A DNA stretch of 62,358 nt from Gammaproteobacteria bacterium. GTDB taxonomy: Bacteria; Pseudomonadota; Gammaproteobacteria; Steroidobacterales; Woeseiaceae. A program made the translations under genes and the position numbers. The notes beneath the pieces are model-generated. The model was not told where the DNA came from, did no database searches, and was given only the letters and a program-made list of their open reading frames with translations. This document shows positions 1-62,358 of this stretch, piece by piece (within the stretch, counting starts at the first letter, position 1; each line of letters opens with the position of its first letter). The DNA lies in NCBI GenBank assembly GCA_030429005.1, contig JAUIDP010000011.1:1-62358 (forward strand), written 5' to 3'.

Positions 1-1
1 C

Positions 2-592
2 AATAAGCTGGCGACTCTGCTAATTGCCTTCGTTTTTTTTTGGGGCCACATTTCAGCTTTTGCAAGTGACCCGCCTACCGCGTGGTCAAAGCGGTGGGAC
101 GCGAATGTTTGGAATAATTACTGTGAGCTCAAGCTTGATTACGAAATTCCATTTCGAAAGCACGTCGAACGACGAGGGTTTCTGGCGAATACGGGTTACG
201 ACAAAGCATTCGTACGCTTCACCGCGATGACCGGAACGCACTATGGCCTATACCCTGAAGCGGAGCTTTCCAGGATTAAGTTTCAGCTCTCTGTATATGG
301 CGAGAACGGTGAACTGCCACCTCCAATTGACCGAGTCGCATCCGCAAAAATAGGTGATTTCGAGCTTCACCAGCCGAATGATGCCAAATACGGGATACAC
401 ACCTTTTTGTTGGATGAGGAAGCGACATCGACGTTACTCGACATATTCCGGGCGAATGAGCGCGTGGATGTGGTTGTCCGACTCGCAAGTGGTGACGAAA
501 GGGTGTCGACTATCTATCCGTCTGGTGACCGGGATTTTCACGTCTGGGAAGCCATGTTTAATACGTGCATCGACAAAAACATAGCGCGCTGA
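2..592 (+). CDS. Secreted protein of unknown function, 5'-partial
   Basis: The frame is open from the first bases of the window, so the true start lies to the left and the entry is 5'-truncated; about 196 residues are visible. The visible N-terminus is a hydrophobic run (KLATLLIAFVFFWGHISAFA) followed by SDPP, a good Sec signal peptide with small residues at the cleavage point, so export is likely. The rest is hydrophilic and rich in acidic residues. I recognise no domain. A shorter start at ATG 227 would discard the signal peptide and is less likely. It is the leftmost visible member of the same-strand array and is followed directly by the first copy of the array repeat. Function unknown. 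Confidence 0.7.
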   Translation, partial: NKLATLLIAFVFFWGHISAFASDPPTAWSKRWDANVWNNYCELKLDYEIPFRKHVERRGFLANTGYDKAFVRFTAMTGTHYGLYPEAELSRIKFQLSVYGENGELPPPIDRVASAKIGDFELHQPNDAKYGIHTFLLDEEATSTLLDIFRANERVDVVVRLASGDERVSTIYPSGDRDFHVWEAMFNTCIDKNIAR

Positions 593-722
593 TGATTCGT
601 TTTGAACAACTGCATTGGGCCGGCCGCCGTAGTTAGTCTGGGTAGTTGTTGTGAGTCCGGTATGCTATCGGAAGCCGTCGGCCGAGCGTTTCACGATATA
701 ATCTCTACCTCCGACCCGAAGG
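593..722 (+). repeat. Array repeat, copy 1 (dyad plus promoter-like end)
   Basis: After the stop codon come a GGGCCGGCCGCC block and a second half reading CGGAAGCCGTCGGCC, forming an imperfect dyad. The copy ends with TATAAT at 697-702, then GACCC at 713-717, exactly 10 nt later. The final segment is nearly the same as copies 2 and 11. The GGAG ribosome binding site of the next gene overlaps its right end. Confidence 0.8.
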
Positions 723-733
723 AGACAGTCGGC

Positions 734-1066
734 TTGAAGTGGTTTTCATTGATTGCTGCTACGATCCTCCCCACAGGTTGTGCGTCCCAAATTGCAGAAA
801 CGGACTGCGAACTCGATCCTTCCGAACTCGAAGTGCTCCAAAGTCGAGCCATTCTATTCTTGGATTCGAAGTGGCAACCGAGTGGGGCAAAGTGCGAAGA
901 AATCACGGATTCCACGCAATACGTCCGCGGCTCTGGGTGCGGGATTTATGGCTTTCCTGCGGGTTCATCTAAGTCGGGTTGCCCTGATGCACTCGACGGT
1001 GATTACTACGTGATTTTCGATCCCGAATCACTTCAGCCAAGCGGGGTTGTGCTGATTGCGCATTGA
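734..1066 (+). CDS. Putative lipoprotein/secreted protein, unknown function
   Basis: I place the start at TTG 734, nine bases after GGAG (721-724), because the preceding open frame runs through the repeat. The 110-residue product then begins MKWFSLIAATILPTGCASQ. This is a short charged n-region, a hydrophobic core and a Cys that could be lipidated, although Pro-Thr-Gly before the Cys is an imperfect lipobox. The mature part carries four further Cys (CELD, KCEE, GCGI, GCPD), which suggests an extracytoplasmic disulphide-bonded fold. No family recognised. A TTG start fits the pattern in this array, where several genes use TTG. Confidence 0.6.
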   Translation: MKWFSLIAATILPTGCASQIAETDCELDPSELEVLQSRAILFLDSKWQPSGAKCEEITDSTQYVRGSGCGIYGFPAGSSKSGCPDALDGDYYVIFDPESLQPSGVVLIAH

Positions 1067-1190
1067 GCGCGACCGGCCGCCTGTGGCCGACTGCCGCAAT
1101 CGACCAGGAAGAATCCAAAAGGTCTGGTATGCTCTCGGAAGCCGCCGGCTCGTCGTTTGACGATATAATCGCAGCCTCTGACCCTTCTCC
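1067..1190 (+). repeat. Array repeat, copy 2
   Basis: Begins with GACCGGCCGCCTGTGGCCG straight after the stop. Its right half CGGAAGCCGCCGG gives the dyad. TATAAT lies at 1164-1169 and GACCC at 1180-1184, again a 10-nt gap. The last ~60 bp closely match copy 1. Confidence 0.8.
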
Positions 1191-1216
1191 GCCGATCGCA
1201 AGTCCTGACTTTCGAT

Positions 1217-1522
1217 ATGGAAAAAGCCTTCGCAAAAGAGACGTTCAAGGCATGGTTTGAAGCCAATCAATCAACGCTTGCGGAATTCGTTCACTCGAAA
1301 GACATCGATTCAAAAAGCGGTCGTGCTGCATGGGCTTCGATCCACCTGCCAAGTCATACCGTAGGAATCAGCGCATGGGATCATGAAAACAAGCTCGAAG
1401 TAATAATGATCGATACCGCGACAGAAGAGAGCAAGGTAGAAGACCGTGCTTACTCCAGCCGCGAGAAGCTTCAGGCTCGTCTTGATGCACTTTTGCAGCA
1501 ACTACTCGGCATGCGCGAATGA
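1217..1522 (+). CDS. Small cytoplasmic protein, unknown function
   Basis: ATG 1217 opens a 101-residue frame with no signal peptide or membrane segment. The sequence is mixed charged, with a central stretch (AAWASIHLPSHTVGISAWD) that reads as beta strands, and a C-terminal amphipathic helix rich in Leu, Arg and Gln. I do not recognise a family. It sits alone between copies 2 and 3 of the array repeat, so it is probably transcribed from its own promoter in copy 2. Real-gene status rests on this position, the clean frame and the correct orientation. Confidence 0.55.
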   Translation: MEKAFAKETFKAWFEANQSTLAEFVHSKDIDSKSGRAAWASIHLPSHTVGISAWDHENKLEVIMIDTATEESKVEDRAYSSREKLQARLDALLQQLLGMRE

Positions 1523-1690
1523 CTGGTTGTGGCCGTTTTCTGCCCGCAACAGTTTGCGCACCGAACGTCTGCTGCCGAAGCAAGCAGCCCTACAGATTGT
1601 CGGATTCGAAATAGTGAATATTGAATGTCCGGATACCTCGCGAAAGCAGCATATCGAGGGTGGTACACTGACGGTCTGTTGATGACCCAA
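1523..1690 (+). repeat. Array repeat, copy 3 (longer, diverged)
   Basis: CTGGTTGTGGCCG begins at the base after the stop codon. The middle is longer than in other copies. TACACT at 1664-1669 replaces TATAAT, and GACCCAA at 1684-1690 follows after 14 rather than 10 nt. Confidence 0.65.
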
Positions 1691-1725
1691 TCCAGCTGTT
1701 GGTCAACGAGACTTTATCCCTACAA

Positions 1726-1995
1726 ATGAAACGTGAAATACCTAAGCAGCTTGTTGTCCTTGCCGGAATAAGTGCATGTGTCTCCCTTGTTCTGGTTGTG
1801 ATCGGTATTCTTGTACTTGCGGGTATGCAGAGTCCGACGCAAGGAATGACTTATGGGTTCACACCCGAAATGCTCTCGAACCCGGTGTTTGTTGAACATC
1901 ATGTCAAAGCGTTCGGGTGGTTGTTTGCCGCAGGTTATCTGTCGGGCTTGATCATGATGTGGTTCGATCATCGTCGCTCTGTGCATTCAGACTGA
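1726..1995 (+). CDS. Small two-helix membrane protein, unknown function
   Basis: The 89-residue product starts at ATG 1726 with MKREIPKQ, a positively charged n-region. A ~25-residue hydrophobic helix follows (VVLAGISACVSLVLVVIGIL), then a loop, a second helix near residues 62-79 (FGWLFAAGYLSGLIMMW) and a short basic tail. It is probably an inner-membrane protein with both ends cytoplasmic. A TTG start at 1699 would add nine residues and cannot be excluded. No family recognised. It lies alone between repeat copies 3 and 4. Confidence 0.55.
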   Translation: MKREIPKQLVVLAGISACVSLVLVVIGILVLAGMQSPTQGMTYGFTPEMLSNPVFVEHHVKAFGWLFAAGYLSGLIMMWFDHRRSVHSD

Positions 1996-2078
1996 TCTGT
2001 CGAATGGCTGGTTGTGGCCGAAAGCACCAGTCAAGACCATTCTAGTCTCGAGTTAACTGTTGTGAGGTTGGCTAAGCG
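1996..2078 (+). repeat. Array repeat, copy 4 (degenerate)
   Basis: Only the left block is well kept: AATGGCTGGTTGTGGCCG shortly after the stop. The -10/GACCC end seen elsewhere is not recognisable. Confidence 0.55.
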
Positions 2079-2669
2079 ATGAAAAGACTCATAGTCGCCG
2101 TGTTTTCGTTCTGGCCACTTGCTGGGATGTGCGATCTTTCCGATGAAGACCCTAATGTCTTGTGCAAGCTATTGGAGCCATACGGAATTTTTCTTACAGA
2201 ATATGAGATTCCTAATGAAGAGCTACGGCCATTTTGTTTTGTGCGGAGCCAACCAACCTCAGCAAACGAAGACGGCTACGAATACTCATACCGGGTGATT
2301 TCTCATTTCAAAGAAGACTATCCAGATAGTTTATTCCTTCAGTTGAGTGGTACACCGTCGCAAATTCTTGGGCAAGAACCACATGCTCGGTACATGAAGA
2401 TGGCGGCAGTTATTCTGTCTAGTATTTATTCGCAGGAAGTCGTCGACGAGATCGTACTGGCAATTGAATCAATATCGCCGGGATTCAATCGTCACATGAA
2501 AGTAGAAGGGTTAGGTATTCAGTTGCGAGCAATCGACTACTCGCAGAGATCTGCCAATATGGAATGGCTTGAGATTCGATTTGACGTTCGTAACACATGC
2601 TACCTTGCAGAGCTTTCTGATCACCAGACGAAATGCTTGGCTGAACGCAAAGGTTCGCTTTCTGAATAG
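2079..2669 (+). CDS. Secreted protein, unknown function
   Basis: ATG 2079 follows a GAGG 11 bases upstream. The 196-residue product begins MKRLIVAVFSFWPLAGMCDL, a short Sec signal peptide with likely cleavage near the GMC or Cys site, so it may be periplasmic. Cys residues are scattered through the chain (LCKLL, FCFVR, NTCYL, KCLAE), compatible with disulphides. The rest is acidic and mixed alpha/beta, with no motif I can name. It is the longest intact product in the left half of the array. It is preceded by degenerate copy 4 and followed by copy 5, which carries an insertion. Confidence 0.6.
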   Translation: MKRLIVAVFSFWPLAGMCDLSDEDPNVLCKLLEPYGIFLTEYEIPNEELRPFCFVRSQPTSANEDGYEYSYRVISHFKEDYPDSLFLQLSGTPSQILGQEPHARYMKMAAVILSSIYSQEVVDEIVLAIESISPGFNRHMKVEGLGIQLRAIDYSQRSANMEWLEIRFDVRNTCYLAELSDHQTKCLAERKGSLSE

Positions 2670-2866
2670 CATGATTGCATGTTCTGAACGACCGCTTGTG
2701 CCTGCGGATTCAACCGGTCGTTGCAACACATTCAGCAAATTTCTCTGCCGGTGAATAGAATTGTAACGTCTCTTGAGAGAGTCTACGTGTTGCAACCACC
2801 GATTGAATCCGCAGCCGAAAGCGGCCGGCGGTCGGGACTGATGTAGAATAACGGCTTGTGACCCGA
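2670..2866 (+). repeat. Array repeat, copy 5, split by an insertion
   Basis: The left part GACCGCTTGTG and the right part CCGAAAGCGGCCGGCGGTC would join into a normal repeat copy if the 113-bp element between them (2702-2814) were removed. The promoter-like end is intact: TAGAAT 2844-2849, then GACCC 2860-2864 after 10 nt. Confidence 0.7.
2702..2814. mobile_element. 113-bp MITE-like element with 28-bp inverted ends
   Basis: The ends 2702-2729 and 2787-2814 are inverted copies of each other with 26 of 28 bases matching (CTGCGGATTCAA...GCAACAC). The internal 57 bp hold no gene. The ends resemble the terminal repeats of IS3/IS481-type elements as I remember them, so this may be a non-autonomous derivative; no search was possible. 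It sits inside a copy of the array repeat and separates that copy's two halves. No clear target-site duplication beyond a shared C. Confidence 0.65.
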
Positions 2867-2927
2867 AACGGTCATCCGATAATCGCTGTTTCTATGTCGA
2901 GTTCCCGCGATCAAATGGACAGTTAAA

Positions 2928-3422
2928 TTGTATGAGCCCCTGAGTGACCTGTACTGTGATATTGCGAGCGAGTCAATCGAAGCGCTTGGCCTAGTGCGAG
3001 CACCACCACGGGAGAACTCAAGAAGTCATCTTGGCTCAGAAGGACTTCTTTTCAGCTGTACACCTTGTTTGTTTTTACACTTGAGCCTTGACCCTATTGA
3101 CTCAGGCGCGGCAACGATGAGATTTGGGAGAAGGTGGCTGGGGCACGACGGCTGGTGGACGTTGTCGACCGCTTATCATGTCGTCGCGAACCAATTCGAC
3201 GTCGAATTTCCCCAATTCCACAAGCTTCGCCCCGGAAAAAGAAATCTGGTTGAAGATTTCACGTACTTAGCCGGTGACATCGAGAACACACTTCCAACAA
3301 TTCAATCGAAAATTACGGAGCGTGACCTGATCAATCTTGAGGCGGGAAGATTTGGTGCAAGAGAAATGGCCATAAGGAGGTATGGCACTGCCTTTGCGAG
3401 TCGGGTCACAATTAAAACCTGA
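2928..3422 (+). CDS. Hypothetical protein, weakly supported
   Basis: A 164-residue frame starts at TTG 2928 (the nearby ATG 2932 hits a stop at once). There is no signal peptide. The middle (LLFSCTPCLFLHLSLDP) is mildly hydrophobic, followed by a Trp/Gly-rich stretch (RRWLGHDGWWTLSTAYHVV) and a charged C-terminus. No family recognised. It is in the same orientation as the array and lies between repeat copies 5 and 6, which is the main reason to believe it. The start is uncertain and no strong ribosome binding site is visible. Confidence 0.45.
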   Translation: MYEPLSDLYCDIASESIEALGLVRAPPRENSRSHLGSEGLLFSCTPCLFLHLSLDPIDSGAATMRFGRRWLGHDGWWTLSTAYHVVANQFDVEFPQFHKLRPGKRNLVEDFTYLAGDIENTLPTIQSKITERDLINLEAGRFGAREMAIRRYGTAFASRVTIKT

Positions 3423-3520
3423 AACAACATGGCTCAGCGAATATTGGAACTTCGCACGACGTCCGGTTCTGGCCGGTTGAAGTCACCCAAGAACATAGAC
3501 GTACAATGGCTCATCAATAG
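3423..3520 (+). repeat. Array repeat, copy 6 (partial)
   Basis: GTCCGGTTCTGGCCGG lies about 40 bp after the stop codon, and TACAAT is at 3502-3507. The GACCC motif is not evident, so only part of the repeat is conserved. Confidence 0.5.
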
Positions 3521-3544
3521 CGCAAAGCAGACGGTCAGTTCCTC

Positions 3545-4330
3545 TTGAAAAGAGTAGCCTACTTGTTGGTTCTCCTTGCCCCGCTCACCGGCTTTGCGGC
3601 TCCAGATACGAAGTTCGATGGCGCTTACACCTGGGGCCACGAAGTCAATACATTCCAGTCTTGTGGTGACAGCCAAGTCTACTGGGTCTCAGCGTCGGCC
3701 CCGGTGCTCGATCAACTCAAGTCATACCATGACTCCGTACCAGGAGCCCCTTATCGTTCGATCTACGTTTCGATTCGGGGCGAATACCTGGACGAGGAAC
3801 TTGATGGATTTGCGGCCCAGTACGATGGATTGATTCAAGTTCGTGAGGTGTTGAGTTGGGACCCTGATGTGCCACTTGAGTGTGCGGCTAATTCCACAGT
3901 GCAGTGCGACTGGACCTCTAGTTTCCCGATCCCCAACGAGGAAAAACTTGAGTTCCAAGAATGCAGAACCGCGAATCGACTCAGGATTGGCGGGATCGAG
4001 GTCCAAGCGACCATTGAGTTCGACATCGTTCATTCCCACTATCCAGAGGGAAACTCGATTTGGAGTAGGCACTCGTCGGACGGAAAGACCGCTGTTGTCT
4101 GGATTGAGAATGAGAATCGCGAGAGAAATGCGTGGGTTATTGATCCGCAAGCGGGGGAAGTGCTTCTCTTCACCGATCGTTCGGAGGGGCACCATTTCAA
4201 TGTCGAATTCGACAACAACGATCGTTTCCGGATAGTTCACGCCGGTATGGGGTACAGAGCCGACGATGTGTACGAGCGAGTCGACGGTCTTTGGACGCAC
4301 ACTGGCCGCGACAAAGTCGACGTAGAGTGA
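3545..4330 (+). CDS. Secreted protein, unknown function
   Basis: The 261-residue product starts at TTG 3545 with MKRVAYLLVLLAPLTGFAA followed by PDTKF, a textbook Sec signal peptide, which supports the TTG start. The mature chain is acidic with several Cys (QSCGDS, LECAA, VQCDW, QECRT) and many Trp/Tyr residues, suggesting a beta-rich periplasmic or outer-surface protein. The C-terminal part has repeated strand-like segments (KTAVVWIENEN, GEVLLFTD). No family recognised. It is the largest product in the array and is flanked by repeat copies 6 and 7. Confidence 0.6.
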   Translation: MKRVAYLLVLLAPLTGFAAPDTKFDGAYTWGHEVNTFQSCGDSQVYWVSASAPVLDQLKSYHDSVPGAPYRSIYVSIRGEYLDEELDGFAAQYDGLIQVREVLSWDPDVPLECAANSTVQCDWTSSFPIPNEEKLEFQECRTANRLRIGGIEVQATIEFDIVHSHYPEGNSIWSRHSSDGKTAVVWIENENRERNAWVIDPQAGEVLLFTDRSEGHHFNVEFDNNDRFRIVHAGMGYRADDVYERVDGLWTHTGRDKVDVE

Positions 4331-4460
4331 TGAGTGTGAATGGCTGGTTCTGGCCGGTAGCACTCATTCGCCTGGATGCGAACTGAACTTCTGCTTTACC
4401 CGGATAAGCTGCCTGTAAATCGGTGTTAGACTCGACGTCTGTAGATGACCCGAACCGGAC
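4331..4460 (+). repeat. Array repeat, copy 7
   Basis: AATGGCTGGTTCTGGCCGG follows the stop after a short spacer and is nearly the same as copy 4. TTAGAC at 4426-4431 is a poor -10, and GACCC at 4447-4451 comes 15 nt later, so the promoter end has drifted. Confidence 0.65.
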
Positions 4461-4485
4461 GGACACGAAAAAGCAAGTTACTATC

Positions 4486-5019
4486 ATGCGCGTATTCGGC
4501 TGCATATTTATATGTTACGTGCTGCAGGCGTGCGCCGGCCACACACCGTATTCAAGCAAGCCATGTGGCGACGGTGTGAGTTTCTCTCGTGGAGTGGAAC
4601 TGACGGTGAGCCGAGTCGAGCTTCATTCTGACGTTACCCCTCCTTATCTATATCTATTTGAGGGCCAGTACATCATCAAGGTGAGACCGGACGACGTCGC
4701 TGATTTTCTGAGCGACGAGCCCCAACTCGGTGATTATCAGGCCCTACATCAAGCAGTTGCGGAGGACCTGCCTTTACAAGACAACACCGACGTTAAGAAA
4801 TACGCATTGGAAGAACCGAGACTTCTACGGACGATGAAGGAAGCCGTTGCTGGTGTGATTGAGTCGGGCAGAGCATCCATAGTCGATACCTACGGTGGAG
4901 AGTCTGGAGAAGCCCTTGAGGAAATTTCCCGCGTTCATATCGAAAGTTGTGGCGAAAGCCGTTACTTCTGTCGGAGCGAACAACACTTGGTCCTATTTGT
5001 ACCGGACAGTATTTGCTGA
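4486..5019 (+). CDS. Putative lipoprotein, unknown function
   Basis: Starting at ATG 4486, the 177-residue product begins MRVFGCIFICYVLQACAGH. LQAC is a fair lipobox with Cys16 as the lipidation site, so the protein is probably anchored in the inner or outer membrane. An upstream in-frame start at 4423 would run through the repeat and spoil the signal. The mature part contains paired Cys near the C-terminus (SCGES, YFCRS, DSIC). No domain recognised. It lies alone between copies 7 and 8 of the array repeat. Confidence 0.6.
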   Translation: MRVFGCIFICYVLQACAGHTPYSSKPCGDGVSFSRGVELTVSRVELHSDVTPPYLYLFEGQYIIKVRPDDVADFLSDEPQLGDYQALHQAVAEDLPLQDNTDVKKYALEEPRLLRTMKEAVAGVIESGRASIVDTYGGESGEALEEISRVHIESCGESRYFCRSEQHLVLFVPDSIC

Positions 5020-5096
5020 CGGCGATCTGACCGGCCGGTACTGGCCGTAAGCAGATAGTCGCCAGGTTTGGGCTACAATGGCAGGTATTGATCCAA
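5020..5096 (+). repeat. Array repeat, copy 8 (short form)
   Basis: GACCGGCCGGTACTGGCCG follows the stop. TACAAT is at 5074-5079 and GATCC at 5090-5094, a 10-nt gap. It lacks the long central part of copies 1, 2, 10 and 11. Confidence 0.7.
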
Positions 5097-5131
5097 TTCC
5101 GCCCCTCGAAATTTCTAAGGCATGCTAAGGA

Positions 5132-5428
5132 ATGGCGCAAACCGAAGAACGAGCATTCAGCCTCAAACGAGTAATGGGGCAATTGTTGCCAATATTCATT
5201 GCAAGTGTTGTATCGGTATTCGGGCTGCTGTTTCAGCAAATGTGGACGCACGCTCGGGGCTTTGACGGCTATGCGTTCGAGTATTGGGCACCACGAGCGC
5301 TTGGTGTGGTCTTGGTGACGACATTGCTCGGCTCAGCATTAATAAACAGAGGCTGGAAAGCGCGTTGTACGTTCGGATTCTTTGGAGGGCTGTTCGTCAG
5401 TTTCTTCTACATTTGGATCACAAACTGA
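5132..5428 (+). CDS. Small three-helix membrane protein, unknown function
   Basis: ATG 5132 directly follows TAAGGA. The 98-residue product has a short charged N-terminus (MAQTEERAFSLKR), then a helix near residues 16-34 (GQLLPIFIASVVSVFGLLF), a second near 53-68 (ALGVVLVTTLLGSALI) and a third near 78-95 (FGFFGGLFVSFFYIWI). It is most likely an inner-membrane protein. No family recognised. It is flanked by short repeat copies 8 and 9, so it forms a compact unit of about 370 bp. Confidence 0.6.
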   Translation: MAQTEERAFSLKRVMGQLLPIFIASVVSVFGLLFQQMWTHARGFDGYAFEYWAPRALGVVLVTTLLGSALINRGWKARCTFGFFGGLFVSFFYIWITN

Positions 5429-5496
5429 GCGGCTGGATTTGGCCGTAAGCGGAAGTCATGCGACTCTGAGTTATAATTTCCGCTATTGACCCAATT
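5429..5496 (+). repeat. Array repeat, copy 9 (short form, best -10)
   Basis: GCGGCTGGATTTGGCCG starts at the base after the stop. TATAAT is at 5472-5477 and GACCC at 5488-5492, again 10 nt apart. With only about 68 bp it is the shortest complete copy. Confidence 0.75.
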
Positions 5497-5535
5497 TAGC
5501 CGGTCGGCTAATGGCCTACAAAGGCAACTTTCGCA

Positions 5536-5835
5536 TTGAAAATCCCGCCAGACATAGAGTGGTACGTTCGCCGCAACTTTGAGGAGCCGGAAGCCACCGA
5601 TGCACTTCGTCTATTGGAAGGGGCTGTCCTTCATGATGGCCGCCTACCGGAGGACCGTATGCTGCGTTGTGCATTGGCCGCTAGCGATAACTCCCTCAAG
5701 AGCCTCGAGTATCACGTTGCCGGCCTGGTCATCGACTATCGGGATGTAATTCTGGCTGGGGAATACTATCGAAAAAACGGGGAGTTCGTTCAGGTAAGAG
5801 ATCTGTCCAAACCGTTTGATCTCGATGTGCTGTGA
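5536..5835 (+). CDS. Small conserved-looking hypothetical protein
   Basis: Starts at TTG 5536, about 12 bases after an AAGG. The 99-residue product begins MKIPPDIEWYVRRNFEEPEA and has no signal peptide or membrane helix. Its pattern (helical N-terminus, RMLRCALAASDNSLKSL, then VIDYRDVILAGEYY) reminds me of small hypothetical proteins seen in other proteobacterial cassette-like settings, but I cannot name a family. It sits alone between repeat copies 9 and 10. Confidence 0.6.
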   Translation: MKIPPDIEWYVRRNFEEPEATDALRLLEGAVLHDGRLPEDRMLRCALAASDNSLKSLEYHVAGLVIDYRDVILAGEYYRKNGEFVQVRDLSKPFDLDVL

Positions 5836-5949
5836 GCGACTGCATTTGGCCGTAAAGCGAAACTCTCAATAGGGTGGAATTAGTTTCTGCTTTGCGCTCG
5901 AAAGCGGCCGGTTGCTTGGTTCGCGCTATAATTACCGCCCGTGATCCGA
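5836..5949 (+). repeat. Array repeat, copy 10
   Basis: GCGACTGCATTTGGCCG follows the stop and the right half CGAAAGCGGCCGG completes the dyad. TATAAT is at 5927-5932 and GATCC at 5943-5947, a 10-nt gap. The motif overlaps a possible but unlikely GTG start at 5941 for the next gene. Confidence 0.75.
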
Positions 5950-6027
5950 AAGAGCCGATTGCGAATTAACGGGGGAGCCTCGACCATCAGAGAATTAGTG
6001 GCTACATGGAAGAGAAAACCTAGATCT

Positions 6028-6522
6028 ATGGGCGGCTGGAAGGTTTTTGTCGCAGTATGCCTGCTCACAGCACCCACTATTCACGCAGAATCCAAGGACG
6101 CTTATCTGATAATTCGATCATCCGTACTTCAAGAAGATCGTCGGCAGCCGACCTGGATATATTTATGTCGAGGACCCAGCGCCTGCTTGCACTATGACGC
6201 GAGGGGACCGATCACAAAGCTTAGACCGGCCACATATAGGCTTGAACATATTGACTTTGACGTGGATACCGACTCGTTCGTAGGCACACAGTATAACGAC
6301 GATACTTCTCATTTTACGATCGAAGCCGGTGGAATCTACTTTTTCGGTCATATTCAGCTGGATCGTAGAGGTAAGGGTCAATACAGAACGACCTTAATAA
6401 TGGACAAGGACTTAGCGCAAGACGCTTGTGCTGCAAATCCGGACATTTTCGAGCGATTTCCTGTGATAAACATTCACAATGGCGATAAGTTTAGGCTTAA
6501 TTGTATGAGCGACGAACCTTAG
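6028..6522 (+). CDS. Secreted protein, unknown function
   Basis: I prefer ATG 6028, giving 164 residues that begin MGGWKVFVAVCLLTAPTIHA followed by ESKD, a convincing Sec signal peptide with an AxA-like end. GTG 5998 (adding MATWKRKPRS) or GTG 5941 would extend it; the latter lies inside the repeat motif. The mature part is mixed beta with a Cys pair (YLCRG, SACLH) and one near the end. The pattern ITKLRPATYRLEHIDF...GGIYFFGHIQL recalls proteins that present short beta domains to the periplasm, but no family is assignable. Confidence 0.6.
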   Translation: MGGWKVFVAVCLLTAPTIHAESKDAYLIIRSSVLQEDRRQPTWIYLCRGPSACLHYDARGPITKLRPATYRLEHIDFDVDTDSFVGTQYNDDTSHFTIEAGGIYFFGHIQLDRRGKGQYRTTLIMDKDLAQDACAANPDIFERFPVINIHNGDKFRLNCMSDEP

Positions 6523-6647
6523 CTTTGCACTGATCGGCGGCTCCTGGCCGGGTGCAGAAACTTCCCACGGTGCGGGCTGATCGGCTGCTTTGCGTTCGGA
6601 AGCCGCCAGCCAGTCAAATCACGATATAATCTCCGCCTCTGACCCAA
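6523..6647 (+). repeat. Array repeat, copy 11 (most complete)
   Basis: GGCGGCT at 6536-6542 and AGCCGCC at 6601-6607 form perfect 7-bp inverted arms around a 58-nt centre. TATAAT is at 6625-6630 and GACCC at 6641-6645, 10 nt apart. The end is nearly the same as copies 1 and 2. Confidence 0.8.
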
Positions 6648-6719
6648 ACCGGACATACGTCATGGATGATCGTATCCGAGATTTGTAGCATTCAAGCACG
6701 ACTCAACAAGGCTTTGATT

Positions 6720-7235
6720 ATGAGAATCTCGTGCTCGACACTGACCTTCCTCGCTCTGGCTCTGCTGCACTCGGCGGTCTTGGCACAAACGTCCACCTAC
6801 GAGAACCCTGTTGACGGCAAAGAGTACACGGCAGACTGGGAGACGTACGAGCCAGAAACGCCAAAGAACGACTTCGATGCACGAGTGGCCATCGAAAACG
6901 TTAGGCTTCTTACATCGCAAGAGGACTTGGCCAAGCGCATAACTGTCGAGTCATTGGCCACTTACATCGAAAGTCTCGAAGCCGATTTGCTTGGATTGGC
7001 CGTAGGCTCCGACGATTCTGGAAAGGTATTGCTGCAAGTTGAATTGGGGCCGGAGCAGGCTCCTGTGCATCAACTTGCCTACGAAGGATCAGTGTCGACA
7101 GATCTGCTGCAGGCGTACTACGAGAGAATATCCGAACGCAAAGAAGTGCCCACTGTGCTTGGAGTAGTCTCTTTTCAGCTGTTCATGGTGGTCAGAGACC
7201 AATCCGGCGAAAAGGTCGATCAGCACCCAGAATGA
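6720..7235 (+). CDS. Secreted protein, unknown function
   Basis: ATG 6720 gives a 171-residue product beginning MRISCSTLTFLALALLHSAV followed by LAQTS, a clear Sec signal peptide with cleavage after LA. Starting at ATG 6666 would place 18 residues before it. The mature part is strongly acidic with helical heptad-like stretches (DLAKRITVESLATYIESLE), and no Cys remains. No family recognised. It is the last gene of the array. The next gene to the right lies on the other strand and belongs to the catabolic island. Confidence 0.6.
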   Translation: MRISCSTLTFLALALLHSAVLAQTSTYENPVDGKEYTADWETYEPETPKNDFDARVAIENVRLLTSQEDLAKRITVESLATYIESLEADLLGLAVGSDDSGKVLLQVELGPEQAPVHQLAYEGSVSTDLLQAYYERISERKEVPTVLGVVSFQLFMVVRDQSGEKVDQHPE

Positions 7236-7300
7236 CCTGCGCAGTAGGGGGCCGCTTGTGGCCGTCTCCTGCCTGACAGTCCCCCGCGTCGCTAGCCGTT
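7236..7300 (+). repeat. Array repeat, copy 12 (terminal, left half only)
   Basis: GGGGCCGCTTGTGGCCG follows the last array gene, but no -10/GACCC end is present and no same-strand gene follows. It marks the right border of the array. Confidence 0.6.
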
Positions 7301-7501
7301 CGAGCGACCGCTACCTGCAACAGCCGACGTTACCGCGGAAACATATTTTTGAACTTGGCCAAAATTCCTCCACGTGGAGCCATTCCTCGAATCTACATTA
7401 AGTATCGCGCCTACTGCGCCTCCACGTGGAAGAATGTTGAGCGAGTCGGAAAAACTGAGTCGAGCTTGCCAAGTTTAAATCCTGTTACCCGTTCGATGCC
7501 T
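7301..7501. other. Convergent intergenic spacer with a duplicated palindrome
   Basis: No gene is supported here. CCTCCACGTGGA occurs twice, at 7367-7378 and 7419-7430, and its TCCACGTGGA core is a perfect palindrome. The two copies can pair with each other or fold alone. They lie between the end of the array and the 3' end of a minus-strand gene, so a terminator or protein-binding role is possible but unproven. Confidence 0.4.
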
Positions 7502-9946
7502 TCAACAACGAATCTTCTTGTTGCCAGGATCGTACAGCGGCTTCAACGAAGCGTCCGCCGATACCCTGACGCCTGCGACTTCGATCTCGTAGTCGCCGTC
7601 GAGCACATCTTCCGACGTCACTTCTTCGCTCAAGTGCACGTAGCCGAGACCGATGCAGGCACCCAGCGTATGCCCATAAGCACCCGACGTGATGTGTCCG
7701 ACGATTTCGCCGTCACGCCAGATTGGTTCGTTGTGGTAGAGCAGGGGCTCGGGGTCGCGCAGCTGGAATTGCAGCAGGCGTTTCGGCGGACCCGCTGTCT
7801 TCTGTTCCAGTAATGCTTCGCGGCCAGTAAAACCTCCGGGTTTGTCGAATTTCACGGCGAATCCGAGACCCGCCTCGAGCGGCGTATCTTCGTCGGTGAT
7901 GTCGTGGCTCCAGTGCCGGTAGCCTTTCTCCATGCGCAGAGAATTCAGCGCGTGGTAGCCCGCATGTACGAGTCCGAACTGGTCGCCGGCTGCGACGATC
8001 TCGTCGTAGATGCCGAGCATGAATTCCGTCGGGATGTACAGCTCCCAACCGAGCTCGCCAACGAACGTGATGCGCGATGCGCGCACGTAGCCGAAGCCCA
8101 GTTCAATCTCCTGGCTGGTCGCAAATGGAAACGCCGCGTGACTCATGTCGGCGGGCGTCAGCGACTGCAGCAGATGCCGCGATTTCGGCCCCATCAGCGA
8201 GATGACGCCCATCGATGACGTCACATCGGTCAGCACGCAGTGGCTGTCCGCCGGAATGTGCTTTTTCAGCCAGGCGAAATCGCGCGTTTGCGTCTCGGCG
8301 GCAGTCACAATCAGGTAGGCATTCTCATCCAGCCGCGTGACCGTCAGGTCCGCTTCGATGCCGCCGCGATCATTCAGCCACTGCGTGTAAACCAGCCGGC
8401 CGGGTGCCACGTCAACATCGTTGGCGCAAACCTGGTTCAGGGCGGCCATTGCGTCGCGGCCTTCGAGACGAAATTTGGCGAACGATGACTGGTCGTACAG
8501 CGCGACAGCCTCGCGCGTGGCCCGGTGCTCCGCGGCGGAATACTCAAACCAGTTCTGCCGGCCGTAACTGTATTCGTACTTCGGCTCGACACCTTCCGGC
8601 GCGTACCAGTTGGGCCGCTCCCAGCCGAAAGCTTCGCCGTGACACGCCCCGCGCGCTGCAACCCGGTCGTGGATCGCCGACCTGCGCACACCGCGCGCGG
8701 TCTCGTACTGGCGGTACGGCCAGTGCGTGGCGTACAGCAGGCCAAGGCTCTCGCTGACGCGGGTCCGCAGGTACTTGCGGTTGCCCTGGAAGCGCATGTT
8801 GCGCCGCACATCGACTTCCCAAAGGTCAACCGGTGGGTACCCATCACGCATCCACTCGGCCATGACCTTGCCGATGCCACCGGCGGACTGCAGCCCGATC
8901 GAGTTCAGGCCGGCCGAGACAAAGCAGTTCTTGAGTTCCGGCGCTTCGCCAAGGTGGTAGCGCACATCCGGCGTGAAACTTTCCGGGCCACAGAAAAATT
9001 TCTGGATGCCGGCATCCTGCAGTGCGGGAATTCGTTCCATCGCGTCATGCAATACCGGTTCGAAGTGATCGAAGTCACCTGCGATCTCATCGAAGCAAAA
9101 GTCGTTGGCAATGCCGTCCATGCCCCAGGGTTTTGCCGACGGTTCGAACGCGCCGACGAGCAACTTGCCGGCGTCGTACTTGTAGTAGGTGCAGGCATCG
9201 TAGTCGCGCAGCACCGGCAAGGCAGGGTCCAGCCCTTCGACCGACTCGAATAGCGCGTAGTAATGTTCGCAGGCGTGCAACGGCAGGTTGACGCCAACGC
9301 TGGCCGCGAGGTCGCGCGACCACATGCCGCCACAAATCACGACGTAGTCTGCGGCGATGTCGCCGCTGGCTGTTGATACGCCGGTCACTCTGGCGCCGTC
9401 GTGGAGGATCTTCGTCACCAGAGTGTTCTGGAAGATCTGCGCGCCATTGCTGCGGGCACCTTTCGCCAGTGCCTGGCTGATATCGACAGCATTGGCGTAG
9501 CCGTCCGATGGAATGTGAATGCCGCCGAGCACATCGCTGCTGTTGATCAGCGGATAACGCTCGACGATCTCATCGACATCGACGACATTGACTTCGAGAT
9601 CGAACACCTTGGCCATCGATGCGCTGCGCTTCAATTCCTCGAAGCGTTCGGTATTCGTCGCAATCGATATCGAGCCGCATTGCCGGTAGCCGGTTGCCTG
9701 TCCGGTTTCCTCTTCGAGGCCGCGGTACAACTCGCTCGTGTACTTGGCAAGCTTGGTCATGTTGATGGAGGTGCGCAGCTGGCCGACGAGGCCGGCCGCG
9801 TGCCACGTCGTGCCGCTCGTCAGCTGTTGGCGTTCAAGCAAGACGACATCGCTCCAGCCGAGCTTCGCCAGGTGGTAGGCAATCGAACAACCAATCACGC
9901 CACCGCCGATGACGATGACATTTGCCTGCTTCGGAAGATCCGCCAT
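7502..9946 (-). CDS. Dimethylglycine/sarcosine dehydrogenase-like flavoprotein (DAO + GcvT)
   Basis: An 814-residue two-part enzyme. Residues 1-~390 form a DAO-type FAD fold with GGGVIG at 14-19. TTWHAAG at 46-52 contains the His that covalently binds FAD in the dimethylglycine/sarcosine dehydrogenase family. From ~430 to the end are FAO_M and GcvT-like aminomethyltransferase domains that bind tetrahydrofolate (GYRHWSHDITDEDTPLEAGL near 680-710). Expected role: oxidative N-demethylation with transfer of the one-carbon unit to THF. The substrate cannot be fixed from sequence. It starts 3 bp after the stop of the paralogous gene upstream, so the two form an operon divergent from the carnitine genes. 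Confidence 0.85.
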   Translation of the reverse strand: MADLPKQANVIVIGGGVIGCSIAYHLAKLGWSDVVLLERQQLTSGTTWHAAGLVGQLRTSINMTKLAKYTSELYRGLEEETGQATGYRQCGSISIATNTERFEELKRSASMAKVFDLEVNVVDVDEIVERYPLINSSDVLGGIHIPSDGYANAVDISQALAKGARSNGAQIFQNTLVTKILHDGARVTGVSTASGDIAADYVVICGGMWSRDLAASVGVNLPLHACEHYYALFESVEGLDPALPVLRDYDACTYYKYDAGKLLVGAFEPSAKPWGMDGIANDFCFDEIAGDFDHFEPVLHDAMERIPALQDAGIQKFFCGPESFTPDVRYHLGEAPELKNCFVSAGLNSIGLQSAGGIGKVMAEWMRDGYPPVDLWEVDVRRNMRFQGNRKYLRTRVSESLGLLYATHWPYRQYETARGVRRSAIHDRVAARGACHGEAFGWERPNWYAPEGVEPKYEYSYGRQNWFEYSAAEHRATREAVALYDQSSFAKFRLEGRDAMAALNQVCANDVDVAPGRLVYTQWLNDRGGIEADLTVTRLDENAYLIVTAAETQTRDFAWLKKHIPADSHCVLTDVTSSMGVISLMGPKSRHLLQSLTPADMSHAAFPFATSQEIELGFGYVRASRITFVGELGWELYIPTEFMLGIYDEIVAAGDQFGLVHAGYHALNSLRMEKGYRHWSHDITDEDTPLEAGLGFAVKFDKPGGFTGREALLEQKTAGPPKRLLQFQLRDPEPLLYHNEPIWRDGEIVGHITSGAYGHTLGACIGLGYVHLSEEVTSEDVLDGDYEIEVAGVRVSADASLKPLYDPGNKKIRC

Positions 9947-9949
9947 AGG

Positions 9950-12373
9950 TCAGGCTCGCAGCTTTTCGTTATTCGGGTCATAGGCGGGCTTGGACAGCAG
10001 TTCGATGGCGCGCGTTTCGCCAAGCAAGCGAACCTGCAACGGCGTGCCGGGCTTCGACAAGCCAGGCGGCACATAGCCGAAGCCGAGACTCTTGCCGGTG
10101 GCATGACCGAATCCGCCTGATGTCGTCAGGCCGACAACTGCGTCGCCAGAGTAGATCGGTTCGTTGCCGCGTACGTCCGAGTCACTCGCGTCAACCTCGA
10201 AGTAAACGAGTTGCAAGGTTCGTTCAGCGTCACTTTGTGCGATCGTTGCCGCTTTGCCGACAAACTCGTCCTTGTCCAGCTTCAGGAAACGCTCCATGTC
10301 CGCATCGATCATTGTCACTTCGTTAGTCAGCTCGGCGCCCCAGCCGCGATAGGCTTTTTCGATGCGCAGGCTGTTCACGGCATATAGCCCGAAGTCGGCG
10401 ATGCCGTACTGTTTGCCGACTTGCTGGATTGCCGCATAGATACCGGGCAGGTCGGCCATTCTCGGGTGCAGCTCCCAGCCGAGTTCACCAACGTAATTGA
10501 CGCGCAGCGCTCGCACCGGTTGTCCGGCAACCTCGATCTCCTGCCCGGTCAGCCAACGGAAGGCATCGTTCGACAGGTCGGCATCCGTCAGTTCGCTGAG
10601 CACGGCCCGCGACTTCGGACCGGCCAGCACGAGCACGCCACGATCATCCGTGACATTTCTGATCTCGACATCCTCACTGTCGCGGCGTTCCTGCCGCAGG
10701 TGATCGAGGTCGCGCAATTCGGCGCCCGCTGCCGACAGCAGGTAAAAACGGTCTGCGGCGAGGCGCGTAATCGTCACCTCACCGAGAATGCGCCCGTTCT
10801 GCGACAAGATGTGCGCCAGCACGATGCCGCCGTCCTTCGCCGGCATGCGATTGGCACACAAACGATTCAGGAATGACTCGGCATCCGGGCCGGTCACGTC
10901 GTACTTGGCAAATCCGCTCAGGTCCAGCACACCGACTCGTTCGCGCACGGCCAGGCACTCGTCGCGCACGACCTCGAAGACATTGTTGTGCCGGTAGCTG
11001 TAGTTCTCCTCGCGGCCGTCGAGTGAATACCATTTCGGCCGTTCCCAGCCGAACGTCTCGGTGAAGACGGCGCCCTTGTCTTGTAGCGTCTCGTAGAGCG
11101 GGCTGGTTCGTTGCGGCCTGCCAGCGGGCAGTTCCTCGCCCGGTAACGGCGTGGCATAGGTCATGCGGTAATCCTGGAAGCCCTTCGCGCGCGCATAGTC
11201 GGCATCCGCGTAGACGCCAAGGCGGCGCGGATCGAAACCGGTCATGTTGATTTCCGCATCGCCGTGCAGCATCCACTGCGCAAGATACTTGCCGCAACCG
11301 GCGCCCTGGGCGATGCCGAAAGAGGAGCCACAACACAACCAGAAATTCCGGATGCCGGCGACAGGACCGAGATAGGGTGGCCCGTCCGGCGGATGCGGAA
11401 TGGCGCCATTGACGATGCGCTTGATGCCCGCGTCTTCAATAATCGGCAGGCGCTCCATCGCGTAGCCCAGCCACGGCATCAGCCGTTCGAGGTCATCGGG
11501 GAACAACTCGCTGTCAGAGCTCCATTCCGGGTAACCGCGTGGCGCCCAGGCCTCGGTCATCTGCTTGCCTTCGTAGATGCCGACGAGCCCCGACTTCTGT
11601 TCCTGGCGGATGTAGGATGACGCACGTGGATCGCGAATGACCGGCAGTTCCTCGTCCCGCGCTTCGAACTCGGGTACGTTTCCGGTCACGACGTAGTGGT
11701 GCTCCATGTTCACCAGCGGCATGTCGCTGCCGACCATCTTCGAAACCTCACGGGCGAAACAGCCGCCGGCATTGACCACGACCTGCGCGACTACGGTGCC
11801 TTTTTCGGTCACGACTTCCCACTCGCCGGACGGCAGCAAATTGATATCGATGACGCGGTTGTGGCGTTCTATCGAGGCACCCATGTTGGTGGCGCCGCGT
11901 GCCATCGCGTTCGTCAGGCCGGACGGGTCGGCATGGCCGTCGCCGGTAGTGTAGGCGCCGGCAATGACGTCACTGACGTCCAGCCAGGGCACGATCTTGC
12001 TGATTTCGCTGGGACTGATGATTTCCATGTCGAAGCCGACACTTCGGGAGATGCCGTGCAGGTATTTGAACCAGTCGAGATCCTGTTGTTCGCGCGCGAG
12101 GCGTATGCCGCCGCTGGCATGCCAGCTGACGTACTGTCCGGTCATTTCCTCGAGGCGCGGATACAGGTCGTTGCTGTAGGCGTGGATCTTGGCGAGGTTG
12201 TAGTTGCCAACGAGGCTGGGGCATTGGCCTGCGGCATGCCAGGTCGACCCTGACGTGAGTTCGCCTTTCTCAACCAGCAGCACATCGGTGCAGCCTTCCT
12301 CGGCCAGGTGATACAGCAGCCCGACGCCCATGATGCCGCCACCGACGATGACGATTTGCGCGTGCGTTTTGAT
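9950..12373 (-). CDS. Second DMGDH-like flavoprotein, probable ATC start
   Basis: A paralogue of the neighbouring flavoprotein with the same layout: FAD fold GGGIMG, STWHAAG with the flavin-linking His, then FAO_M and GcvT domains, ~807 residues. The first ATG in frame (12331) falls inside the FAD-binding loop and would delete the first strand. Upstream codons carry no ATG, GTG or TTG before an in-frame TAG at 12385-12383. The natural N-terminus (KTHAQIVIVGGG) is preceded by ATC at 12373-12371, with AGGAG seven bases ahead. So either translation starts at ATC, or one base differs from ATG through mutation or error. Likely an N-demethylating, THF-dependent dehydrogenase of the betaine pathway. 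Confidence 0.8.
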   Translation of the reverse strand: MKTHAQIVIVGGGIMGVGLLYHLAEEGCTDVLLVEKGELTSGSTWHAAGQCPSLVGNYNLAKIHAYSNDLYPRLEEMTGQYVSWHASGGIRLAREQQDLDWFKYLHGISRSVGFDMEIISPSEISKIVPWLDVSDVIAGAYTTGDGHADPSGLTNAMARGATNMGASIERHNRVIDINLLPSGEWEVVTEKGTVVAQVVVNAGGCFAREVSKMVGSDMPLVNMEHHYVVTGNVPEFEARDEELPVIRDPRASSYIRQEQKSGLVGIYEGKQMTEAWAPRGYPEWSSDSELFPDDLERLMPWLGYAMERLPIIEDAGIKRIVNGAIPHPPDGPPYLGPVAGIRNFWLCCGSSFGIAQGAGCGKYLAQWMLHGDAEINMTGFDPRRLGVYADADYARAKGFQDYRMTYATPLPGEELPAGRPQRTSPLYETLQDKGAVFTETFGWERPKWYSLDGREENYSYRHNNVFEVVRDECLAVRERVGVLDLSGFAKYDVTGPDAESFLNRLCANRMPAKDGGIVLAHILSQNGRILGEVTITRLAADRFYLLSAAGAELRDLDHLRQERRDSEDVEIRNVTDDRGVLVLAGPKSRAVLSELTDADLSNDAFRWLTGQEIEVAGQPVRALRVNYVGELGWELHPRMADLPGIYAAIQQVGKQYGIADFGLYAVNSLRIEKAYRGWGAELTNEVTMIDADMERFLKLDKDEFVGKAATIAQSDAERTLQLVYFEVDASDSDVRGNEPIYSGDAVVGLTTSGGFGHATGKSLGFGYVPPGLSKPGTPLQVRLLGETRAIELLSKPAYDPNNEKLRA

Positions 12374-12633
12374 GACGCTCTCCTAATCCTTACCCTGCTG
12401 CCGGACTATAGCGCGCAAACCGCCAAAGCTGGAATACCCGTCTTGTTGAGATGCGCGCTTTGATCTAAGCTCGGCTGATTCCGTACCGTGATCAAGAGCA
12501 TGAGTTCGAAATCTCCTTATAAGAAAGTGCTCGAGTGGTGGCCGCCACCGTCCTAGCCTGTTCCGGGCCTTACCAGACACACCGCAGCAACCCGCTCAAG
12601 CAACCCGTCGCCAGCGTCACAGGGGGAAAGTAC
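12374..12633. promoter_or_regulatory. Divergent control region of the carnitine/betaine genes
   Basis: This 260-bp gap separates the two minus-strand flavoprotein genes from the plus-strand carnitine genes, so promoters for both directions must lie here. I see no strong -35/-10 pair and cannot assign the operator of the GlxA/GbdR-type regulator. AGGGGGAAAG at 12621-12630 is the ribosome binding site of the plus-strand gene. Confidence 0.4.
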
Positions 12634-13542
12634 ATGCCATTGGAAATGAACAGAGAGGTTTTTATAACCTGTCCGGTTACCGGGTCAGGAGGTACGCAGG
12701 ACCGTTCGCCACACGTCCCGCGAAGCCCGAAAGAAATCGCCGACAGTGCCATCGAGGCGGCGAAAGCCGGTGCGGCAGTTGTGCACTGCCACGTGCGCGA
12801 TCCGGAAAGCGGGAAAGCATCCCGGCGAGTCGACTACTACCGTGAAGTCACCGAACGCATCCGCGAGTCGGACACCGACGTCGTCATCAACCTGACCGCC
12901 GGCATGGGCGGAGACCTCGTCACAGGCCCGCCGGATTCGCCGTTACCGCTGGCCGATGGCACCGACATGGCGACCGCCGCCGAGCGTGTCGAGCACGTGG
13001 CCGAGTGCCTGCCGGAGATCTGCACGCTGGACTGCGGCACGATGAACTTCGCCGAAGCCGACTACGTCATGACCAATACGCCCGGCATGCTGCGCGAGAT
13101 GGGGCGGATGATGACCGACCTCGATGTTCGCGTCGAAATCGAAGCCTTTGATACCGGTCATTTGTGGTTCGCGAAACAACTGGAGGAAGAGGGTGTCATC
13201 AAATCGCCGGTGCTCGTGCAGCTCTGCATGGGCATTCCCTGGGGTGCGCCAGATGATTTGCACACGTTCATGGCCATGGTCGCCAACGTACCGAAACACT
13301 GGACATTCTCGGCGTTCTCGCTGGGACGAAACGAAATGCCGTATGTTGCGGCGGCCGTGCTCGCTGGTGGCAATGTACGCGTCGGCCTCGAGGACAACCT
13401 GTATCTCGACAAGGGCGTGCTGGCAACCAACGCGCAGCTCGTAGAGCGCGCTCGCACGATCATAGAAAACATGGGCGCGAAGGTGATCGGCCCGGACGCC
13501 GTGCGCGAGAAGCTGCAGCTCACCAAACGCGCGCCGCGATGA
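12634..13542 (+). CDS. cdhC: 3-dehydrocarnitine cleavage enzyme (BKACE family, DUF849)
   Basis: 302 residues from ATG 12634, preceded by AGGGGGAAAG. The family (beta-keto acid cleavage enzymes) uses a Zn held by the HxH seen here at 51-53 (VHCHVRD). Other family landmarks are TAGMGGD near 120-126, MNFAEADYVMTN and VRVGLEDNLYL. In carnitine users, this enzyme condenses 3-dehydrocarnitine with acetyl-CoA to give acetoacetate and betainyl-CoA. The function is supported by the next gene, a carnitine dehydrogenase-thioesterase fusion that overlaps it by four bases (ATGA), implying translational coupling. Another beta-keto acid substrate is possible, but the context argues strongly for dehydrocarnitine. 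Confidence 0.85.
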   Translation: MPLEMNREVFITCPVTGSGGTQDRSPHVPRSPKEIADSAIEAAKAGAAVVHCHVRDPESGKASRRVDYYREVTERIRESDTDVVINLTAGMGGDLVTGPPDSPLPLADGTDMATAAERVEHVAECLPEICTLDCGTMNFAEADYVMTNTPGMLREMGRMMTDLDVRVEIEAFDTGHLWFAKQLEEEGVIKSPVLVQLCMGIPWGAPDDLHTFMAMVANVPKHWTFSAFSLGRNEMPYVAAAVLAGGNVRVGLEDNLYLDKGVLATNAQLVERARTIIENMGAKVIGPDAVREKLQLTKRAPR

Positions 13543-15005
13543 AAGCCGCAATCGTCGGTGGCGGTGTCATCGGTGGCGGCTGGGCAGCACGATTCCTGTT
13601 GTACGGTTGGGATGTTGCCGTATTCGATCCCAGCCCGAAGATCGGCAGCCAGCTCGAAGCAATCCTGACCAATGCGGGCCGTTCATTGCCGGCACTGGCC
13701 GATGTGCCGATGCCGCCGCGTGGCAAGTTGTCACTGGTCGCCTCCATCGAGGATGCCGTTGCCGGTGCAGACTGGGTCCAGGAAAGCGTGCCGGAAGACC
13801 TCGCGATCAAGCACAAGGTCATCGCCGAGATCGAGGCGCATGCACCGGCACGGGCGATCCTCGGATCGTCGACGTCCGGGTTCAAACCCAGCCAGCTGCA
13901 GGAAGGCGCGCAGGAACCGGGCCGGATCCTCGTGGCGCATCCGTTCAACCCGGTCTACCTGTTGCCGTTGGTCGAAATCGTTGCCGGTGCCGGCGGAGAC
14001 GTCGCAGCGCGCGATGCCGCCTGCGACATGCTGCGCTCGATCGGCATGGCGCCACTCATCGTACGCCAGGAAATCGATGCCCACATTGCCGACCGTTTCC
14101 TCGAGGCAGTCTGGCGCGAAGCACTGTGGCTGGTGAAAGACGATGTCGCGACGACCGAGGAGATCGACGATGCCATCCGTTACGGCTTCGGGCTGCGTTG
14201 GGCGCAGATGGGCATGTTCGAAACCTACCGCCTGGCAGGCGGCGAGGAAGGTATGGCGCATTTCATTCGCCAGTTCGGCCCGTGCCTGAGCTGGCCGTGG
14301 ACGAAACTGATGGACGTGCCGGAACTCGACGAGGAACTGGTCGACAAGATCGCGTCGCAGTCCGACGCGCAGTCCGGGCAGTACAGCATTCGCGAACTGG
14401 AAGCAATTCGTGACCGCAACCTGGTCGGCATATTGCGCACGTTGAAGGAACGGAACTGGGGCGCTGGCAAACTGCTGAACGAAAGCGATGCCCGGCTCGC
14501 CGAAAGAGCCCGGTCGCCGGCGGGGACTGGCGATGCCGACGCGGCGCCGCTTCGGCTGCTGGAGTCGACGGTGCTGCCGGCCTGGATCGACTACAACGGG
14601 CACATGACCGAGTTTCGTTACGTGCAGGTATTCAGCGATTCGAGCGAAGTGCTGTTCCGCCGCGTCGGCATGCACGACGAGTACGTCGAGTCCGGGTTCA
14701 GCTATTACACGGCGGAAACCCACAACCAGTTCTACGACGAAGTTGGCGCCGACGAACCGTACTACACGACGGTGCAGGTACTGCTCGCTGACCCGAAGCG
14801 GCTGCATGTCTTCTTTCGCATGCATGCGGCGGCCGACGACCGCTTACTCGCGACGCTGGAAGCGATGTACCTGCACGTCGAGATGGCGTCCGGAAAAGTC
14901 GTCGCTGCGGCCGACGCGGCTACAGAGAAACTGATGGCGCTGGCCGAACTACATGCCGCGCTGGAGAAACCTGCATCGGCTGGCCGCTTTGTCGGCCAGC
15001 GCTAG
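13539..15005 (+). CDS. lcdH: L-carnitine 3-dehydrogenase fused to betainyl-CoA thioesterase
   Basis: 488 residues. The N-terminal ~320 residues are a 3-hydroxyacyl-CoA-dehydrogenase fold: NAD-binding GGGVIGGG at 7-14, then AHPFNPVYLLPLVEIV, the substrate-site signature of this family. From ~345 to the end is a hotdog thioesterase (IDYNGHMTEFRY, then VQVLLADPKRLHVFF). In several proteobacteria, carnitine dehydrogenase and thioesterase are separate (CdhA, CdhB) or fused, as here. Together they oxidise carnitine to 3-dehydrocarnitine and release glycine betaine from betainyl-CoA. The start overlaps the previous stop (ATGA). Cytosolic. Confidence 0.88.
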   Translation: MKAAIVGGGVIGGGWAARFLLYGWDVAVFDPSPKIGSQLEAILTNAGRSLPALADVPMPPRGKLSLVASIEDAVAGADWVQESVPEDLAIKHKVIAEIEAHAPARAILGSSTSGFKPSQLQEGAQEPGRILVAHPFNPVYLLPLVEIVAGAGGDVAARDAACDMLRSIGMAPLIVRQEIDAHIADRFLEAVWREALWLVKDDVATTEEIDDAIRYGFGLRWAQMGMFETYRLAGGEEGMAHFIRQFGPCLSWPWTKLMDVPELDEELVDKIASQSDAQSGQYSIRELEAIRDRNLVGILRTLKERNWGAGKLLNESDARLAERARSPAGTGDADAAPLRLLESTVLPAWIDYNGHMTEFRYVQVFSDSSEVLFRRVGMHDEYVESGFSYYTAETHNQFYDEVGADEPYYTTVQVLLADPKRLHVFFRMHAAADDRLLATLEAMYLHVEMASGKVVAAADAATEKLMALAELHAALEKPASAGRFVGQR

Positions 15006-15020
15006 ACGAGGAAGGGTGTT

Positions 15021-16181
15021 ATGGATTTTGCACTGACAGACGAACAACAGATGATCGTGGACACAGTCCGCAGCTTCGTCGAAAACGAGTTATATCCGCA
15101 CGAGGAAGAGGTGGAGCGTACTGGCGTCGTGCCCCGGGAGCTCGGTGATGAAATCGCGCAAAAAGTTCGCGACATCGGGTTCTTCGCGCCGAACATCTCG
15201 ACGGAGTTCGGCGGTGGCGGACTGAATACGCTGGAGTTCACGCTGCTCGAAAGGGAGCTCGGACGCGCATCGATGGCGCTGACCGTCTTCTTCGGCCGGC
15301 CATCCGGCATTCTCGAGGCCTGCGACGAGGCGCAACGCGAAAAATACCTGCTGCCGGTCGTGCGTGGCGAAAAAGTGGACGCGCTGGCGATGACCGAGCC
15401 GGATGCCGGCTCCGATGTACGCGGCATGAAATGTTCGGCAGTACAGGATGGGACCGACTGGATCCTGAACGGCACCAAGCATTTTATCAGCCATGCCGAT
15501 CTCGCCGACTTCGTAATTGTCTTTGTTGCGACCGGTGAAGAGGAGTCCCCGCGCGGGATACGCAAAAAAATCAGCTGTTTCCTCGTCGACCGGGGCACTC
15601 CGGGTTTTGAAATACGCGAGGGCTATAACTCGGTGTCGCACCGCGGCTATCACAATTGCATATTGAACTTCGACAACTGCCGGCTGCCCAGGGAACAAAT
15701 GCTCGGCGAGCCACACCGCGGCTTCGACCTGGCGAACGAATGGCTGTTCGCGACCCGGCTGACGGTGGCAGCCATGGCTGTCGGCCGCGCGCGACGCGCC
15801 ATGGAAATCGTATTGCCGTATACCGTCGAGCGCCGGCAGTTCGGCCAGGCGATCGGCAAGTTCCAGGGCGTCTCGTTCAAGCTCGCTGACATGGTGACCG
15901 AAATAGACGCGGCCGACTGGCTGACGTTGTCAGCCGCCTGGCGTTACGACAACAAGCTGCCTTCCAACCGGGAGATTGCCAGTGCCAAGCTGTATGCGAC
16001 CGAAATGCTGGCCCGGGTAACGGACGAATCACTGCAGATCTTCGGCGGCATGGGCCTGATGAGCGATCTGCCGCTGGAGCGGCTCTGGCGTGACGCACGG
16101 GTTGAAAGAATCTGGGAAGGGACGTCGGAAATCCAGCGACATATCATCAGCCGGGAACTGCTGCGACCACTAGAGAAATAG
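15021..16181 (+). CDS. Acyl-CoA dehydrogenase, probably for a C4-betaine CoA ester
   Basis: 386 residues, normal for the family. Landmarks include FALTDEQQMIVDTVRSFVEN at the N-terminus, AMTEPDAGSD near 125-134 in the FAD/substrate site, RRQFGQAIGKFQ near 273-284, and the C-terminal QIFGGMGLMSDLP with ERIWEGTSEIQR. It lies 15 bp after the carnitine dehydrogenase gene and 3 bp before a CaiD-like hydratase. The likely substrate is therefore gamma-butyrobetainyl-CoA (or the reverse, crotonobetainyl-CoA), feeding crotonobetainyl-CoA to the hydratase. That substrate is inferred from context only. Confidence 0.75.
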   Translation: MDFALTDEQQMIVDTVRSFVENELYPHEEEVERTGVVPRELGDEIAQKVRDIGFFAPNISTEFGGGGLNTLEFTLLERELGRASMALTVFFGRPSGILEACDEAQREKYLLPVVRGEKVDALAMTEPDAGSDVRGMKCSAVQDGTDWILNGTKHFISHADLADFVIVFVATGEEESPRGIRKKISCFLVDRGTPGFEIREGYNSVSHRGYHNCILNFDNCRLPREQMLGEPHRGFDLANEWLFATRLTVAAMAVGRARRAMEIVLPYTVERRQFGQAIGKFQGVSFKLADMVTEIDAADWLTLSAAWRYDNKLPSNREIASAKLYATEMLARVTDESLQIFGGMGLMSDLPLERLWRDARVERIWEGTSEIQRHIISRELLRPLEK

Positions 16182-16184
16182 ACG

Positions 16185-16970
16185 ATGACGACAGAAGACG
16201 TAAACGTAAACATAGACGGCGGTGTCCTCGAAGTGACGATCGACCGGCCGAAGGCCAACGCCATCGACCGTGCGACGAGCATCCGGCTTGGCGAGATATT
16301 CTCGGAGTTTCGTGATAACCCGGACTTTCGTGTCGCGATCATCACCGGCGGCGGCGAAAAGTTTTTCTCCGCCGGCTGGGACCTGAAAGCGGCGGCCGGT
16401 GGCGAGGAAGTCGATGGCGACTACGGGGTCGGCGGTTTCGGCGGCATCCAGGAGCTGGAGGATTTCAACAAGCCGGTCATCTGCGCCGTAAACGGCATAT
16501 GCTGCGGTGGCGGCTTCGAGATTGCCCTTTGTGCCGACATCATCATTGCGGCTGAGCACGCAACGTTTGCGTTGCCGGAAATTCGTTCGGGCACCGTCGC
16601 CGATGCTGCGTCGATCAAACTGCCCAAGCGCATTCCCTACCACATCGCGATGGAAATGCTGCTGACCGGGCGCTGGCTGGATGCGGCGGAAGGCAACCGC
16701 TGGGGGTTCGTCAACGAAGTGGTCGCTGCAGACAAGTTGCTGGAACGCGCCTGGGAGGTCGCTCGCCTGATCGAGTCGGGGCCGCCACTGGTTTATGCCG
16801 CTATCAAGGAGGTTGTGCGCGAAGCCGAAAACATGCAGTTCCTGCCGGCTTTGCAAAAGATTACCGGGCGAGAATTTGCCACGGTTGACACGCTGTACTC
16901 CAGCGAAGACCAGAAGGAGGGTGCACTGGCATTTGCCGAGAAGCGCGACCCGGTCTGGAAAGGCAAGTAA
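16185..16970 (+). CDS. caiD: Carnitinyl-CoA dehydratase-like enoyl-CoA hydratase
   Basis: 261 residues, the same length as Escherichia coli CaiD, and it ends with the characteristic ALAFAEKRDPVWKGK. The crotonase oxyanion-hole regions are visible: FSAGWDLKAAA near 63-73 and NGICCGGGFEIALCAD near 102-117. The expected reaction is interconversion of crotonobetainyl-CoA and L-carnitinyl-CoA. It follows the acyl-CoA dehydrogenase with a 3-bp gap, so the two would convert a saturated C4 betaine CoA ester to carnitinyl-CoA. Cytosolic; expected as a trimer or hexamer from the family. Confidence 0.8.
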   Translation: MTTEDVNVNIDGGVLEVTIDRPKANAIDRATSIRLGEIFSEFRDNPDFRVAIITGGGEKFFSAGWDLKAAAGGEEVDGDYGVGGFGGIQELEDFNKPVICAVNGICCGGGFEIALCADIIIAAEHATFALPEIRSGTVADAASIKLPKRIPYHIAMEMLLTGRWLDAAEGNRWGFVNEVVAADKLLERAWEVARLIESGPPLVYAAIKEVVREAENMQFLPALQKITGREFATVDTLYSSEDQKEGALAFAEKRDPVWKGK

Positions 16971-16977
16971 CGCGGCA

Positions 16978-19044
16978 ATGCTGAAAAAAGACGCGTTGCG
17001 ACGGCTGTTGCAGCCAAAAACCGTTGCCGTTTTCGGCGGCGACAGCGCCGCGGCGGTGGTTCGCCAGTGCCAGGCGATCGACTATGCCGGCGACATCTGG
17101 GCGGTCAGTCCGACGCGATCCGAGCTCGCCGGCATTCCCTGCGTCGCGAATATTGACGAGCTTCCCGGCATCCCGGACGCAAGCTTCGTCGCGGCACCGC
17201 CGCAAGCCTCGTTGCAGATCATCGCCGAGCTGGCCGAACGTGGCGCCCCGGGCGCTGTCTGTTTCGCCTCGGGGTTTGCCGAGTCCGGCGCGGCTGGCGA
17301 GGCGTTGCAGGCAAAGCTTGGCGCGGCGGCTGGCGACATGGCCATCATCGGGCCGAATTGCCATGGCTACCTGAATTATCTCGACGGCGTCGCGTTATGG
17401 CCCGACGAACACGGTGGCCGGCGCTCCGAGCGTGGCGTGGCGCTGATCACGCAGAGCGGCAATATCGCGCTGAACCTGACCATGCAACAGCGCTCGGTGG
17501 ATTTCGCCTACGTCATATCGGTCGGCAACAGCTCGACGCTGCAGTTGTACGACTATATCGACATGTTGCTCGACGACGAGCGCGTGTCGGCAATTGCCAT
17601 TCACATGGAGGGCATTCGCGATATTCCCGGGTTTTCTGCAGCCGCGGTCCGTGCCCTGCGGAAGGGAGTACCCATTGTCGTCCTGAAGACCGGCCGCTCG
17701 TCACTGGGTGCCGAGATCACGCTGAGCCATACCGGCTCGCTGGCCGGTTCGGACCGCCTGTATTCCGCTTTGTTCAAGCGTCTTGGCATCGCCCGTTGCG
17801 ACAGCGTGCCGCAGTTTCTCGAGACGATGAAGTTCCTGTCGCTGGTCGGAGCATTGCCTGGCAATACGCTGGGATCGATGAGCTGTTCGGGCGGCGAGGC
17901 GTCGCTGGTTGCCGACTGCGCAGACCGTCTCGGTATCGACATGCCGCCGATGACGACCGACTCTGTTGTGAGTCTGCAGGAGCTGCTGGGCCCCCGCGTC
18001 AAGGTGTCGAACCCGCTCGACTACCATCTCTACATCTGGGGCGACTATGCGCAACTGAATCGCTGTTTCGAGCAATTCCTCGGCAATGGTTATGGCTGCA
18101 CCTTGCTGGTGCTGGACTATCCACCGCATGCGGGCGCAGACCAGCGCAACTGGATTACGACCGAGCGCGCACTGATCGATGCGGTCGCAGCCACCGGCCA
18201 GCGCGCCGTGGTGGTCGCATCCTTACCGGAAACATTGCCGGCGGATGTGCGCGAGCGCCTCGCGGAGGCGGGAATCGCACCGATGCAGGGGATCGAGGAT
18301 TGCCTGTTTGCCGTCAGGGCTGCCATTGAAGTCGGGCAGCGGCAGGCAGCCGCACAGTCCGTGCAGGCTGTTCTTGCAGTACCTTCGACCACCGGCGATT
18401 TGCAGTCGCTCGATGAAGTCAGCAGCAAGGCCGCACTGGCTGAATTCGGGGTCACGGTGCCCGCGGGCAGGATGTGCGGCGCAGGGGAAACAGCGAGCGT
18501 TGCTTCCGAACTCGGTTTTCCGGTCGTGCTGAAGGCTGTGTCGGACCAGTTGGCGCACAAGAGCGAAGCTGGCGCCGTGGCGACAGGGCTGGCCGATGCG
18601 GCAGCGGTCCAGGCCGCGACGGACAGGATGGCCGGACGGTTCGATACCTTTCTCGTCGAGTCGATGATCGGGCCAACCGTGGCGGAACTGATTGTCGGTG
18701 TCAGCCGCGATGCATCGTTCGGCCTGTCATTGCTGCTTGGCAGAGGTGGCACCGAGGTCGAATTGCTCGACGATACGGTTTCTCTGTTGTTGCCGGTGTC
18801 CAGGGAAGACATTGCCGATGCAATTGCCACACTCAAGGTCGGGCAATTGCTGGACGGCTGGCGGGGTGGGCCAGCCGCGGATAAGGCGGCAGTCATCGAT
18901 GCCGTGGCAGCGATCGCCGGCTACGCAATGGCTAACCAGGAGCGCTTGCAGGAGCTCGATGTCAACCCGTTGCTCGTGACGCCGGAAGCTGCGATCGCGG
19001 TCGATGCATTCATCCGTGTTATGTTGACGGCTGGGGAGAAGTAG
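16978..19044 (+). CDS. NDP-forming acyl-CoA synthetase, probable betaine/carnitine CoA ligase
   Basis: 688 residues from ATG 16978, 7 bp after the caiD-like stop. The layout is that of ADP-forming acyl-CoA synthetases. An N-terminal CoA-binding Rossmann domain (KTVAVFGGDS) comes first, then succinyl-CoA-synthetase-like domains with SHTGSLAGS near 245, where a phosphohistidine is plausible. A C-terminal ATP-grasp domain from ~480 (LGFPVVLKAVSDQLAHKSEA) follows. It replaces the unrelated AMP-forming CaiC or CoA-transferase CaiB found in enteric carnitine operons. Function as carnitine/gamma-butyrobetaine-CoA ligase is inferred from position between caiD-like and caiT-like genes. Confidence 0.75.
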   Translation: MLKKDALRRLLQPKTVAVFGGDSAAAVVRQCQAIDYAGDIWAVSPTRSELAGIPCVANIDELPGIPDASFVAAPPQASLQIIAELAERGAPGAVCFASGFAESGAAGEALQAKLGAAAGDMAIIGPNCHGYLNYLDGVALWPDEHGGRRSERGVALITQSGNIALNLTMQQRSVDFAYVISVGNSSTLQLYDYIDMLLDDERVSAIAIHMEGIRDIPGFSAAAVRALRKGVPIVVLKTGRSSLGAEITLSHTGSLAGSDRLYSALFKRLGIARCDSVPQFLETMKFLSLVGALPGNTLGSMSCSGGEASLVADCADRLGIDMPPMTTDSVVSLQELLGPRVKVSNPLDYHLYIWGDYAQLNRCFEQFLGNGYGCTLLVLDYPPHAGADQRNWITTERALIDAVAATGQRAVVVASLPETLPADVRERLAEAGIAPMQGIEDCLFAVRAAIEVGQRQAAAQSVQAVLAVPSTTGDLQSLDEVSSKAALAEFGVTVPAGRMCGAGETASVASELGFPVVLKAVSDQLAHKSEAGAVATGLADAAAVQAATDRMAGRFDTFLVESMIGPTVAELIVGVSRDASFGLSLLLGRGGTEVELLDDTVSLLLPVSREDIADAIATLKVGQLLDGWRGGPAADKAAVIDAVAAIAGYAMANQERLQELDVNPLLVTPEAAIAVDAFIRVMLTAGEK

Positions 19045-19061
19045 AAAAACAACAATCTGTT

Positions 19062-20699
19062 ATGCGTGAATCGTTCAAGCTGATCGACAACGGCACGTTC
19101 TTTGGCGCTCTTGCGCTGTTGCTGTTCGTTACTCTGCCACTTGTCATTTTTCCTGAACAGGGCGCGGCCTGGGTCGAGTTGGCCCGCAGCTTCGTCGTCG
19201 AGAATTTCGGCTTTCTGTACCTGGCGCTCGGTTTCGGCGCCGGCGTGTTCATGCTGTTCATCGCCTTCAGTGACATTGGCAAGATTTCGTTGGGACACCC
19301 GGACGAGAAGCCGGAGTTCAGAACAACGTCCTGGGCAGCGATGTTGTTCTGTGCCGGTATCGGCGCGTCCATACTGTACTGGGGCACGATTGAATGGGCC
19401 TACTATTTCCAGGCGCCGCCATTCCAGATCGAGCCGTACACTGCCGAGGCAGCGCGCTGGGCAGCCGCCTACGGAATCTTTCACTGGGGACCGCTGGCCT
19501 GGGCGCTGTACCTGATTCCGGCATTGCCGATTGCCTACTTCTACTACGTGCGGCACCGCCACGTCCTGAAAGTATCCGAAGCGTTGTTGCCGGTGCTGGG
19601 TGAGCGCAAAGCGCATGGCAACACGGGCCGTTTCATTGATGTCCTGTTTGTGTTCGGCATGCTGGGCGGCGGTGCAACGACGCTCGGACTTGCCGCGCCG
19701 CTGATCAACGAGGGCGCGCATGAACTGTTCGGTGCGCCGCGAGGTATCACGACGCAGATCATAGTCCTGGTCGTCTGCACCGCAATTTTCGGCGGCAGCG
19801 CCTATGCCGGGCTGAAAAAGGGTATCCAGAACCTGTCAATTATCAACATGTGGCTGGCACTCGGCCTGCTGGCTTTTGTTTTCGTTGTCGGGCCAACGGT
19901 ATTCCTCGCCAACACCGGACTCGACTCACTCGGCCGCGTAATCAGCAACATCGTGCACATGGCGACATGGATTGAACCGTTCGGCGGTTTCGACAATTTC
20001 GAAGACACGCATTTCCCACAGGATTGGACCATTTTTTACTGGGCGTGGTGGCTGGCATTCGCACCAAGTGTTGGCCTGTTCATCGCCCGCATTTCCCGCG
20101 GACGCACGATCCGCGAGATGGTCATCGGCTCCATGTTCTTTGGCACACTGGGTTGCTTCCTGTTTTTCATGTGCCTCGGCAATTTCGGCCTCTACCTGCA
20201 ACTGTCCGGTCAACTCGATGTGCTTGAAATTCTGAATGGCCAGAGCCCGACAGCTGCAATATTTGCGATTCTCGGGGAACTGCCGATGCGAGCACTCGTC
20301 ATCGGCGTCTACACGTTGCTGGCAGTCATCTTTACTGCAACGACGTTCGACTCCATCTCCTACATTCTTGCCTCGGTTGTACAACGCGAGGTCGAGGACG
20401 AGCCGCTGCGCTGGAACCGCTTGTTCTGGGCGGCGGCCCTCAGTTTCATGCCGATCACGCTGTTGCTGTTGCAGGGTGGCGACGGGCTTGCGGTCCTGCA
20501 GACCGCGAGCATTGTCGGCGGCGCGCCGCTCCTGATCGTTGCGTTGCTGCTTTGCATCGCGATTGTCAGGATTGCGCGCTACGATATCCAGCGACAACCG
20601 TCGGTCAAGGTCGATGTCATTCATATCCAGATACTGGCGGATTCGGCGGCCCGGAAGGAGCCGGGTCAGCGAGGCGAAGATAGCGAAAAAATGTCCTGA
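19062..20699 (+). CDS. BCCT-family carrier, CaiT-like
   Basis: 545 residues with about 12 transmembrane helices. The signature segment ILYWGTIEWAYYFQAPPF near 106-123 matches the CaiT subgroup of betaine/carnitine/choline transporters (W..IEW.YY...PPF) rather than typical sodium-coupled BetP. Downstream, IFHWGPLAWALY and WTIFYWAWWLAFAPSVGLFI are family landmarks. It probably imports carnitine, gamma-butyrobetaine or glycine betaine, perhaps by exchange. It follows the CoA ligase with a 17-bp gap. The C-terminal tail is short and charged. Whether transport is ion-coupled or antiport cannot be read from the sequence. Confidence 0.85.
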   Translation: MRESFKLIDNGTFFGALALLLFVTLPLVIFPEQGAAWVELARSFVVENFGFLYLALGFGAGVFMLFIAFSDIGKISLGHPDEKPEFRTTSWAAMLFCAGIGASILYWGTIEWAYYFQAPPFQIEPYTAEAARWAAAYGIFHWGPLAWALYLIPALPIAYFYYVRHRHVLKVSEALLPVLGERKAHGNTGRFIDVLFVFGMLGGGATTLGLAAPLINEGAHELFGAPRGITTQIIVLVVCTAIFGGSAYAGLKKGIQNLSIINMWLALGLLAFVFVVGPTVFLANTGLDSLGRVISNIVHMATWIEPFGGFDNFEDTHFPQDWTIFYWAWWLAFAPSVGLFIARISRGRTIREMVIGSMFFGTLGCFLFFMCLGNFGLYLQLSGQLDVLEILNGQSPTAAIFAILGELPMRALVIGVYTLLAVIFTATTFDSISYILASVVQREVEDEPLRWNRLFWAAALSFMPITLLLLQGGDGLAVLQTASIVGGAPLLIVALLLCIAIVRIARYDIQRQPSVKVDVIHIQILADSAARKEPGQRGEDSEKMS

Positions 20700-20703
20700 A
20701 CGA

Positions 20704-20740
20704 GGTCGCTTTTGGCCAGAAAGTGGTCGCAGCAGATCAT
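20704..20740 (+). repeat. Stray half-copy of the array repeat
   Basis: GGTCGCTTTTGGCC at 20704-20717, just after the transporter stop, resembles the left block of the array repeats at 593-7300, here between two genes of the catabolic island. The -10/GACCC end is missing. It shows that the repeat family is not confined to the array. Confidence 0.4.
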
Positions 20741-20809
20741 GCATTGCGCTGAAAACTGGCACAAACTGGGCGAAATCAGGCCTTCCGGATACAGTCGTCA
20801 GGTACCCAA

Positions 20810-22351
20810 ATGAGCAATGAGAATCGGCGGCGCAGGTCCGCTGGAAGAGAGGCACGCCGGGCTGCCCGGCAGAAGATGCAGGCTTCGTCTGCTGCGTTTA
20901 TCGAGCGCAGGATTCCCTACTACGAACTGCTTTCCGACGAAGGCCTCGAACTCATCGAGCACAATGCCGAGACCGTGCTCGAAGAAATCGGTATTGAGTT
21001 CCACGATTTTCCGCGGGCGCTGCAACTGTTTAAAGATGCCGGCGCGGATGTCGACGGCGATCGGGTTCGATTCCCACGTGGCTTGTGCCGGTCCATAGTG
21101 CAGGCGTCTGCGCCGCGCGAGTACCGGCAGCACGCACGCAATCCCGAACGCAGCGTAATGATCGGCGGTGACCGGACGGTCCTGGTGCCGGCCTACGGTT
21201 CGCCATTTGTGCGCGACCTGGACAAGGGCCGACGCTACGCGACGCTGGAGGATTTCCGTAACTTCGTCAAGCTGGCCTACATGAGTCCCGGGTTGCACCA
21301 TTCGGGCGGCACCGTCTGCGAGCCGGTCGATATACCGGTCAACAAACGTCACTTCGACATGGTGTACAGCCACCTGAAGTACAGCGACAAACCGTTTATG
21401 GGCTCGGTCACAGCGCCGGAACGCGCACAGGACACCGTCGACATGGCAAAGATCGTTTTCGGTGACGAATTCGTGCAGGAAAACACGGTCATCACCAGCC
21501 TGATCAACGCCAACTCGCCGATGACGTTCGATGCGACGATGCTGGGTGCGGCGACAGTTTATGCCGAGAACAACCAGGCAACGATGATCTCGCCGTTTCT
21601 GATTGCCGGTGCGATGTCGCCGGTTGCGGTGGCCGGCACGGCAACACAGATTCTCGCAGAGGCCCTGGCAGGCATGGCCTATGTGCAGCTCGTGCGGCCG
21701 GGTGCGCCGGTCATTTTCGGCACCTTCGCCGCTGCAGTGTCCATGCAGTCGGGTGCGCCAACGTTCGGCACGCCGGAACCAAGCATGATCGTATATACCG
21801 CCGCTGCACTGGCCAGGCGGCTGGGTGTGCCGTTCCGCAGTGGCGGTGGCTTGTGCGGGTCGAAGATTCCGGATGCGCAGGCGGCGTATGAGTCTGCCAA
21901 TACGCTCGTGAATTCGGCTCTCGCCGGTGTCAATTTCATGTTGCACACGGCCGGTTGGCTGGAGGGCGGGCTGTCGATGGGTTACGAGAAGTTCATCCTC
22001 GACGCGGACCAGGCCAACATGATCGCGATCCTGCTCGGTGGCGTCGACCTGTCGGAAAATGGCCAGGCAATGGACGCGCTGCGCGAAGTCGGGCCCGGCT
22101 CACATTTCCTGGGTTCGGCACATACGCAGGCCAACTTTGAAACGGCGTTTTACCGTTCCCCGGTTGCCGACAACAACAGCTTCGAGCAATGGGAATCGGA
22201 AGGTTCGCTGGATGCCGCGCAGCGCGCAAACAGCATCTGGAAGCGCATGCTGAACGAGTACGAAGCGCCGCCGATGGACCCGGCGATCGACGAAGCGCTG
22301 GTCGAGTTTGTCGAGCGGCGAAAATCCGAATTCGCCGACCGGGACTACTGA
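20810..22351 (+). CDS. MttB-superfamily methyltransferase, probable glycine betaine:corrinoid methyltransferase
   Basis: 513 residues of the trimethylamine methyltransferase family (PF06253). There is no in-frame amber codon, so it belongs to the non-pyrrolysine branch, whose characterised members use glycine betaine or other quaternary amines. Recognisable blocks are HHSGGTVCEPVD, TSLINANSPMTFD and SGGGLCGSKIPDAQAAYES. The Arg-rich start (RRRRSAGREARRAARQ) is usual in proteobacterial homologues. Likely reaction: glycine betaine + Co(I) corrinoid -> dimethylglycine + methyl-Co(III). Its stop overlaps the next start (TGATG), and methyl-THF genes follow. No corrinoid protein is encoded beside it, which is unusual. 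Confidence 0.82.
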   Translation: MSNENRRRRSAGREARRAARQKMQASSAAFIERRIPYYELLSDEGLELIEHNAETVLEEIGIEFHDFPRALQLFKDAGADVDGDRVRFPRGLCRSIVQASAPREYRQHARNPERSVMIGGDRTVLVPAYGSPFVRDLDKGRRYATLEDFRNFVKLAYMSPGLHHSGGTVCEPVDIPVNKRHFDMVYSHLKYSDKPFMGSVTAPERAQDTVDMAKIVFGDEFVQENTVITSLINANSPMTFDATMLGAATVYAENNQATMISPFLIAGAMSPVAVAGTATQILAEALAGMAYVQLVRPGAPVIFGTFAAAVSMQSGAPTFGTPEPSMIVYTAAALARRLGVPFRSGGGLCGSKIPDAQAAYESANTLVNSALAGVNFMLHTAGWLEGGLSMGYEKFILDADQANMIAILLGGVDLSENGQAMDALREVGPGSHFLGSAHTQANFETAFYRSPVADNNSFEQWESEGSLDAAQRANSIWKRMLNEYEAPPMDPAIDEALVEFVERRKSEFADRDY

Positions 22352-22956
22352 TGACGGACTCGATCCTGGTCATCGCTTGCGGCGCGCTCGTGCGCGAAAT
22401 CACCGAGCTGAAGGAGCGCTATGGCTGGACGCACCTGGAGCTGAAATGCATGGATGCGAAGCTGCATATGCGCCCTGCGCTGATTCCGGGGCGACTGCGG
22501 AGCATGATTCGAAAGTACAAGGGCGATTACGACACGATCTTCGTCGCATATGCCGACTGCGGCACCTGCGGCGGCATCGACGAGGTGCTTGCCGAGGAGG
22601 ATATCGAGCGCTTGCCAGGGGCGCATTGCTACCAGTTTTTCTCGGGCACACAAAAGTTTTCGGCATTGTCGGATGCCGAGCCAGGCACGTTTTATCTGAC
22701 CGACTTCCTGGCACAGCATTTCGACCAGTTCGTCACCCGGCCGCTGAAGTTTGAAACGCACCCCGAGTTGCGTGACATGTACTTCGGCAATTACCGGCGC
22801 CTGGTATACCTCTCGCAGAAACAGGACCCGGCGCTGCTGCACGCAGCCGAAGATGCCGCCCGTAAGCTCGAGCTGGAGTTCGAACACGTCCATGTGGGTT
22901 ACGGCGAGCTGGAAAGCGGGCTGGCCCGGGTAGCAGGGGGAGCGCATGGCGATTAA
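22351..22956 (+). CDS. DUF1638 protein of methyltransferase operons
   Basis: ATG 22351 shares its A with the TGA of the preceding gene; the product has 201 residues. It fits DUF1638, a family that travels with MttB-like methyltransferases in bacteria and methanogens but has no proven activity. Conserved-looking residues include DSILVIACGALVREI at the start, the Cys-Gly motif ADCGTCGGID near 66-75 and a Cys/His-rich LPGAHCYQFFSG near 88-99; a metal or corrinoid role has been suggested only by association. Cytosolic. The operon overlap supports a job in the same methyl-transfer pathway. Confidence 0.75.
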   Translation: MTDSILVIACGALVREITELKERYGWTHLELKCMDAKLHMRPALIPGRLRSMIRKYKGDYDTIFVAYADCGTCGGIDEVLAEEDIERLPGAHCYQFFSGTQKFSALSDAEPGTFYLTDFLAQHFDQFVTRPLKFETHPELRDMYFGNYRRLVYLSQKQDPALLHAAEDAARKLELEFEHVHVGYGELESGLARVAGGAHGD

Positions 22957-23257
22957 GAAGACGCTGATTTACTGGCGCGACATTCCGTCGCAGGTCATCC
23001 TGCAGCGCGGCCGCACACGCGAAAAAGCCATGCTGAGTGGCCGCTTCCAGGAAGCGATCGATCGTGCGGCAATGCGTGCTGGCAAGGGCAGCAGCGATGC
23101 CTACATGTCCGAGTGGGACCGCAGGACGTCACGCCTCGAGAGTGACGAGGAACTCGCCGTGCTGGCGGCGGCGGAAGTGGCGCGGCTGGAAGCCGAAATA
23201 TCCGATGACCTGCTGACGCAACTGATTCGTCAGCATGGCAGGGCTGGCGGAGACTAG
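22946..23257 (+). CDS. PF13769 'virulence factor' domain protein
   Basis: 103 residues, overlapping the previous gene by 11 bases. The start MAIKKTLIYWRDIPSQVILQ followed by FQEAIDRAAMRAG fits the PF13769 family, whose name comes from an old plant-pathogen study and says nothing certain about function. Members recur next to DUF1638 and MTHFR C-terminal proteins in betaine-demethylation loci of marine proteobacteria, which is the context here. The protein is basic at the front and acidic behind, with no catalytic motif visible. A small scaffold or accessory role is a guess. Confidence 0.7.
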   Translation: MAIKKTLIYWRDIPSQVILQRGRTREKAMLSGRFQEAIDRAAMRAGKGSSDAYMSEWDRRTSRLESDEELAVLAAAEVARLEAEISDDLLTQLIRQHGRAGGD

Positions 23258-23259
23258 TC

Positions 23260-23709
23260 ATGTACCGCATGCGGTCCTGGTCCGTGCGCAATGCGCGGTG
23301 GCTCAAATCGCTGTACCAGGGCGTCGAGTCGACACTGTTTTTCCTGCGGCCCGTGATTCAGAAAATCGGCTACGAGCGACTCGACAAACCGATGCTGGCG
23401 GTCGAAAAGATTACCAAGGGCTTCCTGCTGGACTCGCAGAACTGCGGCCAGTGCATCGCGGGATTCACCGGCCTGTCGTGCCCGATGAATTGTCCCAAGA
23501 CGATGCGCAACGGCCCTTGCGGCGGTGTACGCGCCGATGGCAAGTGTGAGGTTAGCCCGGAGATGGACTGTGTCTGGGTGCAGGCCTGGGAGGGCAACAA
23601 GCGGCTGAAAGAAGCCGTATACCCGATCCAGAAACTGCAACCGGCGCTGGATAATCGCAAGATCGGAACGTCTGCCTGGTTACGCGAGGTGCGCAACCGT
23701 GAGGTTTGA
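23260..23709 (+). CDS. MTHFR C-terminal-type Fe-S protein
   Basis: 149 residues matching the methylenetetrahydrofolate reductase C-terminal family (PF12225). Seven Cys lie at 62, 65, 74, 78, 87, 96 and 104 (NCGQC, GLSCPMNC, GPCGGV, GKCEV), enough to hold one or two Fe-S clusters. In acetogens and methylotrophs, such proteins partner MTHFR as an electron-transfer subunit. The next gene is an MTHFR homologue whose start overlaps this stop, consistent with a complex that oxidises methyl-THF to methylene-THF. Cytosolic. Confidence 0.8.
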   Translation: MYRMRSWSVRNARWLKSLYQGVESTLFFLRPVIQKIGYERLDKPMLAVEKITKGFLLDSQNCGQCIAGFTGLSCPMNCPKTMRNGPCGGVRADGKCEVSPEMDCVWVQAWEGNKRLKEAVYPIQKLQPALDNRKIGTSAWLREVRNREV

Positions 23710-24692
23710 CGACGAACCGCTGATCCCCGGCGAAAACCTGCCGTTGCGCGAAGGTCACTCGTCGCCGGGCCGGCTGGAACGGGTGCTGCGCGCGGGGGCC
23801 TTCGCGGTAACGGCCGAGATCGCGCCGCCCGACTCGGCGGATCCCGAGGAAGTGTATGCGCGGGCGGCACTGTTCGACGGCGTCGTGGATGCGATGAACG
23901 CTACGGACGGTTCCGGCGCCAACTGTCACATGTCCAGTGTCGGCATGTGTTCGCTGCTGACGCGGCGAGGTTATGCAATGGTCATGCAGGTGTCGGCACG
24001 AGACCGGAATCGCATTGCGATCCAGGGCGATGTACTCGGAGCTGCTGCGATGGGTGTATCGAGCATCCTGTGCCTGACCGGCGACAGTGTCGGTGTCGGC
24101 GATCATCCGGAGGCGAAACCGGTATTCGACCTCGACTGTATGTCGATGCTGAACATGGTGCGCGGCATGCGAGACGATGAGCAGTTCCTGAGTGGCCGTA
24201 AACTGACCAGCCCCCCCAGGGTGTTTCTCGGTGCCGCAGCGAACCCATTCGGTGCGGCTGGCGAAGAAAATCGAAGCCGGTGTGCAGTTCGTGCAAACGC
24301 AGTACTGTTTCGATATCGACGTGTTTCGCAATTACATGCGGATCGCTCGCGACATGGGTCTGCATGAGAAAGCCTTCATCCTGGCAGGCGTCGGTCCGCT
24401 GGCATCGGCCCGTTCCGCGGAATGGATTCGCAGCAATGTGCCGGGCGTGCATATCCCGGACTCGATCGTCCGGCGACTGCGCGGCGCACAGGACCAGAAA
24501 GAAGAGGGCGTCAACATTTGTGTGGACATGATTCGTCAATTACAGGAGATTGACGGTGTCAGCGGCATCCACATCATGGCGTACCGGCAGGAAGCCAGTG
24601 TGGCCGGTATCGTCGAGCGCTCGGGCGTCCTGTCGGGCCGGGAAATGTGGCAGCCTGGCGTTCCGCGTGATGCCGACCCGGTCGCCATATAG
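23699..24692 (+). pseudogene. metF: Methylenetetrahydrofolate reductase, frame-disrupted
   Basis: A GTG at 23699 opens an MTHFR-like frame (VTAEIAPPDSADPEEVY, NATDGSGANCHMSS, LCLTGDSVGVGDHPEAKPV) that is family-like up to AAANPF at 24233-24250. The homology then continues one frame over (RLAKKIEAGVQFVQTQYCFD from 24255) to the stop at 24692. In related proteins about eight residues lie between NPF and the RLAKK motif; here almost none remain. A deletion of roughly 20 bases or an assembly error would explain both the frame change and the gap. A run of seven C at 24211-24217 lies nearby but is still in frame. As written, the gene would give a truncated product of about 222 residues lacking much of the barrel. 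Confidence 0.75.
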
Positions 24693-24730
24693 CGAGCCAT
24701 AACAACGAGACCAACCGGAGACTAGTGAAG

Positions 24731-25636
24731 ATGACAGATACCCTGCTCAGTTCGGCAACGAAGGAAGTGCGCATCGGATTCGACCGACCGTTCGTCATTA
24801 TCGGTGAGCGGATCAATCCGACCGGCCGCAAGATTCTTGCCGAGGAGATGAAGAACGGCGACTACAGCCGGGTCGTCTCCGACGCACTGGCCCAGGTCGA
24901 GGCGGGCGCCCATATGCTGGACGTGAATGCCGGGATACCGCTGGCTGATGAGCCGGCGATACTGGCCGAAGCAATCAAGCTCGTGCAGTCGGTCACCGAC
25001 GTACCGATATCCATCGACTCGTCAATCGTCGAGGCGCTCGAAGCCGGTCTCGCGGTGTACGAAGGCAAGCCGCTGGTCAACTCCGTAACCGGCGAAGATG
25101 AAGTACTCGAGCGCGTCCTCCCACTGGTCGCAAAACACGGTGCGGCCGTGGTCGCCATATCGAATGACGAGACCGGTATTTCGGAAGACCCTGACGAGCG
25201 CTTCAAGGTCGCGAAGAAAATTGTCGAGCGCGCGGCCGATCACGGCATTCCCGCAGCGGATGTCGTCGTCGACCCGCTGGTGATGCCGATCGGCGCTATC
25301 AACACGGCCGGCAAGCAGGTCATGCACATTGTCCAGCGGCTGCGCAATGAACTGCAGGTGAATACCACCTGCGGTGCGTCAAATGTGAGCTTTGGCTTAC
25401 CGAACCGCAACGGTATCAACAGTGCGTTCCTGACGATGGCTATCGGCGCCGGCATGACGTCGGCGATCACCAGCCCGCTGCACCCCGAGGTCATGCAGGC
25501 CGTGCTTGGCGCCGACGTGATGATGGGCCACGACCCGGACTGTGCCAACTGGATTCGGAAGTACCGTGAGCCCACTGCCGGCGGCAATGGCCGCGAAGGT
25601 CGAGGCGGCCGCAAACGCCGGCGCCGTTCCGCCTGA
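24731..25636 (+). CDS. Methyltetrahydrofolate:corrinoid methyltransferase (pterin-binding)
   Basis: 301 residues from ATG 24731, ten bases after GGAG; GTG 24725 is an alternative. The TIM-barrel pterin-binding family (as in MetH domain 2, AcsE and MtvA) is shown by VIIGERINPTGRKILAEEM near the start, GAHMLDVNAGIPLADE, ISIDSSIVEALEAGL, VNSVTG and a C-terminal GADVMMGHDPDC. It should move the methyl group from the methyl-corrinoid to tetrahydrofolate, regenerating Co(I). The tail is a short Arg/Gly-rich extension (GGNGREGRGGRKRRRRSA) not needed for the fold. It shares an A with the next start (TGATG). Confidence 0.82.
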   Translation: MTDTLLSSATKEVRIGFDRPFVIIGERINPTGRKILAEEMKNGDYSRVVSDALAQVEAGAHMLDVNAGIPLADEPAILAEAIKLVQSVTDVPISIDSSIVEALEAGLAVYEGKPLVNSVTGEDEVLERVLPLVAKHGAAVVAISNDETGISEDPDERFKVAKKIVERAADHGIPAADVVVDPLVMPIGAINTAGKQVMHIVQRLRNELQVNTTCGASNVSFGLPNRNGINSAFLTMAIGAGMTSAITSPLHPEVMQAVLGADVMMGHDPDCANWIRKYREPTAGGNGREGRGGRKRRRRSA

Positions 25637-27648
25637 TGAGCAAGTCCGGGGCAAAGGTCGTATTCACGCCGTCCGGCAAGCGCGGCAATTTTGCGCTCGG
25701 CACGACGGTGCTGGATGCGGCGCGCAGCCTCGGCGTCGATGTCGACTCGGTCTGCGGTGGCAGGGCGATGTGCGGTCGCTGCCAGGTCAACGTGGCCGAA
25801 GGCGAATTCAGCAAACATGCCATCAAGTCCGCTGCCGCCAATCTGTCGCCCGTCGGCGAGGTCGAAACCCGCTTTGCCGAACGTCGGCGTAACTTCGTTG
25901 CAGGCCGCCGCCTGAGCTGCCAGGCAACGATCCAGGGCGACCTGGTCATCGATGTCCCGGCCGAGAGCCAGATGCACCGGCAGATGGTGCGCAAGAAAGC
26001 AGAGCACCGCGACATTACGCTCGACACCGGGGTGCACCTGTACTTTGTCGAAGTTCGCGAAGCCGATATGCACGAGCCCAGCGGTGATGTACAGCGCTTG
26101 CTGCAAGCCCTGGATGAGCAGTGGCACCTGCCCGATCTCAAATGCTATTCGCCGGTGCTGCCGGGACTGCAGGCAACACTGCGGCAAGGCAAGTGGCAGG
26201 TGACTGTAGCCGTCTACAAACGATCCTGGGTCATCGCCGTCTGGCCAGGATTCAAGCGTGACGCCTACGGCATCGCGCTGGACATCGGCTCCACTACGAT
26301 TGCAGCCAACCTGATCAACCTTACCGATGGCGCTGTGCTCGCAACCGACGGCATCATGAACCCGCAGATCCGCTATGGCGAAGACCTGATGAGCCGCGTT
26401 TCCTACGTAATGATGCATCCGGACGGTGCGGCTGTGCTGACCAGCGCCGTGCGCGACGGCATCAACCAGTTGATCGCGAGCCTGGCCCGCGCAGGCGATG
26501 TGACAACAGACGACATCGTCGACGTCACGGTAGCCGGTAACCCGATCATGCATCACCTGTTTCTCGGCCTGAGCCCGGTCGAGCTCGGCACGGCGCCGTT
26601 CGCACTCGTTACCGATGCAGCGTTGGACCTGACGGCCGTCGAACTGGGTCTCGACATCAATCGCGGCGCGTCGGTCTACGTGCTGCCCTGCGTGGCAGGG
26701 CATGTCGGCGCCGACGCCGCAGCGATGGTACTGGCCGAAGAGCCATACCAGCTCGACGAGATTTCACTGGTCGTCGATGTAGGCACCAATGCCGAGATAG
26801 TCCTGGGCAACCGGGATCGACTGCTGGCCTGTTCCAGTCCGACCGGGCCAGCCTTCGAGGGCGCGCAGATCAGTTGCGGACAACGTGCCGCCCCAGGCGC
26901 GATCGAGCGTGTGCGCATCGATCCGGAAACGCTCGAGGCACGCTTCAGCATCATCGGCTCGGAGCTCTGGTCCGACGATCCGGACTTCCAGCGGGACGCG
27001 GCGCGGCTCGGTGTAACCGGGATTTGCGGTTCCGGCATCATCGAGGTGGTTGCCGAAATGTACCTTGCCGGTGTCATTTCCGCCGACGGTGTCATCGACG
27101 GGGCGTTGGCGACAGCGAGCCCGCGCATTATTCCGGACAATCGAACCTGGTCCTACCTGTTGTACGACGGGCAGCAAAAAATTGTCGTGACGCAAAACGA
27201 CGTCCGGCAGATACAGCTTGCCAAGGGCGCTTTGTACGCAGGCATCAAGCTGTTGCTGGACAGGGCCGGCATCGAGGCTGTGGACCGCATCCGGCTGGCC
27301 GGTGCATTCGGCAGCCACATCGATCCGAAGTACGCGATGGTCCTTGGCCTGATTCCGGACTGCGACCTCGACAAGGTCGAGTCGGCCGGCAACGCTGCGG
27401 GTACCGGGGCCCGCATTGCCCTGCTGAACGTTGCCGCACGCCAGGAGATAGCCGATGTCGTGCGCAGGATCGAGAAAATCGAAACGGCCGTGGAAGAGAA
27501 GTTCCAGGAATACTTTGTCGATGCCATGGCCATTCCGAACAAGCGTGACCCGTTTCCGCGGCTATTCTCGGTCGTACGGGAGCCGGCGGCGAAGACGGTC
27601 AACAATGAATCGGACCGGCCACGACGCCGGCGGCGCAGCCGGGCATAG
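25636..27648 (+). CDS. Reductive activator of corrinoid enzymes (RACE, RamA-like)
   Basis: 670 residues. The N-terminal ~100 residues form a 2Fe-2S ferredoxin-like domain with Cys40, Cys46, Cys49 and Cys95 (CGGRAMCGRC). A linker leads to a DUF4445/ASKHA ATPase-like fold from ~220 (GIALDIGSTTIAANLINL, then VDVGTNAEIVLGN and GICGSGIIEVVAEMY). These proteins use ATP to reduce inadvertently oxidised Co(II) corrinoid back to Co(I). Its presence shows that the locus really handles a Co(I) corrinoid, even though no corrinoid-binding protein is encoded here. The C-terminal tail ends in a basic stretch (RPRRRRRSRA). Confidence 0.85.
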   Translation: MSKSGAKVVFTPSGKRGNFALGTTVLDAARSLGVDVDSVCGGRAMCGRCQVNVAEGEFSKHAIKSAAANLSPVGEVETRFAERRRNFVAGRRLSCQATIQGDLVIDVPAESQMHRQMVRKKAEHRDITLDTGVHLYFVEVREADMHEPSGDVQRLLQALDEQWHLPDLKCYSPVLPGLQATLRQGKWQVTVAVYKRSWVIAVWPGFKRDAYGIALDIGSTTIAANLINLTDGAVLATDGIMNPQIRYGEDLMSRVSYVMMHPDGAAVLTSAVRDGINQLIASLARAGDVTTDDIVDVTVAGNPIMHHLFLGLSPVELGTAPFALVTDAALDLTAVELGLDINRGASVYVLPCVAGHVGADAAAMVLAEEPYQLDEISLVVDVGTNAEIVLGNRDRLLACSSPTGPAFEGAQISCGQRAAPGAIERVRIDPETLEARFSIIGSELWSDDPDFQRDAARLGVTGICGSGIIEVVAEMYLAGVISADGVIDGALATASPRIIPDNRTWSYLLYDGQQKIVVTQNDVRQIQLAKGALYAGIKLLLDRAGIEAVDRIRLAGAFGSHIDPKYAMVLGLIPDCDLDKVESAGNAAGTGARIALLNVAARQEIADVVRRIEKIETAVEEKFQEYFVDAMAIPNKRDPFPRLFSVVREPAAKTVNNESDRPRRRRRSRA

Positions 27649-27651
27649 CCA

Positions 27652-28209
27652 ATGCGGGAAAAAGTCTCGTACACAGCGATGAAATTCGGCACGCAGCGCG
27701 ACACCGAGATCGTCAACAGGCACTACGACGAGCAGCTTCAGGGCTTTGGCCAGCGCGTCATGGACTGGATGCGGCAACTCGACGGCGAGTCGCCATACCA
27801 GGTCACACGGCTGGAGCACTGCCTGCAAACCGCGACGCGGGCGGAGCAGGACGGCGCCGACGAGGAGACAATTGTCTGCGCGCTTTTGCACGACATTGGT
27901 GACGTGCTTGCCCCGGCCAATCACTCACAGGTTGCAGCGGCCCTGCTTGCCCCGTATGTCAGCGAGAAGAATCACTGGATTGTGCGCCACCATGGCCTGT
28001 TCCAGGGCTACTACTATTTTCACTTCATGCAGCAGGACCGGAACGCGCGCGAACAGTTTGTGCGACATCGCTATTACGGGGCCTGCGTCGATTTCTGTGA
28101 GCGCTGGGACCAGGCGTCCTTCGACCCCGACTTTCGCTCGCAGCCACTGGAGTACTTCGAGCCCAAGGTGATTGCTTTGTTTGAGCGTGAACCAAAATCG
28201 ATGTTCTGA
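27652..28209 (+). CDS. HD-domain protein, PhnZ/TmpB-like diiron oxygenase candidate
   Basis: 185 residues starting three bases after the previous stop. Metal-ligand pattern: His56 (LEH), His80-Asp81 (LLHDIGD), His91 (ANH), His113/114 (RHHG) and a late Asp (153 or 158). That is the H-HD-H-H-D spacing of mixed-valence diiron oxygenases such as PhnZ, TmpB and MIOX, rather than of ordinary nucleotide phosphohydrolases. TmpB releases glycine betaine from a hydroxylated trimethylaminoethylphosphonate. No TmpA hydroxylase gene is visible here, so the substrate is unknown. Located between the corrinoid activator and the third DMGDH-like gene. Confidence 0.7.
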   Translation: MREKVSYTAMKFGTQRDTEIVNRHYDEQLQGFGQRVMDWMRQLDGESPYQVTRLEHCLQTATRAEQDGADEETIVCALLHDIGDVLAPANHSQVAAALLAPYVSEKNHWIVRHHGLFQGYYYFHFMQQDRNAREQFVRHRYYGACVDFCERWDQASFDPDFRSQPLEYFEPKVIALFEREPKSMF

Positions 28210-28216
28210 GGCTAAT

Positions 28217-30676
28217 ATGCTGAAAGATAAAGCAAAAGTAGTTGTTATCGGTGGCGGGGTTGTCGGCGTCAGCGCGCTCTATCACCTGGCGAAAAAAGGC
28301 TGGGGTGATGACGTCGTGCTGCTCGAGAAAGGAGAGCTGACGTCGGGTTCGACCTGGCATGCAGCCGGCCTGCTGCCCCTCTTCAACATGAGCTACAGCG
28401 TCGGGCAGGTGCACAAGTATTCGGTCAACCTGTACAGGAACCTCGAAGCGGAGACCGGGCAGCCGGTCGGGTTTGCACAGGTCGGCAACCTGCGGCTGGC
28501 AATGAATGACGATCGCATGGATGAGTACTACCAGTACGCGGCCACGGCAAAAACAATTGGCATCGACGTCCGCTTCCTGACCCCGGGCGAGATACTCGAG
28601 TTGTGGCCGATGTGCAATACGGACGGTCTCGTTGGCGGCATCTTTCATCCGGATGACGGCTATATTCAGCCGGCGGACCTGACCCAGGCGCTCGCGAGGG
28701 GAGCGCGCGCACGCGGCGCGACGATATATCGCAAGACGATGGTCCTGAACATCGAACAGACGACTGCGGGCGGCTGGCTGGTGCAGACGGACAAGGGCGA
28801 CATCACCTGTGACCACGTGGTTTCGGCAACCGGCAACTATGCGCGCAAGACCGGGGCCATGGTCGGTCTCGATATCCCGGTCATGCCGGTCGAGCACCAG
28901 TACATCGTTACCGAGCCTCACCCCGCGCTGCAGCAGCGCCGGGCCGACGGGCTGCCGGAAATGGCCGTGCTGCGTGAGTCCGACGGGTCCTGGTACCTGC
29001 GCGAGGAGAACGGCGGTTTCATTCTCGGCCCGTACGAAGAAGGGGCGCCGTGTTGCTACGTCGATGGACCGGATCCGCGCGCCGAGTACGAGTTGTTCCA
29101 GGAGGACATTGAGCGACTGGCACCGCATATCGAGGCAGCGATGAACCGCGTGCCTGCATTTGCCGAAGTGGGCATCAAGCGGGTCTACAACGGTGCGATC
29201 GCCTATACGCCCGACGGCAACCCGATCATCGGACCAGCCTGGGATGTGGACAATTTCTGGCTCAGCGAGGGACACAGCTTCGGCATTACGGCCGCAGGTG
29301 GTGCCGGCTGGCAGCTGGCGGAGTGGATCGTCGATGGCGAACCGACAATCGACATGCTGGGCGTCGAACCGCGCCGTTTCGGTGACTATGCTGACAGGAA
29401 TTATCTGCTGGCCAAGAATGAGGAAGCTTACTCACACGTCTTCATCATTCACTACCCGGACGAAGAGCGGCCGGCAGCAAGGCCGTTGAAGACTGCGCCG
29501 TGCTACGAGCGCATGCGCGATCGCGGCGCCGTGTTTGGCCAGCGGTTCGGCTGGGAACGGCCCAACTGGTTTGCAACGGAAGGCATGGAACAGGTCGATG
29601 ACTGGTCGTTCCGGCGCTCGAAGTGGTTCGAGGCCGTGGGCAGGGAAGTGGCCAATACGACGAGCAACGTCGGCCTGCTGGACATGACGGCGTTTGCGAA
29701 GTGCAGGATTGCCGGCCCTGGTGCCGAGCGGTTCCTCGACTACATGGTCGCCAATACATTGCCGCAAAAGACCGGCGGCATCAGTCTGTGCCACGCGCTG
29801 AACAGCAAGGGCGGCGTCCATTCGGAGTTCACAATCCGGCGCGATGCGGATGATTCTTTCTACCTGGTCTCGGCGGGCGCATTGCAGCGGCTCGATCACG
29901 ACTACCTCAGGAAACATATGCCATCGGACGGCAGCGTGACATTCGAACAGCTGACAGATGCGATGGGCGTGCTGGTCCTGGCCGGTCCCAGGTCGCGCGA
30001 GCTGCTGTCGAGAGTGACTGATGCGGACCTGTCCAACGAAGCGTTTCGCTGGCTGACCGCGCAGGATATCGTTGTCGATGGCGCAAGCTGCAACGCGATG
30101 CGGGTGAACTATGTCGGGGAACTTGGTTGGGAGCTGCACCACGCGATGGCGGACCAGAACCGGATCTTCGATGCACTGTTCGCCCACGGCGAAGACCTGG
30201 GATTGAAGCCGTTTGGCATCCGGGCCATGGACACGATGCGGCTGGAGAAATCGTACCGGATGGTTGGTACCGAGCTGTCGATCGAGTACTCGATCTTCGA
30301 GTCGGCAATGGATCGTTTCGTCAAGCTCGACAAGGGTGATTTCCTGGGTCGCGACAACCTGCTGGCCTGGCAGGAGCGCGGTATCGACAACCTGCTGGTG
30401 ACGCTGGTTGTAGATGGCGTGACCGACGCCGACGCGCTTGGCAACAATGCCCTGGTGAAAGATGGCGAAGTCGTCGGTCGGGCGACCGGCGGCGGCTTTG
30501 GTTTCCGACTGAACGAGTCGCTGGCATTGGGCATGGTCAGACCGGACCTGGCGGACGTCGGCACGGAGCTGGAAATCGAAATACTCGGCAGGAACTATTC
30601 CGCCAGGGTGGTCATCGAGAGTCCATTCGATCCAAATCAGGAAAGGCTGAGAGATGTCAACGGCGCCAACGACTGA
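28217..30676 (+). CDS. Third DMGDH-like flavoprotein (DAO + GcvT)
   Basis: 819 residues from ATG 28217, 7 bp after the HD-protein stop. GGGVVG lies at 12-17 and GSTWHAAG near 43-50, carrying the flavin-linking His. FAO_M and GcvT domains follow from ~430 (GFRLNESLALGMVRPDL near the end). It is in the same transcription unit as the methyl-transfer genes, upstream of sarcosine oxidase, so dimethylglycine -> sarcosine is the best guess. The two minus-strand paralogues leave the division of labour open. The gene overlaps the next one by 23 bases. Confidence 0.85.
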   Translation: MLKDKAKVVVIGGGVVGVSALYHLAKKGWGDDVVLLEKGELTSGSTWHAAGLLPLFNMSYSVGQVHKYSVNLYRNLEAETGQPVGFAQVGNLRLAMNDDRMDEYYQYAATAKTIGIDVRFLTPGEILELWPMCNTDGLVGGIFHPDDGYIQPADLTQALARGARARGATIYRKTMVLNIEQTTAGGWLVQTDKGDITCDHVVSATGNYARKTGAMVGLDIPVMPVEHQYIVTEPHPALQQRRADGLPEMAVLRESDGSWYLREENGGFILGPYEEGAPCCYVDGPDPRAEYELFQEDIERLAPHIEAAMNRVPAFAEVGIKRVYNGAIAYTPDGNPIIGPAWDVDNFWLSEGHSFGITAAGGAGWQLAEWIVDGEPTIDMLGVEPRRFGDYADRNYLLAKNEEAYSHVFIIHYPDEERPAARPLKTAPCYERMRDRGAVFGQRFGWERPNWFATEGMEQVDDWSFRRSKWFEAVGREVANTTSNVGLLDMTAFAKCRIAGPGAERFLDYMVANTLPQKTGGISLCHALNSKGGVHSEFTIRRDADDSFYLVSAGALQRLDHDYLRKHMPSDGSVTFEQLTDAMGVLVLAGPRSRELLSRVTDADLSNEAFRWLTAQDIVVDGASCNAMRVNYVGELGWELHHAMADQNRIFDALFAHGEDLGLKPFGIRAMDTMRLEKSYRMVGTELSIEYSIFESAMDRFVKLDKGDFLGRDNLLAWQERGIDNLLVTLVVDGVTDADALGNNALVKDGEVVGRATGGGFGFRLNESLALGMVRPDLADVGTELEIEILGRNYSARVVIESPFDPNQERLRDVNGAND

Positions 30677-31100
30677 CCCGCAGCCGCTGACCCACGGACA
30701 TTGCCTGTGCGGTGCGGTGACTTACCGGTTGACCGGCGAGTTGCGGCCGGTGATGTACTGTCATTGCGAGCAATGCCGGCGTACCAGCGGCCACTACGTT
30801 GCGGCAACCGCATGCCGACCGGAGCAACTGACGATTGCAGGCGAGGACAACCTGACCTGGTACCGTTCCTCCGGCAGCGCACAGCGGGGATTTTGCCGCC
30901 AGTGCGGCTCCAACTTGTTCTGGAAGCCTGCGCACGGCAGGTACTGGAGCATCTGGGCAGGCAGTATCGATCGGCCGACCGGGCTGCGCGCAGCGCAACA
31001 TATCTATGTGCATATGAAATCGGATTACTACGACATCGATGACGGTTTGCCCCAGTTTTCCGAGGACTATGAAACATTTTTCGACAAGGCACTCGAGTGA
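30654..31100 (+). CDS. GFA/CENP-V family zinc protein
   Basis: 148 residues with the full Cys set of the glutathione-dependent formaldehyde-activating (GFA) fold: Cys17-x-Cys19, Cys36-x-Cys38-x2-Cys41 and Cys81-x2-Cys84. Despite the family name, true formaldehyde-glutathione activity is contested, and many members act on other thioesters or are unknown. Formaldehyde is released by uncoupled demethylation, so a protective role beside the demethylating flavoproteins is reasonable. It overlaps both neighbours, which implies translational coupling within the operon. Confidence 0.75.
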
Positions 31101-32347
31101 AAAAGTATTCTGCCCTTAGCCTCGTGCGCAATGCACTCGGCCACAATCGACACTGGCAACCGGCCTGGCGCAAGCCGGCACCGAAGCAAGAGTACGATGT
31201 CGTCGTCGTGGGCGGTGGCGGACACGGGCTGGCAACGGCCTATTATCTTGCGAAGGAACACGGTATCCGAAATGTCGCCGTGCTCGAAAAAGGCTGGGTT
31301 GGCGGCGGCAACACCGGGCGAAATACGACGATCGTCCGCTCCAACTACCTTTGGACGGAAGCATCGCTTCTGTACGAGAAGTCGATGCAGCTGTGGGAAG
31401 GGCTCAGCCAGGAACTCAACTACAACGTTATGTTCTCGCAGCGCGGCGTATACAACCTTGGCCACAACCTGCAGGACATGCGCGACATCGAGCGACGTGT
31501 CAGCGCCAACCGGCTCAACGGCATCGATGCAGAGGTTGTCGGTCCCGCGGAGATCAGCAAAGCAATTCCATTGCTCGACACCTCCGCGAGTGCACGCTAC
31601 CCGGTACTCGGCGCATCGTTGCAGCGGCGTGCGGGTGTGGCGCGGCACGATGCCGTCGCCTGGGGTTTCGCACGCGCAGCCGATGCGCTGGGCGTCGACA
31701 TTATCGAGCAGTGCGAGGTCACCGGCATACGTCGCAATGGCGGGCGAGTTGTCGGTGTCGAGACAACACGCGGCAATGTAGTTGCGAACAAGGTTGCCGT
31801 AGTCGTGGCGGGTCATGCCAGCGTGCTGGCAGAAATGGCCGGCATGCGCCTACCCATCGAGAGCCATCCGCTGCAGGCCTTTGTTTCGGAGCCGCTGAAG
31901 CCGGCGCTGGACACCGTCGTGATGTCCGGTGCCGTGCACGGTTACATCAGCCAGTCGGACAAGGGTGAGCTCGTCATCGGCGCCGGCATCGATGCCTACA
32001 ACGGCTACGGCCAGCGTGGCAGTTTCCAGACGATCGAGCACACGATGGAAGCAATCGTCGCATTGTTCCCGAGCTTCAGTCGCGTACGCATGCTGCGGCA
32101 ATGGGGCGGTATCGTGGATGTCTGTCCGGACGCCTGTCCGATCATCAGCAAAACGCCGGTGGACGGCCTGTACTTCAATTGCGGCTGGGGCACCGGCGGC
32201 TTCAAAGCGACGCCGGGATCGGGGTGGGCGTTCGCACATACGATCGCCAGGGACCAGCCGCACGAACTGAATGCACCGTTTTCCCTGCAACGTTTTGTCA
32301 GCGGCGCACTGATTGACGAGCACGGCGCCGCTGCCGTGGCGCACTAG
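31097..32347 (+). CDS. soxB: Heterotetrameric sarcosine oxidase, beta subunit
   Basis: 416 residues from GTG 31097 (GTGA overlap with the preceding stop). Typical SoxB start [21 protein letters not shown] fold [17 protein letters not shown], the region holding covalent FMN ([17 protein letters not shown]), and a C-terminal [20 protein letters not shown]. With SoxD, SoxA and SoxG downstream, it makes the enzyme that oxidises sarcosine to glycine and 5,10-methylene-THF or formaldehyde, with H2O2. First gene of a soxBDAG set in standard order. Confidence 0.92.
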
Positions 32348-32357
32348 GGGCGGGCCG

Positions 32358-32612
32358 GTGCTATTGATCAAATGTCCCTGGTGTGGCGAACGTGCCGAAA
32401 CGGAATTCAGCTACGGCGGTGAAGCGGGCATCAAGCGGCCACTCGAACCGGACAAGCTGACGGACGAAGAGTGGGCCGATTACCTGTTCAATCGCAGCAA
32501 CCCCAAAGGCGCGCACCACGAGTTGTGGAACCATGCAGGCGGGTGTCGGCGCTGGTTCGAGGCAGAACGCGACACCGTGACTTACCGGATAGCGGTGACT
32601 CGTGAGCTCTAA
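32358..32612 (+). CDS. soxD: Heterotetrameric sarcosine oxidase, delta subunit
   Basis: 84 residues from GTG 32358, following GGGGCGGG. The SoxD zinc ligands are all present: Cys6, Cys9, His59 and Cys63 (MLLIKCPWCG ... NHAGGC), together with the conserved EFSYGGEA and WADYLFNRSNPKG. An in-frame upstream start at 32313 would add residues from inside soxB and is unlikely. The subunit binds zinc at the edge of the SoxABDG complex. It overlaps the start of soxA by 11 bases. Confidence 0.9.
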   Translation: MLLIKCPWCGERAETEFSYGGEAGIKRPLEPDKLTDEEWADYLFNRSNPKGAHHELWNHAGGCRRWFEAERDTVTYRIAVTREL

Positions 32613-35601
32613 TCGCCTGTCGAGTGGCGGCCGCCTGCAGCGATCGCAGCCCATACGCTTTTCGTTCAACGGCAAGACCTATGGCGCGTTTGCCGGCGAC
32701 ACGCTGGCATCGGGCCTGCTGGCGAACGGCGTTGCGGTCGTCGGTCGAAGTTTCAAGCTGCGTCGTCCGCGAGGCATCGTGGGCGCCGGTGCAGAGGAGC
32801 CCAACGCGATCGTCCAGGTCGGTCGCGGCGCTGCGGCAATCCCGAATTTGCGGGCAACCCAGGTGGAGCTCTACGACGGGCTGGTTGCGCGTTCCAGCAA
32901 AGGCTGGCCGAGCGTTAATTTTGATATCGGTGCAGTGAACGGCGCAGTTTCCCGGGTGCTGGCGGCCGGTTTTTATTACAAGACATTCATGTGGCCACAG
33001 CGGCTGTGGCATTACTATGAGCGCGGCATTCGCGCGTCGGCAGGATTCGGCACAGTTCCGGACGGGCCGGACCCGAATTACTACGTGCATCGAAACGCAC
33101 ACTGCGACATCCTCGTTGCCGGCGGCGGACCGGCCGGGCTGATGGCGGCTCTCGTTGCAGCACGATCCGGCGCGAGGGTCATCCTTGCCGACGAGCAATG
33201 CGAGTTCGGTGGCAGCCTGTTGGCAAGCCGGGAGCTTGTCGGCGATGTCGCTGCGCCTTACTGGGTTGGCGAGGTCGTGGCCGAGTTGTCGCGGATGGAA
33301 AACGTCACGTTGCTGAAGCGCAGTACCGTGTTCGGCTATTACGACCACAACTTCGTCGCAATTGCCGAGCGTTGCACGGACCACCTGGCGCCAGGTGAGT
33401 CCGGGGGTCCCCGCGAACGGCTCTGGCGGGTCCGGGCCCGCCAGGTCATCCTTGCCCAGGGCGCGATCGAGCGCCCGCTGGTGTTCTGCAACAACGATCG
33501 TCCCGGTGTCATGACAGCATCGGCCGTATCGACGTACATCAACCGTTATGCCGTCTGTCCCGGCGACAGCGCCGTGGTCTTCACGAATAACGATTCCGCG
33601 TACCAGGCTGCACTGGACCTCAATCGTGCCGGCGCCCGCGTCGTTGTCATCGACAGCCGGGCCGAGGGCGCGGCAGCGCTGGGTGCCGCCGCCAGGGAGG
33701 CCGGAATCCCGATCCTGCAGGGCCATGTCGTTTGCAATGTCAGCGGCCGGCGCAACGTGACCGGCGTTCGCGTCGCGTTGTGGAATGGCGACATCTCGGA
33801 GCGCGTGCACCCGGGTATCAACATTGATTGCGACCTCGTTGCGATGTCCGGTGGCTGGAGCCCGGCAGTGCACCTGCATTCCCAGTCCGGCGGCAGCAAT
33901 CACTGGAATGCAGACAAGCAGTGCTTTGTACCGGGCGACGCCGTGCAGGCCGCGTCCGTGGCCGGCGCCGCGGCCGGCGACTTTACGTCCCGGGCCTGCC
34001 TGCAGGGCGGTCACGATGCCGCCGCGGCTGCGCTGGCGGCCTGCGGGATGGCTGCAAAGGCCGTAGCGGTGCCGGAGGTTGACGATGTCGACGAACATGC
34101 CTTGCAGCCACTTTGGCGAGTGCCTGCCGCGAAGGATCCGGATCGATGCCCCAAGCAGTTCGTCGACTTCCAGAACGACACCAGTGTTGCGGATATTCGC
34201 CTCGCAGTTCGAGAGGGCTACCGCAATGTCGAGCATGTCAAACGGTACACGGCACTCGGCTTCGGTACGGACCAGGGCAAGCTGGGAAATATCAACGGCA
34301 TGGCCGTGCTCGCGGAATGCCTGGGCGAGGACATTCCGGCGGTCGGAACGACGACGTTCAGGCCGGCCTACACGCCAGTGACCTTCGGCCTCGGTGCCGG
34401 CGAGAATACCGGCGAGTTGCTGGACCCGCTGCGCAAAACTGCCATACACGCATGCCACGAACTGGCCGGCGCGCCGATGGAAGTTGTTGGCCAGTGGCAC
34501 CGGCCGTGGTTTTTCCCGCAACCCGGCGAAGACCTGCATGCGGCTGTCGAACGCGAGTGCCTGGCCGTGCGCAATCGCGTCGGCATGATGGACGCATCGA
34601 CGCTCGGCAAGATAGACGCCCGAGGCCCCGATGTCGTTGCGTTCCTCGAACGCATTTACACACATGACATCGGCAAGATGCAGGTTGGCCGCTGTGCTTA
34701 CGGCATCATGCTGGGAGAAGACGGGATGCTGATGGATGACGGCGTCATGGCGCGCATCGGCGAACAGCAGTTCTACCTGACGACCACGACCGGCGGCGCG
34801 GCACATGTCCTGGCCTGGCTAGAGTCCTGGCTGCAAACGGAATGGCCGGAACTCGAGGTTTACCTGACGTCGCTGACCGACCAGTACTCGACGATTGCTG
34901 TCGCCGGGCCAAAAAGTCGTGAGGTGCTCCAGTCGCTGGATTGCACAGTCGACCTGGACAGGGAGTCGTTTGCCTTCATGAGCGTGCGGGAAGCCGAACT
35001 CGCCGGCATGCCGGTGCAGTTGTTCCGTGTCAGTTTCAGCGGCGAACTGGCTTTTGAAGTGAACGTCGACAGCCGCTACGCGGCCGACATGTGGCGCGCG
35101 ATCGCCGCGGCGGGTGAGCCGTTCGGTATGACGCCGTATGGCACGGAAGCGATGCACGTGTTGCGCGCCGAAAAAGGTTTCGTCATCGTCGGCCAGGATA
35201 CCGACGGCTCGGTGACGCCTCTCGACCTGCGGATGAACTGGTTACTGTCCAAGCAGAAGGACTTTCTCGGCAAGCGCTCACTGGCGCGCCCCGATTGCCT
35301 GCGTCCGGATCGCAAACAGCTGGTCGGCCTGTTGTCGGTCGATGGCAGGACCGTTATTCCCGAAGGCACGCAACTCGTCGACGACCCGGAGGCGCCTGTG
35401 CCGGTGCCAATGTGTGGTCATGTGACATCGAGCTACTACAGTGCCTGTCTGCAGCAGCCGATTGCGCTGGCCCTGGTCGCCGCGGGTCGGCAACGGCACG
35501 ACGAAAGGATTTATGCCGCGCTGGCCGATGGCAGTGCGGTCGCCGTCACGATCACGTCGCCGGTCTTCTACGATGCAGAAGGTGAGCGACAACATGTCTG
35601 A
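32602..35601 (+). CDS. soxA: Heterotetrameric sarcosine oxidase, alpha subunit
   Basis: 999 residues, standard for SoxA. An N-terminal ferredoxin-like segment (FSFNGKTYGAFAGDTLASGLL) comes first, then a central NAD/FAD-type domain (ILVAGGGPAGLMAALVAARSG near 170) and a C-terminal GcvT-like THF-binding half (from ~620; GTEAMHVLRAEKGFVIVGQD near 850). The N-terminal CNNDRPGVMTASAVSTYINR block is typical of the subunit. GTG start 32602 lies inside the end of soxD. Long open frames on the opposite strand are shadows. Confidence 0.92.
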   Translation: MSSNRLSSGGRLQRSQPIRFSFNGKTYGAFAGDTLASGLLANGVAVVGRSFKLRRPRGIVGAGAEEPNAIVQVGRGAAAIPNLRATQVELYDGLVARSSKGWPSVNFDIGAVNGAVSRVLAAGFYYKTFMWPQRLWHYYERGIRASAGFGTVPDGPDPNYYVHRNAHCDILVAGGGPAGLMAALVAARSGARVILADEQCEFGGSLLASRELVGDVAAPYWVGEVVAELSRMENVTLLKRSTVFGYYDHNFVAIAERCTDHLAPGESGGPRERLWRVRARQVILAQGAIERPLVFCNNDRPGVMTASAVSTYINRYAVCPGDSAVVFTNNDSAYQAALDLNRAGARVVVIDSRAEGAAALGAAAREAGIPILQGHVVCNVSGRRNVTGVRVALWNGDISERVHPGINIDCDLVAMSGGWSPAVHLHSQSGGSNHWNADKQCFVPGDAVQAASVAGAAAGDFTSRACLQGGHDAAAAALAACGMAAKAVAVPEVDDVDEHALQPLWRVPAAKDPDRCPKQFVDFQNDTSVADIRLAVREGYRNVEHVKRYTALGFGTDQGKLGNINGMAVLAECLGEDIPAVGTTTFRPAYTPVTFGLGAGENTGELLDPLRKTAIHACHELAGAPMEVVGQWHRPWFFPQPGEDLHAAVERECLAVRNRVGMMDASTLGKIDARGPDVVAFLERIYTHDIGKMQVGRCAYGIMLGEDGMLMDDGVMARIGEQQFYLTTTTGGAAHVLAWLESWLQTEWPELEVYLTSLTDQYSTIAVAGPKSREVLQSLDCTVDLDRESFAFMSVREAELAGMPVQLFRVSFSGELAFEVNVDSRYAADMWRAIAAAGEPFGMTPYGTEAMHVLRAEKGFVIVGQDTDGSVTPLDLRMNWLLSKQKDFLGKRSLARPDCLRPDRKQLVGLLSVDGRTVIPEGTQLVDDPEAPVPVPMCGHVTSSYYSACLQQPIALALVAAGRQRHDERIYAALADGSAVAVTITSPVFYDAEGERQHV

Positions 35602-36127
35602 CAGCGCGCTCCAGTTGCAACGAGTCAATGATGCCGGCTTCATCAACCTGCGTGGCAGCGTCGACAACAAAGACTTCCTCGCGGCAATCGAGCGGGTTGC
35701 CGGCGTTGCGTTGCCGCTCGAGGCCAATACGTTCCATGGCGATGTCACGCGGGCCTACTGGCTTGGCCCGGACGAATGGTTGCTGCAATGTCGCGAGAGT
35801 GACGTTGCCAATTTGCAACAGGCACTGGACGAGACCTTGCGTGGCCAGCACACGGCAGTTAATGATCTGACCGGCGGGTTCGTGATGTATGGCCTGCGTG
35901 GTCCGGGCGCCGCTGAGCTACTGGCGGCCGGCTGCACACTGGACCTGCACCCGCTGGTATTCACCCCGGGTTGCTGTGCACAGTCCGGGCTCGCGAAGGC
36001 AACGGTGCTGCTCGCGAGGCCGAAAAGTACGGACGGCTTCGATGTCATCGTTCGCCGCAGTTTTGCCGATTATTTATGGCAGTGGCTGGCGCGCACGGGG
36101 CGCGATGCCAGGATTGAAGTCACCTGA
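35594..36127 (+). CDS. soxG: Heterotetrameric sarcosine oxidase, gamma subunit
   Basis: 177 residues from ATG 35594, overlapping soxA by eight bases. SoxG family features are visible: RAYWLGPDEWLL, VNDLTGGFVMYGLRGPGAAELL, then FTPGCCAQSGLAKATVLLAR and the C-terminal SFADYLWQWL. It completes the sarcosine oxidase tetramer. The regulator gene starts 21 bp further on. Confidence 0.88.
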   Translation: MSDSALQLQRVNDAGFINLRGSVDNKDFLAAIERVAGVALPLEANTFHGDVTRAYWLGPDEWLLQCRESDVANLQQALDETLRGQHTAVNDLTGGFVMYGLRGPGAAELLAAGCTLDLHPLVFTPGCCAQSGLAKATVLLARPKSTDGFDVIVRRSFADYLWQWLARTGRDARIEVT

Positions 36128-36148
36128 GACGCGCCTCATACTGCGCCA

Positions 36149-37120
36149 ATGAACGATGGCGCAAACATTCGGCATACCACGCGGTTTGCATTCTTGCTGG
36201 TCAACGATTTTACGTTGATCTCGATGTCATCCGCTGTCGAACCATTGCGCATGGCAAACCGGATTGCCGGTCGGGATGTTTACCACTGGAAAACCGTAGC
36301 CGAAACCGCCGGTCCGGTGTTCGCAAGCGATGGCATGTCGCTCAATGTCGACCACGGCATCGAGGATCCGGATGTGCTGAACGGCATTGATGTGCTCATC
36401 GTCTGCGGCGGCGTTAACATAGAGGCAAACGTCACCGATGCCATTATTCGCTGGCTGCGTTCTGTTGCCGGCAAGAACATTGCATTCGGTTCGACCTGTA
36501 CCGGCAGTTATGTCCTGGCGGCTGCCGGTTTGCTCGACGGCTATCGTTGCAGCGTGCACTGGGAGAACATGGGGCCGATGACCGACATGTTCCCGAAGGT
36601 GCACGTCAGCCGCAACGTTTATACGATCGATCGCGACCGCTACACCTGCTCCGGCGGAACGTCGCCGGTCGACATGATGCTGCAGTTGATCGAAACGGAA
36701 TGCGGCACGCAGGTCAGCGCGGGTGTTGCGGAGCAGTTCATCTACGAAAGGATCCGGCGGGCCGGCGAACGCCAACGGGTGCCGTTGCGACACCTGGTCG
36801 GAAACCAGTCGGAGAAGCTGGTCATTGCAGTGGAGTTGATGGAAGCGAATATTCGCGAGCCGATCAGCCAGGTGGATATCGCCGAGTACACCGGCATTTC
36901 ACGTCGCCAGCTGCAGCGTTTGTTCGAGCGCTATCTCAAGTGCACCCCGTCACGCTACTACTCGCAGATTCGCCTGGCGAGGGCACGCGAACTGCTGCAC
37001 CAGACGAGCATGAGCCTGGTGGAGATATCTGCTCTGACCGGCTTTGTGTCGAGTTCGCACTTCAGCAAGAGCTACAAGGAACAGTTCGGCCACTCGCCAA
37101 GCGCGGAACGCAAGCGCTAG
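36149..37120 (+). CDS. GlxA-family AraC regulator (GbdR/CdhR-like)
   Basis: 323 residues. Residues ~10-190 form a DJ-1/PfpI-like amidotransferase fold (FAFLLVNDFTLISMSSAVEP near the start; STCTGSYVLAAAGLLDGYR in the nucleophile-elbow region). The C-terminal ~100 residues are an AraC helix-turn-helix pair (ISQVDIAEYTGISRRQLQRL, then LVEISALTGFVSSSHFSKSY). This architecture is that of GbdR and CdhR, activators that sense glycine betaine/dimethylglycine or carnitine. At the end of the soxBDAG genes it probably activates the demethylation and carnitine genes of the island. Its 3' end overlaps the convergent MFS gene by four bases. Confidence 0.82.
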   Translation: MNDGANIRHTTRFAFLLVNDFTLISMSSAVEPLRMANRIAGRDVYHWKTVAETAGPVFASDGMSLNVDHGIEDPDVLNGIDVLIVCGGVNIEANVTDAIIRWLRSVAGKNIAFGSTCTGSYVLAAAGLLDGYRCSVHWENMGPMTDMFPKVHVSRNVYTIDRDRYTCSGGTSPVDMMLQLIETECGTQVSAGVAEQFIYERIRRAGERQRVPLRHLVGNQSEKLVIAVELMEANIREPISQVDIAEYTGISRRQLQRLFERYLKCTPSRYYSQIRLARARELLHQTSMSLVEISALTGFVSSSHFSKSYKEQFGHSPSAERKR

Positions 37121-38427
37121 TCCTTTGCGTCGGTATCGGCGCAATCCTCGAGGTACTGGATCTCTTCTTCGTACACCTGTGACGCGGTATAGGCAGTTGC
37201 CAGGGCATCGCCAAACTCGGTGTGATGTTCGGTCGGCGTCCGGCTGCGCCGCATGACTCGTTGCAATGTATACAGTGCCAGCAGAACGTGCACGAGAGCC
37301 GTTGTCAGGTACAGGCCGGCGGGACCCGCGGCTTCCATGACAGTTGAGGCGAGGAACGGGCCGACGATGGCGCCACCGCCGAACATCAGCAACAGGCCGC
37401 TCGAAACCATGACGTAGTCGTCCGCGTCTGCATAATCGTTCGCATGCGCAACAGCGATGGCGTAAATCGGAAAGGCGAACATTCCCCAGGCAGCAGCGAG
37501 CAGGATAATGCCGGTAAAGCCGATGTCTGCTGCCAGGAACACGATTGCACCGGCGATTATTGCGCCGCACATCGCCGACAGCGCCATCGTGCGGCGTCGA
37601 CCGATCCGGTCGGACAGTATGCCGAGCGGCCATTGCGCGACAGCTCCGCCGACGACTGCAGCCGACATGAACCACGCCGCAAGAGCTGGGTCGCCCGAGA
37701 TTCCTGCTGTAAAAACCGGCGCCAGTGACCAGAAGGCACCATTGGAAATACCGACGGCAACACAGCCGACCGTGCCGGCGGGCGACAGCTTGAAGAGCCG
37801 CCGGATATCGACTTCGACCTCGTGCGGCTGATCCGGCGTCTTGGACTTGGTCAGCGCCACCGGGACGGCACCCAGTGACACGAGGACAGATGCGATGATG
37901 AACAGCTGCAAGCCGGCCGGGTCGTACAGCAATGTCATCATCTGGCCGCCGGCCATCACGGTCAGTGTAATCATGACGTAGGTCGAGAAGACGATGCCGC
38001 GATTCTCATTCGTCGACTGCTCGTTCAGCCACGACTCGATGACCACGTACAGGACGGCAAAACAGAAACCGGTCAGCGAGCGCAGGAAAGTCCATGCCAG
38101 CGGGTGCATCACGAGGCCGTGCAACAGCGGTGCGGCCGACGCCAGCGCTGTCATAGCAAGAAACACGCGCACGTGACCAACACTCTTGACGAGTTCACCG
38201 CCTTTCAGGCAGCCGACGGTAAAGCCGAAAAAGTAGGCTGCACCGATCACACCGATGGACAGTGTCGAAAACATCTCCAGCGATGCACGCACCGGCAGCA
38301 GAGTGCCCTGCATACCCTGGCCCGTCAGAAGAATCGCCACGCCGAGCAGTAGCATGGCGACCGGGGCAAGTGCCTGTCTCACTGGCTGGCGTCCGTCAGG
38401 TGTCTGCTTCGACACCCAGCCGCTCAT
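37117..38427 (-). CDS. MFS transporter
   Basis: 436 residues with about 12 membrane helices, related to the YcaD-type group. ALAPVAMLLLGVAILLTGQG forms helix 1, GVIGAAYFFGFTVGC helix 2, and ESWLNEQSTNENRG is the loop signature common in this group. Residues before ~16 overlap the 3' end of the upstream gene, and a GTG at 38382 is an alternative start. The C-terminal ~45 residues are cytosolic and acidic. Substrate unknown. Last gene of a minus-strand operon with a TPP enzyme, an aldehyde dehydrogenase and two flavoproteins. Confidence 0.8.
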   Translation of the reverse strand: MSGWVSKQTPDGRQPVRQALAPVAMLLLGVAILLTGQGMQGTLLPVRASLEMFSTLSIGVIGAAYFFGFTVGCLKGGELVKSVGHVRVFLAMTALASAAPLLHGLVMHPLAWTFLRSLTGFCFAVLYVVIESWLNEQSTNENRGIVFSTYVMITLTVMAGGQMMTLLYDPAGLQLFIIASVLVSLGAVPVALTKSKTPDQPHEVEVDIRRLFKLSPAGTVGCVAVGISNGAFWSLAPVFTAGISGDPALAAWFMSAAVVGGAVAQWPLGILSDRIGRRRTMALSAMCGAIIAGAIVFLAADIGFTGIILLAAAWGMFAFPIYAIAVAHANDYADADDYVMVSSGLLLMFGGGAIVGPFLASTVMEAAGPAGLYLTTALVHVLLALYTLQRVMRRSRTPTEHHTEFGDALATAYTASQVYEEEIQYLEDCADTDAKD

Positions 38428-39436
38428 GCATGACCGGGCTGGTCGTCGTGTATTGCAGATGCACTTTTTTGCCGGGTTCGATGATGGCTTTTGCAGCGAA
38501 TGCCGCCAGCGCAGCTTCGTGAAAACCGCTCAGGATCAGTTTCTTTTTGCCGGGGTAATAGTTGATGTCACCGATCGCAAAAATTCCGGGGATATTCGTC
38601 TGGAATTTCTCGGTATCGACGTTGACCGTTTTCCGATTCAGGTCCAGCCCCCATTCCGCAATGGGGCCGAGTTTCGGAGCAAGGCCGAAGAAGGCCATCA
38701 GTACGTCGGTCGGCAGCTCGACCTCGCCGCCGGCATTCTTCGCGATGGTAACGGTAGTGACGCGGCTGCCGTCGTCGGTGAAACCGCTGATCTTGCCTTC
38801 GACGAATTGCGCTTTGCCAGCAGCGCACAAGGCCATGAGCTGGTCGACAGTTGCCTGCGCGCCGCGAAACTCTGGCCGCCTGTGCACTATTGTCATGCTC
38901 TTGGCGCGTTCAGCGAGCGCAACAGTCCAGTCCAGCGCCGAGTCGCCGCCGCCGAGGATGACGATGTCCTTGCCGGCGAACTGGTCCGGGTCCCGTACCC
39001 GGTAGAACACATTGCTGTCTTCAAACGCTTCGAGTCCGGCGAGGCGAATCTTGCGCGGCTGGAACGATCCGACACCGCCGGCAACAAAAACGGTTTTCGT
39101 CAGGAACACCTTGTCTTTAGCTGTCTTGACAATGAAGGCGCCGTCATCCTGTCGACTGACTTCCAGCACTTCTTCGCCCAGGTGAAATGTCGCGTCGAAA
39201 GGCTCAATCTGCTGCATCAGCGACGTAACCAGTTCCGCACCGGTGCACACCGGGATTCCGGGGATATCGTAGATCGGCTTGTCCGGGTACAGCTCTGCGC
39301 ACTGGCCGCCAACGACGGGCAGGGAATCGAGTATGTGGCAATTGATGCCGAGCAGTCCCAGCTCGAAAACCTGGAACAGGCCGCAGGGCCCGGCACCGAC
39401 GATCAACGCGTCTGTCTCAATGATGTTCGTGTTCAT
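38396..39436 (-). CDS. Ferredoxin-NADP reductase type 2-like flavoprotein
   Basis: 346 residues of the thioredoxin-reductase-like fold but without the CxxC. FAD site GAGPCGLFQVFELG near 14-27, then PVVGGQCAELYPDKPIYDIPG, a second nucleotide site GGGDSALDWTVAL near 163, and GIFAIGDINYYPGKKKLILS near 290. These are hallmarks of type-2 ferredoxin/flavodoxin-NADP reductases (YumC-like). It probably shuttles electrons between NADPH and a ferredoxin or flavodoxin. It lies 12 bp after the FMN reductase gene in the same operon. The partner protein is not in the window. Confidence 0.8.
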   Translation of the reverse strand: MNTNIIETDALIVGAGPCGLFQVFELGLLGINCHILDSLPVVGGQCAELYPDKPIYDIPGIPVCTGAELVTSLMQQIEPFDATFHLGEEVLEVSRQDDGAFIVKTAKDKVFLTKTVFVAGGVGSFQPRKIRLAGLEAFEDSNVFYRVRDPDQFAGKDIVILGGGDSALDWTVALAERAKSMTIVHRRPEFRGAQATVDQLMALCAAGKAQFVEGKISGFTDDGSRVTTVTIAKNAGGEVELPTDVLMAFFGLAPKLGPIAEWGLDLNRKTVNVDTEKFQTNIPGIFAIGDINYYPGKKKLILSGFHEAALAAFAAKAIIEPGKKVHLQYTTTSPVMHERLGVEADT

Positions 39437-39448
39437 TTGCGAAAGATA

Positions 39449-40018
39449 CTACAGATTGTTGCGCGCATCCCTTAAGGCAACGGCATACCACTCGTATTCG
39501 TCGAGGAACTTGCTGACGCGCGCATTATAGGCATCGTCGAGCGCATTACCATCCTCGTCAAACGCTTTCTGGACCTGTGGCACGACAAAAGTCGGTGGTA
39601 TCGGCGGGGCGCCGAGCTGCGACATTGTCAGGCGCAGCGGTGCGTGCGTCTTGGTGCCGGCAAACGAGCCTCCGGAGTAGCTCGCAATCGCGCTGGCCTT
39701 GCGCCGGTACTGCGGCAGAAAGTGATCGAGCAGGTTTTTCAGGGCAGGTGGTATGCCGGCATTGTATTCGCCGGACACGATGACAAAGCCGTCAGCATCG
39801 TCCAGGATCCCGGCAACCTGCTGCATAGCCGTAGGTGCGGTTCCGTCCTCGTATTCGCTGAAGCGCAGGTCGAGCATTGGCAACGGGTATTCCAGCGGGT
39901 CAACCAGCGTGACGGCATGGCCGCGCTCAGCCAGCTGCCTGACCAGGAAGCGCGCCGCCCTGATGCCCTGGCGGTTGCGGCGCACACTCCCGTAGATGAC
40001 GGCGGTTTTCAGGGACAT
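39449..40018 (-). CDS. NADPH-dependent FMN reductase-family protein
   Basis: 189 residues with the flavodoxin-like FMN-binding pattern: VIYGSVRRNRQGIRAARFLV at the start and GFVIVSGEYNAGIPPALKNLLDH near 85-107, the loop that binds the flavin. It could reduce FMN, quinones or azo compounds; substrate specificity is not visible. It starts 12 bp after the aldehyde dehydrogenase gene in the minus-strand operon. Confidence 0.8.
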   Translation of the reverse strand: MSLKTAVIYGSVRRNRQGIRAARFLVRQLAERGHAVTLVDPLEYPLPMLDLRFSEYEDGTAPTAMQQVAGILDDADGFVIVSGEYNAGIPPALKNLLDHFLPQYRRKASAIASYSGGSFAGTKTHAPLRLTMSQLGAPPIPPTFVVPQVQKAFDEDGNALDDAYNARVSKFLDEYEWYAVALRDARNNL

Positions 40019-40030
40019 CGATTGTCCTCC

Positions 40031-41449
40031 CTACAATTCGGCTGAGCGCGTAACCAGCATCTTGTCGATCTGCATGTCTTCCAGCGTGTATGGGATGCCG
40101 CCGACGCCCAGCCCGGACTCGCGCAATCCGGCGAAGGGCATGACGTCGTCGCGGAACGCCGTGTGATCGTTGACCATAACCGCCGATGCGTCGAGTTGTC
40201 GATACAGCTTGTTGGCGGTGTCGACATCATCGGTGAACACCGCGGCCTGGAAAGCGACTGGCAGGGAATTGGCCTGTGCAATTGCGGCATCGAGATCATC
40301 GTAGCCGTAGACGCAGACAACCGGGCCGAACACCTCGAGGGTGCTGACCTTCGCGTCGGCCGGCGGATTCAGAAGGACAGTCGGGGCATAGCAATTATTG
40401 TCGAGAATCTTGCCACCGCTGAGGATCTCGGCACCGGCCGCGACGGCTTCGTCGACCCAGGTGTCGACTCGTTCGACTTCGCCGGCCCGGATCAGCGGGC
40501 CGACTTCTGTCGCCGGGTCTTCCGGGGCGCCGACGACCAGCTTGCCGGCGATGTCTGCCAGCGCTGTCGCAAAACTGCGCGCGTCGGCGCGCGGTGCGAA
40601 TACGCGCTGTACTGATACGCAGACTTGCCCGGCATGATAGAAACCACCTTTTGCCGTCGCTGCCAGCGCGGCATCGGGCCGGTAGGGCGGTACGAGGAAC
40701 AGTGGCGCAACGCCGCCGTGCTCCAATGCGCAACGGGCGCCCGGCGCCAGCCGGGAACGCAGCATCCAGCCGACCCGGGCACTGCCGATAAAACTGAAGA
40801 AGCCGACGCGTGCGTCAGTGACGAGCGCTTCGGCGGTAGCACGATCTTCCGTCAGCGCAACCTGGCACCAGGCTTCCGGCAGGCCGGCCTGCCGGAGAAT
40901 TTCGACAAAACGAATGCAGGAAAGCGGCGTATCTGCGGCCGGCTTTACAATGACCGGGCAGCCGGACGCAACAGCGGGACCGACCTGGTGGACGATCAGG
41001 TTGAGCGGGTGATTGAACGCACTGACCGCAACGACCACGCCGATCGGCTCCTTTTGCGTGAATGCGCTTCTGCCAGTCGTTGCCGGCGTCGTGCCGAGCG
41101 CGATAACGGACCCGGTGTGTGAGCGAATGCCTTCGGCGCACAGGCGAACGCCGTCGATGGCCCGGATTACCTCGACCTTCGAGTCGGCATACGGCTTGCC
41201 GCCCTCGCTGGCAGCCAGCAAGGTCAGTTCCTCGACTTGCAACTGCATGATGTCCGCGGTCCTCTGTAGAATGCCGATCCGCTCGGGTTTCGACAGCCAG
41301 CGGGACCGGTCCCTGTAGAGGGAGTAGGCAATGTGCAGCGCCTCATCTACGTGCTGCTCGTCGCAGCTGGCGACGCGGTCGAGCACGCGGCCATCGTATG
41401 GCGACCGGACGACGAGCTCGCCGGCAGCCGGGCGATCGGACACCAGCAT
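40031..41449 (-). CDS. Aldehyde dehydrogenase
   Basis: 472 residues from ATG 41449, which shares TGATG with the stop of the TPP enzyme gene; the longer upstream frame is a shadow. NAD-dependent ALDH landmarks are present: IGVVVAVSAFNHPLNLIVHQ, ALEHGGVAPLFLVPP (the catalytic Glu region, with Glu kept), GGFYHAGQVCVSVQRVF containing the nucleophilic Cys, and LEVFGPVVCVYGYDD. The Glu region reads EHGGVAP rather than the usual ELGG..P. Substrate unknown; coupling to the TPP enzyme suggests it oxidises an aldehyde released by that enzyme. Confidence 0.85.
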   Translation of the reverse strand: MLVSDRPAAGELVVRSPYDGRVLDRVASCDEQHVDEALHIAYSLYRDRSRWLSKPERIGILQRTADIMQLQVEELTLLAASEGGKPYADSKVEVIRAIDGVRLCAEGIRSHTGSVIALGTTPATTGRSAFTQKEPIGVVVAVSAFNHPLNLIVHQVGPAVASGCPVIVKPAADTPLSCIRFVEILRQAGLPEAWCQVALTEDRATAEALVTDARVGFFSFIGSARVGWMLRSRLAPGARCALEHGGVAPLFLVPPYRPDAALAATAKGGFYHAGQVCVSVQRVFAPRADARSFATALADIAGKLVVGAPEDPATEVGPLIRAGEVERVDTWVDEAVAAGAEILSGGKILDNNCYAPTVLLNPPADAKVSTLEVFGPVVCVYGYDDLDAAIAQANSLPVAFQAAVFTDDVDTANKLYRQLDASAVMVNDHTAFRDDVMPFAGLRESGLGVGGIPYTLEDMQIDKMLVTRSAEL

Positions 41450-43101
41450 CAGCTGGCCACCGTGATTTCGCCGAGCTTCTTGGTGAGCAGCATGTTTTCC
41501 CGGTAGTCGATCGGGATGACGACGAGACTCGGGCCGGACTCGGAGAGGGCCGTCTCGAGGGTTGCCTGCAGGTCCGCCGAATTCTCGACGACATGTCCCT
41601 GCCAGCCGAACGACCGTGCCAGCAGCACCCAGTCCGGGTTGTCGAAGTCGAGGTCCGTATGACGACCGAAGTGTGCCTGCTGCTTCCATTCAATCAGGCC
41701 ATAGGCATGATCATCCCAGACCATGACCGTGATATTGCTGCCGATGCGCTTCGCCGTTTCCATTTCCTGTGCATTCATCAGGAAGCCGGCATCGCCGGCT
41801 ATGGCCAGGATGCGCCGCTCCGGATAGACGATGCTCGCGGCGATTGCACCGGGCAGGGCAAATCCCATGGAGCAAAAGCCGTTCGGGATCAGGCAGGTAT
41901 TCGGTTCGTGACACTGGTAGTGCCGGGCGACCCACATTTTGTGAGCGCCGACATCGGACAACAGGATGTCGTGCGGGCCCATCACCTGGCGTGCGTCCCA
42001 GACCGCCTTCTGCGGCCGGATCAGTCCTTCTGTCCGATCGTCCTTGTACTCGGCGAAGTCGGCCGCCATCGCCTCGCGGCAGCGCCGCTGTCCATCGAGA
42101 TCGTAGCTGGGCAGTCCCTGTTGGTCGACGAGCTCGTTCAGCATCCACAGCGCGTGCGCAAGGTCGCCGATGACTTCCGTTTCCGGGTGGTAATACTCGT
42201 CAATCTCGGCCGGCAGGAAGTCGATATGCAGGATGCGATTGTCCTTCTGGTCGTTCCAAAGCTGCGGGTGATATTCGACCATGTCGAAGCCGAGCGTAAT
42301 GATCAGGTCGGCATCGTCGACGGCCTGCGCGACGCGGTCCCTCGAACCGAGGCCGATCGTGTACAGGCAGTACCCGGCATCCATGTCGACGCAACCCTTG
42401 GCCATGAAGGTGCTGATCACGCCGATGCCGGTTTTCTCGCAAAACAGCCGCAACTGCTTGCTGGCACGCCGGCGGATACATCCGTTGCCGGCAATGATGA
42501 CCGGCCGCTGTGCTGCCTTCAGCATGCCAAAGGCCTGGTTGACGATTTTTTCGTCGGGCACGGACCGGCGGAAGCGGTGCGGCACCATCGGCACGGCATC
42601 GGTTTGTTCGGCGGCGATGTCCTCGGGCAGCTCGATATGTACGGCACCCGGTTTTTCCGTCCGTGCAAGGCGCACGGCTTTGCGTACGATTTCCGGGATC
42701 GTGTCCGGGTTCAGGACCGTAGTAGCCCACTTTGTTACCGGCTTGAACATGCTGACCACATCCATGATCTGGTGCGATTCCTTGTGCAGGCGATCGGTCG
42801 AGCCCTGGCCGGTCAAGACCAGCATCGGCGCACGATCCATGTTCGAGTCGGCGACGCCGGTAATCAGGTTCGTGGCACCCGGGCCCAGCGTGCCCAGCGC
42901 ACCGGCCGGATTGCCGGTCAGGCGCCCGTAGATCTCGGCCATGAAAGCAGCGCCCTGTTCGTGTCGCGTCAGGATGAAACGGATTTTCTTCGAGTTCTCC
43001 AGCGACAGCATGAAGTCGGCATTTTCTTCACCGGGGACGCCAAAGATGTACTCGATGCCTTCTTCTTCCAGGCATTTGACCAGCAGGTCGGATGCTTTCA
43101 C
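41449..43101 (-). CDS. TPP-dependent enzyme, acetolactate synthase large-subunit type
   Basis: 550 residues with the three-domain layout of the acetolactate synthase family. IFGVPGEENADFMLSL at 18-33 and TRHEQGAAFMAEIYGRLTG near 45-63 include the catalytic Glu. The TPP motif GDAGFLMNAQEMETAKRIG lies near 440-458. There is no regulatory small subunit nearby, so this is a catabolic or specialised type. Beside an aldehyde dehydrogenase and flavoproteins it may be a decarboxylase/carboligase in another catabolic route. First gene of the operon. Confidence 0.75.
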   Translation of the reverse strand: MKASDLLVKCLEEEGIEYIFGVPGEENADFMLSLENSKKIRFILTRHEQGAAFMAEIYGRLTGNPAGALGTLGPGATNLITGVADSNMDRAPMLVLTGQGSTDRLHKESHQIMDVVSMFKPVTKWATTVLNPDTIPEIVRKAVRLARTEKPGAVHIELPEDIAAEQTDAVPMVPHRFRRSVPDEKIVNQAFGMLKAAQRPVIIAGNGCIRRRASKQLRLFCEKTGIGVISTFMAKGCVDMDAGYCLYTIGLGSRDRVAQAVDDADLIITLGFDMVEYHPQLWNDQKDNRILHIDFLPAEIDEYYHPETEVIGDLAHALWMLNELVDQQGLPSYDLDGQRRCREAMAADFAEYKDDRTEGLIRPQKAVWDARQVMGPHDILLSDVGAHKMWVARHYQCHEPNTCLIPNGFCSMGFALPGAIAASIVYPERRILAIAGDAGFLMNAQEMETAKRIGSNITVMVWDDHAYGLIEWKQQAHFGRHTDLDFDNPDWVLLARSFGWQGHVVENSADLQATLETALSESGPSLVVIPIDYRENMLLTKKLGEITVAS

Positions 43102-43222
43102 TTCGTTTCTCCTGTTGCGCTACGTGTTTGCTTGCCTCGTTATCCGGGACCGGCGCTCTGCAGTAATTATTTCATATTCCGGTGAGTGACACGCCGGCAG
43201 CAGGCGAGTAGGGTGAGCTGCC

Positions 43223-44101
43223 ATGAAAGCCAAGGACCTCGTTGACCTGGTATTGCTCGCCGCGGTGTGGGGCGCATCGTTCCTGTTCATGCGCATGGGC
43301 GCGCCGGACTTCGGGATCGTCCCGCTGGTGCAATTGCGGCTGGCGATCGCGGCGATTTTCCTGCTGCCGGTCCTGTACCTGCGCGTGGGTTTCGCTGAGT
43401 TTCGGCCAGACTGGCTGCCCTTGACGCTGCTCGGCTTTTTCAACTCTGCCATCCCGTTCCTGCTGCTGACGTACTCGACGCTGTACGTAACTGCCGGCTT
43501 TTCGTCGGTCATCAACGCAACCGCACCGCTGTGGGGTGCGTTGATCGCCTGGCTCTGGTTGTCGGAAAAACTGCAGCCGACCGGCATTATCGGCGTCGTG
43601 CTGGGTTTCGCCGGCGTCGCGGTGCTCGCAGGCGACAAGGACAGCCTCGCAGTACCGGGCTCGGCCCTGGCCGCGGCGGCGGCGGTTGCCGGTGCCTTTT
43701 TCTATGGCATCGGCGCGAATTACGCCAAGCGTTATACCCGGCACCTGCGCTCGCTGAGCGTCGCAACCGGCAGCATGCTGTACCCTGCGATCCTGCTGGC
43801 ACCGTTTGCAATCTGGCTGTGGCCTGCGTCTTCGCCGTCAGTCACGGCCTGGGTCGCCGTCGTGCTGATGGGCATCGCCAGCACCGGGTTTGCGTACATC
43901 CTGTATTTTCGGCTGATCGCCAACGTCGGTCCGACACGGGCGATTACCGTGGCGTACCTGATCCCCGTTTTTGCCGTCGTCTGGGGTGCGCTGGTACTGG
44001 ATGAGCGTGTCACGCCACTGATGATCGTCGGCTGCCTGGTAATCTTCGTTGGCACCGCCCTCGTTACCGGTATATTGCCAGGGCGGCAATCGCAAGATTA
44101 G
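43223..44101 (+). CDS. EamA/DMT-family exporter
   Basis: 292 residues with ten predicted helices and two EamA repeats: MKAKDLVDLVLLAAVWGASF at the start of repeat 1 and ALAAAAAVAGAFFYGIGANY at the start of repeat 2. The conserved ends are TAPLWGALIAWLWLSEKL and YLIPVFAVVWGALVLDERVT. Divergent from the TPP operon over a ~120-bp gap. Substrate unknown; members export amino acids or metabolites. Confidence 0.85.
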   Translation: MKAKDLVDLVLLAAVWGASFLFMRMGAPDFGIVPLVQLRLAIAAIFLLPVLYLRVGFAEFRPDWLPLTLLGFFNSAIPFLLLTYSTLYVTAGFSSVINATAPLWGALIAWLWLSEKLQPTGIIGVVLGFAGVAVLAGDKDSLAVPGSALAAAAAVAGAFFYGIGANYAKRYTRHLRSLSVATGSMLYPAILLAPFAIWLWPASSPSVTAWVAVVLMGIASTGFAYILYFRLIANVGPTRAITVAYLIPVFAVVWGALVLDERVTPLMIVGCLVIFVGTALVTGILPGRQSQD

Positions 44102-44107
44102 AAGCCG

Positions 44108-44371
44108 TTACTGCAGCAGTTCGTGGTCTGGTGGCAGCTTGTGCGTCACCCACATCGCAAGGCGATGGCGGATATTGGGCATCGACAGCTGGTTATTCGG
44201 CAGCGGCGCGATTTCCTTGTCGTGCACCAGCAATCGGTAGGCAAATTCTATTTTCAGGTCGTGTGAATCAGTGGCGTCAAATTCGACAACGCCGCGCTTT
44301 ACAGCGTCCGTCAGGATGATCTCCAATGCTGCTTTCAGCAGCGCTTTTTCGTTCTTGAGTTTTTTCGCCAT
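44108..44371 (-). CDS. Small conserved protein, possibly DUF5062
   Basis: 87 residues, MAKKLKNEKALLKAALEIIL at the start and LAMWVTHKLPPDHELLQ at the end. The pattern (K.KNE..LLK.AL...., FAYRLLVHDK, MPNIRHRLAMW) matches my memory of DUF5062, a gammaproteobacterial family of unknown role. Helical, cytosolic and basic. It is convergent with the exporter gene and 6 bp away from its stop. Confidence 0.6.
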   Translation of the reverse strand: MAKKLKNEKALLKAALEIILTDAVKRGVVEFDATDSHDLKIEFAYRLLVHDKEIAPLPNNQLSMPNIRHRLAMWVTHKLPPDHELLQ

Positions 44372-44456
44372 CGCCTTCGCAGTCTAGCAGTTCCTGCGCC
44401 GGGCCATAATCAGGCATTATGCGTATTCTGCCACTCTCTCGCTAAAGGACTAACCC

Positions 44457-45104
44457 GTGACGCCTGTAAAATCCCTACGTAATGCAACGCTGGTTGCGCT
44501 CGGCTTTTCGATCCTGGCCGCTTGTTCCGGTACGCCAAAGGTCACGACGACGGTGCCGCTGGCAGACGCCGCGGACGCGCCGTACAGCAAAGTCCTGGTC
44601 ATTTTCCTCGCAGAATCGTTCGACTCCCGCCGTTACCTCGAGACGGAGATCGTCAAGAAGCTGACGGCGGAAGGCGTCGACTCCGTCCGCAGTACCTCGT
44701 TGATGGACTCGACGGTTCCGGCGACGCGCAAAACGTTTGTCGAGATGGTGCAAAAGGTTGGTGCCGATGCCGTGCTGGTGACACAGGTCGCCGACCTGCG
44801 GTCGTCGGGAGAAGTCGTCGATATGAATCCGGAGTCCACCTACAATTTCCGACCAACCTGGTACTACAACGTCTGGAGCGTGGAACTGACCGAGTACGAG
44901 GAGCCGCAGGCGATAGATTTTGAGCACGACCTGGCCCTGGCGACGCAGCTGTACTCGGTACAACAGCAGGATGTTGTCTGGGCAATCGAGGCCAAGACAC
45001 ACATCGTGCAGGACTTTGATGACGGGCCGGACTACCAGATTTACGTTGACGAAGCCGCGGCAATCGTAAACAGCCTGCTCAGGGCAGGACTCGTCACGAA
45101 GTAG
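44457..45104 (+). CDS. Putative lipoprotein
   Basis: 215 residues from GTG 44457. The N-terminus MTPVKSLRNATLVALGFSIL is followed by AACSG, a lipobox ending in Cys23, so it is probably membrane-anchored on the periplasmic side. The mature part (KVLVIFLAESFDSRRYLETE, VGADAVLVTQVADLRS, TYNFRPTWYYNVWSVELTEY) resembles DUF4136/CsgG-like periplasmic proteins that fold into alternating strands and helices, but I cannot assign a family. Stand-alone gene. Confidence 0.75.
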   Translation: MTPVKSLRNATLVALGFSILAACSGTPKVTTTVPLADAADAPYSKVLVIFLAESFDSRRYLETEIVKKLTAEGVDSVRSTSLMDSTVPATRKTFVEMVQKVGADAVLVTQVADLRSSGEVVDMNPESTYNFRPTWYYNVWSVELTEYEEPQAIDFEHDLALATQLYSVQQQDVVWAIEAKTHIVQDFDDGPDYQIYVDEAAAIVNSLLRAGLVTK

Positions 45105-45132
45105 GCCCGCTGCCGCTGCCGCGCGGTGCTTG

Positions 45133-45603
45133 CTAGATCGCGCGTCCCCGGGTGCTGCCGACGAGCTTTTCCTCGTTCATGTCGTATAGCGCGCAGACGA
45201 CTTCCCGGTCGTCTTGCTTCCAGCTCTCGGTCGTCGGGTACATCGTAATGATTTCGAGGACGGAGGACTCGTACTCGAGCCCGACAAAATCGTCGAAGCG
45301 CTGCAGGCAGGAGTCGTAGGCCAGTTCACCCATGGCTTCTTCCGTCGGATAGCTGTCCAGGGTCACATCGAAGACGGCGTAGGTCTCAAAGTCGTGGGGC
45401 TCGGAGCAGGGCACGCCGGGCAGGTCGGACACTTCGTCGTTGGACGAATTGGCACTGTCAAAACAGTCGCCAACGCGCATATTGAAGGCGTCGATGCTGC
45501 CCTCGCTGACGATTGTGCCGCTTGCGTCGCGGTCTGCCTCGGTAACAGCGCCGTAGGCGATGTAACCCAGAACGACAACCGCGTAAAAAGCCAGATTTTT
45601 CAT
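45133..45603 (-). CDS. Septum-formation-family-like protein with N-terminal membrane helix
   Basis: 156 residues from ATG 45603 (GGGAGA seven bases upstream); the longer frame overlaps the tRNA and is rejected. MKNLAFYAVVVLGYIAYGAV is a membrane anchor or signal. The rest fits the PF13845 'Septum_form' pattern: VGDCFDSA, VPCSEPHDFETYAVFDVTLD and the C-terminal DDREVVCALYDMNEEKLVGS. The conserved Cys residues probably form disulphides outside the cytoplasm. Despite the family name, function in gammaproteobacteria is unknown. It lies between a convergent lipoprotein gene and the divergently transcribed tRNA-Pro. Confidence 0.7.
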   Translation of the reverse strand: MKNLAFYAVVVLGYIAYGAVTEADRDASGTIVSEGSIDAFNMRVGDCFDSANSSNDEVSDLPGVPCSEPHDFETYAVFDVTLDSYPTEEAMGELAYDSCLQRFDDFVGLEYESSVLEIITMYPTTESWKQDDREVVCALYDMNEEKLVGSTRGRAI

Positions 45604-45713
45604 AATGTCTCCCATATCCGCGGAACGCCGCCGGAGCCGCGGACAATCCTCCCAAGCAGGGGATCCATTCTGCGGAAATAGAACGATCGGACAAGGACAC
45701 AGGTCACGAAAGC

Positions 45714-45742
45714 TTGGCTGAGCTGGCAGCGCACTGTAGAAT
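45714..45742 (+). promoter_or_regulatory. Promoter of tRNA-Pro
   Basis: TTGGCT at 45714-45719 and TAGAAT at 45737-45742 are separated by 17 bp, and the tRNA begins 13 bp after the -10. This is the best sigma-70-type promoter match outside the array. Confidence 0.6.
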
Positions 45743-45755
45743 CGCGTCCCTCGGT

Positions 45756-45832
45756 CGGGCTGTGGCGCAGTCTGGTAGCGCATCTGTCTCGGGGTCAGAG
45801 GGTCGCAAGTTCGAATCTTGCCAGCCCGACCA
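45756..45832 (+). tRNA. tRNA-Pro (anticodon CGG)
   Basis: 77 nt with an encoded CCA end. The acceptor stem CGGGCTG pairs with CAGCCCG, the D arm is GCGC-loop-GCGC, the anticodon loop CTCGGGG gives CGG, and the T arm contains TTCGAAT. It reads CCG proline codons. It sits between the PF13845-like gene and a palindromic repeat. Confidence 0.95.
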
Positions 45833-45837
45833 ACCTC

Positions 45838-45917
45838 AAAAACCCGTGACAGTTACTACTTACACACTTTTTGCATGACAGCGAAAAAGGTGTAAGTAGT
45901 AACTGTCACGGGTTTTT
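45838..45917. repeat. 80-bp REPIN-like palindrome, also a bidirectional terminator
   Basis: Outer arms 45838-45865 and 45890-45917 are perfect 28-bp inverted copies (CCCGTGACAGTTACTACTT in the left arm). The stem continues for six more pairs with one bulged A, leaving an 11-nt loop. A GTGACAGTTACTA core recurs in gammaproteobacterial REP sequences linked to RAYT transposases, as I recall. The arms end in T runs in both directions, so it can terminate tRNA-Pro and ispB transcripts. The ispB stop codon begins at the last base of the right arm. Confidence 0.75.
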
Positions 45918-46915
45918 TAGTTGCGGCGGGCTATTGACAGTTCTGCTATTGCGACCAGCGCGTCTTTGTATTCCGAGTCCGGCACGGCCGCCAGCGCCGT
46001 GACGGCTTCATCGGCCGCGCGCCGGGCCTGCCGGGTGGTGTACTCCAGTGCCCCGGTTGCCGTGATTATCGAGGTGATGCGTTCGAGTTGATCCAGCCCG
46101 CCGTCAAGGATGGCGTTGCGTATCAGTTCCTGGTCGGCCGCAGTGCCGTTTTCCATCGCGTAGATCAATGGCAAAGTCGCCTTGCCTTCGGCGAGGTCAT
46201 CCCCCAGGTTTTTGCCCAGTTCCTCGGCCGAGGCGTTGTAGTCCAGCGCATCGTCGACCAGCTGGAATGCCGTACCGAGGTGCTGCCCGTAGCGCATCAT
46301 TGCCTGCTCATCGGCAGCATCGCGGTCGCAGAGAACCGCGGCAATCTGGGCGCCGGCTTCGAACAGCCGGGCCGTCTTGCGATAGATCACCTGCCGGTAC
46401 GCTTCCTCGCTGGTATCCGGGTCGTGCACATTCATCAGTTGCATGACTTCGCCGGCTGCAATCGTATTGGTGGCGTCCGCGAGAATCTGCATCACCCGCA
46501 TGCTGTCGATATCGACCATCATCTGGAAGGCGCGCGAGTACAGGAAATCGCCAACGAGCACGCTGGCCTGGTTGCCAAACACGGTGTTGGCCGAGTCCTG
46601 CCCACGGCGGCGCGACGATGAATCCACGACGTCATCGTGCAACAACGTGGCTGTGTGGATGAACTCGATAATTGCAGCCGCGCGAACATGCTGGTCGCCG
46701 GTGTAGCCGAACGCCCGCGCGGCCAGCAGCACAATCACCGGGCGCAGGCGTTTGCCACCGCTCTTGACGATATACTCGGACACCTGCGACACCAGCGCCA
46801 CGTCGCTGTGCAGGCTTGTCGAGATCAGCGAGTCGACCGCTTGCAGATCGTCGCGGCTCAGGGCAGCAACTTCATCAAAAGTCGAGGGTTTTTTGGATAC
46901 TTCGAGCGCTTGCAT
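45917..46915 (-). CDS. ispB: Polyprenyl diphosphate synthase (ubiquinone side chain)
   Basis: 332 residues from ATG 46915; the longer frame upstream is not conserved. Trans-isoprenyl synthase signatures are present: the first Asp-rich motif LLHDDVVD near 90-97 and the second LVDDALDYNASAEELGKNLG near 220-238, where DDALD holds the catalytic Asp pair, plus KSGGKRLRP for diphosphate binding. It makes the octa/nonaprenyl chain of quinones. Divergent from rplU, the classical arrangement in gammaproteobacteria. Confidence 0.93.
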   Translation of the reverse strand: MQALEVSKKPSTFDEVAALSRDDLQAVDSLISTSLHSDVALVSQVSEYIVKSGGKRLRPVIVLLAARAFGYTGDQHVRAAAIIEFIHTATLLHDDVVDSSSRRRGQDSANTVFGNQASVLVGDFLYSRAFQMMVDIDSMRVMQILADATNTIAAGEVMQLMNVHDPDTSEEAYRQVIYRKTARLFEAGAQIAAVLCDRDAADEQAMMRYGQHLGTAFQLVDDALDYNASAEELGKNLGDDLAEGKATLPLIYAMENGTAADQELIRNAILDGGLDQLERITSIITATGALEYTTRQARRAADEAVTALAAVPDSEYKDALVAIAELSIARRN

Positions 46916-47092
46916 AAGATACCGATGATGCCTGAAACGGCTTGTCTTGGCGACGCTGAATCTATAGAATTCCCGCTCCTTTGTGGCGGTCGCCAGAACT
47001 GTGCTCGCGCGCCTGCAGGCGGCCCACAAAAAAACACTTGATTCTCAGTGGGTTGCGTGTGCTTCGCGGCCGACGACTTGGAGTAAATTACG

Positions 47093-47581
47093 ATGTATGC
47101 GGTTTTTCGCGCCGGCGGTAAGCAATATCGCGCGGCAAAAGGTGACATTCTGAGGCTGGAAAAGATCGAGGCCGACGAGGGCGCCACGGTCAAATTTGAT
47201 GAAGTTTTGCTGGTCGGTGAGGGCTCGGATGTGAAGGTTGGCAGTCCGTTGCTGTCCGGTAGCTCGGTCAGCGGCAAGGTGCTGAAACAGGGCAAGAGCA
47301 AGAAGGTCTCGGTGATCAAGTTCAAACGTCGCCAGAACTACCTGCGCCAGGGCACACACCGCCAGTTCTTCACAGAAGTCGAGATTACGTCGATTTCCGG
47401 CAGCGGTGACAAAGCAGCCAAGTCGGACACAGAAGCGCCTGCCGAAAAGAAGGTAGCGAAGAAAAAGGCAGCCAAGAAAACCGCCAAGAAGGCGGCACCG
47501 AAAAAAGCAGCGGCCAAAAAGAAAACGACCAAGAAGCCGGCAGCCAAGAAGGCAGCCGAGAGCAAATCGGCTGACGAGTAA
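47093..47581 (+). CDS. rplU: Ribosomal protein bL21 with a long Lys/Ala-rich tail
   Basis: The first ~103 residues are ordinary bL21 (MYAVFRAGGKQYRAAKGDIL at the start and KRRQNYLRQGTHRQFFTEVE near 80-98). A further ~58 residues form a repetitive tail of KKA, KKT and AKK motifs (EKKVAKKKAAKKTAKKAAPK), similar to bacterial histone H1-like tails. The normal protein ends near residue 103-108. GGAG lies ten bases before the ATG. First gene of rplU-rpmA. Confidence 0.93.
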   Translation: MYAVFRAGGKQYRAAKGDILRLEKIEADEGATVKFDEVLLVGEGSDVKVGSPLLSGSSVSGKVLKQGKSKKVSVIKFKRRQNYLRQGTHRQFFTEVEITSISGSGDKAAKSDTEAPAEKKVAKKKAAKKTAKKAAPKKAAAKKKTTKKPAAKKAAESKSADE

Positions 47582-47615
47582 CATTTCGATAGATCCAGTT
47601 TGAAGGTACAGAGCA

Positions 47616-47873
47616 ATGGCACACAAGAAAGCAGGTGGTAGTAGCAGAAACGGTCGCGATTCGGAGTCGAAACGGCTGGGCGTCAAGATGTTTGGCGGCC
47701 AGGAGGTCGTGGCCGGCAATATCCTGGTCAGGCAGCGCGGCACGCGCTTCCACGCGGGCGTCAATGTCGGCATCGGCCGTGACCATACGCTGTTCGCGAA
47801 GAAGGATGGCCAGGTCAGGTTTGAGAAAAAAGGTCCGAAAAACCGCCAGTACGTGAGCGTTGTCAGCAGCTAG
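47616..47873 (+). CDS. rpmA: Ribosomal protein bL27
   Basis: 85 residues, [20 protein letters not shown] at the start, then [20 protein letters not shown]. The N-terminal tail reaches the peptidyl-transferase centre. It follows rplU by 34 bp and is followed by a rho-independent terminator. Confidence 0.95.
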
Positions 47874-47924
47874 GACTGGCGGGCATTCCACCAGGCCAGG
47901 CGCGACAGCGGCGGCACCCATATC

Positions 47925-47950
47925 AAAACCCCGCTATTGCGGGGTTTTTT
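47925..47950 (+). terminator. Rho-independent terminator after rpmA
   Basis: AAAACCCCGC (47925-47934), loop TATT, GCGGGGTTTT (47939-47948), then further T. It separates the ribosomal operon from obgE, which starts 26 bp later. Confidence 0.85.
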
Positions 47951-47966
47951 GATGCACAGGGATTAG

Positions 47967-49252
<1,286 letters not shown>

Positions 49253-49393
49253 TGATTTGTACCGAATCCTGAATTCAAAGAGCCGCGTATTATTCGTGGC
49301 CGGGCGGGCCTTGTCAATCGAATTCGCCGATATCTTCAGGGGTGTTCTAAATGACTGATTCGAGAGCGTTTCCAGAGTAAACTCTGAGCCGCT

Positions 49394-51025
49394 ATGAGCA
49401 CCCCAACCGGCCCGGAAGCAGAGCAAAACGGTGTGACAGGGCAGACCGAATCCGCAGTGACCGGCAGGCGCCTGTTGCGCTCCACCTCCGTGGTCAGCGG
49501 CATGACCCTGGTGTCCCGAGTCCTGGGGCTTGTTCGCGACATGGTCTTTGCCCGTTTCTTCGCTACGTCCATCGTTATGGATGCATTCCTGGTAGCGAAT
49601 CGCATTCCAAACATGTTGCGGCGATTCTTTGCCGAGGGCGCATTCTCCCAGGGTTTTGTGCCGGTAATGGCACGCTACCGGGAAAGGCACAACCAGGACG
49701 AAGCCCGCGAGTTTGTTGGCGCGATGGCGGGCACATTCGCCGTTGTCCTGTTTGTCGTGACGCTGGTCGGCGTCATTGCGGCACCGGTCCTCGTCGCAAT
49801 CGTGGCGCCGGGCTTCATCACCGGTGGCGGTGACTTCGACCTTGCAACGATGATGCTGCGATTCACGTTTCCATATTTGTTCTTCGTTTCGCTGACCGCG
49901 TTCGCAGGCGGTGTGCTCAATACTTATGGCCACTTTGCGTCGACAGCGTTCAGTCCCGTCATCCTGAACGTCGTGCTGATCGCTGCAGTGTACTGGTGGG
50001 CACCGTATCTTGAAGAGCCGGGCATGGCGCTTGCTTACGCGGTGCTGGTTGCCGGAATCCTGCAGCTGTTGCTGCAACTGCCATTCCTGCTGCGCATCCG
50101 CGCGCTGGGACGACCGGCCTGGCAGCCGGCGCACGACGGTGTGCGCCGAGCGTTGCGGTTGATGCTGCCGGCAATTTTCGGGTCATCGGTTGCCCAGATC
50201 AACGTGCTGGTCGGCGGCATCATTGCGTCGATGCTTGGCGTCGGCAAGATTAGCCTGTTGTATTACTCGGACCGGCTTATGGAGTTCCCGCTGGGCTTGT
50301 TCGGCATTGCCCTGGCGACGGTTACATTGCCTTACCTGTCCCGCCAGTTTGCGAATGCGCAGAATGATGAGTTCTCGGCAACGCTCGACTGGTCAATGAA
50401 GCTGGTGCTGCTTATCTCGATGCCTGCTGCTGTCGGGCTGATTGTGCTGGCCGAGCCGCTGGTGGCGACGATATTCTACGGCGGCAATTTCGATGCCACG
50501 GACGTGCGGCTGACCGGACTGGCATTGCAGGCGTTTTCAGTCGGTCTGGTCGGATTCTCGTTCGTCAAGATCCTGGCACCGGCGTATTTCGCGCGCCACG
50601 ACACGAAAACTCCCGTGAAAATCGGCCTCGTCGCACTGGCCGTCAATTTCGTGTTGAGCGTTGCATTAGCCTGGTACCTGACTGCCATCGGCTTCGAAGG
50701 TAATCACGCCGGTCTTGCGCTCGCGACATCCGTAGCTGCGCTTCTGAATGCGTGGCTGCTGTACCGGGGCTTGCGCCGGGACCGCGTGATTCAACATTCC
50801 CGCGGCTGGGGAGCACTGGCGCTGCAGGTGCTGGTCGCCAACGGAGCGATGTATCTCATCCTGGCTGCCTTGCACAGACCGCTGGACTGGTGGCTGGTGT
50901 CCGCCAGCGCCCTGGAGCGTGCCGCATGGCTAGCAACGTGTATCGCCGCCGGTGCGGGCGGTTATTTTGCCGTGTTGTTGATCAGTGGGCTGCGGCTGAG
51001 CAACCTTGGCATGAGGCCCCGCTAG
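49394..51025 (+). CDS. murJ: Lipid II flippase MurJ
   Basis: 543 residues with about 14 membrane helices of the MOP superfamily. MurJ landmarks: SGMTLVSRVLGLVRDMVFAR near 35-54, RIPNMLRRFFAEGAFSQGFV near 71-90 and the FPLGLFGIALATVTLP-like stretch near 298-313. It flips peptidoglycan precursor. It precedes ribF by one base, as in many gammaproteobacteria. Confidence 0.93.
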   Translation: MSTPTGPEAEQNGVTGQTESAVTGRRLLRSTSVVSGMTLVSRVLGLVRDMVFARFFATSIVMDAFLVANRIPNMLRRFFAEGAFSQGFVPVMARYRERHNQDEAREFVGAMAGTFAVVLFVVTLVGVIAAPVLVAIVAPGFITGGGDFDLATMMLRFTFPYLFFVSLTAFAGGVLNTYGHFASTAFSPVILNVVLIAAVYWWAPYLEEPGMALAYAVLVAGILQLLLQLPFLLRIRALGRPAWQPAHDGVRRALRLMLPAIFGSSVAQINVLVGGIIASMLGVGKISLLYYSDRLMEFPLGLFGIALATVTLPYLSRQFANAQNDEFSATLDWSMKLVLLISMPAAVGLIVLAEPLVATIFYGGNFDATDVRLTGLALQAFSVGLVGFSFVKILAPAYFARHDTKTPVKIGLVALAVNFVLSVALAWYLTAIGFEGNHAGLALATSVAALLNAWLLYRGLRRDRVIQHSRGWGALALQVLVANGAMYLILAALHRPLDWWLVSASALERAAWLATCIAAGAGGYFAVLLISGLRLSNLGMRPR

Positions 51026-51026
51026 T

Positions 51027-51968
51027 ATGCGGCTGATTCGTCATATAGGTGACGTCCCACACGCGGAGATTGCTTCTGGGACCGTCGTGACGATTGGCGC
51101 ATTCGACGGTTTGCACCTGGGTCACGAGCAGTTGCTGCATGAGGTTCGGGCGATTGCCGATGCGCATGACTTGCCGACCCTGGTGATGAGCTTCGAGCCG
51201 ACACCGCGGGAGTTCTTTGCCTCAGAACGTCCACCAGCGCGGCTAATGCGCTTCCGGGAAAAGTTTGATGCCCTCGCTGCGCACGGGATCGACTACTTCT
51301 ACTGTCCGCGTTTCAATGCGGCAATGCGCGATATTTCAGCGTCAGATTTCATTCGACGCGTCCTTGTACACGGTCTGCACACACGACACATTGTCGTTGG
51401 CGATGATTTTCATTTTGCGCGCAATCGAGAAGGCCGAATAGACCAGCTGCGCGCCTGCGGGCCAGCGCTGGGTATGCAAGTAGCATTCGTACCGAGCCAG
51501 GTTGTCAACGGTATCCGCGTCAGCAGTACCGCAATCCGCAAGGCGCTCTGGGACGGCGACCTGGACACAGCAAGTGCGTTACTGGGGCGTCACTACAGCA
51601 TGTCGGGCACGGTGGTGAAAGGCGAAAAGCTTGGGCGAACATTGGGATTCCCGACCGCAAACGTCGACACGCGCCGGCGGCAGACTGCTGTGACCGGCAT
51701 ATTCGCTGTCCGCGTACATGGTCTCGGCGAATTGCCTCGCGGGGGTGTCGCCAGTCTTGGTACACGCCCAACTTTTGACGGCACCAAGCCGTTGCTTGAA
51801 GTGCACCTGTTCGATTTCGACGAGGATATCTACGGGCGCTATATCCGGATCGACTTCATCGCACGCCTGCGTAATGAGATCAAGTACGAAAACGTCAGCG
51901 AGCTGGTTGCACAGATGCACAAGGATGCCGACAATGCAAAATCAATTCTTGCCGCAAAAGCGGGCTGA
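51027..51968 (+). CDS. ribF: Bifunctional riboflavin kinase/FAD synthetase
   Basis: 313 residues. The N-terminal nucleotidyltransferase has GAFDGLHLGHEQLL near 28-41 and SSTAIRKALWDGDL near 172. The C-terminal flavokinase has GRTLGFPTANVDTR and the GVASLGTRPTFDG signature. It makes FMN and FAD, which matters here because of the many flavoproteins in the window. Located between murJ and lspA. Confidence 0.95.
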   Translation: MRLIRHIGDVPHAEIASGTVVTIGAFDGLHLGHEQLLHEVRAIADAHDLPTLVMSFEPTPREFFASERPPARLMRFREKFDALAAHGIDYFYCPRFNAAMRDISASDFIRRVLVHGLHTRHIVVGDDFHFARNREGRIDQLRACGPALGMQVAFVPSQVVNGIRVSSTAIRKALWDGDLDTASALLGRHYSMSGTVVKGEKLGRTLGFPTANVDTRRRQTAVTGIFAVRVHGLGELPRGGVASLGTRPTFDGTKPLLEVHLFDFDEDIYGRYIRIDFIARLRNEIKYENVSELVAQMHKDADNAKSILAAKAG

Positions 51969-51979
51969 AAGGAAGCGGA

Positions 51980-52492
51980 ATGACGCAATTTGAAGACAGC
52001 GGGGTTCGGCGGTTCGTCGCATGGATCTGCGTGTCGATATTGATCGTCGCTGCGGACCAGGCGACCAAGTGGGCAATTGTCGAGTGGGTACCCCTGTACG
52101 ACAAAGTACCGATCAACTCGTTCCTGAATATAACGCATCAGCGAAATACCGGCGCCGCTTTCAGCTTTCTCGCGGACCAGTCCGGCTGGCAGCGATGGTT
52201 CTTCGTTGTGCTGGCCAGTGTCGTCAGCCTGTTCATCATAGGCTGGCTGTGGAAAATTCGACGCAGTGGCCCGTTCCTGCTGGTCGCCGGTTTGTCGCTG
52301 GTACTGGGCGGAGCGGCGGGAAACCTGGTTGACCGCGCTGCGCTTGGATATGTAACAGACTTCATTCAGGTCTGGTTCGGCGACTGGGCTTTCCCTTCCT
52401 TCAACGTTGCGGACTCGGCGATCAGCGTGGGGGCGGTATTCCTTGTACTCGACGCGTTCTTCGGCAAGCAGGAGAAAACGGCAAGCGAATAA
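51980..52492 (+). CDS. lspA: Signal peptidase II
   Basis: 170 residues with four helices. VAADQATKWAIVEW near 26-39 holds the first catalytic Asp, the NTGAAFSFL block near 56-64 is the family motif, and FNVADSAISVGAVFLV near 142-157 has the second catalytic Asp. GGAAGNLVDRAALGYVTDFI is also present. It matures the lipoproteins predicted elsewhere in the window. It lies directly after ribF with no ileS between. Confidence 0.95.
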   Translation: MTQFEDSGVRRFVAWICVSILIVAADQATKWAIVEWVPLYDKVPINSFLNITHQRNTGAAFSFLADQSGWQRWFFVVLASVVSLFIIGWLWKIRRSGPFLLVAGLSLVLGGAAGNLVDRAALGYVTDFIQVWFGDWAFPSFNVADSAISVGAVFLVLDAFFGKQEKTASE

Positions 52493-52510
52493 ACGGCTGC
52501 CCGGAACGGC

Positions 52511-52954
52511 CTAGCGCTGGTCCGTCCAGCAATTGCCCAAGGTTCCGCTTGATGTCTTGTTTCCGCGCCCGTCAATCGTGAAGGTGGTGCATCGATCGCG
52601 CTCGGTGCCGCCGTGATTATACGTTGCAACGGCGGTGTAGTTCGATGCATCTGGAGCTGCAATGGCGATCGTGTAATTGCCGCTTTCGGTCACTAACGGA
52701 TCGGCATAGCCAAGGTCGGCGAGGCTGCCAAAGCGGTTCGCATTCAGGTAGAAGCGCTCCTGGTTGGACGCAATCTCCAGCAGGAGCGACTTGGCCTCAG
52801 TGCGCTTGGCGCGAGCCGTAAACTCCTGGTAGTTCGGAAAGGCGACTGCTGTGAGAATGCCGAGGATTACGACGACGATCATTAACTCCATCAGCGTTAC
52901 GCCGCGCATTTTGCACGGGAGTTGTTTCGGTCTGGTCTGGAAGTAAGTCATCAT
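52511..52954 (-). CDS. pilE: Type IV pilin, PilE-like
   Basis: 147 residues. A class III prepilin leader ending G|VTLMELMIVVVILGILTAVA has Gly-1 and Glu at +5, the methylated pilin N-terminal helix. Two Cys near the C-terminus (RCTTF, GNCWTD) can form the D-loop disulphide. Last gene of the minor-pilin cluster, overlapping the pilY1 stop by four bases. Confidence 0.88.
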   Translation of the reverse strand: MMTYFQTRPKQLPCKMRGVTLMELMIVVVILGILTAVAFPNYQEFTARAKRTEAKSLLLEIASNQERFYLNANRFGSLADLGYADPLVTESGNYTIAIAAPDASNYTAVATYNHGGTERDRCTTFTIDGRGNKTSSGTLGNCWTDQR

Positions 52955-55900
52955 TCAATTCCGTCCTGGGTCCAAAGTGTTCGAACAGGGAAGTTGTCAA
53001 ACTCGGGGTCAAAACACTCGACACCGACACAAGCGACCGGTTCGGCATGCGGGCAATCCGCGCCAGTGCAGTAGCCATCTTCGCCCCAGTAACTCGGGAA
53101 CAGGAACACGGGGACCGGCGCGATACCGCCTTGTTCCAGTGTCTTGACCCGGGCTGCATCGATATCCTCAGCCGACTGCGGTACGGTCGCATCGGCTGCC
53201 AGCACCGGGTCGCCGTTTTCGATATCGAGCCGGTACAGGCGGTTGGTACTCAGGCCAGCCTGGCACGGATCGGAGGAGGCAGTCTTGGGTTCGAAGGTTA
53301 CGAAATAGACCGAGTCGTTGAAAGTGCGAGACTGTGCCAACACTTTTTCGGTGGCCGGCAGCGTGAATTTCCAGCCGGGGGCGCTGCCGCCGATTGTCTT
53401 GCCGATCGTACCGGCAACCTCGACCAGGTCGCCATCTTTAACAACCTTGTACTTGTCGTACTGTGCCTGCGTCAGGCGGTTAAAAATATTTGCGTCGCGT
53501 ATTGAGTAGATTCGATCATCCGTATTGTTGTTCAGCGGGTGCGCACGATAGCCACTACCGATGTTGATGGCGAGATAGCGGCGCGCCTGGATCTTGTCTG
53601 TGAAGATCGCGACATCGGGTGTGGAGTAGAAGCGCCGCGTGTCAGCCTCAGTGGGGTTGTCCACGGCCTCGGCGCCGAGGCTGGCGATCACGCCACCGGT
53701 CACGAGCTTGCTCGGAACAGCGCCGTTAAGGATATCGAATCGCCAGACCTGGCCGCCAAGGTCGGCCGCGTACATCCGGTCGGCCAGACCATCGCCGTTC
53801 AGGTCGATAACACGAATCTGGCTGGGAATGGACCGCGTCATGTTCTCGAGTTGCAGGTCGGCATCGTTCTCACGACTGGCTTTCCAGATGAGATCACCGG
53901 TTTCGAGATCCAGCATGACAATCGATGCGCCGTCGGCATCCGGGTCGTCCGGATGTGCCGGCGTATCGTGCACGGTATCGTATCCGCCGCCGATTATCAG
54001 CACCGCTTTTTCGTCGCTGGTTGAATACTGCGAATCGATATCGATGCGCGCTACAGTCGGCGGCGACCAGGACTGCCCGGCTTCCGGCAGTGACTTGATC
54101 CATTTGATTGCCGGCTTTTCGGGGTCTGTTACATCCAGCAAGTAGTAGTTGTCGCCGCCGCGGCGCATGCCAAAAGCAAGGTAGACAAAGTCGACACCGG
54201 CCTCGACGACACCGTCCTTATTGACGTCAGCAACGATCGGAACGATATCTCCGTCGAGCCCGTAGCTTTTGTAGTCAACATTCTCGTTGTAGTACAGCTC
54301 GACAAGGCGGGTCAGCATTTCCTGCGGGATGAACGCCCACAATTCCTCGCCGGTATTCGCATCGAATGCATGCAGGTAACCGTCGTTGGTTGCGGCGAAC
54401 AGGACAATGTCTTCGGTACCATCTTCGCGCGGATATACGACAGTTGCGGGCTGTGCGTGCAGTGTGTCACCCATCATGTCGCGTTGGGTTGTATCCGGGT
54501 TGTCGTCGTGGTCCTGTGTGTCGGCACCCCGGGCCCAGTCGACCAGCTCGTAGATCGTCGGTTCACCTTCCGCACCAGTCAGTCCCAGGTCTTCGTCCTC
54601 GAACGCGCTGATATTCGACCGGGAGAACGCATTGGCTGGCAGGAGCAAGCTGCCCATCACGTTGTTCGTATAGACCTTGCGTACATCAGGGTGCGGCAAC
54701 TTGTTTGCGGCGCCACCCGTATAGACGTCCGCGCCGTCAGGCTTCGTAACCGGATTCCAGAAGTTGTTGGAGCTGTCCGCAAAATAGCCGGTGTCCGGGT
54801 CCACGGCATTTCTGTCGAAGCGGTCCCGAACTTCGCCCTGGCGTAAGGCATACTTCTTGATATTGCCAGGCCAGCGAACTTCATCGTTTGCGCGGAATAC
54901 CGACACGTACAGATCGTTGAGGTGCTGCGTCCGGTTGAAAGCGTTCACGGCGACCGCAGGAGCCGTAAACGAAACATCGCGCTCGAAAATGTTGGTCACG
55001 ATGTCGGTCAGCGCCGTCGTCAGTGTCTTGACGTCGGACGCTGTGTAATATTCACCACCGGAACGCTCTGCGGTGCTCTTGAGCAGCGGAAAGTCTGCCT
55101 TGAAACCAATCGTATAGGTCGTAACGTACTGGCGGCCCGGCAGGTTCGAATTGATGTCCGTCTTGGACAGGTACTCGGATATGTCATCCAGGCAGGAACC
55201 GTGATTATTTCCGCCATCGCAATAGTTGCGCCCCATGGCCGCCTGGTAGCCGGGTAGCTGCGGTGTCCTGCTGTAGGCGCCGGTATCTCTGGTCGGTTCG
55301 CCGTCCGTGAGCAACACGATGTAATTCTTGGAGCACGCGTAATCGACCGGGCGCTTGTAGTACGAAGAACCGGATGAAACCAGCGCGTCGTCGTCGGTAT
55401 CATTCTTGCCGCCATAGTAGCGAGTCATGCCCTGCCAATAGCGGGCTGCTTCATACAAGGTTTCCGACAGCGGGGTCCATGTGTCCGCCGGCAGGTTTGC
55501 GACAATGCTGTTCGCTTCGCTACGGTGATTGTCCAGGTCTTTCAGTCCATGGATGACCGGTCCACCTTCTTCAAAGTTGAAGCGCATGAAGCCGACATTC
55601 ACATCGTTGATCGAGTCGAGAACATTGCGCGTCACCGCCTTGACGATGTCCGTCCGGCGCATCGACGTTGACGGCGGGTTGTAGTACCAGTTCAGGTAGT
55701 TGCTGTCGAACACGGTAAATTGTTTGTTGATCGGGTTGCTCGTCCAGTCAACCTCGCGGGCCGGATTATTGCTGTAACGTGACTTGTTGGAGCCCTTGCG
55801 CACATAAACGTCGGGCTGCGGGTCGGAGTTGGAGCCGTGAATGCCAGAATCGTTTTCGCAGTCAACAACGTTACTCTCCAGGTCCTTGTGCAGGTCACGC

Positions 55901-56304
55901 CACTTCCATTTGTTGTTGTACTTGTAATACATGACCATCGTATCGGTATAGGAGCCCGCGGCCCGTGCCTGTGCTACGCCACTACTGCAATAAAACACCG
56001 ATTTCTTAAACTTGTAGTCTCTGCCGCAATTGGGAATTGAGGATGTCGTCGACCAGTAGTACTTGTCGAGATCGCAAGGGCCGCTGTAGGTCTCGCTGGC
56101 ATCATACGGTTCCTGGCTATACTCCTTGGTCGTCATACTTCCGGACGAGTCGAGGACGAACAGGATGTTCGGTTTCGCTGCATCACTCGCTGCCGGAGTT
56201 GATAGCAGCAATTCAACATCGTCGGCCCAGGCCGGCGTTGCAACGGTGAGTGTAAGCAGTAGCCCTGCGAGGCCCCAGGCGGGGCGTTGAAACCTGATGT
56301 CCAT
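52951..56304 (-). CDS. pilY1: Type IV pilus tip adhesin PilY1
   Basis: 1117 residues. An N-terminal signal peptide (GLLLTLTVATPAWA, ending near residue 27) is followed by a von Willebrand A-type domain with the MIDAS motif DSSGS (NILFVLDSSGSMTTKE near 44-59). A C-terminal beta-propeller carries Ca-binding loops such as DVNKDGVVEAGVD and DLNGDGLAD. AAGGA-type ribosome binding site AAAGGAT before ATG 56304. It caps the pilus and primes assembly with the minor pilins upstream. Confidence 0.92.
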   Translation of the reverse strand: MDIRFQRPAWGLAGLLLTLTVATPAWADDVELLLSTPAASDAAKPNILFVLDSSGSMTTKEYSQEPYDASETYSGPCDLDKYYWSTTSSIPNCGRDYKFKKSVFYCSSGVAQARAAGSYTDTMVMYYKYNNKWKWRDLHKDLESNVVDCENDSGIHGSNSDPQPDVYVRKGSNKSRYSNNPAREVDWTSNPINKQFTVFDSNYLNWYYNPPSTSMRRTDIVKAVTRNVLDSINDVNVGFMRFNFEEGGPVIHGLKDLDNHRSEANSIVANLPADTWTPLSETLYEAARYWQGMTRYYGGKNDTDDDALVSSGSSYYKRPVDYACSKNYIVLLTDGEPTRDTGAYSRTPQLPGYQAAMGRNYCDGGNNHGSCLDDISEYLSKTDINSNLPGRQYVTTYTIGFKADFPLLKSTAERSGGEYYTASDVKTLTTALTDIVTNIFERDVSFTAPAVAVNAFNRTQHLNDLYVSVFRANDEVRWPGNIKKYALRQGEVRDRFDRNAVDPDTGYFADSSNNFWNPVTKPDGADVYTGGAANKLPHPDVRKVYTNNVMGSLLLPANAFSRSNISAFEDEDLGLTGAEGEPTIYELVDWARGADTQDHDDNPDTTQRDMMGDTLHAQPATVVYPREDGTEDIVLFAATNDGYLHAFDANTGEELWAFIPQEMLTRLVELYYNENVDYKSYGLDGDIVPIVADVNKDGVVEAGVDFVYLAFGMRRGGDNYYLLDVTDPEKPAIKWIKSLPEAGQSWSPPTVARIDIDSQYSTSDEKAVLIIGGGYDTVHDTPAHPDDPDADGASIVMLDLETGDLIWKASRENDADLQLENMTRSIPSQIRVIDLNGDGLADRMYAADLGGQVWRFDILNGAVPSKLVTGGVIASLGAEAVDNPTEADTRRFYSTPDVAIFTDKIQARRYLAINIGSGYRAHPLNNNTDDRIYSIRDANIFNRLTQAQYDKYKVVKDGDLVEVAGTIGKTIGGSAPGWKFTLPATEKVLAQSRTFNDSVYFVTFEPKTASSDPCQAGLSTNRLYRLDIENGDPVLAADATVPQSAEDIDAARVKTLEQGGIAPVPVFLFPSYWGEDGYCTGADCPHAEPVACVGVECFDPEFDNFPVRTLWTQDGIE

Positions 56305-56368
56305 ATTCGCGATCCTTTAAAATGTCTTTCCGTGACTCGATCGTGTTGTCGTCACTTGCCGGGGCGTG

Positions 56369-56722
56369 CTAGAGCGCAAGCCTGATATTCGTTACGGTGC
56401 CCGCCTTCAGGTCCACGCTGACCAGCGCGAAGTGGTCGTGTGAATTCGAAACCTGCGCATACGAGAGGCGAAACTCACTAAACTTGACGTTCTGGCCGTT
56501 CACGGTGAAAGTCGTCGCGGCTGTGAGGCGCGCCCGATCGTATTCCTTGTCACATTCTTCCGAACAGCCCCGATAGGTCATCATTCCATTGATCGAGCCC
56601 GGCAGGATTATGTTTGCTGGTGTGAGTTCGACTGCTTCGACCAGTGTGACCAGTTCTGCGCTGGCAGAAACCGGTGCGTAGCTCACTAGCGCGATCAGTC
56701 CCAAGAGTTTTCGTAGTTGCAT
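56369..56722 (-). CDS. Small secreted protein inserted in the pilin cluster
   Basis: 117 residues from ATG 56722, with GGAG seven bases upstream; ATG 56728 adds two. A signal peptide (LRKLLGLIALVSYAPVSASA) precedes a ~95-residue mature domain with a Cys pair (GCSEECDKEYD). It sits between pilX and pilY1, where most clusters have no extra gene, so it may be a periplasmic or pilus-tip accessory. No family recognised. Confidence 0.7.
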   Translation of the reverse strand: MQLRKLLGLIALVSYAPVSASAELVTLVEAVELTPANIILPGSINGMMTYRGCSEECDKEYDRARLTAATTFTVNGQNVKFSEFRLSYAQVSNSHDHFALVSVDLKAGTVTNIRLAL

Positions 56723-56783
56723 TTTCATTCTCCAAAATTCTGTCTTGCGGGCAGCTTTTTCACTGGTGACTGCCGGCTACTGC

Positions 56784-57251
56784 TTACAGCGACGGTGATT
56801 CCGGGCCTACGACGTAGAACGCCTGCGTGTGTACTGCGCCCGCGTCCCGGTCCGATGTTGAGGTTGGGTCGCGACGTGACTCCGCCGTTGCCGTGCCAAT
56901 AAAGTGGTACGCGGAAACACCGCTGCCGGCCCCAAGGCTGAAGGCCTTGTCCGGGACGATTGACCAGTCTTCGTACTGCACCTGAGCCTGCACGCTGTCG
57001 TGCGAAGAGATAGTCTTCGACACAGGATCAGAGCCGCTTGTGTCGAACGAGCCCGCGCTCAGGATGGTTTCCAGGCCGGTTTCAGCGGCCTGAAAGGCGA
57101 ACTCGTAGTTCTGGTCGTTGCGCGCAAGCGCGAGCTCCGTGATCGCGGTATTCATTCCGGAAATCGCAAGTACCGTGATGACGACCAGCAGAATCAGGCC
57201 GACGACCAGTGCCGCACCTTGTTGATTGCTATGTAAGTCTGTTCTCTTCAT
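56784..57251 (-). CDS. pilX: Minor pilin-cluster protein PilX
   Basis: 155 residues. The N-terminus MKRTDLHSNQQGAALVVGLI has the Q-Q-G-A-A-L-V pattern of PilX (leader then a membrane helix LLVVITVLAISGMNTAI) and lacks the Glu+5 of major pilins. Mature domain mixed alpha/beta. It follows pilW by 12 bp. Confidence 0.85.
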   Translation of the reverse strand: MKRTDLHSNQQGAALVVGLILLVVITVLAISGMNTAITELALARNDQNYEFAFQAAETGLETILSAGSFDTSGSDPVSKTISSHDSVQAQVQYEDWSIVPDKAFSLGAGSGVSAYHFIGTATAESRRDPTSTSDRDAGAVHTQAFYVVGPESPSL

Positions 57252-57263
57252 TGCTTGCGCTCC

Positions 57264-58277
57264 TCAGGTGCGTGCGTTTCTCAGGAGAATTGTTTTCGAA
57301 ACCAGCATGCGTCGAAAATTGTCGTCAAAAGTGCCGAGGTCGACGTCGCCGAGCTCGTAGTCAGTTGGGTCCACTATGCCGTTCTCCGGGCTGACACCGC
57401 GGACCAGCAGCCAGATTCGTGCTGTGATGACGCGCGCCCCCGGCACGTAGTTGACGGCGTCGTTCGGGTCATACACACCTTCACCGGGGTTGACGTAACG
57501 ATCGACCGTATTGTCTTCGTCTACATCAATGCCGAGTTGAATCTGGATGTTCTGCACGCCCGGGGCGATCTCCTCGTCGACAATCGATGGTGCACCGCCG
57601 ATCGAGGTCAGGCGCTTGCGACGCAGCGTCGGTACACCCGGCACGAGTGCCGAATCACTGGCAACGTAGTAGGAGTTGACGACGAGGTTGTGTGTTGTCG
57701 ATGCCGGCTGCCCTGTATTCGGGTTTATCGCAGTGCTGAACGTTGCTGGTGGAACTGAAGAACTGAATATCTCGCCCTGGATACGAGTCGTCTGGATTTG
57801 CAGGCGCGCATCGTCAATGGGAACAGGTGCTACCGTCGCACGGCGTACCGTAACAATGTCCGAGTTGGCCTGGGCGGCGGGTTGGGGCAGACACGGGAAG
57901 GTGTACTGGTTGTTCTCGCCGTCCACGGCCAGCGCAACATCGAGTGCCCAGCCATCACCACAGACATCAGGCTCCGGCAGGTCGTTGGGATTGCGGTCGC
58001 CAAGAATCGAGCGACCTTCGATCGACAGGGCGCGACTGCTGCGGCCCCAGTTGCTGGCCATTCGCATGTCATTCTCGATCGTGTCCAGGGCAAACTGTGC
58101 CGTCTCCTGGACCCGCGCGATCGACTCATTAACGACAAAGGCCTGGCGGCTCTGGTTATATATCTGTACCGCGCCAATCATCAGGAAGGAACCGATCGCA
58201 ACGGCTACCATCAACTCGACCATCGTCAATCCGGTCTGTGCGTTTCTGCGCTTTGATTTCACTTGCAGCATGCTCAT
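57264..58277 (-). CDS. pilW: Minor pilin PilW
   Basis: 337 residues from ATG 58277; the longer frame to 58688 overlaps pilV and is rejected. A leader ends in QTG|LTMVELMVAVAIGSFLMIGA, with Gly-1 and Glu+5. The large mature domain is typical of PilW. Starts 5 bp after the pilV stop. Confidence 0.87.
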   Translation of the reverse strand: MSMLQVKSKRRNAQTGLTMVELMVAVAIGSFLMIGAVQIYNQSRQAFVVNESIARVQETAQFALDTIENDMRMASNWGRSSRALSIEGRSILGDRNPNDLPEPDVCGDGWALDVALAVDGENNQYTFPCLPQPAAQANSDIVTVRRATVAPVPIDDARLQIQTTRIQGEIFSSSVPPATFSTAINPNTGQPASTTHNLVVNSYYVASDSALVPGVPTLRRKRLTSIGGAPSIVDEEIAPGVQNIQIQLGIDVDEDNTVDRYVNPGEGVYDPNDAVNYVPGARVITARIWLLVRGVSPENGIVDPTDYELGDVDLGTFDDNFRRMLVSKTILLRNART

Positions 58278-58281
58278 CGCC

Positions 58282-58749
58282 CTAGTTCGGGAGTACCGGA
58301 ATCGTGATCGAGTACTCAGGTTGTACGTTGGCTCCCGGTTCCGACCATGTGATTGCGATTGTGTAAGTCGGCGGGTTGCCACTGTCGTCAAAAGTAACGC
58401 CCACTTCTCCGGCGGGAAGGGAGTTGGCAGCCTGCTGCTGCCACAGCAGGATGTCGTGCCCGGCCATCGCGACTTCATCGCAGTCAGCAACGCCGGATAC
58501 GCAACTCCCGTCCAGGCCAGGGCCTTCATAAGCAACCCCGGCTCGTGGATTCGCGCGAATCCGATCGGCCACATCACCGGCCAGTGTGACCGCGTGGTGG
58601 CGCAGCATCGATGTGCGGCCGGCCTGCATGCTTTGTACGTAGAGGCCGGCAATACCCAGCATGCCAACCGACATGATGACCAGCGCAATCAGCACTTCGA
58701 CCAGTGAGAATCCGCGTTGCTTCATCCTGTTTTCCAGCGTTGCATGCAT
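58282..58749 (-). CDS. pilV: Minor pilin PilV
   Basis: 155 residues from ATG 58749, nine bases after AAGGA; ATG 58725 is an alternative start. Leader KQRG|FSLVEVLIALVIMSVGML, as in PilV. A Cys pair (SCVSGVADCDE) lies in the mature domain. Between the fimT-like genes and pilW. Confidence 0.87.
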   Translation of the reverse strand: MHATLENRMKQRGFSLVEVLIALVIMSVGMLGIAGLYVQSMQAGRTSMLRHHAVTLAGDVADRIRANPRAGVAYEGPGLDGSCVSGVADCDEVAMAGHDILLWQQQAANSLPAGEVGVTFDDSGNPPTYTIAITWSEPGANVQPEYSITIPVLPN

Positions 58750-58776
58750 ATCGTCTATTCCTTGCAGATGCCTAAA

Positions 58777-59382
58777 TCAGTCGCAGGTCTTGTTCATCAG
58801 CGTCAGTGCGTCGCTGACCATTTTGTGGTCGCGCAGTACACTTGCTCTGCCCAACGGTGTGGCGACAAACAGCCGGCCGGCAGATGTGTCGGCTGAGGTT
58901 TCGACGACGCCGCGGTCGTCGCAGATGATGACTTGCGATAACGCCGTAGCGCCACCGACGTTGCCACGGCCGAGGCCGGTCGATGCGAAACTGAAGTAGG
59001 TGGCGTCATTGGCGACGTTGATCGTGACGCCTTCGGGCACGGCCGGGTGGGCGCGCAAGACCGCTTCCCCGGCGCCAGCGCGGGCGATGTCGCCGTTCAG
59101 GTCCGCAAAGACGATGAACCCTTCATCCCAGTCACCCTGGCAGTCGGCATCGTCATCCATCGAGTTGTCACTGGCACAGATTGTGACGGTGCCCTTTGAC
59201 CGGGCCGCTTCACTGCGCGCAACCTGGAACGCAGCATGGATGTCATTCGCCGCGGTCGTGATACGACTGTTGCGGGTGAATTCCGTCAGGTTCGGGATGC
59301 CCATGGTCAGGACCACGCCGACGATCAACAGGGTGATCATCAGTTCGTAGAGCGTAAATCCGTTTTCGCTGCGATTTTTCAT
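58777..59382 (-). CDS. fimT: FimT/GspH-like pseudopilin
   Basis: 201 residues from ATG 59382. Leader NRSENG|FTLYELMITLLIVGVVL with Glu+5, followed by GIPNLTEFTRNSRITTAAND and the ARSEAARSKGTVTIC stretch common to FimT/GspH proteins. Probably a minor pilin priming pilus assembly. Second of two such genes. Confidence 0.85.
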   Translation of the reverse strand: MKNRSENGFTLYELMITLLIVGVVLTMGIPNLTEFTRNSRITTAANDIHAAFQVARSEAARSKGTVTICASDNSMDDDADCQGDWDEGFIVFADLNGDIARAGAGEAVLRAHPAVPEGVTINVANDATYFSFASTGLGRGNVGGATALSQVIICDDRGVVETSADTSAGRLFVATPLGRASVLRDHKMVSDALTLMNKTCD

Positions 59383-59480
59383 GCAGGCAATATATGATGC
59401 GGGATTGAGCAGTTGGGATTGAGCTGACAAGCGGTCCCTGGAAGGCGACAAGTGGTCGTTTTTGCAGGCACTGACTTAAC

Positions 59481-60014
59481 TTAATCTGTACAGAAATACG
59501 ATTTACCCTGGCGGTTCGTCAGGGCAACCCTCGGCCTGCCGGTGTAGCTGACGACCAGCGCCCTGGCGGCGACACGAGAGCGGCGGTCACAAACCACGAG
59601 CGTGCCGTTGGTCGCACGCTTGACAGTTGCGCGCAAGGTAAAGCCACGGCGGTTTGCTGTTATGCGGACCTCCGGGCTGGCGCGATGAACCTGCAGGACG
59701 GGTTCGCCGATGTCGACCCGGGGCGGTTCGTCGCGGTCGATGTTGTTGAACATGATCCAGCCCGCCGACCAGTCCAGCGTCGCGCTGCAACTACGGCCAT
59801 CGACACTCGGGCAAATGGACACGACGGAGCGACGCATGATGGATTCCTTGCGTGCTGTATGCATGGCATGAAAGAGGGCGTTCACTTCTGTTCGAATTCG
59901 ACCATTTGCGACAGTGCTCGCAAAGGACGAAACGGCCAGTCCGGTGAGCATGGCGATCAGGACCAGGCTCAGCAACAATTCGTACAGTGAAAATCCAGCC
60001 GATGCGTTGCGCAT
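59481..60014 (-). CDS. Second FimT/GspH-like pseudopilin
   Basis: 177 residues from ATG 60014. Leader NASAG|FSLYELLLSLVLIAMLTG with Glu+5, then ARKESIMRRSVVSICPSVDG as in the GspH family. First gene of the pilin cluster, divergent from the Fur-family gene over ~105 bp. It differs clearly from its neighbour, so it is not a recent duplicate. Confidence 0.82.
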   Translation of the reverse strand: MRNASAGFSLYELLLSLVLIAMLTGLAVSSFASTVANGRIRTEVNALFHAMHTARKESIMRRSVVSICPSVDGRSCSATLDWSAGWIMFNNIDRDEPPRVDIGEPVLQVHRASPEVRITANRRGFTLRATVKRATNGTLVVCDRRSRVAARALVVSYTGRPRVALTNRQGKSYFCTD

Positions 60015-60119
60015 GGGGAAACCTCGAAACAAAGATTTCACTGTGGGCCGGCGGGCAGGCCGCTGCAGCAGCCAAATCTCCGCTATACTTCGCAAATTAA
60101 ATTTTTTGAGGTTGGTCAA

Positions 60120-60521
60120 ATGTCGCAGACGGCAACTAAGTCTGTCATCGAAAAGCACGGGATTCTGCCAACGGCACAACGGCTGGAAATCGCCGCCATC
60201 CTGCTCGAGAAGCCGCAACACCTGTCCGCTGACCAGATCATCGATCAGCTGCGTCTTTCCGGTAGCGCTGTTTCCAAGGCCACCGTCTACAACACGCTGA
60301 AGCTGTTCAGCGAGCGTGGGCTGGTGAAGGAGGTCATGGTCGATCCGGTGCGCAAATTCTATGACTCGACGACGCACCCGCATCATCACTTCTACAACGT
60401 CGATACCGGCCAGCTTGCCGATATTCCGGACGACCTGGTCCGGTTCGATTCGTTGCCGGACCTGCCGGAAGGTACGCGCCAGGAAAGCGTCGAAGTCCTG
60501 ATAAAAGTCCGCGACGTGTAG
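60120..60521 (+). CDS. Fur-family transcriptional regulator
   Basis: 133 residues from ATG 60120; GAGG eight bases upstream. N-terminal winged helix (PTAQRLEIAAILLEKPQHLS and SKATVYNTLKLFSERGLVKE), then HPHHHFYNVDTGQLADIP, the metal/haem-sensing loop. It lacks the CxxC zinc pairs of classical Fur, so it is closer to Irr/PerR-like short forms. The target could be iron or oxidative-stress genes. -10-like TATACT at 60084-60089. Confidence 0.85.
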   Translation: MSQTATKSVIEKHGILPTAQRLEIAAILLEKPQHLSADQIIDQLRLSGSAVSKATVYNTLKLFSERGLVKEVMVDPVRKFYDSTTHPHHHFYNVDTGQLADIPDDLVRFDSLPDLPEGTRQESVEVLIKVRDV

Positions 60522-60556
60522 CGAAAACCGAATGGCGACGCTATACTGCGCGCCGC

Positions 60557-60632
60557 GCCGGATTAGCTCAGTTGGTAGAGCACATCATTCGTAATGATGG
60601 GGTCAGGTGTTCGAATCACCTATCCGGCACCA
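60557..60632 (+). tRNA. tRNA-Thr (anticodon CGU)
   Basis: 76 nt with an encoded CCA. Acceptor GCCGGAT pairs with ATCCGGC, D arm GCTC-loop-GAGC, anticodon loop TTCGTAA giving CGU (reads ACG), T loop TTCGAAT. TATACT at 60542-60547 may be its -10. A recombinase gene points at its 3' end, which makes it a likely integration site. Confidence 0.95.
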
Positions 60633-60668
60633 TTTTTTTCTAAGAAATTCTAAGGCCTTTTCTAAGCC
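60633..60668. repeat. TTCTAAG repeats at a tRNA-linked integration site
   Basis: TTCTAAG occurs three times, at 60638-60644, 60648-60654 and 60660-60666, between the tRNA 3' end and the recombinase stop codon. Such short direct repeats can be integrase or excisionase binding sites next to an attachment site. No second copy of the tRNA end is visible to prove an att pair. Confidence 0.45.
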
Positions 60669-61565
60669 CTACTTGACGGCACGCAGTCGCCTGGCGCGAT
60701 TGTAGAGTCGCATCAGGCCAAGGCCGGTCTCGTGATCAGAGTCTGCCTTGGCCCTGAGATCATGAAAGCGCCATTCGAAGTCGGCTCTCATTTTCAGTCG
60801 GCGCATGGCCGATTTGACGGCCTCTGCGGACCAGTGCTCGCCGAACTCATTCGTGAACACATAGCGGGTGTTGCTGCGAGCGAGCGCCCGTCTGACGACT
60901 TTCCGCAGGCTTTCCGTCCAGAGACGGAGCTCGTGCTTACCGTCTTTTGACTGCCGGACCTCGATTCCGTCAGGCTGCAGGTCATCGCGGGTCAGGTTGC
61001 GAAGGTCTTTTTGACGAAAGCCGGTCAGATAGGCTGCCCACAGCAGGTGCCGCAGGCCCGGTTTGGCGTAACGCAAGGCACGCCGGAGCGAGACATCGTC
61101 CACGTAGCAAGTTCTCGCTCGCTCTCGATTGCGGCGCACGCCGCGGCAGGGATTGAACACGCAGGCACGGATTCGGAGTCCGTAGTCGTAGACGCTGGAC
61201 AAGACAGCCATCTCTTTGTTGCCGATCGCAGCCCGGCCGGCCTGGTCGCGCATTTCCAAGTATGCGGCGACATCCTGCAACGTGAGATCGTCCGGATGCA
61301 TGTGGCCGCACCACGGCTTCAGTACCCGCTCAATGATTCGGTCGTAGTCTTTCTGTGTGGTCATCGCAAGGCGGGGTAGGCGGTTGCGCCGGTACGCTTC
61401 CATAACTTTGCCGAGCGTATCCGTACCTTTCTGCAGAAATTTCCACAGCTCTCCATGGAGGATGTGCTCCGGATCATCGGCGCGGCATAGTCGGTTCCAC
61501 TTACCGCCGTGGACGTAGTAGAGGCTGGGACCTTTCTGGTGGACCTTTGGGGGCAGTTTTTTCAT
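60669..61565 (-). CDS. Tyrosine recombinase with shortened C-terminus
   Basis: 298 residues. The catalytic core shows Arg in LTGFRQKDLRNL, Lys in RQSKDGKHELRL, and HDLR in WRFHDLRAKADSD. After HDLR, relatives normally have 30-plus residues with an LGH box before the Tyr; here only about 17 residues separate the Arg from Tyr in MRLYNR, and no GH is present. So it may be inactive or altered. ATG 61565 overlaps the DUF4224 stop (ATGA). It points toward tRNA-Thr. Confidence 0.75.
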   Translation of the reverse strand: MKKLPPKVHQKGPSLYYVHGGKWNRLCRADDPEHILHGELWKFLQKGTDTLGKVMEAYRRNRLPRLAMTTQKDYDRIIERVLKPWCGHMHPDDLTLQDVAAYLEMRDQAGRAAIGNKEMAVLSSVYDYGLRIRACVFNPCRGVRRNRERARTCYVDDVSLRRALRYAKPGLRHLLWAAYLTGFRQKDLRNLTRDDLQPDGIEVRQSKDGKHELRLWTESLRKVVRRALARSNTRYVFTNEFGEHWSAEAVKSAMRRLKMRADFEWRFHDLRAKADSDHETGLGLMRLYNRARRLRAVK

Positions 61566-61768
61566 CGGTCGCCTGCTGGCCAGTTCGGTCTACTTGTTCT
61601 ACGCCTCAAGATCGCCTGATTCAAGGCTTCTTCTGTCGTCCATGGCCGGCCGTCCGCATCAATTCCATAAAGAATGCCGCTCTTTTGCAGCCACCGGCGG
61701 ACAGCGGATGGCCGATGCCGGTTTGAAATCCTACGTAAATCATCAAAGCTGTAGGCGCGCCTACTCAT
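61562..61768 (-). CDS. DUF4224-like small protein
   Basis: 68 residues, with DDLRRISNRHRPSAVRRWLQ and then GILYGIDADGRPWTT, which fits DUF4224 (WL...G....DADGRP). Such proteins often precede phage-type recombinases; a DNA-binding or directionality role is a guess. It overlaps both neighbours by four bases (ATGA), forming a three-gene operon. Confidence 0.7.
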   Translation of the reverse strand: MSRRAYSFDDLRRISNRHRPSAVRRWLQKSGILYGIDADGRPWTTEEALNQAILRRRTSRPNWPAGDR

Positions 61769-62358
61769 CGCCCCAGGTACACCGTCGTGATCTGTTCCCG
61801 ATTGTGCCCCAGCTCGTTCGAGATCACGGCACGCGCTTTTTTGTCGAGCGCGCGCTGATCGTGGGAGAGGGTAGAGCGATTCGGCCCGCCGGCGAGCGGC
61901 GCCTTGAACCCAGTCAGTTCTTCAAATCGCCGCTGGGCATAGGCATGCCGCAGGCCGTGCATGTTCGAGAGGCCTGCGCGGATACACTGGCCTTCGTAGC
62001 AATTCTTCTGCTGTTTGTAGGACTTGTCGGCGCGGATCAGTGAGCCGGCGCCGGCGAGGGACTTGGCGTGCTCGAGCGCCTGTCGTTGACTGTCGGTACG
62101 TATCGGGATCTCGCGGGTTCTCCCACCCTTGGTCCAGCTGGGCTTGAGCCAGAGAATATTACCCTTGTCGGCCAGCCTGGGACGGATCTTGATGGCTTCC
62201 TCGCGTCTCAGACCAAATTCACTCTGCAGGATGAGGCTCATTTTGATGTAGGGGTCGGTGATTCTCTCGAGCTTGTCCGTTTCCAGGTCTTTTGCGCGGT
62301 TGGCGCTGTTCGCGTATTGCCGGCGCGGCAGCCCATAATGATCGTTCGAGCGGGCCAC
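61765..62358 (-). CDS. Second tyrosine recombinase (Integrase_1 type), partial at window edge
   Basis: About 197 residues are visible; the frame reaches the right edge, so the N-terminal arm-binding part is missing. Catalytic residues are intact: Arg in EFGLRREEAIKIRP, Lys in SWTKGGRTREIP, HGLRHAYAQRR, ISNELGHNREQ and Tyr in ITTVYLGR at the C-terminus. The pattern matches PF12835 integrases of integrative elements. It overlaps the DUF4224 gene by four bases. Confidence 0.8.
   Translation of the reverse strand: MARSNDHYGLPRRQYANSANRAKDLETDKLERITDPYIKMSLILQSEFGLRREEAIKIRPRLADKGNILWLKPSWTKGGRTREIPIRTDSQRQALEHAKSLAGAGSLIRADKSYKQQKNCYEGQCIRAGLSNMHGLRHAYAQRRFEELTGFKAPLAGGPNRSTLSHDQRALDKKARAVISNELGHNREQITTVYLGR

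Follow-up and report, generated by a model that had tools for sequence, protein, structure and literature searches.

The repeat-bearing rows of small genes described here are most likely gene-cassette arrays other than the integrons known for spreading resistance genes, with different sites and a different, much smaller recombinase. One of them occupies the start of the window (the whole 62,358-nucleotide stretch analysed, which is the entire contig G000:C114), and this region is probably a gene-cassette array kept by conservative site-specific recombination. Somewhat more tentatively, we favour the broader reading that such arrays belong to a second, independently evolved gene-capture platform of Beta- and Gammaproteobacteria, in which a catalytic-domain-only recombinase would act on two orthogonal double-stranded sites and genes and promoter spacers would be swapped independently.

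In the mechanism we propose, a cassette would consist of one gene, and between genes would lie two core sites, b1 and b2, flanking a spacer that carries a −10-like hexamer. A recombinase of ~208 residues would catalyse the exchange, binding both inverted arms of a site and swapping strands across its 6-bp core. If b1 pairs only with b1 and b2 only with b2, gene-plus-spacer or spacer-plus-gene units could be excised, inserted or swapped, perhaps with circles as intermediates, and arrays could be rebuilt with any neighbour. The spacer may hold a promoter; should the hexamer belong to it, a cassette would be expressible wherever it lands.

Single-gene units and the elements between them

Twelve open reading frames, all on the forward strand, form one-gene units between positions 2 and 7235. 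An earlier note on this DNA had described small one-strand genes, which holds, but counted eleven; the first of the twelve is truncated by the contig edge, where gene 1 (2–592) has lost its 5′ end. Lipoprotein-like products are predicted for gene 2 (734–1066, inferred start within ORF 602–1066, lipobox read off the sequence) and gene 8 (4486–5019, inferred start within ORF 4423–5019), and membrane proteins for gene 4 (1726–1995, inferred start within ORF 1699–1995) and gene 9 (5132–5428). Signal peptides were recognized by eye in gene 7 (3545–4330), gene 11 (6028–6522, start inferred at the in-frame ATG at 6028 of ORF 5941–6522) and gene 12 (6720–7235, inferred start within ORF 6666–7235); genes 3 (1217–1522), 5 (2079–2669), 6 (2928–3422) and 10 (5536–5835) complete the row. 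The products had been called unrecognizable, and none of the ten window proteins scanned reached the Pfam cut-off (top score 18.3 bits; cut-off 22). No pair among the twelve array proteins was similar at an E value of 0.01, and because the twelve are unrelated, plain tandem duplication, once offered as a source of the repeats, is unsupported. The lower G+C content noted for the array was borne out (0.49–0.54 over 1–8000 against 0.56–0.64 beyond).

A repeat copy follows each gene, as had been described, giving elements ig1 to ig12, one per gene. The inter-gene element consists of two quasi-palindromes of ~26 bp, separated in most cases by 21 or 69 nt: b1, CGNCYGCTTN-TGGCCG-NAAGCNGNC, follows the stop codon closely, and b2, GNCNGCTNC-TGACCC-AAAGCNGAC, stands directly ahead of the next start. 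The left block of the original two-block description corresponds to b1. What it gave as the right block, CGGAAGCCGCC, is a further block, bx, present in long copies only, and the description overlooked both b2 with its TGACCC and a TATAAT-like hexamer. When the arms were fixed and the cores left free, TGGCCG was recovered 103 times and TGACCC 102 times, with the hybrids TGGCCC and TGACCG three times and twice. The spacer hexamer TAnAnT, which is −10-like, lies at offset 17 in 58 of 112 short elements and at offset 10 in another 23. A sigma-70 consensus scan of 1–7500 gave five promoter-like sites against 5.8 in shuffles, which is no excess, so the suggested promoter role of the spacer comes solely from the fixed hexamer. 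We also considered whether the 69-nt spacing is simply a scar of excision (21 + 48); bx lacks the hybrid core expected of one, so this is not claimed. The repeat element is not a terminator, and it is not an attC site of integrons either. Five terminator-like sites occur in 1–7500 (shuffle mean 7.4) and none is at an element, which disposes of the ordinary dispersed terminator that had been allowed for.

Weight matrices for b1 and b2 were built from 49 elements of other genomes in the genus and applied to the window at a threshold of 13 bits. The b1 matrix gave ten matches on the forward strand and one on the minus strand in 1–7300, and none in 7501–62358 (one at 11 bits); 60 dinucleotide-preserving shuffles, with one strand scored, gave a mean of 0.03 and a maximum of 1. 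The b2 matrix gave five forward and no minus-strand matches in 1–7300, none in 7501–62358 and 0.00 in shuffles. Two copies missed by the b1 matrix, ig1 with its degenerate core and ig5 with its interrupted block, are scored by a model built from seven window copies (604–728 and 2812–2873). A simple b1 pattern applied to ten named genomes was partly swamped by coding matches and gave none in one genome.

All elements of the window lie on the forward strand, and b1 begins between −3 and about +37 bp relative to the stop codon. The long element ig1 (604–730) has a degenerate b1, bx, TATAAT and b2 at 701–726, and its 82.2 bits come from the window-copy model, for which it was one of the seven training copies. 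That model and the weight matrix support the long elements ig2 (1071–1196; b1 1073–1098), ig7 (4338–4462; b1 4340–4365, b2 4435–4460), ig10 (5834–5960; b1 5836–5861) and ig11 (6532–6655; b1 6534–6559, b2 6629–6654), as well as the short elements ig8 (5029–5105; b1 5031–5056, a 21-nt spacer, b2 5078–5103) and ig9 (5427–5503; b1 5429–5454, b2 5476–5501). The longest, ig3 (1519–1697), has b1 at 1519–1544 and b2 at 1672–1697. A single b1 block makes up ig4 (2004–2029, 21.7 bits) and ig6 (3459–3484, 24.6 bits), and a b1 block marks the final element, ig12 (7248–7273, 19.1 bits). In ig5 (2685–2873), b1 is split by a 139-bp inverted-repeat insertion at 2689–2827 and b2 lies at 2848–2873. Owing to that insertion, ig5 alone stands out when the 12 inter-genic regions are folded as single strands (z −5.2; next ig7, −2.1), and the single, sub-threshold Rfam match in 1–9000 also falls on it. 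Rfam searches of five array loci returned tRNAs only. Five of 26 array loci contain transfer RNA genes; this had prompted the idea of tRNA-targeted islands, which was set aside as most loci have none.

Neighbour changes and breakpoints

Genome comparisons show the arrays, and the unit-wise reshuffling of single genes, across the genus. When relatives were compared for gain or loss of units, single units were found beside different neighbours in different species, with the changes falling at block boundaries. Between genomes, array genes form 23 reciprocal-best pairs, in which none of 42 neighbours is conserved, so relatives do not carry the same gene order, whereas control genes at the same loci keep 11 of 41 (Fisher P = 0.0002), a proportion that is low in itself (27%) and was obtained with a crude ORF caller. 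For example, cassette gene 1 has homologues in G069 (L325:7592–8176) and G089 (L327:6771–7370), both in arrays with differing neighbours, and cassette gene 5 has a 69% identical homologue in G015 (L326:6799–7389) with a different gene on either side. The cassette stretch shared by G002 and G015, two different species, is 97% identical against 75% for the alaS region, and that shared by G030 and G033 is 88% against 75%, whereas several cassette pairs are no more similar than the alaS region.

The same element interiors also recur beside unrelated genes. Interiors at least 90% identical were found in 41 element pairs, 38 of them within one genome, which are not independent because they are drawn from 46 elements. 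Both 60-bp flanks fall below 45% identity in all 41, averaging 27% and 28% (26% and 27% in random pairs). In the resulting profile, which is conditioned on pairs with similar interiors, the two bases preceding TGGCCG are at background (0.37 against 0.32, 0.44 against 0.49) and the base directly following it has an identity of 0.93. The last two bases before TGACCC reach 0.76 and 0.83, the first base after it is at 0.56 against a background of 0.58, and a few bases to its right lie above background (0.85 against 0.63, 0.78 against 0.65). The breakpoints map to the 6-bp cores of b1 and b2.

The window's own genome contains an apparent product of exchange. On contig C56, an 85% copy of cassette 9 (G000:C56:1244–862, reverse strand) is joined at b1 to an ig3-type element. 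The left arm of this b1 looks like that of the ig3 parent, which leaves the exact point of exchange ambiguous. Positions 1521–1696 of ig3 have this 95% copy on C56, preceded by another gene, and positions 1565–1690 have a 94% copy on C23. The earlier note had suggested that the repeat could be where an undescribed gene-shuffling system recombines, and this is supported by the neighbour changes, the core breakpoints and an associated recombinase.

A small tyrosine recombinase beside the sites

The likely candidate for the enzyme of exchange is a tyrosine recombinase of ~208 residues that has a catalytic domain and no core-binding domain. Residues R63, K91, H160, R163, H186 and Y195, which we take to be the catalytic R-K-H-R-H-Y of tyrosine recombinases, are invariant across 16 sequences. 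The protein matches PF00589 at 71.9 bits (cut-off 27.1), and its best NCBIfam match is XerA at 71 bits (cut-off 220). A 212-residue member aligns to XerD 129–283, with its residue 46 at XerD 129. A structure prediction (P0036) had a mean pLDDT of 55, too poor for use.

By genomic position, this recombinase is associated with b1/b2 sites both in the genus and in other Proteobacteria. Within the genus, b2 lies on the opposite strand 97–102 bp before the recombinase start in five of seven scored loci, a b2 is found 72–73 bp past its stop in three of the seven, and elements flank the gene on both sides in G016, G027 and G091; no block was found at the locus of a relative in G011. Of 72 loci scored in other taxa, including Pseudomonas, Burkholderia and Massilia, 37 have a block of at least 11 bits no more than 300 bp away, and the other 35 have none at this threshold; the background at the same loci is 0.0585 per 300 bp, and half of the 59 genus elements behind these matrices (29) come from one genome, G010. 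Among control tyrosine recombinases of the window's order, 1 of 25 has a block within that distance (P = 1e-5), an integrase on C5. Searching de novo for 12-mers near the recombinase at 21 loci of other taxa recovered the site in L228 only.

The window's genome (85% complete) yielded no intact recombinase. At the edge of contig C63 it has a C-terminal fragment, 67% identical over residues 175–210, with a block-like sequence past the stop that the matrices leave unscored. Elements occur in 60 of the 73 genomes of the genus and a close recombinase (65–69% identical) in only 8; G010 (93% complete) and G030 (99%) have arrays without one.

Competing explanations and known systems

These arrays share with integrons the architecture of one-gene units in same-strand rows, and a degenerate integron, that is, a CALIN with diverged attC sites moved by IntI on folded single strands, is one alternative. 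IntI scores above cut-off in 11 of 60 genomes searched; G028 is the only one of these in the genus, and G044 is one of the remaining ten. However, no integrase of this kind was found in the window's own genome, 85% complete, where the best TIGR02249 score is 84 bits, from a XerC/D-type match (cut-off 265). RYYYAAC...GTTRRRY pairs occur in 1 of 236 elements per strand (0.75 in shuffles) and in none of the 12 in the window, in line with the absence of integrase and canonical attC sites noted before. A paired, attC-like fold, suspected by eye from L100, was ruled out by lack of arm covariation (outer z 1.61 in short and −1.94 in long elements; inner 0.07 and 1.11), and pairing is no better than in shuffled arms (|z| ≤ 2.2 in eight tests). 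As the breakpoints also fall in two distinct cores rather than one, an integron origin is very unlikely. The elements might instead be small non-autonomous transposable elements of MITE or REPIN type inserted after static genes, with b1 and inverted b2 as the terminal repeats they resemble and near-identical interiors at several places in one genome. Such insertion into syntenic DNA is at odds with the absence of conserved neighbours, with b1 blocks of consecutive, different elements on the same strand in 241 of 258 cases, and with approximately one element per gene through a run of 19 (L100). Comparison of homologous genes, moreover, shows similarity where a block faces its gene and, for the most part, near-background identity on the side facing the element's interior (five and six pairs); we regard the transposable-element reading as highly improbable.

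The remaining alternatives keep the arrays and differ in how they are moved. Repeats of 75–180 bp are long enough for RecA-dependent or microhomology-mediated recombination with no dedicated recombinase, many array-bearing genomes have none, and the −10-like hexamer at fixed spacer offsets would suit a repeat serving as a promoter or processing module; breakpoints that cluster at the 6-bp cores, rather than spreading along the element, and the recombinase–site association make this quite improbable. It is also unlikely that another enzyme, XerC/D or a P4-type integrase, acts on the same sites. The arm–6 bp–arm layout of b1 and b2 resembles a Xer site, XerC/D-like proteins were matched throughout, and integrases of P4 type adjoin the arrays on C5 and C108, the one on C5 with a block within 300 bp. 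Yet an 11-bp XerD arm has two two-mismatch matches in the window, none of them in the array, with 3.4 expected, 24 of the 25 control recombinases have no blocks, and the sites are linked to the small recombinase across several genera. The P4-type integrases, our initial candidates, were dropped because few other array loci had such a recombinase.

Cassette exchange by the small recombinase remains the reading we prefer, and its likeness to integrons and CALINs is extensive: one-strand rows of one-gene cassettes with a site for each, unit-wise exchange, a (here probable) tyrosine recombinase, cassettes common to several species, many arrays without a recombinase, and a recombinase gene divergent from one array arm. 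It differs in an enzyme other than IntI (30 bits; cut-off 265) and without the core-binding domain, in two core types as opposed to R″/R′, without folded-strand covariation, in the −10-like hexamer of most short elements, and in elements that flank the recombinase gene on either side (in the three genomes named above). In the pdif/XerCD modules of Acinetobacter plasmids, gene modules are bordered by short sites, each made of two arms flanking a 6-bp centre. The present units are bounded similarly, whereas the XerD arm, at up to two mismatches, is absent from this array, and the arrays have their own small recombinase gene, long single-strand rows and b1–spacer–b2 pairs. Small tyrosine invertases of the FimB/FimE type are likewise catalytic-domain-only proteins of ~200 residues; they work a single invertible switch rather than cassette arrays, and the present recombinase scores 18–19 bits against NCBI tyrosine-type DNA invertase models (cut-offs 221–222). 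Simple tyrosine recombinases 'usually' have core-binding and catalytic domains (Smyshlyaev et al. 2021, PMC8138268); the present protein has the Xer-like catalytic domain and lacks the core-binding one, and section 7 of that article describes no catalytic-only cassette recombinase. A search of the open-licence PMC literature found no description of such a cassette system, which does not by itself prove absence.

Integrons are regarded as bacteria's gene-cassette system, and a second one, if true, would amount to a route of single-gene transfer that has been overlooked, run by a minimal enzyme with simple sites and possibly of wide reach. Many 'hypothetical' small genes beside such repeats would become identifiable as cassettes, and the recombinase, being compact and having two sites that may be orthogonal, could serve as a tool; all of these consequences are conditional on the activity of the recombinase. 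A protein search returned at least 7,999 candidate members, all scored ones passing an E value of 0.001; the 120 matches listed are 70–99% identical. Relatives at 60% identity or more, counted by protein, occur in 224 plasmid records. Separately, a 67% relative is encoded in a faecal phage record of 6.8 kb.

Single genes and paired blocks at the left end of the window

The window comprises an entire contig (C114) of a 3.14-Mb genome (125 contigs, 85% complete), and its left edge falls within an array of twelve ORFs on the plus strand (2–7235). Each gene is followed by one element, made up of two ~26-bp quasi-palindromic blocks that we call b1 and b2. The twelve proteins show no relatedness to one another, and none of the ten scanned reached a Pfam cut-off. 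Using b1 and b2 weight matrices trained on 49 elements, all from genomes other than the window's, and a threshold of 13 bits, we found b1 blocks ten times on the plus strand and once on the minus strand of 1–7300 and nowhere in the other 54.9 kb; the chance level at this threshold is a mean of 0.03 (60 dinucleotide shuffles, one strand). We consider it very likely that such arrays are sets of single-gene cassettes swapped by site-specific recombination at b1 and b2, in a system distinct from integrons.

Three other features of the window deserve mention. Within the block following gene 5 lies a 139-bp element (2689–2827) with 41-nt inverted arms (85% complementary), portions of which recur in many genus genomes at 76–97% identity, and it therefore has the appearance of a dispersed MITE-like element in its own right. 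An inverted repeat immediately right of the array (7327–7453) is another dispersed repeat, 70–96 bp of which is found again in three genomes (G028, G035 and G061) at 79–81%. At the far end (60557–62358), a tRNA-Thr and then two minus-strand tyrosine recombinase genes (60669–61565; 61765 to the contig edge) resemble the boundary of a genomic island.

Element architecture and exchange points

A survey of 104 sources in 29 genomes, belonging to the genus or to one related family, yielded 236 elements, every one of which consists of b1 (ncGnCcGCTtn-TGGCCG-naagcaGnC) and then b2 (AtGnCnGCTnc-TGACCC-AAAGCgGaC) on the same strand. Each block is an imperfect palindrome about its 6-bp centre, a layout that appears to resemble the core sites of tyrosine recombinases. 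The spacing between blocks is quantised, at 21 nt (n = 108), 69 nt (n = 66), 137 or 138 nt (n = 19) and 77 or 78 nt (n = 13). Among 112 short elements, a TAnAnT motif starts at spacer offset 17 in 58 and at offset 10 in 23, and might act as a −10 hexamer; in the window array, a sigma-70 consensus scan found promoter-like sites no more often than expected by chance. Elements occur in 60 of 73 genus genomes (E 1e-4), and consecutive b1 blocks of different elements lie on one strand in 241 of 258 cases. One contig, C14 of genome G010, carries a run of 19 element-model matches on a single strand, about one per small gene. The genes themselves are varied: the 92 array proteins scanned gave matches to 64 Pfam families, none of them represented more than twice, including acetyltransferases, glyoxalase-like proteins, hydrolases and ankyrin repeats, and a strongly hydrophobic segment is present in 119 of 194 array proteins versus 277 of 697 control ORFs.

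In all 41 element pairs with interior identity of at least 90%, which are drawn from 46 elements and so are not independent, both flanks are unrelated. In the position profile, identity falls to background immediately before TGGCCG and after TGACCC, except that a few bases on the latter side stand slightly above it. Homologous cassettes at different places show the reverse pattern, the gene side being similar and the inner side mostly near background (five pairs at b1, six at b2). Together, these patterns map the breakpoints to the 6-bp cores, whose invariance prevents finer placing. A chimera on contig C56 of the genome that holds the window joins a copy of cassette 9 (85%), extending to b1, to a copy (95%) of the element that stands after gene 3 in the window (ig3); its left arm resembles the ig3 parent, which makes the exchange point in this chimera ambiguous. 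When the arms were held fixed and the core left free, 795 distinct matches were recovered, with TGGCCG 103 times, TGACCC 102 times and their reverse complements 73 and 132 times, respectively; the hybrids TGGCCC (3) and TGACCG (2) were rare, and in reversed sequence (538 matches) every core appeared at most five times. These counts suggest that exchange would pair like with like.

Movement of single genes and alternative readings

Comparison between genomes gave 108 reciprocal-best gene pairs, 23 of them with both members in arrays. For these array genes, 0 of 42 neighbours were conserved versus 11 of 41 neighbours for gene pairs away from elements (P = 0.0002), with a crude ORF caller and a control rate that is itself low. 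Window genes 1 and 5 have homologues (the former in G069 and G089, the latter in G015) that sit in arrays with different neighbours, and the similarity to G069 spans gene 1 and its element, ending at window position 726, the final base of b2. Some shared stretches are closer than the alaS region of the same genomes: 97% over 447 bp, reaching a contig end, for G002/G015 (alaS 75%), 88% versus 75% for G030/G033 and 84% versus 73% for G033/G002. Several further cassette pairs are no closer than alaS (for example, gene 5, 73% versus 74%).

An integron reading was rejected, as no IntI scored above the cut-off in the window's genome, canonical attC cores are present in just 1 of 236 elements per strand and the arms show no covariation. 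The possibility raised in the earlier note that the repeat is an ordinary terminator also fell away, as no terminator-like site coincides with an element. Separately, one genome of another family, G044, encodes an integron integrase (378 bits) as well as the small recombinase described below with its arrays, the loci concerned being L129 on contig C1 and L176 on contig C11; both systems may therefore coexist there.

A small tyrosine recombinase as candidate enzyme

When known tyrosine recombinases were used as queries against the array loci, two related proteins of ~215 residues came to light, both located within arrays (genomes G036 and G044). This small recombinase has a complete set of catalytic residues and matches PF00589, its alignment with XerD begins only at XerD residue 129, and no NCBIfam recombinase model matches it close to its cut-off. 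If the arrays are indeed exchanged as cassettes, this protein is probably the enzyme responsible.

A search at protein level of 60 genomes in the order turned up five full-length copies and, besides fragments in other places, a 54% relative in G011. An element lies on the 5′ side of all five full-length copies (one, in G036, is weak at 9.5 bits) and on the 3′ side clearly in G027 and G016 and weakly in G044 and G007; none was found on the 3′ side in G036, or on either side of the G011 relative. When the search was widened within the genus, five of seven scored loci, two of them newly seen (G065 and G091), had b2 97–102 bp upstream of the inferred start on the opposite strand, and three of seven had b2 72–73 bp downstream of the stop. 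Elements number 8–29 in each of the eight genus genomes that have a close copy, versus a median of 4 in the other 65 (P = 0.002). Many genomes have arrays without the recombinase, either in the manner of integron-less cassette arrays or as a result of assemblies breaking at arrays, and the window's own shows just a C-terminal fragment, at a contig edge. In the window's genome, integrases that we take to be of the P4 type directly adjoin cassette arrays (C5, 3639–4886; C108, 163–864), possibly marking islands that use arrays as landing sites.

Relatives are found in other genera too. Among named genomes, at least 583 were confirmed in a scan, and the best 80 of these, which were retained, come from Pseudomonas, Burkholderia, Massilia, Halomonas, Achromobacter and others. 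Of 72 loci that could be scored using matrices trained on the window's genus, 37 carry a block no more than 300 bp from the recombinase, 13 of them on both sides; the background elsewhere in the same loci is 0.0585 per 300 bp, and a block accompanies only 1 of 25 other tyrosine recombinases of the window's order. The distance from the recombinase stop to b1 recurs, at 30 bp in ten loci and 21–26 bp in seven, and Massilia aurea has additional clusters of b1 sites. A 67% relative is also encoded in a 6.8-kb unannotated faecal phage record (MT837468.1; L303).
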